DNA of 64,000 nt from Branchiostoma lanceolatum (lineage: Eukaryota; Chordata; Leptocardii; Amphioxiformes; Branchiostomatidae): assembly GCF_035083965.1 (NCBI RefSeq), contig NC_089725.1, forward strand, positions 24,189,925 to 24,253,924, given 5' to 3'. The position numbers and the translations under genes are program-made. The first letter of the stretch is position 1. Every line of letters starts with the position of its first letter. Shown here one piece after another: positions 1 to 64,000 of the stretch. The notes under the pieces are model-generated. The model ran no database searches and was not told where the DNA came from. It saw nothing but the letters and a program-made list of their open reading frames with translations.

Positions 1-16
1 TCTACTTCCCTTGCAG

Positions 17-681
17 AGAGAGTGCTTGCACCAGGGCAAGGCGCTGCAGTTCTCCCAGGAGTGGGGTGCCTGTCTAGACTACACCCTGAGGGCCTGGCGC
101 TGCGTGTCCGATCTGCCCACCTTCGACTGCCCCTCCCACAATGCTGCTAAGGACCAGTGCTACAGTGGTCTGGCAAAGCAATGCAAGAAAGCCCTAGGTC
201 AAAGCTTCCTGGAGAAGGAGAGATATAACCAGTTCAGGCCAAGGTGTGTTGCCAGCACTTCACTTATGATAGGTGTGAATTCTGAGCAGATTCCAAAATT
301 AGAAAGTGCACTCACAATACCCCGGTAAAGATAATAATAAGTAGTATGATGATTCATGACCTGGCTGGGAATTATGAATTATTCCAAACATATATAAGAA
401 TGCATAACAATGCATCACTACATCATTGTACAAAAAAGCTGACAAAAATCTTCTTATATTAAGAGTACACTGTAATTTTTATGCAGTACGTAGTTATCTG
501 GGTAAAATTTACCATTTATCTGAAATGTGAAGACAAGAAATTTACCATTTATTTGAAATGTGACGACAATAGAGCTGAGTGTTTCTTGTTTCCCTCCAGA
601 TTTGTGAAGGCGTGTCAGCTGAACCAGCAGATGGAACCCTGCCTCAGATTACTGGATGACATCATCAGAGACCTCCCCTGA
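17..681 (+). CDS. 3' end of an unrecognised gene, last two coding exons (partial)
   Basis: Two exons, 17-243 and 600-681, joined from a CTTGCAG acceptor at the left edge, an AAG|GTGTGT donor and a TCCCTCCAG acceptor. The phases agree: exon 1 leaves two bases, which make an Arg codon with the first base of exon 2. The joined 102-residue tail is Cys-rich and alpha-helical in character, contains ALQFSQEWGACLDYTLRAW, and ends DDIIRDLP before TGA. It reads like the C-terminal helices of a large helical-repeat protein. I could not match it to a family and assign no function. The gene continues beyond the left edge. The first exon has no methionine start, so its beginning is a splice acceptor, not a start codon. 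Confidence 0.75.
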
Positions 682-1930
682 TACACAAGCCAGTTCCAGT
701 CAACTTGCCATTCTAGTTTTGTTAGACTTTCAGCCTAGTCCAGTTATCTCAATTTAAAGTAAATTGATTTCACAACTATGATTTTCAGATGATATGAAGT
801 GAGATGGACTTTACACATGATTCGGAAGAGGCCATTGAATTTCCTTTTCTGGGAATGTTACAAAAACCTGTCAAGAGGGATGGCCCTTTCCATCAACAGT
901 ATATTGTGTTGAATGAAAGTTGCTGCAGTGGTTGCCAATGACGGAGAGACCTGTCGTACAGTATACATTTAAGTGCTGACAAAGTAGCTGAAAATCGTAG
1001 AATTTTAGTTGATTCAGTATGTAAAAGGGAGGTTGCCTTAGACAATACCGTATGATACTGCATGGACATACCATAAAATGGTAGACTCTAGATCCTGTTC
1101 TGGTTTCCAAGGCAAATTGCGACAATGTTGGTAGCTCTACAGTAGAAATGTCACTGATTTGGGCCTGCTAAAAAAATAGCAGACTGTCATGATTAATTGA
1201 TTGAATGATTGATCGATAGATAAGTTGTTAGGATAAGTGACTTGACAAGATTATGTTGCACAGTCTATTATAAACATACCAGATTTGTCTGGAATCCTAC
1301 AACTTCACAACAGAAAATCTTAATGAAATATGTACTGTTGTAGTTTTCAATGTTGATAGTAAGCAACAACAACAACTGCACTTGAACATTTCTTGTTGCT
1401 TGAATTTGTTGCGTTCCATTTCACTACTTATTTTAGACGGATTTTTATATGATTGTTTGCAATTTTGGATGAATTTTAGACTAATTGGAACTGACATTCT
1501 CTATTGGACTGATGTGGTGAATATAAACTGCTTATGACATGTATGTTGGGACATTGTGGAGCTGGGTTATGATATCTTTGTTACTTTGAAGATGCATATC
1601 TCACATGGAAAATTGTTTGGAAATTGAACGAATGCTGCAAATGAGACCCACCAGCAATGAACTGAGTGCTGCAAATGTCATTAAAAGGCAGTGGATAAGA
1701 GTCTGATGTTGTAGTTGTTATTTGTGTGTTGTTTGTATAGCATGATGGACTTTGATGTATGAAGTTGGTTCCATAATTGCAGGTTCCACAAATGGTACAG
1801 ACCTTCCATGTCCATTGTTCATGTCAGATCAGTTCCAATCCATCTGTATGTTTTACAGGGTTACAGTTTCAAAATGATGTGGTTCAAGAGCATTCAAAAT
1901 TACAGTCTCAAATAAAGTAATGTGATAAAA
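682..1930 (+). other. 3' UTR of the left-edge gene with polyadenylation signal
   Basis: AT-rich sequence after the stop with no convincing ORF. A canonical AATAAA lies at 1911-1916, followed by a TG-rich stretch, so the transcript probably ends near 1930-1940. Confidence 0.55.
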
Positions 1931-2074
1931 CCTGTACCAAATAGGAAGGATGGGTTTAATCAAGGTAGTTTAATTAGACCTTGGTTTGATAAGATCTTTC
2001 CAAGTATCTTTGAAATCCAAAGGGGGCACAGTTACAGACAAACTTGACTAATTTGTAAGCTTTTTTCATCCTCC

Positions 2075-2330
2075 AAGTCTCGGACATATTGTAAGGGATT
2101 GCATTCGTCATTTTGGATGGTGACGTTAAGCCAGCTGCCCTGTGTATGAGGGAGCTTCAGGTATTAGCCTCGAGCGTCAAACCTCTGCACGTAAAAGAAC
2201 CCACCACACTTATCGAGAAGAGAAAGGGTGACCCGGTGTGCTTGGCCAAAAACGCGAGCCGTAGCGAAGCCGCATTGCACTACCTCTAGCTACTTGAAAA
2301 AGCATCATACTTCACCTCAAATGAGGATGC
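2075..2330 (+). mobile_element. Truncated SINE-like repeat (related to the copy at 51860-52123)
   Basis: It starts around GGACATATTG and continues through a block containing GGATGGTGACGTTAA and CACGTAAAAGAACCC, a module I recall as dispersed in marine invertebrate genomes. Its first 28 bases (2082-2109) match 20 of 28 bases immediately downstream of the tRNA-like head of the element at 51860-52123 (minus strand). I therefore read it as a 5'-truncated copy of the same SINE family. The 3' end is uncertain. Confidence 0.5.
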
Positions 2331-2719
2331 CTTGAAACGAAGACATTGAATCCTGTATGGTGTCATCTGCACTTAAACCTAGTCCTCCTTAAGCCTAACA
2401 GTTGTTGGTTTGCACATGCTTGTTCTGTGTGCTAGCCCTGACAATTGTCGAGAATAGAGGGTCACGATTGTTGTAAGGCGAAGTAAGGCCACAGCAAGTA
2501 AATTTTATGGATGACATCCTCCGCAGACTCCAAAATTAATGAGATAGGGCAAAACAAGAACAAGAATCCTATATTTTCAAATTTTGAGATCATAACGTTA
2601 AATCTTGTTAAACAAGAATTGAGGAGACGAAATATGATATCATGACCAACGGGTCTTTTATTCCTGTATTCAACCAATGAGGTTTCATATATGATATAAA
2701 ACCTCCTTGATTCAACAGT

Positions 2720-3125
2720 AAACATGTCCTTGTAGATGTGTATACATCTCAATAGACTAACTACAACAAATGCAGAAAAGAGCTTGTTGTACCATCATCT
2801 GAAGCAACTACACAGTATTCCGATACGCGATGAAACACCTTGTGTATACACCTCAATCAACTAGAACCCCCCCCCCCCATTATTTATATAATGTCCTTGC
2901 TAGAACAAATGCAGAAAACAGCTTGTTATTATACCATCATGGGCAGGAACAACACTGGGTATTCATATGCAACGAAACACCTTAGACTATCAACATTAAA
3001 CTGTTGTTGAAGATGTGTATACAGCTCAATTAACTAGAACAAACGCAGAAAACAGCTTGTCATACCATCATGGGCAGGAACTACACTGGGTATTCATATG
3101 CAATGAAACACCTTAGACTGTCAAC
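2720..3125. repeat. Three tandem copies of a ~135-bp unit
   Basis: Recognisable by AAATGCAGAAAA at 2768 and 2907 and AAACGCAG at 3041, each followed by a GCTTGTT...TACCATCAT block and GAAACACCTT. Spacings are 139 and 134 bp. The copies differ by substitutions and small indels, so the array is not recent. A run of C at 2870-2878 interrupts the second copy. Confidence 0.65.
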
Positions 3126-3476
3126 GTTTACGTCATATTTGTCCATTTTTGGCATGTTGACCACCGTCGGAGGGCAATGAAATTTCTTGTTTTTTATTTC
3201 GAAATCAGGCGAAAATGAATGAGCGCGCTGATGTCATCCATAAAAATTACTTGCTGTGGCCTAATGAGCAATTTGTTCACAAGGGCAGGATGTTTTCAAG
3301 GCCCCATTTAGACAGAAAACCGGTGAAATTGGGACGATCAAGCCCCTTGGGTTTTATGTCACTTCCTTCTCATAGCTAGTTCCGTTGACGTAAGGTAGAA
3401 AAGCCAGCAGGGTTCGATTCAAATGTCCGACGTTTGGATTGACAAAGCCTAAGGGTCTTGTACAGTTACATTCTTC

Positions 3477-3594
3477 TAATCTCCAAGCAGATCTACACCG
3501 GTGCAAAAATCATATAAGCTAGCCAGAGAAGGTCCGTCAGGCAAGTGCCTAGCTTATACGATTTTTGTACCGGTGTAGATCTGCTTGGAGATTA
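3477..3594. mobile_element. Foldback MITE with TAATCTCCAAGCAGAT ends
   Basis: Two 46-nt arms (3477-3522 and 3549-3594) are reverse complements with two mismatches and leave a 26-nt loop, so almost the whole element folds on itself. It is flanked by ACATTCTTC (3468-3476) and CCATTCTTC (3595-3603), a 9-bp target duplication with one mismatch, as expected of Mutator-like or similar cut-and-paste elements. The terminal motif CTCCAAGCAGAT recurs elsewhere in the window. Confidence 0.85.
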
Positions 3595-4054
3595 CCATTC
3601 TTCCTTCCTTCAAAATTCCTCTGATGAACACGGAAGGCTCATTAAACAACGGTCCGGCGGATACTCATATATGTATAGCCCCACATCCACATTACCGGCA
3701 AAATGGGAAAATATTGTTACACATTACTTGTAAACGTATTTTTATCTGGCTACAGATAAACGTAGCTGGTCTTTTATATACAGTCAAATATACTCGTGCG
3801 GTGGCATCAACGGAGATATTAATGTCGATGGCCATACAGAACCAAAGAAGAGTCTTAGGACCCGAAATCTCCATGAAACTTTGTTTTTTATTAAACCAGT
3901 TCCCCCCATTCCATATCGCTCAATGGTATGACCCCCACCTGTTGGGCCCAGGAGAAGTGACCCACTTTCGCTATAAATAGCTACTAACAGATGTGCCACA
4001 ATATGCAATGGACAACACTGCAAATATAGATTTTCCTCATTACTTATGCGAATT

Positions 4055-4640
4055 AAGTCCAATTTGCACAATTTGCAGTTCATTGTATACATCTCTGGCT
4101 AAGCTACCTGCATAGTAAATAACATGAAAATCTGTCGTTTCTTTATTCAGTTATTCGCCTTAAAAGATTTTGACAAATGCGCCATTGCAATTCCAGTGAC
4201 ACATACCAGGAGGCCCAAAATCGACCTTGACCTTTCTCCTCCCGACACCTACCCACATACCGAATATCATTACAATCCATCTACACGTTCTACAGTTATG
4301 TTGACTTTACGCATCCGGTGACACAAACATACACACACGCAAACACATACGCAAACACACTGAATTTGCATAATTTGCACTTCAGTGTGTACATCTCTGT
4401 CCAACCTACCTGCATAGTAAATAACATGAATATCTATCGCTCCTTTCTTCAGTTATTCTCCTTAAAAGCTTTTTACAAATACGCCATTGCAGTTCCAGTG
4501 ACACATACCAGGGGCCCAAAATCGACCTTGACCTTTCTCCTCCCAACACCTACCCACATACCAAATATCATTACCATCCATCAACATGTTCTACAGTTAT
4601 GCTGACTTTAAGCATCCGGTGACACAAACATACAAACACG
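4055..4640. repeat. Two tandem copies of a ~302-bp unit
   Basis: The blocks around 4060-4340 and 4362-4640 align along their length. TTCCAGTGACACATACCAGG occurs at 4191 and again at 4493, and TACCTGCATAGTAAATAACA also recurs. Both copies end in ACACAAACATACA-type simple sequence. I see no protein in it. Confidence 0.75.
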
Positions 4641-4660
4641 CAAACGCACGCAAAACAGTA

Positions 4661-4690
4661 TCTCCATGAAAAAGCCTTTTTTCATGGAGA
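4661..4690. repeat. Perfect 13-bp palindrome
   Basis: TCTCCATGAAAAA (4661-4673) and its exact reverse complement (4678-4690) flank a 4-nt loop, just after the 302-bp duplication. Function unknown. Confidence 0.8.
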
Positions 4691-5189
4691 TAATCAGTTT
4701 CGAGGTTCGCTACGCACCTCTTATAACAATGCATTACCACACCACAGGCTGCTGGAAACAGTAGAGATTGCAGTCCCACTGTACTACCCTACTACTGTAG
4801 GCAGCGTACGGAGGAACTGCTACAAAAGATTGTTCAGCTTGTCTGTACACACGTTGTTATGTCAAACGTGGGATGTGAAAGGCAAAAAGCGTACGTCGAT
4901 GTAGAGGGCTAGATCATGAGAACATGTAAGTTTCTGGGCTTGTTTGTCCGGGCTTTTTGGTTTAGTTGTGCCACCGTGTGTTTCCTTCTTCTGTATTTGT
5001 TTGTTTGTGTAACTTCTTTTTGAATAAACCAATAAAGAGAGAGAAAAAAATTACTCAGGTAGAATTTCCAACAAAAAAAACACTCCGACACGGTCATGGC
5101 ATCGGTAATACACACTTAATTTAACGCCGTTTCGAGTAAATCTATTGCGCCCCTGAACTGAAAAAGGTGACTACATTCATGTATCATCA

Positions 5190-5620
5190 TTCATCATGTC
5201 GGGCGGTTTGCCTGTACTAATGCTGCTCTTTCCCTCCAGACGACACGGTCCGCCATTAGGTGCTCTAGGTCTTCAGCCCTCACCCCTACATACCCCAGCA
5301 AGTTGGTCTATGTAGGTGACCTGGTCCGTCGGCCGGGTCGCCCGACACTGGAGTGCCCATGGGTTGATGTCCAGAGCAGAAGTTCGCTTACAAGCTCTTC
5401 TTTGTTTCTGTAGCTATGCCCTGCAAACCGTACCCTTCTCTCTCGTATGGTTGATGATACAGTTGGTAATGTTCCATACAGTTCCGCTTTTGTCAGGTGG
5501 TGTTTCCAGGATTTGTTGAGCACAGCTCATGGCATGCGGGTGTACGTAGTCTATACGTTCCGTCAAGTCAAGCTTGTTCTCAAGTTTCAACATTCTCAAC
5601 ATTCATGCCTAAGCGCTTTT
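5190..5620 (-). pseudogene. Decayed LINE ORF2 C-terminal fragment
   Basis: On the minus strand, LNKSWKHHLTKAELYG, then STIRERRVRFAGHSYR and a VGRPGRR stretch, have the layout of the C-terminal region of non-LTR retrotransposon ORF2 proteins, where an RxRxRFAGH-type motif follows the reverse transcriptase. An upstream piece in a second frame (LENKLDLTERIDYVHPHA) looks like the preceding segment after a frameshift. It is broken by frameshifts and stops and has no RT core, so it is a dead fragment. Confidence 0.6.
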
Positions 5621-5972
5621 CAAATGTATTCTAATGGTTCCGCCAATTTACAAAGATACAAAACTATTTTCAAGTTGACCTAATCTTGTCAAATCATCAT
5701 CTGTACCAGGTACCAATTATCGCACCACATGAAATGTGCGAACGAAAACATCAACTGGCGAAAGTGTTTTGTTTCTGCTGTTATTTCATGCATCGGCCTG
5801 GTAATCATATGAAGCCTTTCCCATTAGAGGTGTGGTTATTTTGATTTTGAAGACGTCATTTGCGCGGAGTCCTGCCGTGTGAGAGACGCGTCCTTGGATG
5901 TAGGCAAGGCTGATCACAAACGCTCCTAATTGCCTCAGAGGAAGACCCAGCTCTAGTAGAGAGGAGAGCACA

Positions 5973-6779
5973 ATGGCCGGCGCATCTTTTGATATCAAGG
6001 AGGCACAGCCCATTTTGCCACTGGACCGTTGCCGTAGCGGGTCGCTTCCATCCCTCCGATCTGAGATGTCTTTTTTAACAGTGACGGGAGAGGGCATCGG
6101 CGAGTCTCCGCTGATGAAGAAGAGGGGAAGCACGCCTCATCTCCTGGAGGGACCGGTGGGAGGTGGCGACGCTCCCCAGTTAACTGAAGACGCGTCGGCG
6201 ATGGGGGAAGAATGGCTGAAATTTCTGGACCAAGCCAAGCAGACGGCGTCCTGGACAGCCGAGCTGAGGAAGCGCACCACGCAGTGGCACCGCATGTTCA
6301 ACATCCACTACCGCCCCAAGCCGCGGGCAGACGACTCACTCGGCCTCCAGGGGCAGGCTCTTTGGACCGGAGAACCGCACGTCACAAAAAAGCACGGCCG
6401 AATCTCGAAGACCCCGTCCCCCTCCAGATCGGACAGGGAGCCGATGCCCAAGAAATTGAGGGAGGCTTCCTCAGCAAGAGCCGAGACGTCCTCGTCTCGC
6501 GATCACGGCAAGCGGGGCAGAGATCCGAAGAAGTACCAAGCTTCTTCTCAGCGCGAGGCGAAGTCTATCCCCAACAAGACCAGGGCGTTCGCGACGAATC
6601 CGAGTCACAGCCTCGAAGTCAAGGGATCCCCCCTGCCTCTGCCGGTGAAGAGAAGCATCAGTCATTCCGGTGAGGGGAGCGGCGTGGTGGTGATTGTAGA
6701 TCCGGCACCGATCGAGCTTCAGATTGACGCCACCGACGAGTCCTCCTCCGCCGACCGCAGACAAATTAAGGGCGAATAG
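5973..6779 (+). CDS. Candidate intronless gene, 268-aa unrecognised protein
   Basis: One uninterrupted frame starts at ATGGCCGG in a good context (ACA before the ATG, G after). It is markedly GC-richer than the flanking DNA, as coding sequence usually is here. Residues about 80-115 (EEWLKFLDQAKQTASW and the following RKRTTQWHRMFNIHYRPKP) look like a structured helical segment. Residues 120-240 are Ser/Arg/Lys-rich and probably disordered. There is no signal peptide or membrane segment. I recognise no family. It could instead be one large exon of a longer gene, or non-coding GC-rich DNA. An AATAAA at about 7429 could serve as its poly(A) signal. Confidence 0.5.
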   Translation: MAGASFDIKEAQPILPLDRCRSGSLPSLRSEMSFLTVTGEGIGESPLMKKRGSTPHLLEGPVGGGDAPQLTEDASAMGEEWLKFLDQAKQTASWTAELRKRTTQWHRMFNIHYRPKPRADDSLGLQGQALWTGEPHVTKKHGRISKTPSPSRSDREPMPKKLREASSARAETSSSRDHGKRGRDPKKYQASSQREAKSIPNKTRAFATNPSHSLEVKGSPLPLPVKRSISHSGEGSGVVVIVDPAPIELQIDATDESSSADRRQIKGE

Positions 6780-8300
6780 ATAAAGGAAAACGAGCTCCAC
6801 GAAAAACTGTTCATAGATGGTTTAGGGAGATATAAGGCACTGTGCAGGCACTACCAGGTGACAATACGTCTATAAAGGTACTGTATATTGAGAAGTGTGC
6901 TTGTGTCATTTGCCATGAAATACGTTTCAGGCGCTAGGCAGTGTGACGTTGTTTGTCCGAACTTGGCAGGAACAAGTTATCAACGGATCGAATCTATTAT
7001 AGAATCATCAATTTAGTTTGTTCAAAACAAGAACTGGTCGTAGTTGTCACGTCAGCGCTGTGCAACAGACAAATTTGACGACACGCTTGAAAGAGACGCG
7101 CCGATTTGTTTAATTTACCGTGCACTGTGCGTCCAAGTGATCGAATGTGGAATAATTGTAAAAAAAACGGATAAAAGTTTGACCTTCGTATAGGATAGTC
7201 AGTGTGTTATTACGATCTGCCAGCCAAGAATGATGGACTAATGACCGATGTGAAGAACGTTAGAGAGACTGATAGCCGATACCGCTGGCACGAGCATATC
7301 CGTGAAAGTGCATTGAGACAGACACGTTTGTTTTGCTATGGAAAAGATACTGCGACAATACACAAACAACTGTCTAAGAGCGAAATGTTATGTTTCACGC
7401 AGACTTGTCTGTTTGATGTGGCTATTGCAAATAAACGTCTCCTGCGCAACAGATATTGTGCGTCCGCCTATGACTTCACATGGGCAGATATATACAGGGA
7501 GGGTAAATCTACGACTAGTAAAGTGAGCAGACGAGTCACAAAACATCACCCAGATTTAACTTTTTATTATTCTATCAACAGGTCTAACCATTCAACTGTC
7601 CTTAATACTTATCAAGCCGTCGCTGTGGATCGTTCAGCAAGAAGCTTCAGCCAATTATAAATGTTTCTAAAGCTCCACAAAAGCTGTACTCACAAAAGAT
7701 GGCTGGTTATTAAAGCCTCCTCATTCTAACAATGTACGCTCAAAGCAGAAAACGGTTACGAAATGAAATTGAAACGTCTGATGACGCACAATGTAACCTA
7801 GATTAAACCTATTCAATTCTCCTCGCCGTGAATATGTCGAAGGGACATCGTTTTCCACTAATTGCGCCTTGCTTCAGCTGACAAAAATAGTGACTACTGT
7901 TTGACATTAGATAGAGAGCTGAATACAAGCGGTTTTCTCCATGGTGCTGAAACAGCCTTCCAGCGAACCGCCCCGTTTTGGGCGCCACAAATTAAACCGA
8001 AAAATGGATAAAAGACTTTGTAAAAGTATTTTCCATTGCACGAGGAATTTGTAGCCATATCTGAAAAGGAGAAATTTATAGCAGCAAATTTTCCAAATAG
8101 ACTTTAGAATTGAACAAAAAAAGGGGCAGGGTTGAATTGTACAATCGCCTGTTCACTGCAACTGTTGCAAGGAGCCGATGATTGAAGAATCTGACACTTC
8201 TTTTGATGTTTGTTCGAGTGTGCAACATTGGCTTGTCACACAACTCAGCGCACTGCTTGTGATTTGATTCGAACGTGATGAAAGTGGCGCCTGGAGACAT
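6780..8300. other. Intergenic, no supported gene
   Basis: Mixed-composition DNA. A 152-codon open frame at 7202-7660 has no ATG at its left end and no recognisable domain, so it is not called. Otherwise nothing identified. Confidence 0.4.
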
Positions 8301-10589
8301 CATCAACGTGGCATGAATGCAATCAAAGAGTCAGCCAGAAGGGAGGCTCTCATCTAGATCTGTAAGAAGATGCTGATTAAATTTTGTATGGTGAACATGT
8401 TGAACATAGTGGCAACAGGTTAGGAGCAATCCTGGAGGGATAACTGGTAAGGCAGCAGTCCTTAATACCAGTGGGCGGACAGTTCTAGAGGTTCACTCAT
8501 GTATGGAAAGTGGGACACTCTCTTACAGCTTTCTTTGCTACAAATCTCAACTTGTGGGAATACATTGAGTTTTGTATCTGGATCTATTTTTTTCTATTTA
8601 CAACATTTAACTTGCAGTATCTATCTTTGCTGGTCTTGAGAATCAATCTATCTTATCGCAACAATCCGTTTAATATATAGTGGCTCATGTACAATATTTT
8701 TTTTAATATAGGAGATCAATACCTTTCATTCACAATGTATGGCAAAAGTAAGCAGGATATATACAGCTCATACTACAGTCATTAAATGCTGTGAGATAGG
8801 CTTATAAAATCTAGCTCAAATATTTCTATCAATACTGTATTCAGTTCTGTCAAACTTCGTACTATATATAAGTTACACAGAAAACGGTACTATACTTGTG
8901 CTTTAAGTCTTGGAACATTTGTTATAGCAGTAGAATGTAGGTTACAGGTCATCTTGAAGTTGGATCAATTAGTCAGCATCTGAATTACACCAGGGACAAG
9001 AAGCCATGCTTTTTATCACATCAAATTCATGTGGGCTTTTGCTATTCAATACAACACTACAGATTTTTTGTTGCTTTTGGTGTGTTTCTTCTTTAAATAC
9101 ATAGAAACTTTGATTATCTAAGCAAGTAAGAGAAATTTTGTGTTAACAACATTTTAGTGTGGAATCAGAATTGAGTGAGAATGGGCAAAATGGAAAAAAT
9201 AGCTGCCCAGAATCTCTACACTTGTAAATATTGACAACTCTCCTCTTGCCGATAGATTTCCTCTGGAAAAGCTGTAACTCAAGAAATACTTTGCTGCTCT
9301 TTGTTGAACAAAAACAACAACATTGATGCATAAGTGCAAATAAAGAACCCAAAAAAATTGATAGCATAGGCGAAGCAATGTTTTTTTTTAGCTAAGCCAA
9401 CTTGTACTACACATAAAGAACTACATGTCTTTATACAAAATCATATCAACTTTTACCTTTCACCAAATAAGGAAAACAAACATCAAAATATGTTACACTG
9501 TGCATGAATCACCTGTCTTCACTATCCTGTCAAAGCATCATATTTTGCTGTTTTTATCTAAGTAACTGTCTCTGACAGGTCTCCTCAACTCTATAATTAC
9601 ATAGCCAGCTTTCAATACAAATGAAGTGGCAGTTACCTGCTACCACATTCCTCAGCTGACAAAAATGTGGGACAAATTTGGATTGAACGTGAAATTCATC
9701 TATTCAGGAACTTAATCCATTAGTGAAGAGCTCACTTCATTTTTTCTCTTCAGAAATCATATTTCCAAAACAATTGCATACATACATACATACAAAACTA
9801 AATGCCATAGCTCAATTCCAGCATAGGAATGCCTTGAAGTCCTCCATGATGGGTGGTATGCAACATGACTAATTTTCATCCTGTGCCAATATGAAGCATT
9901 AAAGCAACACATCAAGCATAACAAGCTAAACAGCCATAACAAGAGAAGATGGACAGAGGCACTTCACTTTGTCTTTTGTTACATGCAATGGTACAACATT
10001 AGGAATCTATATCATCTTAGGAAGCCAAGGAACATAAGTACTTATTTTCTTGAGATACATCATTCATGTAATGGTACTATGAAAAGCATACATCAAGTAA
10101 AACATGTCATGAAATCACTAACAATTTTGCAACAGAACCTCTTAAATTTTGTATAGAGAAGTTAGGATAATGTGGGTTGAGATTGGAAAGTTTTGACAAT
10201 GTGCAATGTCATAACCCTTTCCGTATCAATGAACAATGAACATAGTCTATCATTGTGTACACTTTCAGCACTGGATTACAATATCATAAACTCTACTCAC
10301 AGGTATGATTTTAACTAAACAATAACTCCACACTGAATCCGTCTAGAATGATTGCAGGCTGTTAGTGACAAACAAGGTTTTTGCAATATAGCCAGCAATG
10401 TTACCTTACCTATCAGGTACTCCATCTAAACTAGCAACCAAGTTTTGGCATAAGGAGATCAGTCCCCTCTCTAAGGAGTACAGGTCGCTTCAAGAAAGTT
10501 CGTATCACTTTAACAGTAGCAAGTTTCCTTTCATAAGCTGTTTCCCACTCTGTGCTAATAATTTCTGGTATATGGACCTGATTGGTGGA
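8300..10589 (-). other. Probable DCAF8 3' UTR and downstream DNA
   Basis: AT-rich, ORF-poor sequence immediately downstream of the DCAF8 stop (minus strand). I could not pick the poly(A) site with confidence; reverse-complement variants such as TTTAAT occur near 8669 and 8706. No other gene seen. Confidence 0.4.
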
Positions 10590-23419
<12,830 letters not shown>

Positions 23420-25193
23420 CTTGCGCAATCAGGTACTTATCAACGAACTGCACATAAAACTGGTGTCTTCAGAAGCTTAACGTTACCACATAAGGCACAT
23501 CCCCAAAATACAGACTTAACGTTTCGTATAGGTCTGCCAGAGCGTTACCTCAACTTGTCTTTGGGAAGCCTAGTACCAGTAGTACCATATTTCCTCGTCA
23601 AAACCCATAACGTTGGCGGTTACCGACCGAGCTGATGTTGAAACGGTATCAAAACATTGAGCTACTGTGGAAAATACACGACACAGAGATCACAGCGATT
23701 CGACAAGTATGAGCAGCAGCCTTGCGTATTTTCTTCTGAAGAAGTTAGCATGTCTTCAGTCGTCTCAGGTTGGATGTCAGACCCGTTTTTGACACGAATC
23801 CCGCACTAGAGTGGCTTTTGACCAAGACCGTCGCCATCTTGGTATTGCTGCATCATTTGTTTTACTTGTGCAGAATAAATTATGTTAATGAGAAATCGAT
23901 CATGATTGATGCATTAATTGAAAACATAACTTTTATGGACAAAGTAGTTAGCACTGATTTCCTTAGGATAAAAAGAGTCTTCGTGGGGCTTGAACATGAA
24001 GAATACGATGGCGCACTTGTAAATAATTTGAATAATGCTACTGAGTGGCACCCCTCAGATCGACCACTGTGGTATAAGCCACAGCTGAAAAGGTGGGGTG
24101 GGGTATTTCATGAATAGCCACAATGGGGGAGCAATGCATACAACGTCTTTCAAGCAAGATTTTTAATATCATCTACTAGTAGCTTCTCGACGCTTGGTAG
24201 CTGGAGGAGCTTTGCCCCTGTGCATGAAAATAGAGATTTATTTCAATCCTCTTCTGCTAGGACATGCAGTGGTGAACAGGCTTCCAGAAGCCATATGCTA
24301 TCATTAAAAAAAAATCTTATTGGACAAACATCAGTTGAAATCAAATTGAGTGAATACAAATCTACAGTTATTTTCAAAGACAAAGCGTCTATTATGTTTA
24401 ATACAACAACTTGTGAGCCAGTGTTTATGAACTTCTTGCAGTTTCGAAACACAGAGTTTCCCGCCAAATACCATTGCATCAGCCAATCACAGCGCAGAGA
24501 TGACTAGTGTAGAAAAGTAGCGGAACATTCGCTCAGCAGACGATTCAGGTTGGCCGGGATGCCTCGAACACAGGGCAAACAGCGTTCAAAACGATGGTGA
24601 AGTTCTCTGTTTGGAGTCCAGCGGAGGAAATTCCGAAATTAGTTCTGGTATAAAGGTACGAGATTCAAACTTTATTGTCTTTGTCGCCCATACAACCCCA
24701 TGTGTCAGTGTAGTGACGAGTAAACGCATATCTTGACTGGATAACAACCATGTAATTTTTGGGGTGGGAGGGCGGTTCAAAAGTGAGACGACTTTAGACA
24801 AAACAGAGCCCGACTGTCGCTTTTAGCGTCATATGACTGTTTCTCTTTCTATAACTTTATCTTATCGTGTTTCTTGTATGTATGTTATGGAGCTAGTTTA
24901 AGAGAAAAATGGCGAGTATTTTTCACAATCTGCAGAGATATTTTCCAGCTTGACCGCCGTATCAACAGATGTTTTTAATCGCCTCTCCCGGAAGAGAGGG
25001 CCTGGCCTCAGTACGTTTGCGTCATGATGTTGACGAGTTGATCACAATTCTATGAATTTCAGACCTTTGAACGGACGACGCCAGCCTGCTTCAAGCACGG
25101 GGTGCCCAGAACTCAGGACAGAATGCATTCGCCCAAACCTGTGCGCGAGAAACTGCATGTGTTCACCACCGAGCACCTTGCAATTATACCAAG
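23420..25193. promoter_or_regulatory. Shared DCAF8/SAV1 upstream interval with probable non-coding SAV1 leader exon
   Basis: The two genes are head-to-head across this 1.8 kb. A likely SAV1 leader exon ends at 24655 (AAAG|GTACG) and a matching acceptor, ATTTCAG, precedes 25063. Two short upstream ORFs overlap in the leader: an ATG at 24559 (13 codons) and an ATG at 24594 (19 codons, stop 24651-24653, two bases before the donor). ORFs at 23770-24117 and 24220-24507 have no recognisable content. Promoter elements were not resolved. Confidence 0.45.
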
Positions 25194-28100
25194 ATGAATA
25201 TGCTATCAAGAGCCAGAAAGAAGGATAAGAATTCGGCCAAACTCAGTAATTCTCTCAACGAGGGCATCACTGGCAAGTATGTCAAGAAAGAAGACTCTCC
25301 CCTTCTCAGAAGTAAGTACATAAAAGCCCTGTTGCACATGCCAATATGTCATTCAAAAGCTATGGTTTCACTTGTCCAACTATTTACCCTCAGTATTTAC
25401 TGTCACTATGTTTATCAGAGGCTGTGTTTGTGAATGGCATGGGAAGTTGTTGAGATTCCAATCTAAACTATTGATAGCAGTACAAGTCATGCAGTATGCA
25501 GAGGAGTTTTCTGAGAGTTCTAATGACCACATCATATCACATGACTTTTGATTGGTCAAACAGAATTTAAAGAGGTTCGGTTTCATGCCTCGTTAAACTT
25601 CTTGTGACATAGATCTTGGAATGACTGGAAACTGTACTTTTTGCTCACATGTTAACAAAAAACAATAACTGTACATTGGCAGTCAAATAGAAAAAAATTA
25701 TATGTTAAATCAATTGAGTCTGCAAAACATTCCAACTATCTGTAAAGTGACATTGACATTCTTGGACCTTTCTGGTAATGTGGAAATAAACAATTTTTTC
25801 AGGTCAATACCCTGCTGTGTGCTAGGCCATTCAACAAATTTGTTGTCGTTACTGTACAAGTCAGTAATGAAAAAGAATCTGCTCTTGTCAGGAAGTCAAT
25901 AATAAATCTACAAATGTAATAAAATTGACAGGGACTGTAACAATAATAAGAATAGTGGTGCGGATCGGTCCGGCCGGACCGGTTCCGGACTTGTAAAACG
26001 TTTAGGTTCAAGTCCAAAAAAACCTAAACGTCTGGAAACAAGTCCGGACTTGAAAAAAAATTCTCTCACTCATACACTCCTTTTTGTTTTAAACCATCTT
26101 AAACCTTCCTTAAATCGTGAAATTTGCACTAGAAAAATATGAAAACATTGCTGTTTTTGTGTTTATAACTGAACTTTTCTGTTAATTACTGACTGTATAT
26201 AATTCCGTATATATAGTTTTCAAATTACATGTAAAATATCTGCCAATATGCAATTTTACATGTAACACAAAAAAAATATTCCAAAATTATTGTTCAGGTC
26301 CGGACTTGAAAGTCCGGACCTGAACCTAAACCTCTGGACTCGAGTCCGAACCTAAACCTAAACTCGGGTTTAGATCCACACCACTAAATAAGAATAGAGA
26401 TTCTTAATTTTAAACCAATCATGAATATGCAATTACAAATGCATGTGTTTCTGACAAAATTTGTCAATCTAGTGATTGGCAATTTGTTGTTTCGACTTTA
26501 TCTCATGTAATCTCAACACATTCTACCTTCTGGCATATGATAAAGACAGTTTATAAAGATTTATTCGTTATTTCCAAGCAGCTTTCTATCTTATTAATTA
26601 ACCTTTAGCACTCTGCTGGTTACAAAGTTAGGCAGCAGGGAGAAGATTAAAACCTCCTTACTGTTTCAGACAGACAATTTGTTGAATCAGATGTACAATG
26701 TACTTGATCATTTCTTACAGATTACATGTCCCCTGTGGTACGCTATGGCCCCACCTTCCCCCGGAGATCAGAGTCCCTCAGTCAGATCCACGGCCAGCAG
26801 GGTTCCGCCTCTGAGGAGGGGAGGAGTCCGGACACAAGAGCAGCCTCACTGCCCAGGTTCCACCAGAGAAGCTACAGTAACCAGTCCAGTGTCAGCGACT
26901 ATTCCACCCATGGACACAGCTTCTCACAGGTACACAGATTGCCAAGTGTCCATCTTTGCTGTAAAATGGGTGTTTTGTTTGTTTTGTCAGTCATATTTTC
27001 ATTAGACAACATTTTAGACCCCTTTTTTTTTGTTCAGTTTTACCACTTCTAGGCACTTAGGAATAAAGACAACTTTAATAATACTTGCTGTTGCAGGATA
27101 CAGAAAATTAGTCTCCTTTAGAAAGGATCAGGATTGTGCAGAAACTCTTGGGATGGGAAACTGTACAAAAGTGCTGGTTTTATCATCATGCTGACATTCA
27201 TTTTCCTTGTCCCGGCCTTGGGCTCATCCTTGTGCCCTGAGTTGTATTGGTCACATGAGAACTCAGTACAAAGATAGTTGAACTTGAAACTAAGGCATGT
27301 TTATAATGGCCCACCTCAGCGTTACACACTAATATGTTGGGATGCTGATGGCATAGTTATCAAACATTAGTTCCTTGTCAATGTCTATTTATGAAGTGGT
27401 TGCCTGTGTGTTTTGATTGTTACCATTTGTGTGAACCCTTCAGGTAACACCCGAGTACAACCCAGGCGGGAGGACAGGGTCACTTCTGCTGGACTATCAC
27501 ACTGTGTCTGAGAATGTCAATGGGGAGGTTGCAGCTGCTGCAGGGGCCATGCCTACTGTCCAGGAAAATTATGAAGGTAATATTTTCCTACAGAGACAGT
27601 ATATGAACATATGATTTTTGTTTTTGAGGCTTTGAAAGTCTTTAGCCCAAAGAATTTAGAACTACATGTAGTTATAAAGAACAAATGATTGTAATTTGCC
27701 TACAGCTAGCCTGTGTTACACCATTTCTCACTGTCATGTGCTGATGGGTCCCCTCCCAATTTTGATAAGACTAGCTAGGCTGTCAAGCTACAACAACACT
27801 GAACATGATTAAGTCATTGCCTCTGTACAACCAGGTCAGGGCTATAGTGATGAGTACTACAACCCCATGTACCAGCACTCCTCAGTGGCTAGTTTACCAG
27901 TACACGGTAGTGGACTGACTTCCTTCCCGGGTAGGTCCCCAGCAGGGTCTGCATCTCCCATAGGATCTGTAGGTAAGGACTGGATTCTACATGTTCTCTA
28001 ATGTGTGTACAGTGATGTTATGAATATTGTATTCTATTATTTGTAGGTTATGTACTAGGTTAAGTACACATTGTAGGTTAAGTTGTATGTTCGTCTGTAT

Positions 28101-30203
28101 TTTTGTGGGTCAGCCATTACCAGCGAGAGCTGCCCTGACTGACCCAATGTAATGACTCGTATCAATGCTAATAAATACAAATACAAATACAAGCACCTGC
28201 ATAAAGTAGGCTGGCATCTGTGTTCTACATGAAAATGGACAAGAAAGATTTTTCTGAAGTAGTCCCTGTGGCAAAGTTTTCAGCATCACCTGGAAGTGAA
28301 AAATAATTTCAATGGACAATATTTCTTTTTATCCATTGATTTTTTTTTCTTCAATCATCCACTGATTTTTTGCTCTAACAATTTTTTGGAGAGTCTGTGC
28401 ATTACAAGTGAATGGTATTTTCTTTGTACATTTTATATTTTTATTGCTGTTTAATAATCATGAAGAACATGGTTTACGGATGAGCATAGTGATTTTAGTT
28501 CAAGGTCCACTTTTTCCTTTCAGGCAATGTCTCCTCAACAGATGAACTTCCTCTTCCCACTGGGTGGACTGCAGATTACACGTTAAGAGGCAGAAAATAC
28601 TACATAGAGTAAGTTGACGAGTTAGTCTACTGTTACCAGTAAGCATGTTACTGACATGCTTCCCTACATGCAAGCAAGATTAAGTATTATTGACACTTCT
28701 GGCAACAATTGCAATATGTCCCATTATCCTAAATGTTGTTCTTGCCTAGCAACAACTGTGTTGTAGTGCTACCTTCGAATGGAGCTTAGACACAACTGAA
28801 TACATGTAGTCATGGTGTCAATGTTACTTTTTCAGCCACAACACCCAGACTACACATTGGAGCCACCCTTTAGAAAAGGAGGGCCTACCTGCTGGCTGGG
28901 AAAAAGTAGAGTCTGCGGAATATGGGGTCTACTATGTCGAGTAAGTTATGACTTCTCGGTATTGTTGACATTTTCTTTGTTTAATCAAAATCAAAACATA
29001 GCCCTGCAGTCTGGAATTTCTTCCCTTATAAGATTGTGGAATTTGAGGAATGTCATACTTATAGTTTATCAATGTCAGTGACATGATAATAAGAGCACCA
29101 ATATATAAGTGCAGGTATATAGATCAAAAAGGGTATAGAAAAGGACAGTTAACACGTCATTGTTGAATTTGATTTCAGTTTGTATCTTATCCTACAGACA
29201 TTACAAGACATGTGAATTTCTATGTTTACCATTGGTCTCTGTTGCAGCCACAACACTAAGAGGGCCCAGTACAGACACCCTTGTGCTCCCAGGTTTCCTA
29301 AGTACGACCCTCCCCCTCCCCTCCCACCCTCGGCTTACCTGACCATGCAGACATCTCAAGCGATAGCAGGGGACATGGAGGCAGCTGGTATGCAGGTCCC
29401 CCCTAGTCCATACATGAATTCAGGTAAGATCTTAAGATACCTAATCCCATCAGTTGATGTATGATATGAGATATCAAGATGTCTTGTTGTTATCTCTTAC
29501 TAGTGGGTATTCATTCTTATACCAATTTACTGCTCTTTTCCCCCCAGAAATTCCAGAATGGTTGCAAGTGTACACAAAAGCTCCTCATGAATATGATCAT
29601 AAACTCAAGGTGAGTAATGGCTTATCTTTTTTTCTTGTTTTGTTTTTGTTTTTTGAATAGCCAACACTTTTCAGGAAGGAATTTGAACTAAACCTTACGG
29701 TTCATCAAAGAGTTCTTCAAGGATAGAGTCTATTTCTGTCTTCACATAACCAACCTACAGATTGACTTATAAACAATCCCCAGTCAAGTCAACAGAAACT
29801 CCTACATGACAACTTAGCCTGTCTATGCTATAGACAGAGCAAGTTGTCAAGTGTAAGTCAGTGTGTAAGTCTATGTGTTGGTTTGTTATGTAAGGAGAGA
29901 TAAAGAAGGAATTTTTAAAAAACTATGTTTAAATGTAGTTTGCACCAGCATTGTGAAAAAGAAAAAGTGAGTGAAACTCAACAATTCTCCTGTTTCCAGT
30001 GGGACCTGTTCAAGCTGCCAGAGCTGGACTGTTACCAGGAGATGCTGATGAGACTGTACAGGAAGGAGCTGGAGGTGGTGGTCATGAGTTACGAGGGGTA
30101 CAGACAAGCCCTGCAACAGGAAATGGAGAGAAGACAGAAGGAAATGGAGAGGGACCGCAACAAGGCACAGGCACTCGCACAGAATATAGAGACTAAAGTC
30201 TGA
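25194..30203 (+). CDS. SAV1: SAV1 (Salvador homologue 1), Hippo pathway WW/SARAH scaffold, 9 coding exons, 409 aa
   Basis: Salvador is known to bind and activate the Hippo/MST kinase through its SARAH domain. Exons: 25194-25311, 26721-26929, 27444-27576, 27835-27972, 28524-28608, 28836-28940, 29248-29423, 29548-29609, 30000-30203; all phases close. The N-terminus MLSR...[13 protein letters not shown] followed by [11 protein letters not shown] matches vertebrate SAV1. WW1 is at about 208-240 ([20 protein letters not shown], then HWSHPL). WW2 is at about 243-275 ([15 protein letters not shown], then [10 protein letters not shown]); its second Trp is replaced, as in vertebrates. The SARAH coiled coil is at about 343-395 ([20 protein letters not shown]). 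Either ATG 25194 or 25200 could start; the second matches the human MLSR start. Human SAV1 is 383 aa. Confidence 0.97.
25953..26386. mobile_element. Non-autonomous hAT-type MITE in SAV1 intron 1
   Basis: 434 bp with inverted ends TAGTGGTGCGGATC (left) and its near-complement GATCCACACCACTA (right). It is flanked by identical 8-bp duplications AATAAGAA (25945-25952 and 26387-26394), as expected for the hAT superfamily. The interior repeats GTCCGGAC and CCGGACTTG in both orientations. No transposase is present. Confidence 0.9.
28080..28195 (+). mobile_element. Possible LINE 3' tail
   Basis: A GC-richer block (GTGGGTCAGCCATTACCAGC, then GAGAGCTGCCCTGACTGACC) ends in AATAAATACAAATACAAATA, which resembles the 3' end of a retrotransposon with a simple-repeat tail. 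It sits in a SAV1 intron. No coding sequence remains. Confidence 0.4.
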
Positions 30204-32160
30204 TGCAGAGCCCCAGGAAATGGAAGCTTGGTGTTGAAAATCACACTGAGGTTCAGTAAGGAGATTTACAAAGACTGAAGATTGACTCACAACATCACAT
30301 GAAGAAGGAGGCCTCATTTTACCGTGTAGTACAAGGACCAAGCAGTGACTTCCACTGCATCTTCTAATCTTTTGATGAAACAAAATTGCAAATATGACAT
30401 CCTTGTTCCGTAGACACATGCACAATGGACTTTATTATGTGGTTCTGAACTGAAGCAGTTAGCTGTTGGTTGGACTGTTCCTTGAATCCCACACCATACC
30501 ACACCACACCAGAGCTATGTAATAGCCAAAGTTCAGAGTGGTGTGATGAAGTAGCCTTGGTAGGCAGCACTGTAAGCTACTGTGATGTCTTGGCATCAAC
30601 ACCAGTCTCAAGGTAATAAGCACAGGTCTGTTAGATCCACATGGGTCATCATTGCATCAAGAAAAGGTAGGGAAATGGAAACCTGCTCAGGTTTGTTCCT
30701 GGGTATCCATTCTCTTAAGGGCAACAAATCAATCAGTTTGCAGTGGCTGCAGGAAGTTAAAAAGTGAATGCCATCAAATGGCAGAACATTCATTGTACCA
30801 GTACTAAACAGTAGGACACTGTACTGTGGTAGGACAATGTACAGTAGAGCTCTGACAGTGCTGCTGAAGGTGCAAGGGTTGTACCATGTTAGAATAATTG
30901 TAGATACTGTAAGGGACATTGCAATGTGTGGCCAGAGGGCTGAATAACGTAGGCTGCAAGTAACATAGGGAAAAAGCCATGAATTGCTTTTAATTGATTG
31001 TTTTAGTTTACTTTCCTTTCTACCAGAAGTTAGAGGAAAATATACATCATTGCTTTGGCAGTGCGAGCAGTAACAGTTGTCTCTATACTTTACACAATGT
31101 TTTTAGGTTGTAAGATAAAATGTCTAGGTCACTTGCCACTGGGATTGTCCCAGTGTTGTAATGATAAATGTTATCATTTGTTGATAAATTGAGGTAGCCA
31201 GAAGTATAGGCTTGGCATTTTAGCTTGAATTAGGCCAATGCTTTTTTTAGCATAGAAAGACTGAAATATTGACTTCATGATCAATCAAATTTTCTAATCA
31301 TTTGACGTAAATAAGGCATGTGTACTAAACTTGATTCCTGTGAATCAAGGGAGTCAGGCATTTCCTGACTATCTACATTCCATCTCATGGTGCTTTCACT
31401 GGAATGTATTTTAGTATGTTGATTCTAGCTTTGTGCACTTGTCCTTGTGTAAGTTGTGAATACAATTGTGCCTGTTGTGACTACATGAGCTAAGATTTCT
31501 TTCATAATCCAGGCACCTGTTTTGTACAGCTAGTAGACATAAAGAGCTTGTAGTGGTAGAGATATTTATGGAATTAGCATCTTGAATGAGATCATGTAGA
31601 GGTAGTATGATAAGAAATTACTGTTGCTCTCAATAGCAACAAACACATTGAATCATGCATATTTTATTAGAGCTATTTATGGAACATCATAGGAGGTAAA
31701 TTATTCATATTTATGTCAATAGCCCACCATAATGATAATGTGTGTAATTGTGAATAATAACATTGATAGTTGCCGTGAATTCTTATGTTGTATTTACATG
31801 TACTGTATTTGTATCTCCAACAACTTCTTTGAAGCTAAATCATTTCTCCGCACAGGACTATTGGTTTTTGTGTGCAATTCCTGAGTTTTTTGACTATCAA
31901 ATGAAACTGCTTCAGATTTGTTTTCAAAACCTTAAACCAGGATCATCTTGCACAGCTTAGTTCAGTTTAAAGGGCTTTCCCGTTGGAAACTGGATGGACT
32001 GTGCTGTAAGAATTTGATGTTCCTGGCACCTGCGTTTCTTGAGGTACATGTTTTTGTAGAGATGTGTATGTTGTGTGTGTTAAAGGTTTGTTAATTTACC
32101 TGTCTCCCCTGACATGTCAAACTGAAATGTGGAATAAACAATGCCACCATCATTTTTGAT
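30204..32160 (+). other. SAV1: SAV1 3' UTR with polyadenylation signal
   Basis: About 1.95 kb of AT-rich sequence without convincing ORFs after the SAV1 stop, with AATAAA at 32133-32138. The neighbouring minus-strand gene ends at 32760, so the two genes are tail-to-tail. Confidence 0.6.
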
Positions 32161-32759
32161 AACCATGTATTTGGTGTTGTTTTTTCCATAGGACATTTAT
32201 CAAGAAGCTAGATAATCTTTTTTCAAGACTTGTGTATTTACAAACATACAACATTCTTATGATTTGCGACAAGTAACTGTAGCATTCCACAATATTTTTT
32301 TACATATATTTACAACTGACATTGCTATGGCCAATAGCTGCCGTATATATCCCCCAGCTGGTAGTAGGTAAGGAATTCTTGTGCCTCGCAATAATGGCTT
32401 TATATCTCGCAACACTTGCTGGTTTGTACATGCCTGATGTTCTCCAGTCTACCAACAGAATGTGAGTACATTTTATATTAATGTTTTGACATCAGCTTTT
32501 TGTTGTTAATGTAACTAAAAGTCTTCAAATAAGTTTTAAGACCGTTTTTCGTGAAGGAAGAACTCGTTTTATGCAGCAAGTGGAGAAGAAAAACCTCCAA
32601 CGCTGTACTTGGCACAGAAAATGTCATCTTTGGCCCATTGATGCACTAGGGGTCATCAATTAAAGTGCTGCATGTAAATTTCTATGACAGTTCATATTTC
32701 AAGTACTCCAAGCTGTTAATCACTTTTAGAAGTTATTTCTCCTGTTGAAATGTCCTTTA

Positions 32760-35700
32760 CTATTTTTTTCTGCCTAATCCGCCAAATGCATTGATTGCCA
32801 TTTCCACTGGATGATCCCCCATTTTCTTCTTCATCATGAGTTTCTCCTGTATGGTTTCCAGCGCTCGTGATTTCCCGGCCGCCCACTTCAGTGCAGCCAG
32901 TGACTTCGGAGGATCTTTTGCAGTCTGCTGAGGTGACCTGGTAGGAGACTTGACTTTCTTGGCCTTTTCAGGCTCTGGTTTATGAACCACCTGCAGCTCC
33001 TTTGGCACTTCTATAGTCTTGGCTAGTTCCTCCACAGCTATTCTTTCCATGATGCTGTCCTGTAGCATAGGTGGGAAAGTTTATTAGTCTCTCAAGCATA
33101 CTAGTATCTGACTTGATGTCAAAAGACTGAAAGCATTGTTCTGTACTGATTCGGGAGATTGTACTCTCAATTTTCTGTCAATAGTATCATGCTAACTGAA
33201 TACTAACTTTAATGCCATGCACAGAGAATGGACAAAGTAGAATTGACCTTGCTGTTGCCTATTATTAGATATATCATTATACTACCCTTAATGCAGTACA
33301 TGGATTAGCAGGGAAAATTCCAAGTGATTCTATTGTAAAAGCCCATCAATTAAGACAAAGCTTTTAAAAGGACCTCACCTTAATCATCTGAAGTTTCTGC
33401 AGGTAGGACAACTCGTCCAACGGTGTAGTCCGCCTTTTCAAACACTTCTCTGATATGTTGTCAACTGCGAGTAGTATCTGGGCCAGATCGGTGCTCTAAA
33501 ATCACAGATTGTTGATGGAAAATGAATGGTTTATTTTCAACAACAAGATGAAATGATTATATGTATCTTTTTTTCGTTCATTGCAAAGCTATTGCTGTCA
33601 GCTACTGCACTGAAAGTACAATGCAGAGGCACTGCTACTCCAAGTCAATATGACTGCAAACTTGAATATGTTGACTCCCCTACGATGGAAATGTAATGCA
33701 GTAACAGATAATTCCTAACCTGTACAACGTAATCCTTGCTCTTTGCCTGTAGATCCTGTTCCATCTTCTTGTTTGCATCCATTGTTTTCTCCTGGTTGGC
33801 TTGTAGCTCCGACAAGTCCTTGTTGATTTGCTGTGTTAAATAAGTCAAAGAGTGAAATGTTATGACAAAGATCCACTTGTAACAGCCTTACTTGTAAGAC
33901 TATACAAAGTTCATTGATTCTGCCAATCGACCAAGGAAATCTAAATTAGGCTCTATTTCAAAACCAAATCTACCTCAGGCTCTGACAGTGAAAAAGAAAA
34001 TCTGTTTTACCTATAAGACTATAGAAAGTTCATTGATTGTGCCAGAGCACCAAGGAAATCTTAATAAGGCTCTCTACATCAAGGTATTTCAAAACCAAAT
34101 GTACCTCAGGCTCAGTGAGAAAGAAAATCTGTTTTGGACTCACCACTTTCTTCTGTTCATGTTCAGCCTTTAGCCTCTGCAGTCTTTGGTTTCCCTCTTC
34201 GCTCTGTCAATAAGAAGAAAATGATATTTCATAGTAAATACGTCATTTAGGAACTTCTTTTCCCCATAGCACTTAAACATTCAGGGCTACTGCAGAGCAC
34301 CCAGTGTGTTTGCTACTGACAATCTTTTAAAATGATCACTCTGAGGGCTTCACTACACCTGACCTCCCACTGGAGCTCTCAGAGAGCCATTAAAGCTGAT
34401 AGGACTATCCAGTCAGAGTAAAGGTTATCGATTGATTAATGGGTTGACCTGTTCTTTGTTGATGGCTACTTCAGTTTGTTACTTAATAATTGATTGAAAG
34501 GGTATAATTAATTCATCCCACTATTACGAGATTCACCCAGTCCTGCCCTTCTCAACATGATCTGGCATTGAATTGAGAGTAAATTGAGTTAGGCACTTTA
34601 TGATTTGGTTATAATAGCTGTTATTTCAATTACATGTATTACAAGTTATCTTTTTGTTTCCTGATTTGTCATGATTTTGTAAGGGCTCCCTTGGAAATCA
34701 GTTACTTTGTTATTAACTGAAGGGAAAACCCTAGAGATTCATGAATAGATAAACAAAATGGACTTATGTACTTATTTTGAAATTACAATCACATGTAATT
34801 TTGAGGACGGAAGAAATTTAGATGCAAGATGAAGAGTTCATGAAATCAAAGACAACTTGCCAAAATTGGGTAGCTTTTGAATTCCAAAGTTGCTCAAAGA
34901 TTATATATTATGATTACACTGGTTTGCTTCCATATCATGGAATGTGAGCTCCTATGCAGAGGCAGTAATGCCACTAACCTGGTCCATGAGTCTGTTGACT
35001 CGTCTAGCCAGGTCCATGTTGGTGTTGTGAAGGGTGTCATATCTCATCATGGTGGCATTGATCATGGAGTCTCCCACCTCCAGGTAGCCTAGGAACATGG
35101 TTTAGTATACATGTATATGTTAGATCCACACAATGGACTGGAATTGGAACTGTCTTTCTTATTGTAACTATATAATACTGGGACATCCCAGTTATTTCTG
35201 CCTGCCTGTTGGTTTCTCCTTGTAGTAGCAAAGTCCTATAGGTGAGATCTATCATGCAAGTCCCAGATTACAAATTGAGCAGTTCTCCAATTAGTTGAAA
35301 AACAGAACTGCTTTGGGTATTAAACTACCAGGTGAAGGGAATACATGTGTCTCAAAACCAGTGGGATAGACTGAAAACTTTCCAAGCAGTTTCTCACCTT
35401 CTGGCATGTTGTCAATCACTCTCAGCAAGTAGGCCTCAAACTTTTTGTACTGCTCCAGTCTGTTCTGGAGTTTGTCGTGTCTGAAAACAAAATTGCCAGT
35501 GGTATTGTTGGTGAACCTTGAAATTTCACAGGAAATCAGAGAGCTTGTAGTCTTAATAATTACACTGCACATCTGTCTTATTCAATTCAATCAAATTTTA
35601 TTGTGAAATCAACTGGCAGAAGTACAGTACAATACATATCCCCCTGAATTGCGTTGACTATTTTTACAAACAGTATTTCTACAAACATTATTTTTACAAC

Positions 35701-38700
35701 AAACATGATTGTGACAATCATGGTCAATGTTTTGTTGATCAGCAAGAAGACCATTCAATATTCTACAGTTAAGTACATGTACTACAAACAGTACAAACAT
35801 AATTCTGATGTGAAGTGGTAACCTCTACCCACCTGATTTTCAGCTGTTCTAGCTGCTCCTCCAGCATCTGCTGCTCGTTGGCCTTCTGTTCGTTCAGCTT
35901 CAGTTCTGTCTGGTACTTCTGGATGGCTCGCCTCCGCTTGGCGTCATTCTCTGTGATGAACTTCTCAAACTTCTGGACCCGGTCCTTTATCTAGTGGGAC
36001 ATGGAAGATCAAGAGTGTAAAGTTTGGATGGGGAATGCTTTGGAATAAAGGTAATAGGGAACTGAATAGAGTACAGGAATCACTCCATAGTGGGGAGGCT
36101 AGATTGTTACATTTTCCTTGCTGCCCTTTTCTTTGACAGACTGCCTCCACATACAGTTTGTCACTGGAAAACATAAGGATTCAGCCTCCCTCAACATCTG
36201 CTTGGAGGTTAGGTAAACTTGTCTCTATGACATTGTTGATATTCTTTTTGGTTGTTATCCACAGAAGCAAGGAATAAATTCTGTATCAGTGTCACTTGCT
36301 GTCACACTATACCTCATAGCACAAAAGCTCTGAGCCTAAAGGAAGATAGAATTGGGCCAAAACTCTGTGACAACCTTAGAAAGTGACATGGCAGTTGAGT
36401 AATGCACATCTTTGTCACTGACAGCACAGACAAGGTGTTCCAAACAGAAACTCTATATCAGGTACCTTACTGCCAGACAGAAGCACAGGATGTAACCACA
36501 ACAAATGGCATCAGGACGGAGTTTGTACTACTGGTATGCACCAACCCCCAGGACAGTGGTGGACTAGTAGTGCATGTGTGATAAGATTACTTGTTTGACA
36601 GATCATTATCATCTGGGTTAAAGGGAAATTCCTCTACTGACACCAGAACATAATGGCAGATGAAAAGCTTCTGCTACATCCATGACTTCCCCTGAATGAC
36701 ATGATTAATGGATATGTGAAAATCCATTCCCCCGATGCAACATTCAATACCAAGTGGCTATTCTGTGGATGTCATTTGATCCTATCAGAAGTCTTGATGT
36801 TACATACTAACAAATAAATCACCAGTGAATGGTATATTCAAAACATTGGAAACAAGTCTCTTTCAACTTGCTGGCAGCATTTCACCTCAAAATAGTCTAA
36901 GACTGTTAAGAGTTTGGTTTTACAAATAGGCATTGTTACAGATAAGTAACAATCGCAAGTTGCCACAAAGTACTGTATGCGAAGGTGCAATGTTACAGGA
37001 AGGGTCAAAGCCTTTGAACCCTATCCTTCACCCCACAAAGGAGAGTCTGCATAGAGGTATACAGGGGTAGCATTTTAACCTTCTTCCTGCTGCCCACCTC
37101 TAACCAATAAAGAATGGGGCGTCAAACGGCTGCTTCAGTGTGCTAAAGGTTAAGAAGATTTGTATTTTTGCCCACCTTCTGCTGTTTGTTCTGTAGCTCC
37201 AGCTGCCGCTGCTTGCATGTTTCCATCCGCTTGTGGAACTCCGCCCGCTTTGCGCTGAGCTCCTCGTCCACTCGCTGCACCTCCACCTCCTTCTTCAGCA
37301 GGAGAGTCTTCTGTAGGGTGCGGAACCCGTTCTCCAGGAGACGGCCTGCAGACTACAGGTTATGGAGTATTGTTAGAACTTAAATACCGAGGTAAAATCT
37401 GTATCTATGTAGCCATTATAACCGCCCTTCGGTGTAAGGCACTTAGCAGGCATGTGACACAGCAGCAGCTGGTTATATCTAGCTAATGAGGATGCTCCTA
37501 CAGTACTTGGTGGCAATGAGTTCCACTCTATGCTATTTCTAGGGGGAAAAAATTTAATCACCTTAATGACTACGGAACAGATGCTTAGAACTTTGTCCAA
37601 TATGGTGGGTATTAATCTTTTTAGTTATTATTACCCCTTGTTGCTATAAGGCCAAAATGTTGATTGTAGAGTCTTGTTAAACCAAATAACTAAGAAACTG
37701 ACACTTGCTACTTTGTCAAAATATAGTGGCCATGATTTTTTAAAAATTCTGCTTCTCTCTTGCTCGCTGTAAGACCATAGTGCTGCACAGAGATATGAAC
37801 AACCTCCAAATACACAATAGTTTACACATTTGAAGATAGAGCCAATCATTCTCTTATCACTCACCAGTCACCACCTAAATGTTACTTGAAATTAATGCAA
37901 ATTAAATAGCCACATATTTTACTCACCTCCTTGACAACTGGATATTTGTGGATGTCATCTTCAAGTTCTTCATCTTCCCTGAAGACAGAGGTGAAATATT
38001 AATGCTGACATTACTCCTCCTTCAGTAGCTAAGCATTCATTATTCAGTATCAGCAGTAAATGTCTTATCGTAGCCTAGATAGATGTGCTGTTTGACTCCT
38101 GATTGACCTTAGACCTTAATCTGAATGTAAGGGACTTATCTGCTGAAGTCTGTGATAAAGAATGTCCAACTTTGGAGCTGAGGAAAGAAGTTGAAGTGTT
38201 GATGTTAATTTGCCAACCAAATGATGGTTCTAATGTATATCCAAATAGTACTGAAAAACATGTCATGCAGAGGCTGCTATGTACAGAGGTCACAAAATAT
38301 GGTACAGACAGTAATGTTATAGTTGTGAACACCATTTAAGGTTATAGGAGAAATAAAAAGAAATGGAAGGTCATTTTGTAACTGAAAAGTTGACCGAATC
38401 TCAACGAAATCATCGGAAATGGACATCCAAGAAGTTGAGGAACATGTATTTTCATGATATGTTTACATTGGGTTCTATTAAGGGGATATTAAAAATGTAT
38501 TTCCGTTGCATGAGCTGATGATCTCCTTGTTTGATATCGAGTTGTCTAAATTCTGCACTCCAAGCAGATTTGACACCGATATGAATGGGCAAACAACCTG
38601 TAGTTGTCTAACGTAAAGGACCCTTGCTTATAGATGCCGTCCAAACTGTTTATAGTAACTCAGGGATCTACTTCCTGTCCCAAAGCTTACAAATGTCCCA

Positions 38701-39240
38701 TGATGAATAAACCAAAATGTAAAGCAGGATTTATGTGGAGCTTGAGTACAATAGGACAACAATGACGGGGTTTGATTAATGTAAAGATGTCGTTTTAGGA
38801 AATAAACGCACGGGATTAGCAACCATAGACACTCGGGAACGGGAAGAAAAGCTGTGGTTTGTGAATGGCCGTTAGCACCACAACCTAGAAACTCACTCGT
38901 GACAAATACCCCCTCATGGCCGTTTACACGCAAAATTGACCGATCTATTCACGCGAAGCCATTAAAGAATCACTATGGAGACAGACACAGATTTCACAAA
39001 ATCGTGTAGATGCGACCAAAGGGTTGAAAAGTTGTCGATTGGACTGGTTTTATCAACGGTCGTCCCAAGTAGGAATAACAAGCATGTCGGAAGGTAACCG
39101 ATCCGTGTGTTGTCTTTGTCAGGACTGGTCCTCGACCACCGGCTAACCCTGTGATTAACAGCCACTTACCTTTCACCAAGTTGGGTGACGAACACGTTTC
39201 TCTTGGGCTGCTCCAGGTTCAGGCGGAAAGGGTTCGCCAT
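32760..39240 (-). CDS. DUF4200 coiled-coil protein of the CFAP73/CCDC42 type, 10 exons, 412 aa
   Basis: Exons in transcript order: 39240-39170, 37978-37927, 37352-37176, 35990-35833, 35480-35398, 35088-34979, 34203-34144, 33830-33720, 33495-33379, 33059-32760; all phases close. The protein is nearly all coiled coil. Its core, RVQKFEKFITENDAKRRRAI, is the hallmark of the DUF4200 family (compare IQKFEQFIQENDQKRIRAM in human CCDC42). The C-terminus is Lys/Pro-rich and ends FGGLGRKK. Members of this family (CFAP73/MIA2, CCDC42) act in cilia: CFAP73 belongs to the MIA complex next to inner dynein arms. The N-terminus MANPFRLNLEQPKR lacks the EYFR segment of human CFAP73 and CCDC42, so the exact orthologue is open and no symbol is given. 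The start is ATG 39240 in a good context (ATCATGG). Confidence 0.88.
33890..34140. repeat. Two tandem copies of a ~120-bp unit abutting a splice donor
   Basis: ACTATACAAAGTTCATTGAT (about 33900) and ACTATAGAAAGTTCATTGAT (about 34018) start two copies that each run to GAAAATCTGTTTT. The right copy ends within a few bases of the donor of the coiled-coil gene's exon 34144-34203. Confidence 0.75.
35991..37175 (-). other. Intron of the DUF4200 gene, with an ATCTGCTTGGAG repeat end
   Basis: 1.2 kb intron. ATCTGCTTGGAG at 36195-36206 is the reverse complement of the MITE end seen at 3481; no partner arm was identified. Confidence 0.5.
37979..39169 (-). other. First intron of the DUF4200 gene, with a CTCCAAGCAGAT repeat end
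   Basis: 1.2 kb intron. CTCCAAGCAGAT is present at 38558-38569. The 78-codon ORF at 38103 has no recognisable content. Confidence 0.5.
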
Positions 39241-40079
39241 GATCACAGGCTTTCCCTGCACTGTGCTTCACTGTAATGGGCGTGAGTAGCGCCTGAAAAG
39301 TTTTGTGTTTGCCCCTAGTTGTGATTAGCATATGAAACGATTAACTCCCATAACAACCAGTGTTTACCTGTAGCCCCGCAGACCACGTGACCCGTTTCAG
39401 GTGACACCATTGTGCCACAGGTAGGGAGGTAAGCAAACACACCTGTCCAAAGCCGAGACAAAAGTCGGCAGAACGGGTGCCTCAAGCATGTATCACAAAT
39501 ACAACGGCAAGTTCTCGGTGCCTATTTCGTCTTCTGAATGACTTTTAATGGTGTATTCTTGCGAATGAACTCGTAAAGTAAAGGCGGTTCTATGAAAAGA
39601 CAGGTAACAGTTAACGTTAGAAAGATCGTTGAATATGTTAACTCCGCTGCCCTCGTCTCAGAGCAATGAAATAAATTTAAAGGTTCATTTGTGCTTCCTT
39701 TAAAGCCATGGCCTCTAAAGCCGCGTCAATTAAGAGCATTGTCCATTATTGTCTATGTTGAGGTATGACCAATGTGAGTCAGCGATGGGAGAAAAAAGAC
39801 TTTGCCGCTGTTCGGGTCAGGTTCGGGGAATAGTCGGAGCATAAAGCTGAGGAGACACTTCATTTTATCAATGATATTTTCGGGCACCCCGAAAATAATG
39901 ATATTGAAAGATGAGCAAATAAATTTGAACAAGATTGGCAACGCAAAAAGACGTTGTCGTGCCGATGGTGGTCTCTGTTAATGTTTTCGTTTTTTTTAGC
40001 CCACATGCAAATAAATACCTCACTTGCACATAAGTCATATCAGTTGATCACCTTCTCTGCCCAAATAACACAAGTTGTC

Positions 40080-40860
40080 CAAAGTTTGAAAGTCTTGTCT
40101 TCATAAAAAAGGATATTGTCCAATTTCCTCATAAATTATGTAAATGAGACCCTCATATGCAAGATTTATGTCTAATAATGGCCACATTTACTTAACTTCC
40201 AAATGTTGCAAGAATGAAATCCCCATCATTTACCACTACGGATTTATAGTATTTTGTCATTAATTATGCAAATTAGGTATTGATTTTCATAACTGATATC
40301 TATTGATATTCATCTATTTCTCAGTTACATATGCCATGTGTCTGAGAGTCCTATAATGGCATGCAGCTGATTTGTAAACTTTCCTCATTAATTATGCAAA
40401 TTAGATAATGATTTGCATGATTGGCATATGATTATGTAAGTCATCACTTAAGTTCTCTACATATCAAAAATCATGACGATCCGTCAACCCCTTCTTGAGG
40501 TATTCTCTTTCAAAGTTTGAGACAAAATCAGCCCCTGCAGTTCCAAAATGCCGCTCGGGGGCCCAAATCTACATGACCTAATTTCTCTCCCAAGAGCTGC
40601 TCACTAAAAACATGACCATAGCATGTTCAGAACACGAGATTTCAAAAGCGCTAGTCCCCCTGCTGTACCATAGAAAGTCCTTAGAGGCCCTAATATCTAA
40701 TCACTTTGAGGCCTCACAAAGACCTAACTACCTACCAATTTAGAAGATAATCCATCCAGGCATTATTGAGTTATCGTCCTGTGGACTTAAATTCCTGTGG
40801 ACACATTCCTGTACAATTCCTAGAATTCTTGTAACCTGCAAACAATAAATTATCCAATTT
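40080..40860. repeat. AT-rich dispersed-repeat-like region
   Basis: CATTAATTATGCAAATTAG occurs twice (about 40259 and 40387), with a degenerate copy near 40130. It is followed by a longer segment with ATCATGACGATCCGTCAACC. Multiple related AT-rich units and no ORF suggest an old transposon family. Superfamily not assigned. Confidence 0.45.
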
Positions 40861-41139
40861 CTAGTCTTTCCTGTGTATCCTAAGTTTCAATAACACTATA
40901 CCATTACATATCGACGTACAAGGATCAGCGATGTGATATCATTGTGTGGTGAGAACTGATAGAAAATCTAAGCGCTAATAGACTGATTCTAACTGTCCAT
41001 CACAATTAGCGCTTCGACCAATGAGAGAGTGACTGCATGTCCGTCAAATATTTGCCGGGTACCAATCATCCCTTGCGAAACCCCAGCTTGGAGCCTCCTC
41101 TGTCTATGCAAAGAGGCTATGCAAGTCCTAAGTGTGAAG

Positions 41140-42048
41140 ATGGCGCAACCAACAACCCGCCAGGCAGAAGTCCTCAACAAGCTGAATTTTGAAGAGTTTG
41201 TAGAGAAGCTTGGAAATATAGTCGAGAAGTCCCCAATGGTCGCCGCGGCAGTTTGGTCAAAAAGACCGTTCTGCAGTTTGCAAGACGTCCATAAAGCAAT
41301 CGGTGACTTCATTGACGGGCTTCCAATCTACGGTGGGTGTTGCATAGAATAAGCAGATAATCACCGATATCAGCTTAATCTATTCTCCAAGCAGAGGTTT
41401 CGATCGGGGGGCTAGTAATGACTAGGCTCCAAGGAGGCCCAATGGATTGCAAAGACCGTATCCAACTGGAAGAAGGAGCTTGTATAGCAATCCAATGGGT
41501 TGCAAAACGTACTTCCTTTGCCAGTTTGATACGGTCTTAGCAACCTATAGATCTGCTTGGAGATTAAGTTATGACCGGGATTTTTAACGCTGCTAAATCC
41601 CGGCCACTACTAGCCCCCGGGCCCCGCTCGAAACCTCTCATTGGGAAATAATTTGATTCATGTTGTGTCAGCAAAAGTTTGCAGCTACAATCAGTTTTTG
41701 TCATGATTCTAGGTTCATTTCCTTCTGCCCTTGTTCCTTTCAACAGGTAAAGAAGGCCTACTTCGCTGTTTTCCTGACTTGGCGGGAAAACTGACCCGAG
41801 AAGGGCGACTGAGCGCGGATTCTACCGGAGAACAGCGGTCCGCAGGGCTGTTCGATTTAACCACGGAGGAACAGACCAACATTGCCCGGCTCAACTCGCG
41901 TTACAAGGAAAAGTTTGGGTTTCGCTTCGTGCTGTGCGCCCGTCTGAACAAGAAGGACGCCATTCTAGCAGGGCTGAAGACAAGGATCAACAACTCTAAG
42001 GATGAGGAAATCAAAACTGGTATCGGGGAGGCAAAGAAGATCTGCTGA
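41140..42048 (+). CDS. URAD: URAD-like protein (OHCU decarboxylase family), 2 exons, 164 aa, catalytic His replaced and C-terminus short
   Basis: Exons 41140-41332 and 41747-42048, phase 1/2. Known role of the family: decarboxylation of 2-oxo-4-hydroxy-4-carboxy-5-ureidoimidazoline to S-allantoin, the last step of urate oxidation, usually in peroxisomes. Family signatures are NFEEFVEKLGNIVEKSP, AAVWSKRPF, GKEGLLRC-PDLAG, EQRSAGL and FVLCARLNKKDAIL. In characterised enzymes the motif is RCHPDLAG with His (67 in zebrafish) catalytic; here it reads RCFPDLAG (Phe73). The other catalytic acid (Glu93, in GEQ) is kept. The conserved FGFPF motif reads FGFRF (Arg124). The protein ends KKIC-stop and lacks the last ~15-20 residues, including the peroxisomal SKL-type tail. 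It may be an inactive or repurposed copy. The start is ATG 41140 (AAGATGG). Confidence 0.93.
41385..41640. mobile_element. Nested foldback MITEs in the URAD intron
   Basis: The outer inverted repeat runs from CTCCAAGCAGAGGTTTCG (41385) to CGAAACCTCT (about 41627), with GGGGGCTAGTA and TACTAGCCCCC inside. Nested in it, an arm containing ATTGCAAAGACCGTATCC (about 41440-41470) pairs with one ending ATCTGCTTGGAG at 41551-41562, followed by ATTA as at 3594. It is the same end family as the 3477-3594 element. Confidence 0.7.
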
Positions 42049-42312
42049 TCACACACACACACACGAACGCTGACGAAAACATAACCTTCTCGGCGTAGGT
42101 AACAAATGTACAGATGATATCTCGGCTCGATGATTGACGTGTTCAAAGAGTATAAGTATGTTTTTAAATTTCATGTATTAATTTAAGTTACTTGAAAAGC
42201 TACACCATTTTCATGTTACATCTGCTCAGTATTCTGAAACACCACATCTCAAGTGGAGTTCTTTTGGAATTGAGTATTTACTACAAAGGCGTTGGAGGTT
42301 CTCTTGTGAATT
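42049..42312. other. Short convergent intergenic gap with (CA)n
   Basis: 264 bp between the URAD stop and the MYND gene stop. An ACACACACAC run begins at 42049, directly after the URAD stop. Both 3' UTRs must be short or overlap. Confidence 0.7.
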
Positions 42313-44691
42313 TTATTTGGAGTCGGCAGTAGTCCTGATGGTTCGTTTGAACCTTGTAAGAATGTCCTTCTTGCAACAGCAGAATTCCTTGTGGCTGTCA
42401 AACCAATGGATCCTCTGGCACTCTACACTGCAGTAGCGCGCCATGCGGCATCTGCAGAAAAGTACAGAAATAAATATTTGTAACGAATAATGATGCAAGA
42501 AGAGATAGTGATTTGATTATTATAGATCCTCCGGGGATCCCAAAACTGATGCGAGCGCGTGCAAATGAAAAAATTTGGCAAAAAAAGTTGCCTTCATCTG
42601 TCTTCACTTTCCATCGAAGAACCTCTCTCTGTTATTCCTTACACAGATAATTCGAATGTTTGATTGATTAGTACTATATTTTTCATGCTGTACAAGGAAA
42701 GTGCACAACTTGAGTCCGCCGATAATTTTTCTTATACATTTGTTTTTCTTTGAGGGTTTATGAATAAAACAAATACATTAGTCTATATGTATACGTATCA
42801 CCCACCTCGCGCATGCGCCGAACCTGGCGGGCGCATCCCTCTCACTGTTGAAACAGATAGGAGAGGAACAGACCACGTCCATGTTCAGGCCGTCCTCACG
42901 GAGCATGCGCGGGGAGAAGATGCACTCGTCATGGTCGTGTTTGGTCGCCAGGCGGTCCAGGCGGTTCTGAGACTTGTAGTAGTTGACCTTGCCGGGCTCC
43001 TGTAGCTCCCACGCCACCAGGGAAGCATGGCGAAGGAGACAACTCACGAAGTCAGATCTAGGCAAGAGCAGATAATCATGTTTTTTAAATTCAGCTGTAT
43101 CGTTTGTTTCAAAGAAAAAGACAATACAAAGGATAAGCATGGCACGAAAAAGGGTATATTCAGAATTGGCTCAAGAACCGCACATTTGGTAACGGAGGTA
43201 TAGTAACAAAAAACGAGGCAATGAACAAGCGCGTATGGTGATAAGCCGTGTAATTGGATATATTGAGCGTATTGAATTATTAGTTGTAGATTTTGCGGTT
43301 AATCCAATGGTATACAACTGTTCCCACATATTATTAGTAATCTGAAAGTAACTAAACTTTGTTAACGCTGCGTTAACCAGTCCAAGATAAGATGATTTGC
43401 TCGCTCTCTTACTCTTTGTTTTTCAAGCCTGTGTTTTCCTGCCAGTAGCTGCGAGCCTTGTCCAGGATGGTCTGGACCGCCTCCTTCATGCCGAGCACCT
43501 CCAGCTGGGCGACACAGTCCGGCCCGCCAACCTCCGCCACGTACAGAGCCATTCTCAAACCGAACCTGCAACAGAAGCTGTCGTTTACCATCCCTGCAAG
43601 TAAGTGCTAGTAGTGGAGATGGCTTGGCCGTTCAAATCATTCGTATGCAGGGCAGAGGTATTTCAGTGTTGTGATATCGACTCGTCGCTCCGTGTGTTCG
43701 TACAGTGTATGTATTTGATCGACAGAACTCATTTCAAAACACAGTAGCTAATGCCATTTAATGCAGACTAGCGTCTTCTGCCAACAGTTATAAAGCGATT
43801 TTAACTCTAACCTTAAGGACATTAAAAAACAAATAGATTGAGCAAGAATACAAAAGTCAGCGTTAACGCTATAGATTAACATAATTATCAAAATGTCAAC
43901 AGTAACAAACAAGCATACCAGGTCGTCACAACGTTGTCCTTCTTCAACATCTGCATCAGCAGGTGCCCGAAGGACGGCAGTTTGGGGTGTCCTTCGCCAA
44001 GCAGGGCGAGCAGACGGCGAGCCTTCATGGTCATCAGGGTGTTGTGGATGCCCCACAGGACCAACCACGGCACAAAGTCTAAATCATCGTCATCGTCGTC
44101 ACTACTGGTGTCACTGCTGTCGCCACGGAAGTTGTCCTCTTCATCGTTGGCACGAAACAAGCCGCGGTGGTTTAACTCCGTCAGTTCAGGATGTTCTAAC
44201 GCGGCAGTCAGCATGATCTGATAGAGACTGAGTAGTTGAGGAGCGAACTCACCCATCTTTGCAAGTGCGGGTTCGTACATACAAATGTTACAGAAGAACA
44301 TAGAAAGAGCACAGACGGGGACGCCTCCAAGCTGGTACCTCGCGAAAGAGTTCTGCTCTTTTTTACGCCTCCTGTGTATGGATGTATTCCTGGTGTTAGC
44401 TCTGTGAACAATCGCCAACATTATCTCAAGGGATGGCTTCATAGTCTTCTCTGTGACCATCTGAACTACTTTTGCGTCTTTTGGGCTCGGGAAGTCCGAG
44501 AACGCGTCCAGATCATCCACCTGTTCCCGACATTTGTGAGCGGCTCTGCTGATGTTGGCGAGGTGGTTCGCGGTGATTCGCTCTGCAAGTGCCGTCAGGT
44601 CCTCCGTGCAGTCTGAGCAGATACAAGAATCCACGTGGTGCCCTGTGCCGTCCGTCTGAGGTGGAGCTAATGCCATCCTTTGAAGGTACAT
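42313..44691 (-). CDS. MYND-type zinc-finger protein, 4 exons, 438 aa
   Basis: Exons in transcript order: 44691-43919, 43565-43413, 43057-42806, 42451-42313; phases close. Residues 1-258 are largely helical with Cys pairs near the N-terminus (CICSDC) and an acidic Ser/Asp run at about 205-218. The C-terminus holds a MYND finger: Cys372, Cys377, Cys391, Cys394, Cys400, Cys404, His413, Cys417, with the typical YCSVECQRIHW. MYND fingers bind proline-rich peptides in partner proteins. The first Cys pair is spaced C-x4-C rather than the common C-x2-C. There is no SET domain, so it is not a SMYD methyltransferase. I cannot name an orthologue. The start is the first ATG at 44691; a second in-frame ATG lies five codons downstream. 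AATAAA overlaps the stop codon. Confidence 0.86.
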
Positions 44692-44957
44692 GGCGACCGG
44701 GGCTCGGAACGATGTCTATCTTGTGCGTGAACAGGTGCAGTGTTCATAAGATGCTGTTATGTTGTGCTGTTATGGCAACTGTTCTTGAAGGTGTTCTAGT
44801 TCTATGCGCTGCTATCTAAAATGATTCGTGGGATGTTCTTGAACATCATGGCATGTAACGTTACCATTTAATTATAAAAATCTGTCTATCTGTTCATGAC
44901 TTTCAGTGATTCACTTCCGGAAGGTGACCTGTTCTGAGAAATTGGGCGTTTCTTTAC

Positions 44958-45223
44958 TTTCCAAGCAGATCTAGAGGTTCGGCCCCAGCTGGTTTTTGAC
45001 GTGCTTTTAGGCGTTTTTGTCGGGCTTTCTACTTGGAGAGTAGCCTTTTTTACTAGTATCCAGAAGAAGACCGGAAAACTGGAGTGGAATTCGTCGAGTT
45101 CAGAACACGTTGCTTCTCTTTTGTGCATCACGTGTACTTCTTTGTTTACTGGTGAGGCAACCATGCATGCCATTAAGTAATGAATGATCTTCATTGCATA
45201 TTCCTGCCCAACATCTGCTTAGA
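44958..45223. mobile_element. Probable MITE with CCAAGCAGAT/ATCTGCTTAGAG ends
   Basis: TTCCAAGCAGATCTAG at 44959 and ATCTGCTTAGAG at 45212-45223 are inverted copies of the end motif shared with the 3477-3594 element. The interior arms were not clearly matched, so element status is moderate. Confidence 0.5.
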
Positions 45224-45670
45224 GAGTTGGTCTGACCAATGGCGTTACGCTACTACACCTTACATATGGTAATGAATGAATTAGCGAGCACGCCAGTGAC
45301 GTTCATTTCGTGTTGTACAAAGAATGGTGAGGACGTGTTCCAATGTCCCTGGAGAATATATAGGTTTCAAAGTAAGTCTTCTTTTCTTTGTGTCACCACT
45401 TGTAGCTGCCATGTAAACTGTAGAACCGTTTGTAGACAAAAATGTGTGTGGAACATTTGTTCATTGGATGTCATAATATCATTTAAATGTCCGGGAATGT
45501 TTGAGGCACTGAAATGGAAATATAGACACTAACATGGCGGCGGATACAACAATGATGTCACATGGATAAGGTAGTTCATGGTTTCATGTGAGCAGTTTCA
45601 GTATGATACATTGTGGGTAATATGTCAAACTGTAGGTTCCTGGACATTTTTATGCATTGCTAACCTAATC

Positions 45671-45752
45671 AACATAACATAACATAACATAACATAACAT
45701 AACATAACATAACATAACATAACATAACATAACATAACATAACATAACATAA
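45671..45752. repeat. (AACAT)n satellite, about 16 copies
   Basis: Uninterrupted pentamer run, 82 bp. Confidence 0.97.
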
Positions 45753-46030
45753 CTCAAGTTAGCGAGGGGCCTTCAACATTTGCATATTACCCACGTCCGC
45801 ATAACCATCACACTGCATATGCGCACTTCGAAACCGTCAACTAGCTCATACGCTTCAACCAAGGAAGTCACAGCTCCATCAACTTGATTATGATAATATT
45901 TCATTGATGCAGTGAAATGACGTCCAAAACCATCATTTCATGAAATGAATGACCAGGGTAATTTCTTGCAGGCATGATGTACATGTACGTACAGGAGGAG
46001 GAAGAAATTCGAAGATGGCGTGCGGTGGCT

Positions 46031-46935
46031 GATGCTGAGTTCGCGGAGGCGGATGCTGAGTTCGCGGAGGCGGATGCTGAGCTAGCGGAGGCGGATGCTG
46101 AGCTAGCGGAGGCGGATTCTGAGTTCGCGGAGACGGATGCTGAGTTCGCGGAGGCGGATGCTGAGTTCGCGAAGGCAGATGCTGAGTTCGCGGAGGCGGA
46201 TGCTGAGTTCGCGGAGGCGGATGCTGAGTTCGCGGAGGCGGATGCTGAGTTCGCGGAGACGGATGCTGAGTTCGCGGAGACGGATGCTGAGTTCGCGGAG
46301 GCGGATGCTGAGCTAGCGGAGACGGATGCTGCGTTCGCGGAGGCGGATGCTGAGTTCGCGGAGACGGATGCTGAGTTCGAGGAGACGGATGCCGAGAGAG
46401 CTGAGGCGGATGCCGAGAGAGCTGAGGCAGATGCCGAGAGAGCTGAGGCGGATGCCGAGAGAGCTGAGGCGGATGCCGAGAGAGCTGAGGCGGATGCTGA
46501 GTTCGCGGAGGCGTATGCTGAGCTAGCGGAGGCGGATGCTGAGTTCGCGGAGGCGGATGCTGAGTTCGCGGAGACGGATGCTGAGAGAGAGATGAGGCGG
46601 ATGCCGAGAGAGCTGAGGCGGATGCCGAGAGAGCTGAGGCGGATGCCGAGAGAGCTGAGGCGGATGCCGAGAGAGCTGAGGCGGATGCCGAGAGAGCTGA
46701 GGCGGATGACGAGAGAGCTGAGGCGGATGCCGAGAGAGCTGAGGCGGATGCCGAGAGAGCTGAGGCGGATGCCGAGAGAGCTGAGGCGGATGCCGAGAGA
46801 GCTGAGGCGGATGCCGAGAGAGCTGAGGCGGATGCCGAGAGAGCGGAGGCGGATGCCGAGAGAGCGGAGGCGGATGCCGAGAGAGCGGAGGCGGATGCCG
46901 AGAGAGCTGAGGTGGATGCCGAGAGAGATGAGGCG
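46031..46935. repeat. 21-bp minisatellite, 43 units in alternating subtypes
   Basis: Units begin GATGCTGAGTTC (type A) or GATGCCGAGAGA (type B). Order by position: 17 type A (46031-46387), 5 type B (46388-46492), 4 type A (46493-46576), one 23-bp hybrid (46577-46599), 16 type B (46600-46935). Because 21 is a multiple of three, long frames stay open on both strands (332 codons plus, 432 codons minus), giving low-complexity Ala/Glu/Asp or Ser/Ala/Leu/Arg peptides. The 23-bp unit shifts the frame without introducing a stop. I read this as a non-coding VNTR, not a protein gene. Confidence 0.88.
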
Positions 46936-47567
46936 GATGGGAGGAATGCGAGGGTTGAAGATAAGAGGGTGAGGGCACGCTGGCCCAGACAGGATGGGGT
47001 GGGAGCGCGCCCTCCCGCGCTTGGTCACTGGAGGAAGAGGACTAGAAGGAGGAGGCGAAGGAAGAGGATTAGAAGGAGGAGGAGAAGGAAGAAGACGCCG
47101 TGGCGAGGATGGGCTGGTGGTTGGGTTGAGCATAGGAGGGTTACTTACTTCAATATTCACGTATATGCCAATATGCACGTTGAACATATGCATTTCCACC
47201 GCTATTACTAGAGTTTAGATATTGATTTTTCGCCATTTCTTATTTTGTAATGATTTATTGTTCATATTTTTCATGAGCAACTTTCATCATTCTTCTTTGT
47301 ATACTAGTACTCTAGTATTCTTTATCATTATGTTAGACATGTTGCATTGCTACATATTTGCACATATTTTTTGCTGACTTGACATGGATATTCATTATAT
47401 ATGATTTTTATTTCAAACAAAGTACTTTCTGGGCAAAATGTCTGTTGCATGGTTCATTTTAATTTTCTGGACGTTGTTCGATGGTGTAACTGTTCGGGAC
47501 ATAAACCAAACACTTCAGTTGCCAGCAACGGAACACATCATGGGAACCAGGACAAAAACTACTAGTA
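46936..47567. other. Purine-rich flank and AT-rich spacer
   Basis: About 46980-47120 is GGAGG/GAAGAGG-rich and probably a degenerate extension of the minisatellite. The remainder is AT-rich with no gene seen. Confidence 0.5.
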
Positions 47568-48676
47568 ACGGGGGGTGCCCAAACATATGACGTTTGTTTA
47601 CGCGCTCGAACTCACGGCGCTCCATTGCTGGTTGCCAGAGAATGGTCATGTTTTAATGAATGAATTTTGAACACATTCATCTAAAGAACATGCATGGACA
47701 AGAAATGTATTCATACTGTTCTTGGGCCCTTCACGCTCCGCGCAAGTTACAAGCGGCAAACGCTGTGAGACGTTTTCACGAATGTACCTTCTGATTTAGT
47801 GCTACGCCAGATAGTGTGCCTAACTTATTGCGCTTCGGTAACTTTGCTCTCTTCGGAAGTTGGTGATGAAGTTAGGGAAATGTAAATAAGGCTTGAAGTC
47901 TGCTATATTCTAGCTTTCTTTTGACCGGAAAATTTTGACTGTGTGCACTTCTAACGTCATGAGAGAAGGGCTATATCTAGCGCATCCCAGCTCATGTTTT
48001 CGCGGGAAATAGGCTACTACGCACTTTGCGCGCGGCCCGACGTACGTCTTGCATGCGACCCGACTTAATTACAAAATCATTACGAAAAAACGACACCGCT
48101 TACATCAACAATACTCCGTCTACTTATTGGGAAATATCTTCGCCATCTCTGTATTCAGTTTCCTTTTCATAGACGGTACCAATCACATGTTAGAGCGTTA
48201 CAAAGCTGTGCGTTGAATCGCCGTCCGCCACCATCGCGGCCCAAAAAAATGGCGGGAAAACAACGTGGCCAGACGGCGGCTATGTCTACGTTGTTTTCTT
48301 TGGTCGATTTTTTTCTCAACAAACACCTAAAGGCCCAATTTTTTGTGCTTTATGAAGTGATATTTCTTATGTGTATGATAGTTGTATATCTGCTTGGCGC
48401 AGGTCGTATATTTAGGTGCCGGGCCGTCTAGCTACGCAGTGACCCTCTACTCAGCGTTGCCATCATTATTGTCAAAATACTATTCTCGACAAAACAAGAA
48501 ATGAATATGTACACATGTGTTTTGAATGCAAATAACAATTATGTGCATGAACTTGGTTTATTTACCTTCCTTATGAGCATAGTCAGTGGACACAAACACG
48601 GCGTACTTATGCATAATAAGATCACTAAAAAATCCGTCATATGTTAGGGCGCGTCATAAGTTAGGGCACCCCCCGT
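47568..48676. mobile_element. TA-flanked DNA transposon with 25-bp inverted repeats, non-autonomous
   Basis: The left end starts ACGGGGGGTGCCC and the right end is its reverse complement. Across 25 bp the two agree at 23. Both sides are flanked by TA (47566-47567 and 48677-48678), as in Tc1/mariner-like and related elements. The right end carries a second internal copy of GCCCTAACATATGACG. No transposase frame was found; the only notable ORF is at 48249-48431. Confidence 0.82.
48249..48431 (+). CDS. Candidate 60-aa single-pass membrane protein inside the TIR element
   Basis: ATGGCGGGAAAACAACG opens a 60-codon frame. The N-terminus is basic (MAGKQRGQTAAM). Residues about 28-52 form one strongly hydrophobic segment (FFVLYEVIFLMCMIVVYLLG), then a short basic tail. 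The start context is good (AAAATGG). I do not recognise the family. It could be a chance ORF in the transposon, an exon captured by it, or the first exon of a longer gene (a CAG|GTCGTA donor-like site lies near 48405). Confidence 0.3.
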   Translation: MAGKQRGQTAAMSTLFSLVDFFLNKHLKAQFFVLYEVIFLMCMIVVYLLGAGRIFRCRAV

Positions 48677-48746
48677 TATATAAAATCGTCGTGTCATGAG
48701 GATGTAGAATCTTATTCATGATAGTACGTCCTAATCCTCAATCTTC

Positions 48747-48861
48747 GTAGCCTGGAGTCGAGCCTTGTTACCTTTGGCCCGCTTCCAACGGTGGCTCAGT
48801 ACTCCGTAGTGTCGTTGTGTTGGAAGCGGAATAATGCTAACAATGCTGGACTGCAGGCTAC
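48747..48861. mobile_element. Short foldback MITE with GTAGCCTGGAG ends
   Basis: GTAGCCTGGAG (48747) pairs with CTGCAGGCTAC (to 48861), and CCGCTTCCAAC pairs with TTGGAAGCGG. AATCTTC and AATCTTT flank it, a probable 7-bp target duplication. It is the same family as 12534-12622. Confidence 0.75.
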
Positions 48862-49456
48862 AATCTTTGCAGTTAGTGATGGACCTGGAAACATCTATAT
48901 GGAAAACACAGATATGGAGTATATTACATAATGGAATGGTGTAAAGTTGTAGACGACATCTTACTGGTGATCTTGGCACCAAGTTCCAAATGTCACCAAC
49001 CTGTCTCTCCAAATCTGGATAGATAGCGTCTAAACCACAGTGGCGGCTAACGTTAGCATGTTGGAAAATTATTAGGAAACCAATCTCCTCTATATTGCTC
49101 ACCACCACTAGGCACTCAAAAACCAAGGCAAGACGTATAAATAAAATCAAGAAACAGAAAAAAGTCCTAACGTTACCTATTGGAATCATTCTAAACGTTC
49201 ACATAAAGGTCGTATGTATGTGAATACTTAGGCACTCCTGGTTACAAAGGTCTTGAAGCAAAAATTCAGAACGATGAATTCCCTTTTTTCTGCAATCAAA
49301 AGCGCCTCTACCGACTTTTTATCAAACTGCACTTCACCTGATCACATGACGTAGTCTGACAGGAAGAGATGTAGCAAAGAGATACAGCAGAATTTCACCA
49401 AAACTGATCTCATACACGTGTTCTCACGAGAGATAAGACTTAAGTGACCGTCGACA

Positions 49457-52400
49457 ATGTCTTCCGAAGACTTTGAAAACCACGAGGAGGATTTTAGAAA
49501 CGTTTACGATGAGCTACGACGGACGGCTCAGAGCAGACTTCCAAATGCAGTCGGAGGTGAGCGCCCCCCTCCCCCATGAAATTATTGTACTGTGTACCAT
49601 GACCTGTTGTCGTATACTAGACGGCGGCCACCGCCTCGAGAATGAAAAAAATTTTTCTAAGATTTAGTTTCTTCAACTGCTGCAGGTTTAAACCAATTGA
49701 AGAGCTGGTATTATGTATGTGTATAAAACGATATGCCGAATGACGTAACGTTACAAACGAAAACGATTTGTCTGGTCTGGCCATTTTGATTTTGAAAGAA
49801 CAAAAATATAATTGACTTTCTTGGCTGGAACGACATCTGGCAGACCAAGGGTATTATGTAGATAAAAGCTGCACTTACATAACAATGACCTAGTACACAG
49901 TCTACTACAACTTCATTGCATTCACAGAAAAAAAGATTTCATTGCATTCACAGAAAAAAAGATGATTTAATGTAACGCTAGGAACCATTAATTCGACACC
50001 CTTTTAATTCGACACTTTTAAGTATTGGCTTGCCAATTAAGATTCAGCAGGTTGATGCAAAAACTGTTAATTGCATTCCAATACGAGTTAAGTACTGACG
50101 TCAAAAAGGTACAGTCGTAAGTTCATGAAGATCAAACTTTGCAATGACGAGGTCGTCAATTTACTAACCGTTGGTTTTAACGTTATGTATGTCACGGGAG
50201 AGGGAGCAGCGGTCACACACCGTCACAATGTCGACATTTTCTTCTTCATATCATCACATTATATATCTATATTTGTATTGATCAAAAGAGGAATAAACAA
50301 TATGTCCGTCAATAACAGCAAATAAGTTTAGTTTTGTCCTTGATCCAAACAAAGCGCGACTTATCCAGAGGCTTTGCGAACGCGCGCCGTCGGAAACCGC
50401 CATTTTGAATATTCCCAGAATCATACGGGTGATCACGTGAGGAATAGCAGACGACGCAGTCATTTATATTTATCTATTTATTCATTTTTCCCCTTTCCTG
50501 TCTTGGATTATTAAATAGGCATGTCCAACAAGTGTTTATACATCATCAGCAATTGGAAATAGTAACCGACGTCAACAACTTAACTACTCTTTCTATTTTC
50601 CCCTATTTTCAAATGTAAAAGTCCGGAGCCACGTGTAAGCTAGTGCAAACAGGTCTTGAAGACCATACCAACCGTCTCACTACGGGTTTAGCATGCCAAT
50701 GACATTGTTATACTATTAAATAAATGAATTTTGGCAGCAATTAATGTAAAAGTAAAGCTTTTGCATTCTTTATTAAAGACTCTTGTCATTTTTATATTTC
50801 CGGAACATATATTTAAGAAATTAAGATAGGAAAACAACATTTCAGAGTGATCATGTATGACTGTATGTAACGTTACACGTAATAATTACTGATTGCTGAC
50901 ATGCCTGTCTTATTCACAGAGGAGAGGAAAAGAATGGTTCGAGAGGTTATGAGGGGCATAGAGGAGTGTACGACACTGGTGAGCCCTTATCTTTCGATGC
51001 ACTGAATTATAGATATACAGTAGTAACTTGATGACTATCTTTGTTCTTGGATCATTTCATGACGTAATGTCATGGCCAAGAAACAAATCAATATTGCATG
51101 CTTTACCAGACGTATTGGTAATGGAAAAGATGGGAGGAAGATATTAGAGAATGGCATGAGTTGACACTACTAGTAGGTGAAACACTAAGGAAAACAGAAA
51201 ACCGAGAAGTGTGGAGATCAAAAACTGGTTGCCAGATCTTCTGTGGTGCCCCAATGGTCAAACAATTACTAGTAGGCTAAGGGATAGATGAGATGAGAAA
51301 ATTCCAAGATTGACAGTAAGTTATTTTCCCCATGCCACAGGTCCAGGAGATGGAGGAGGAGGTGAAGCAGGCCCCGCCCACCTACAGACCACAGATGCTG
51401 AGCAGGTTACGGAACTACAGACGCGATCTTGACAAACTGCAGAGGGAGATGGTGAGGGAACTGTACACACAGAAAACAGCACAATGTTTGATGTACTTAG
51501 TAAATTATGCTGATGTTGATCAAGGTTTGATCTTTAAAAGATATACACATGCTTGATTTGTGATATTAGAATGTTTCAGAATTATGTGTTTTCTATAAAA
51601 AAATCTTCAATTTAGAGAGCATTGTTATAACAACTTTTGCTGCAGACACATTACTCAGTAGTCATTTTAACGTATCTATACAGTTGTGTGTTTAAGTCCC
51701 TCCAGAAAGTTTAGTTAACCCTGTTATGTTGATACATTCCAGAAACAAGCTTCAGGTACAGGAATGATGCGGGATGAACTGATGTCAGGAGGAACATACG
51801 ACCCTGACAGTGATGAAGCTGTAAGTAACTTAATTGCAATTCTAGGTTCTGACCCTTGTAGTGCCTAGTGGCATATAGGGCAGAAAGGTTCCTTTCTGTT
51901 TCAGTAGCAGGGTATATTTTTACAGGGAGGGGTTGCTAACCCTTCCCCTTTAACATGCTTGAGGGAACTACTCGAACATGGGACCCCAGCATCCCTTCCG
52001 AAAGACGAGTGCAGCCCCAACCGAGATGTCCTTCCCAGGATTGAACTGGGGTCTCCTAGTTAGCAACACTTAACCAGGAGCTCAAATGTGAGGCTGCTGC
52101 CAGTTGAGCTATAGGGACATCCCGAATTTTAGCTAGAGCTGGATTTTTGTTTAATTCCCTGACCTTTAGATGTTCTTTTCCAAACTCCTGATATACAGTA
52201 TACAATTGTTCTTAAATGATCCATCCCTGCTGACTGTTCTCCTCCCCAGAGGATGTCCGCTTCCCACCGTTCCAAGATGCTGCAGGGCCTGGAGAGCCTG
52301 AACAGAACCTCCGCCAGCATCGAGCGCTCCACCAGAATAGCCGTGGAGTCCGAGCAGATTGGCACGGAAACCATTGAGGAGCTCGGAGAGCAGCGGGAAC

Positions 52401-53286
52401 AACTGGTCCGCACCAGGGAAAGGGTAGGTGGAACAGCACTAGTGGGACCTTACCTTACACAGCACCTAAACATGTATAGCATTGCACTTGGAGCAGCAAT
52501 ACACTTGGAAAAGCACTGTCATGTAACCTTCAGAAGACATTAAGTTAGCAGAGCTGGAAGGTCTAGTCTATAATGTACTCATTTGTACTTGTTTGGTTAT
52601 TTGTTTGCTTGAACCTTTATTTACTCATGAACAATTGTTTCCTTGAGCCTTAATTTATTTATGGCCAACTCAACTACTGTGGAAATCAACTCAACTCAAT
52701 CACCAAGTCCTTTGTGGTCAGATGTGATTTCAATTTGTGTTCTTATACTTTAAGTGTGCTCACTACGCTACAAATGAGATGTCATAGAAGTAGGTAAGGC
52801 TCAAAGTACCATTACAGTACCATTACAGTACATACCACCACAGTGACACAAGAGGACCTAACATTCACACCTGTTCACTTCCAGGTAACAGACATGGATC
52901 AAAACCTCAGCACTAGCAAAAAGATCCTGAATGCAATGAGTAGAAGGTGGGTCTCTTTTTCTGTTTCACATTATTCCCTCTGACTGTGAATCCATCAACT
53001 AGTATATATAACATACAGTTAACTGTAACATCAACATGAAAAAAAAAGGAAAAATTTGAGCCCAGAATGTCCTTTCCCTTGGCAACACAATACTGGCAAC
53101 AGTATAAATGTTCTTGTGTTAAGGCATATATAAAATCTGACTCTGATCTGCCTTGTACCCTTTTGTAAGCTGTGTTGTGTGTGTTTCAGGGTGATGACCA
53201 ACAAGCTGATCTTAGGGATGATAATACTGGTGGAACTGGCCATCCTCCTCGGCCTCATCGCTTACAAGTGGATCATACCAAAGTAG
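49457..53286 (+). CDS. VTI1B: VTI1B, Qb-SNARE of endosomal/Golgi trafficking, 7 exons, 226 aa
   Basis: Exons: 49457-49556, 50920-50978, 51341-51451, 51743-51820, 52250-52423, 52885-52946, 53190-53286; all phases close. VTI1B is known as the Qb-SNARE in late endosome and lysosome fusion with syntaxin 7/8 and VAMP8. The N-terminal helical (Habc) domain is at about 1-90, including QMLSRLRNYRRDLDKLQREM. The SNARE motif is at about 130-195 (GLESLNRTSASIERSTRIAV, then EQIGTETIEELGEQREQL); the Gln in GEQREQ is the probable zero-layer residue. A C-terminal anchor, LILGMIILVELAILLGLIAY, is followed by KWIIPK. Closer to VTI1B than VTI1A throughout. Human VTI1B is 232 aa. Confidence 0.97.
51860..52123 (-). 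mobile_element. tRNA-derived SINE in a VTI1B intron
   Basis: Read on the minus strand, 52121-52025 is tRNA-like. GATGTCC and GGACATC form a perfect 7-bp acceptor stem. TAGCTCAACTGG (52111-52100) fits a pol III A box and AGTTCAATCC a B box. CCCAG and CTGGG make a perfect T stem. A long CTCC...GGAG arm resembles the variable arm of a type II (Leu/Ser) tRNA. A non-tRNA body containing CTCGTCTTTCGGAAGGG follows. At 97 nt and with an unclear anticodon arm it is a SINE head, not a functional tRNA. The far end is uncertain. Confidence 0.75.
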
Positions 53287-53625
53287 GGCAGAGAAGGGGG
53301 TTGATGTACAGATGATCTTGTGGGACATTCATGTCAAATCACAACAGAAATATCACATCACTGCTTCATGTATTCCACAGCTTACGGCTGTCATCGTAAT
53401 ATTTGTGCCAGAAGGAAATTTGTTCACTCAATGATTTCATATAGTTGAAATACCAAGGGCTAGGAGGCATTTTGAAAATGATTTTGAGTATGATTCTGAA
53501 AATTTCATGCCTGCATGTGATATACACATTGCATTGACTATTCTATAACCATTACTTACGCATAGTGTTATTGATTAATGTTGAATAATCCAACAACAAC
53601 AAAATAAAGTGTTTCATGTGCAAAA
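53287..53625 (+). other. VTI1B: VTI1B 3' UTR with polyadenylation signal
   Basis: AATAAA at 53603-53608, followed by a GTTTCATGTG stretch. Later AATAAA sites (about 55010, 55363, 55870) could serve longer isoforms. Confidence 0.55.
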
Positions 53626-56600
53626 AAGGTATGCAGACTTCAGAGATGCACAACTGAAATATGCTGTAAAAAAGCAGTACAGATGGTGCACAACTTGCTT
53701 TGGCAGATCAAATAATGCACATTCAATTCTAGCAGTTGCATTATAAAAAGGAGGTTAGAATAAGACATGTTACTTGAACATGTTACATGATGGATGTTGG
53801 AAGTGTATTGAATCAATTATTGAATCATTTAATCATAAATCAGGTGTTAAAAGATGCTTTAAGATCAGTTTTGATGTAGTCTACCTGGTTTACATTAGTA
53901 TAACACATACATGTGACTTTTTTTTCTCCGTTTAGTATCACCTTGGTAGTTTCTTTGCTACTGTAACTCATCTACCCTCGTTCTTGAAACTGTAACCCTT
54001 CCTATCAACCAGAACACGTGGCAATATCTGTATATGGTGCATGTGTGTATATCTTAAGTGCCAGGGACATGTCAGTCTTTCCGCACCAGCAAGCAATACT
54101 AGGTTTCCTAATAAAGAATGTTATTCAGCCATGTAGGTGCAAAAGCATTGGGACATTGTTTCAAGAACCCACATATACCACAGTAACTGTAATTTTTGGA
54201 GTTAAGTTAGTTACAGTATCACATAGATGTTTAATTATACAATTGTTTGAAGAAACGCAAAATATCAAGTACCTGTACCTTACAGGTGTTCAAACTGTTG
54301 CTCCCCTCTTTCCCCTGCCTTGTAAATCCTTTTATTTTCTGCTTGCAGTTGGTGATTAAGGTTTTATTTGAACCTGAGTTTTTTTTGTTGCCGTTTGCTG
54401 TTACAGATCAGGAAACAACCCTGCACCCTCACCTTCACCCCACCCTTAGTCTCGTCCACAGTTTGAGGCACCACAGATCATCCGACAACCACTCAAACTA
54501 GACAGCCTTTTATAACCCTAACTGTAGCCTTACCAGATGTGTGGAAGATATGATCATAATAATCATTCATATAGTGAACTTCCTATGTTTTAAGTGCTGC
54601 ACCCAGTTAAGTTACAGTTCCCTGAAGGCCCCCTATGATCCCATGGTGAGATTGGTACCACCATAGTACAAGTACACCTCCTGCGAAGACCTTGCAGTTT
54701 TCTACGGCTCTGTTTGCGATGTAAATCGGCCAGAAAGCCATAGAAAACTGCAGGCCACCCGAAGGAAACTCATAAATTGTGATGGGTTGAAAAAGATATT
54801 GTATCAAAATGGTGGCCAAATGTGTGAAACCATCTGTTAAGTGCTACTCATACATTAAGTATGGTTTAGAATTTTTGAAGACAGTATGAGATGTAGCTTA
54901 GAATGGCAAGTTTGCTAATTTTTTTCTTCAGATTTTAAAACTCTAACCAGCACAAACTTCTTACATTGCCCACTGGAAGTATTTTAGTGTACAAAATGAC
55001 TGGCAATAAAATGTATTGCATATATGAAAAGATATGCTTTTATATTCTGAGGCACTTCGAGATGAGGAGCACTAGTGATTGCTGTATGATATGACAAGGA
55101 GGAACAAGTTTCTTGTGTACAGCGTGGTTGATACCTTTTTAAAAACGATTCAATACACTTATTAGAACCAGTGATTGAAGTTGCTGTTGAAAGGCATCAC
55201 AAGGTAATATAAACTGATAGTTAACTTACTGATGATCTCTTTGTTCAACCAAGTAGCATCATTTTTGTAGTAAAATCAAAGAATGTAATTATCTTCCACT
55301 TCCCTATAGGGGAGGGAAATAACATTATTTTCTCACATGTTTCCTCCTGTCAGTTTTCAAAGAATAAACCAGTTTTGCAATGGAACTCCAGAATGAAGCA
55401 CTGGCATTATGTATGTGGAACGACGAATCCTTGTCTTGGATTAAAAGTGACCTCCATTACCGGTAATCTGTTGCAGTACTGCATCACTATTTCCTGCGAA
55501 ATGCTGCAATAATTTGAATTTCTGCTGGATGTCAGCATGTACAAACGAAGCCCTGCACCATCATCATCAATCTACACTACATCCCATCGGGAAATCAAAT
55601 AGAATACCGGGTAGCAACAAAGTAATTACTAGTTGAATGAGCGTGGGAGGAAGCATAGCCAGTCCTATCTGAATGAATCATTGGAAGCAGTGGTGGGCAC
55701 AGCAATCTCTTCCCTTACCTTTCTGGATGACACTGTAATTTCCTGAGTTTGACCATGGAGGTTTTATCATAACCACTCCATTGATGAGAAAATGTTGTTT
55801 TTATTTTTGCTCTGGTTTCTCTTTCTTTGATCATTATGTTAGAACTTCAGTTCGGTGGCCTCAGCTTACAATAAACTTTCTGCAAATCAATCATTCAAGC
55901 CACTCTCTTCTGGAGAGGAAATGCATTCTTTTATGCCAGAGAAAATGAGACCACACTGTAGATTTTACTGAACCTTGTTTTAATATAAAATTCCAAATGC
56001 ACAGGCAGCACGGCACTGGGGTAAAAACTGGAGGGTCTACTCTGTATAAAAACATAGAAGCCATGCTGACTGTGGTCACCATAAAACTTACACATCCAGA
56101 TTTTGTACTTGTTGAATAACATCAGTAAAATTGCTACTTGTACATAATGTCATGTCTTCTTCTATTTACATAATTTTCTTGCATGAAATAAAATCTACAA
56201 TTAAAATGCATACATAATCTCAACACTTGCACCTTCAAATTGCTCTTTAAGTACACTTCTGTTCATATGGTACAACCACAGACTCAGTTGTTGCAGGTCC
56301 TAGTCACTCATATTGCAGTTAATCATGATGACACATTATTCCATGTATGACTCCAACAAAACTTGATTGGTGTTTCAAAAACAGTGTGTCCAGTCGAGTG
56401 GTGTGTGGCAAAAAATTGCAATCTATACTAGAAGTTTCTATTGAAGGATCCGGTTTTTTAGATGCCCCCCCTCCTTAATCTGCCTAATTTCAGTATAGTC
56501 CTACTATTTGCACAACTACATACTGGACACATTGAGTACCCCCTTCCTTTAAAGTTGCATGGTTTGTGACACAGATAAAGATCAATTCATAAATTGACAA

Positions 56601-57449
56601 CTGCTATGCAAACTGGGTTGATATTTACTTGTGGCACATGCTCATTGGCCAGAAATGCGTCTAATCATCTCTACTGTTTGCTGTGACTAGCTGTGACCCT
56701 CTCCCTTAAGTTTTGAGCTGAGGCTTGACTGACTGATTTCAAACTTTGTACACTCTGGTTCTGTACTTTGTGGTAGAGCTTGTTCTATTTGTCTACAGCA
56801 GAACTGAAAATGGCTTCTGTCCTGGCATGGAAACCAAGATTGTTCCCATTCTTATGAGGACTTGGAAGGGTTGATGGTTGGATCCACAACTGTTATTATG
56901 CACATGCAAGAAAGGAAAAAACAGCATGTGCCTGACATTTCTAACATGAAAATAGACAATCACAATATTGACAGATGTGGATGGTTTAGCCCCTAATTTG
57001 ATTTGGATCACACTGTCTTCATTGCACAATAAAACAGTGTCTGGAAAATGAGGTTGAGACTATGAGGGGATACAGTACTTGTCACTGGAAGTAGTCATGA
57101 CATTTAGTTCAAGTGGATTGTTGATGCAGCTTTGAAGTAAGTGAGTTGATGACCACATTGTTGAAGCCATCCTACCATTCATCTAGGGTGCTAAGAGCAT
57201 ACACTGATCTTTGCGATGCAACACCAGTGACAAAGGAAATCCACCTGGCTTGTAGGCGAACAGTGCTGATGTCCATCAGTCTCTGGACTTCTTGGGGTGA
57301 GAGTACTCCAGAACGTTGTATCCTGGCCACAAGTTTTCACCACTGCAGCATGGATGGATGGAGTGCACCTTGCATGACTAGCACAGGCCCCAGTCTGCTC
57401 TACAGTCTTACTCTTCCCAAGACCATGAGAAGGGAACACACACTGGTCA
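53626..57449. other. Convergent interval between VTI1B and SOS
   Basis: AT-rich DNA that must contain the SOS 3' UTR. A TTTATT at about 55799 (AATAAA on the minus strand) is a candidate end. A foldback at 54691-54754 pairs GCAGTTTTCTACGG with its near complement. No ORF here is convincing. Confidence 0.5.
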
Positions 57450-60400
57450 TCACTGCGCATGTGCCTGGGCATGTGCCTGCGCCTGTTTGTAGGTCTTGGG
57501 CGGCAGCTCTGGTGCCAGCTGGGGCACATGTCCGACAGGCGACATCGGCGTGCCGCCATTGATACCAAAAGTCGAGGAGGTTCTCCGCGGGGGCAGAGGA
57601 GGCCTGTGGTCAGGCACAGCGACAGGAGTTCTGGGGGGGAGGTCAGGCACTGGTAAGGGAGTCCTAGGGGGCAACTCGGGGGCGTCCGAGGATTGTGGAA
57701 TTGCACGAGGAGTCATGGGCGGTTCCTCGCGAGACGAGTCCCGTTTTCTTGTCCGTGGAGGCAGTGGCGGAGGACTGGCATTGTCGGAATCAGCCTGGCG
57801 GGGGTGTTTTGTTGTGGAGGAGGGATCTGAAAGGGCACGGAACAAAGCAGGATCATTAAGAATGATTTAATTCAAAATTCATTAAGCAAATCTTTAACAT
57901 GTCATGGAATCATAAGCTACTTCAAACAAATGACAAATTCCTACTCCTCAGTTCGTGGCATCAATATCACAATAACCAAGCAAGAGTATTACTAGAATTA
58001 TAAAATCTTCAATTGGCATCTACATCAGCTTAACTACTGGAATGAATTATTACATACATCTGTATGAGTGACATTTGCAAGTAATGAAGTCAAGGCCACT
58101 TGACCAGTAAGAGTTTAGTGGGCCTGACTGGCCTTGCTTGGGATAATAACAACAAGCAGAGGAGTCTACCGTATCTACCATAACATCTGTACACTTCGTG
58201 TTACTGCCCTTTGACATGGGAGCAATGATGGCCGTTTTGACGACACAAGAGCCGTCATAAGGTAATAAATGTACAATGAAGCGGTAGACGTTGCAGGAAA
58301 TACAGTAGACTTTTTGTCGACACATGCAGGTGTGAGTAGATCAGAGCAGTAGGACGGGAGTGGGTCCTACCTGGCGTGATCAGTACAGGAGCAAACACAC
58401 TGTTTAGACCTAGCAGGTCAGAGCAGAAAACAAAGATTCTTCACTAACAAAAGCAATGCATTTCACATCGCATGGGATAAAAACAAGGAAAGAAACAGAG
58501 TGCAAGGGAAGTTGACAGTGCTTACAGGTTTCATTCGAAGGAGAATAAAAAGGAGGGTTTCCAAAGTGCAGAAGTCACAATGTACCTGACATGTTCCACA
58601 ACTACCTTGTTTTCTGCTGCTGATATGTTGTTATGTTAATTGAAAGCAAGAGGGCAGATCTTACAATGGCAGAGCAGGACTATAAGAGTGGAGCCTGGGC
58701 TTACTTTGAGCTGGTCCTGTCGGCGGGATCTGCACCGAGGCAAACACACTGTGGTCGAAGCCAGTGTTGGAGGGCGGAGTGAGGGGTGTCCGTGGAGACG
58801 GAGGCGTGTTGACGTGCGGCGTGGTGGAACCTCCTGCGTCGTCGTCGTGAACCTCGTGGTAGCGGAAGGATCTCGGCTCCTTGTCCAGAGGAACCAAGTT
58901 TCCGCCGCCGCGCAGGGTACCGGACACTGACATGTGTCGCGAGGAGCTGGGCTTGATTCCCGGGGTTTTCAGAGGGTAGTCTGTTTTCCTTTGCTAAAGA
59001 TAGACAAAATAGCAAAGAGAGAAAACATCAAGACAATATAATAGGGATAAATTATTCCAGAAACATTTTTAATTGATCCTTTGAACAGGAAGTTTTTGCC
59101 CATGGGCAAAATCTTTAATTTTCAAAAGAACCCTTGTTCCTTCCATTGCTATTGTAAGGATTTTAAAGGAGCAGCTGACAAAGCATCAGAGAGAGATGAT
59201 CAGACTAAAAATTGCTTGAGAACAGCTATCATCGTCAAATCTAAGCTAGCAAAATGAAAACATGCTATCTTAAAAATTCTACAATAGAAGTGTCATAAGA
59301 TAAAAATTTCCAGGAACACATTGACTAAAGATCAATATCAGAAGTAAAAAAACACTAATTGCTTTAACACCACCAAAATTGCAATCCCATTTTATGCTAC
59401 AAGCTTAGCATTGCAGATTAATCCACTTACATATTTAGGGGGCTGCTTGGCGTTTCTGGGCTCAATCTCCAGGGACTGCTTGTACAGGTAATCATCAAAC
59501 TCCTGCTCCGTCCTTTCTTCAAGCGGATCCAGATTCTCAAAGAATCTCTGAGGAATAAAAGACAACATAGTCAGCATGAGGGCTAAAATGACTAACCAAA
59601 CTCCTACACAAATATCACATTAGTAATTAATTCTATAAAGCATCCTTTCAATTATCTAGCCGTACATAATCTCTGCTTATGCAACCTAAAGCTGAAAATC
59701 TGTCTAACGCATCATATAATCATCATTAAACACAGCAAGATCACAGCGTGTACCACTGCCACCTCACCCCATATTTCCCCCGGCCCAGGACATGTCCCAC
59801 ACAGCAAGGAATATAGCAAAGCTTCAACATGAGGCTGGAAACCAGTAGCCCTGTAGTCCCACCTAGACCAACTGAAGTCCTACAGTACTATGGCGGCAGG
59901 AAGCACAATTATCTGTAACGTCTGAGTGACTCATCCCGCCTACTTCCGGACTTCCGCTGGAACAAATCAATAACATCCGGAACAGGGCTCATACATATTC
60001 ATCCATCTTCCCTTTGTGCAATTACTTACTGTAATTCTTGATTCTTTTAACGGTGACTTAATTCTAGCTACTTTAACAGTCACTAGTCGACCGCTAAAAT
60101 GTCATCATCACAAATATTTGATCACTAACATTTGAGACAGTGATGTTTGTTCCCACCGATAGAATTAAATGTAGTGAACTACTCCCTTTCCCCCAATCGC
60201 TAAAATCACCAACTGAAATATTAGATGGATTTACAGTACAAAAGGTCACCCACAGAAATGACACAGAAAATTCAACACACAGATTTATGTGGAGAAACCA
60301 TGAATATCTTCATGTCAAGAGAGAGCACAGCCAGTGATAACTTTGAAATGTGACTGACATTTCAGACGTCATCACTGGTGATATTACAGAACGTTTGGAA

Positions 60401-63400
60401 TTAACTGTTAACATCTGACACTACTGTGAATTTGTGGCCAGCAATTTCGTACCTAGATTTTTAGTAGTAGCCAGTGATAAGTATGAAATGTGATTGACAT
60501 TTCAGACGTCATCACTGGTGATGATACAGAACATTTGGAATTAACTGTTAACATCTAACACTACTGTGAATTTGTGGCAAGCAATTTTGTACCTAGATTT
60601 TTATGAGATAAATGACTGATGAAGATCAACTAACACATACACGGTCCAAATCTAGCATGCCTATCTGACGGAAATCCTTCATATCAAGCACTCTTGCTGG
60701 ATGAGTCATTTTCTATACTTATACATCTTCTAGCATCCAGACTGATCCTAAATAATTCAACACAAGTACATATCACTAGAGTCACTTCAACTTTGGGTTG
60801 TCATAAAGCAAGACAGACTGTAGAAACTGAAGGTATTCTGAACATGTGAAGGAGCAGATGAACTGACTCTCCTTGAATGTGGACTTCATGGCTATCTCTG
60901 AACTTATCACACGTTGGTACAGAATACTTGATTTCCTTTATGCTTGGGACATCTAACTGGCTGTCATCCTTGGAGATATCAAATCACATTACAGGAAGGC
61001 TTTAAGTATAGACTGTCTAAATCAACCTTGTTATATACTAGATTGGCACATAAGACCTACGTTTGGCAGACACTTGGGATGACGATGCCCCATACCAACA
61101 ATGCCACCGGCCCGCAGACTAACTCCAATCATTTAGACTCTGACATCAGGTGAAACAATCCCGAATACAGATCCGAAGCAGGCAGCAGTGCAGAAGAAAT
61201 GTCACTAGCCAGACTAAGTAATGATCGGTGGGTGGATGGATTGAAGGGAGGCATCACAGGAAGAGCCAATGATGTCAGAGGGATTAAGAAATTATAGTGG
61301 TTATCAGCATGTGGGTGGAGTGTGTGGGCGGTGCGTGTGCCGCAATCATCCACTCGCCTCTTCAATGACATCAGCACACATCGTGTATCATAACCACTTC
61401 CCTCCTCCCTACACCGGGGACACTGGCCCTGATCCTCAGGGTTCTGCCCATGGTGAAGGCTGATCTTAACCGGGGACAACCAAGGTCAGGGTACACTGGG
61501 TAGGAGAGAGCAAGAGGCTGTGCGGTGGTGCAGAAGGCGGCAGATCTGCCATGCCCACTTTCCTGCCTCAGCCTTGGTTCTGCTCGTGTGGGGGCGGGCC
61601 TGCTTTACCAAACTCAAATCAAATGATGGAATATATGATCAGCTCGGGGAATACACATACTATATCCCTGATTACTCAATGTAATTCTGTGGGCAATCAA
61701 GACCATATTTTCTCTGACCGATGAACCCCTTTTTTTTCCTTTAACGTGGTTAAGACAATTACAGAAGACCAGGATAGCAATTTACCCATCTTCGCTATGA
61801 GAATTCCCTTACTTCCACCATACCCTGCACACTTCCGAAATTTATTGTCTCCACCGGCGGAAAGGGGGTGTTTGAATGACGTCAGGTTGCAGCCTTCAGC
61901 CCACATACCAACGTCCTGGGACGATATCTAGTATGAATCTAAGATCCACTATCTATACACTGTCTCCACTTGTCATAGAAACAGTACAAAGTACAAGACT
62001 TGTATGATGACGCAAGTAGCTTTAAACTTACAGGAAGATTTTTCCATGACCTTTCAGAGCTTCTGCATTTTCTAACTTGTATGACTACGCAAGTAGACTT
62101 TTCCATGACGTTTTTTCCATGACGTTTCAGAGCTATTGCATTTTCTATGGCTAACCAATGATAATCAGAGGCACTTCAGAAGCACAATCATAAGATTAAG
62201 GAATCCTTCAGCTAAAACATACCAGTACTATAATTGTTGTTGTTCACACATAACTATCAAACTTCACAGTGTTATCTTTATCATCTCAAATGCATGTACT
62301 TCCCAGCTCCCTTCATCTACCAACCCTTTGGTAAGAAGAGGTACTTATCATTTACAATCAACAATAGAAGATTTCATTCAAATTCAAGGGCAGGGAATCT
62401 ATTAAAATCAAGCAGTGACAAAATACTGCAGTATTACTAAATGTGCTACTGAAGAAAAAACTTTATCAACATTTGAAACTCCAATTCAAAGCATATGTAT
62501 TCGTACTTTCTAGTAGTTTGACAGAGATACTGTACATATCGTCTGTCTTCTCAGCCACGACCAGTACAAGAGCTCAACTGTTCATTTGAGCTCAACTGGT
62601 TCAAGATTACTTCCACCTTCACAAACTTGATTGCTCCAGCATTGACACAGTAAATCAAATTACAGTAAAATCAATAGACAATACGGCTGATTCTGGTACT
62701 GCTGGAGCCCCGTCCCCCTCTAAACCCCTCCCCATGAGACCTACATGTACAATGATGTCCTGTTCCACAGTTAGACGTGCTTTATACTGAGCGCGGTTTA
62801 ACAGAACTAGTTCACTTTAACCAATCTCTGCCGCTTACCGTTACCGGTCTAAAGAGGATAATCCGGTTTTTCCACAAACTGAACCATTCCACATTCCAAC
62901 CCCAGTCTGGGCCGCTTCAGCGGGGGGCCGTGTCGGTTCCTCTCTGTGTGTAAAGAGGAAACCGGCTCCGGTGACGCTTAGGAGGTCATGATAATGATAT
63001 GCTAATAAGCCTGCGCTAGCAATAGAAGCATATTTTCCTCATTCTGAAACGTTTGTGCAATTGTCATTGAAAGTTGTCGAATGCTTCAAGTGCAATGGCC
63101 TGCCACCAGTGGCTGCTTCTTTGGTGTTCTCCTATGACCCAATCAACATGCCCGGCTTGCAGTACCGACAGCGCGGCGAGGGCGAACGCCGGCGGGTCTT
63201 GCCCGTCCCTGTACATGCGTCTCATCCTCCTTTTTTTGTTGGGCGCGTACGCAGCGTCTCATATGCAAGAAAACGCATGCAGCAAACATAATAAATATGA
63301 ACTACTGCGAGACGAAAATAATAAGTGGCTCTTCTACCACCATTTTGAATCGAGCGCGACTGTAATATCTTGCGCCACAGGTGGCGCACTGCACTTCCGC

Positions 63401-63840
63401 CTGTAGGTCTAAAGACAACCGAATCGGTATTGAACCGGTTCGGATTATTCAAAGCGCGCCAAGTGTAAAGCGCGCCTTAGACAGTACGGTTGGTTCTGGT
63501 ACTGCTGGATCCTCCTCCCCTCCCCCCTCCTAAACCTGCTCCCCCATGAGACCTACATGTACCCTGATGTCCTGCTCCACAGTTAGACAGTAGGGCTGGT
63601 TATAGTACTGCTGGACCCCCCTCCCCTTTCTCTCCCCCTCTAAACCCGCCCCCCTGTGTTAACCTACCCTGACGTCCTGCTCCACAGTTAGACAGTACGG
63701 CTGGTTCTGGTACTGCTGGATCTCCCCTGTGATCTCAGCAACTTTTCTTCTCTTGCTGAAGTTGATGATCCCGTCGGGGTAGTTTGGGAGGAAGTCTGGG
63801 TTGCCTTCTTCTGTCTTAAGTATGTTAGTCAAGTACATGC
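57450..63840 (-). CDS. SOS1: Son of sevenless (SOS) Ras guanine nucleotide exchange factor, last five coding exons (partial)
   Basis: SOS is known to catalyse GDP/GTP exchange on Ras and to be recruited through Grb2 SH3 domains. Exons in transcript order: 63840-63668, 59547-59431, 58993-58705, 58409-58371, 57826-57450; the 5' exons lie beyond the right edge. The first exon encodes the end of the Cdc25 domain ([35 protein letters not shown]). The next encodes [20 protein letters not shown] and SLEIEPRN. The third contains [10 protein letters not shown]. The last carries repeated SH3 ligands (PPLPPR, PELPPR, PDLPPR, PELPPK) and ends [18 protein letters not shown], where human SOS1 has LPPKTYKREH. 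In an unduplicated chordate this would be co-orthologous to SOS1 and SOS2. Stop at 57452-57450. Confidence 0.96.
58371..58409 (-). other. SOS1: 39-bp in-frame SOS cassette exon
   Basis: Bounded by CTAG acceptor and CCAG|GTAGG donor, entry and exit both phase 1. It encodes [13 protein letters not shown] plus a split Gly/Asp codon. Skipping it leaves the frame intact (Asn in place of the insert), so it is a likely alternative exon. Confidence 0.75.
60331..60608. repeat. Two tandem copies of a 140-bp unit in a SOS intron
   Basis: CCAGTGATAA begins each copy (60331 and 60471). Both contain TTTCAGACGTCATCACTGG and TGTTAACATCT, with about 90% identity. CCAGTGAT and ATCACTGG within each copy are inverted and could form a hairpin. 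Confidence 0.88.
62668..62790. repeat. Displaced copy of the SOS exon-end repeat
   Basis: GACAATACGGCTGATTCTGG, then TACTGCTGGA, a C-rich stretch, ATGAGACCTACATGTAC and GTCCTGTTCCACAGTTAGAC reproduce the layout of the 63479-63720 copies about 0.8 kb to the right. Confidence 0.8.
63479..63720. repeat. ~106-bp tandem repeat that includes the end of a SOS exon
   Basis: ACAGTACGG/ACAGTAGGG-type units at about 63480, 63587 and 63692 (spacings about 107 and 105 bp) are each followed by TACTGCTGGA. The rightmost is the 3' half of the coding exon 63668-63840; the others lie in its downstream intron. Confidence 0.85.
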
Positions 63841-64000
63841 CTGAGGAATAAAGGTAACAAAATCATATAGGTATACTAGTATTTGTCAAAAAAATCACAC
63901 TTTGCCTAACACATCATGGAATAGGGGCAACTGAAATACATTGTGGCCCTGTTGACGTATCCTATGATGTGACAGCACAGGGAACTGCAGGGAGGGTAAA

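Follow-up and report, generated by a model that had tools for sequence, protein, structure and literature searches.

In zebrafish URAD, an OHCU decarboxylase, Cendron is said to have described in 2007 an active site lined by His67, Glu87 and Arg161, with His67 as the catalytic residue, and these residue numbers agree with the zebrafish sequence. PRHOXNB (ParaHox neighbour) is a synonym of URAD. The chordate ParaHox cluster is believed to have had CHIC and PRHOXNB at its flanks, and in the same report PRHOXNB of B. floridae is drawn with the ParaHox cluster, whereas in the hemichordate P. flava it is given as absent from the sequenced ParaHox clone (PMC3698058). Amphioxus PRHOXNB has gained an intron with the MITE LanceletTn-2, according to PMC5802833. 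In COS-7 cells an EGFP reporter carrying the zebrafish URAD PTS1 (TKL) was mostly cytoplasmic and also marked peroxisomes (PMC8919083). The uricolysis genes URAD, URAH and UOX have been pseudogenized in apes and Tethytheria (PMC10517255). Among the titles and abstract openings of open-licence papers, no report of a His-less animal URAD was found.

The window, by which we mean the whole 64-kb stretch of amphioxus DNA that was analysed, carries at 41140-42048 on the plus strand a URAD locus of two exons with an open frame of 164 codons. Its features are as follows.

41140..41332, plus strand: URAD exon 1, which encodes codons 1-64 plus one base of codon 65, with the ATG in good context (GAAGATGG)
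41333..41746, plus strand: URAD intron, GT..AG, with a pyrimidine-rich tract before the acceptor
41380..41650, no strand assigned: foldback MITE-like element of about 270 bp in the URAD intron, fold z-score -9.6 for 41385-41650 (DNA parameters)
41747..42048, plus strand: URAD exon 2, which completes codon 65 and runs through codon 164 and the TGA
41770..41772, plus strand: codon 73, TTT (Phe) in RCFPDLAG, at the catalytic His site (zebrafish His67)
41830..41832, plus strand: codon 93, Glu, retained, equivalent to zebrafish Glu87
41923..41925, plus strand: codon 124, CGC (Arg) in FGFRF, where FGFPF has Pro
42046..42048, plus strand: URAD stop TGA, directly after KKIC, with the tail and its invariant Arg lost
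42469..42474, plus strand: AATAAA polyadenylation-like signal

The earlier note had given 41747..42048 for this gene, which lies on it but is exon 2 only; its statement that the splice sites and the frame are intact holds, the intron being a canonical GT..AG intron and the frame being open to codon 164. Neither the Kozak context nor the donor, acceptor or poly(A)-like signal is damaged. A processed (retro) pseudogene would have no intron, and this gene has a canonical one at 41333-41746.

By whole-domain similarity the 164-aa product belongs to the OHCU decarboxylase family, as it matches Pfam OHCU_decarbox (PF09349) with 142.6 bits (E 1.9e-41; cut-off 24) over positions 1-150 of the 155 in the profile. 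Its residues 10-164 align to residues 4-158 of the 174 in the zebrafish 2o70 chain with 49% identity. The AlphaFold2 model of the product, made with an alignment of 42 bacterial relatives as input, has a mean pLDDT of 91.8, and when this model was searched with Foldseek the best PDB match was 2o70 (TM 0.89-0.90, rmsd 1.4-1.5). The all-helical URAD fold is thus predicted to be intact in the product, as had been claimed earlier for the part of the fold that remains.

The conservation of individual residues was counted in two sets of homologues which, apart from zebrafish, are all bacterial and include no other animal sequence. The pattern-search set consists of the best 80 of at least 578 confirmed bacterial loci, and since one of the two search patterns admits no residue other than His and Phe at the catalytic position, this set is biased there. 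The profile-search set consists of 90 bacterial loci, made up of the loci of 5 genomes and those from four phylum searches, from which 30 of 41, 5 of 5, 24 of 24 and 30 of 40 matches were taken. Six loci are common to both sets, which gives 164 distinct homologues. In viral contigs there were 25 pattern matches and none of the 25 encodes a relative.

The residue at the catalytic site is His in 79/80 loci of the pattern set, 87/90 of the profile set and 161/164 distinct homologues, the exceptions being Leu once and Gln twice. The Leu is found in a Spartobacteria URAD (L022, the same locus as L085) which reads RALPDLAG and has an intact tail, and the Gln in L139 and L140. At the amphioxus locus the catalytic His of an active OHCU decarboxylase is missing, and the substitution of Phe noted earlier is confirmed by codon 73, TTT, at the position of zebrafish His67. 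This codon is two substitutions away from CAT and CAC alike and therefore a single base error cannot explain Phe73. The Glu/Gln pair, on the other hand, is present: Ser90, Glu93 and Gln94 are retained, Glu93 and Gln94 being equivalent to zebrafish Glu87 and Gln88, so that Glu93 was rightly reported as kept and its neighbour is kept too. At the Pro site of FGFPF, Pro is found in 80/80 loci of the pattern set, in 65/90 of the profile set and in 139/164 distinct homologues, where the other residues are Arg in 17, Ile in 5 and Val in 3. The change to FGFRF is real (codon 124, CGC) but it need not be the defect that the earlier note suggested, and we did not uphold it as a lesion, as Arg occurs naturally in 17/164 distinct bacterial homologues. 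It could still matter in an animal protein, since the FGFRF homologues differ at other motif positions too.

The stop after KKIC was also correctly described, with TGA at 42046-42048 and the zebrafish protein continuing for 16 residues (SLRLHSIVLSDIQTKL) beyond the equivalent end. Zebrafish Arg161 is the third residue past the last one encoded at the amphioxus locus, and an Arg at this third tail position is present in 80/80 loci of the pattern set, 90/90 of the profile set and 164/164 distinct homologues. In the homologues examined the tail Arg (164/164) is thus a stricter mark of the family than the His (161/164), which helps annotation. The amphioxus frame ends before this C-terminal Arg. 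The loss of the tail had been read as a loss of targeting, and indeed there is no PTS1, but that reading was incomplete as the invariant Arg is lost as well. Taken with the His, two active-site residues are gone, and the tail loss matters beyond targeting. Because the invariant tail Arg is gone along with the His, the loss of activity is better supported than in the earlier note. From these sequence comparisons it is well supported that OHCU decarboxylase chemistry is lost in the 164-aa product, which very probably does not work as an OHCU decarboxylase.

The product ends in KKIC and so lacks the C-terminal PTS1 of a peroxisomal animal URAD. Near the N-terminus RQAEVLNKL (aa 7-15, 41158-41184) is a near-miss to the general PTS2 pattern, failing at one position. 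The loss of the PTS1 is real and yet less telling than it looks because the TKL reporter is already predominantly cytoplasmic (PMC8919083); for the same reason the earlier description of the protein as cytosolic agrees with the absent PTS1 but is a weak deduction. A further 3' exon supplying the tail seems unlikely, because there is no suitably placed GT donor and no tail-like exon in 42049-47000. After the last homologous codon no GT donor at all precedes the stop; the sole GT in the last 33 nt (stop included), at 42020, comes before the final homologous residues. The search of 42049-47000 for a tail-like exon after an AG found none, where shuffles (n=20) give a mean of 1.2 by chance. In-frame read-through past the TGA would add 11 codons up to the next stop and end in TKT, with no Arg at the third position; it was considered and is not claimed. 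TKT is not known as a standard PTS1, and the TGA lacks the CUA context of known read-through. One shifted frame over KKIC reads EDLL, which resembles the family tail RLxDLL. In shuffles this match arose in 43/2000 over 120 nt and in 4/2000 near the stop, which looks significant but is an unfair comparison, since the KKIC codons force much of the match; given KKIC, a loosely tail-like match arises in 16% of random draws. A deletion model for the origin of the stop is therefore not claimed, and a plain nonsense change is equally possible.

When the divergence of the protein was compared against 50 non-redundant bacterial outgroups, the amphioxus copy had on average 13.3 unique differences and zebrafish URAD 18.6, with a mean chi-square of 1.37 that is not significant. 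The amphioxus 164-aa protein thus appears to evolve no faster than zebrafish URAD, the difference not being significant. There are 50 sites with one residue shared by half or more of the outgroups and by zebrafish, and at these the amphioxus copy has two radical changes, H73F and P124R. At this 50% threshold zebrafish has six radical changes where the amphioxus copy keeps the consensus, and at a threshold of 70% there are two in the amphioxus copy and two in zebrafish. Of the strictly conserved sites the amphioxus copy differs at 2/23. The frameshifts, internal stops and widespread residue loss of a decayed pseudogene are absent, as the frame is open to codon 164, although the early terminal stop is itself a lesion of the pseudogene kind. 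These comparisons point to no general decay outside the active site, which does not prove constraint. In a per-site count on the bacterial profile the amphioxus copy scored 233.6 bits and zebrafish 179.8 bits; the strongly deviating sites of this count (23 in amphioxus, 28 in zebrafish, mean of 6.46 in 50 bacterial sequences) were set aside, as animal residues score badly on a bacterial profile.

The surroundings of the gene were examined for ParaHox neighbours and for a second copy. No homeodomain or hexapeptide motif was found in six frames of the whole 64-kb window by a search for short motifs, which would miss a diverged one, and the stretch around URAD that is free of the homeodomain motif covers 41 kb upstream and 22 kb downstream. 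Because amphioxus PRHOXNB is drawn beside the ParaHox genes, whereas no homeodomain motif is present in the window, a second copy is suspected, and URAD at 41140-42048 may well be a second, intron-bearing copy. Within the window tblastn returned the gene itself and only weak matches (E 0.23 and worse). By analogy with the intron of amphioxus PRHOXNB, the foldback element in the intron would fit the locus being PRHOXNB itself or a later duplicate. The absence of ParaHox motifs and the intron element therefore pull apart on copy number. The element motif TCTGCTTGGAGATTAA recurs with at most 2 mismatches near 3476-3595, 11206, 36197 and 44954, a frequency given without a chance expectation.

Elsewhere in the window a MYND-finger open frame (42313-42516, minus strand, E 3.4e-08) converges on URAD and ends 265 bp from its stop, and larger minus-strand frames up to 44715, which have no Pfam match, may belong to the same MYND-finger gene. 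The minus strand also carries a WD40 gene, which we take to be DCAF8-like. A V-SNARE_C open frame lies at 52220-52540 on the plus strand (E 2.2e-12), and this SNARE exon at 52220 is presumably VTI1-like. Also on the plus strand are a Cut8-domain open frame (2-325, E 4.6e-12) and a reverse transcriptase open frame of 489 aa (14717-16183, RVT_1 E 6e-22). A 21-bp unit is repeated in about 44 copies at 46022-46939, and a 336-aa open frame (45962-46972, plus strand) spans these repeats with peptide repeats such as EADAERA.

Direct results are that the His was substituted, that the protein is truncated, that the lost residues are conserved, that frame, splice signals and predicted fold are intact and that degradation does not extend further. 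The explanation towards which we lean, as one that falls just on the probable side, is that this URAD copy was recently inactivated and its OHCU decarboxylase activity lost. Phe would have replaced the catalytic His, and an early stop would have cut off the C-terminal part that holds the substrate-binding Arg and, where there was one, the PTS1. The product would then be inactive and the copy would now be under little or no constraint, either a dead copy that has only just been fixed or, as a poorer fit, a null allele that still segregates. A working URAD would be located elsewhere in the genome, because, judged from the window, the gene drawn beside amphioxus Cdx is a different one. What counts for inactivation is that the His (161/164) and the tail Arg (164/164) are both gone and that only 2/23 strictly conserved sites differ. 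The lack of a homeodomain motif in the window, set against the drawn position of B. floridae PRHOXNB, is a further point in its favour, and the pseudogenes of this pathway in apes and Tethytheria (PMC10517255) are a precedent. In simulated random substitution of the CDS, 20 substitutions (0.041 per site) gave a mean of about 2 conserved-site changes and a P of 0.50-0.52 for no internal stop, and for this reason a short neutral phase suffices. With 40 substitutions (0.081 per site) the P for two or fewer radical changes was 0.22 and that for no stop was 0.29. When 0.05 or 0.15 indels per substitution were assumed, 20 substitutions left a P for no stop and no frameshift of 0.27 or 0.07, and 40 left one of 0.075 or 0.005. 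Neutral evolution is allowed up to roughly 0.08 substitutions per site and is disfavoured beyond about 0.1. The heterozygosity of amphioxus is 3.2-4.2% (PMC12862219), which when halved is about 0.02 per lineage. A segregating null fits only moderately because at 10 substitutions, or about 0.02 per lineage, the P for two or more conserved changes was 0.24, and a just-fixed dead copy fits somewhat better. What counts against inactivation is that the His codon has two base changes, and a conserved codon was hit twice with a P of 0.02-0.07 at 10-20 substitutions, unless this was one dinucleotide event; that with the assumed indels the frame stays open after 20 substitutions with a P of only 0.27 or 0.07; and that no radical change is seen at conserved sites beyond codons 73 and 124 and the gene signals are intact.

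The same two-hit codon at the His speaks for a retained pseudoenzyme, that is, a URAD fold selected without catalysis, for example as a non-catalytic dimer partner of active URAD or for some other structural or binding purpose that has nothing to do with it, which we regard as a serious possibility that falls short of probable. Radical changes are limited to two positions, whereas the functional zebrafish enzyme has six (50% threshold) or two (70%), unique differences are not in excess of those in zebrafish (13.3 vs 18.6 with 50 outgroups, mean chi-square 1.37, not significant), and the predicted fold is good (pLDDT 91.8, TM 0.89-0.90). There are also two precedents: the reptilian uricase, which is without its PTS1 and has been repurposed (PMC10517255), and a catalytically dead paralogue that activates the trypanosomatid deoxyhypusine synthase (PMC3663545). 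However, slow evolution since the zebrafish split tells little about the time after inactivation, the same pattern would come from a fresh null, and a good structural model is no proof of protein use. The non-catalytic, repurposed paralogue proposed in the earlier note is thus possible, with radical changes only at His73 and Pro124 and no excess divergence compared to zebrafish, but neutral evolution to as much as about 0.08 substitutions per site could mimic it. A more specific version, in which URAD was duplicated away from the ParaHox genes, lost its His and tail and was kept to sequester, stabilise or regulate active URAD or to sense ureides, is in our estimate unlikely. It is very improbable that the protein still works, fully or in part, as an OHCU decarboxylase by means of other residues or with a tail from an alternative exon or stop read-through: Ser90, Glu93 and Gln94 are retained, the His is missing in 3/164 distinct bacterial homologues and the 11-codon read-through ends in TKT compared to TKL in zebrafish, but the tail Arg is present in 164/164 homologues, there is neither a GT donor before the stop nor a tail-like exon in 42049-47000, and the read-through tail has no Arg at its third position. 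We give hardly any credence to the idea that the species has a normal His and tail and that the assembly or the reads are wrong here or the sequenced animal carries a rare allele; a CA repeat directly follows the stop, but Phe73 is two bases off both His codons and two separate lesions must both be errors.

Compared to zebrafish URAD (PDB 2o70/2o73/2o74), the amphioxus copy has the same fold with 49% identity and a TM of 0.89-0.90 and keeps Glu87 and Gln88, whereas the zebrafish protein carries His67, a tail of 16 residues that includes Arg161, and the weak PTS1 TKL (PMC8919083), and the amphioxus copy has Phe and is tail-less. It shares its family with amphioxus PRHOXNB, and as the intron of the latter contains LanceletTn-2 (PMC5802833) so the intron of this locus contains a foldback MITE-like element; PRHOXNB is, however, a ParaHox neighbour, and no homeodomain motif was found in the window of this locus. 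Bacterial OHCU_decarbox proteins with FGFRF have the same Arg for Pro in FGFPF (17/164 distinct loci), but in these the His and the tail Arg are kept and most read HPR and not HPD after the His. With the URAD, URAH and UOX pseudogenes of apes and Tethytheria (PMC10517255) the locus has in common the loss of a uricolysis gene; unlike in these, nothing before the stop disturbs its frame or its splice signals and its lesions are at the active site, and if it is a fresh null, it would show in clear form how the loss of an enzyme begins. If, on the other hand, the same copy is common to cephalochordate species and under selection, it would be a repurposed protein of the third step of uricolysis and a counterpart of the repurposed reptilian uricase, and it would test a non-catalytic use of the URAD fold. 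That uricase, CRUOX, acts in the same pathway, has no inactivating mutations in its gene, has lost its PTS1 and has a new role, but it keeps its active-site residues and is a redox-sensitive enzyme, as stated in PMC10517255, whereas the amphioxus copy is without two catalytic-site residues.
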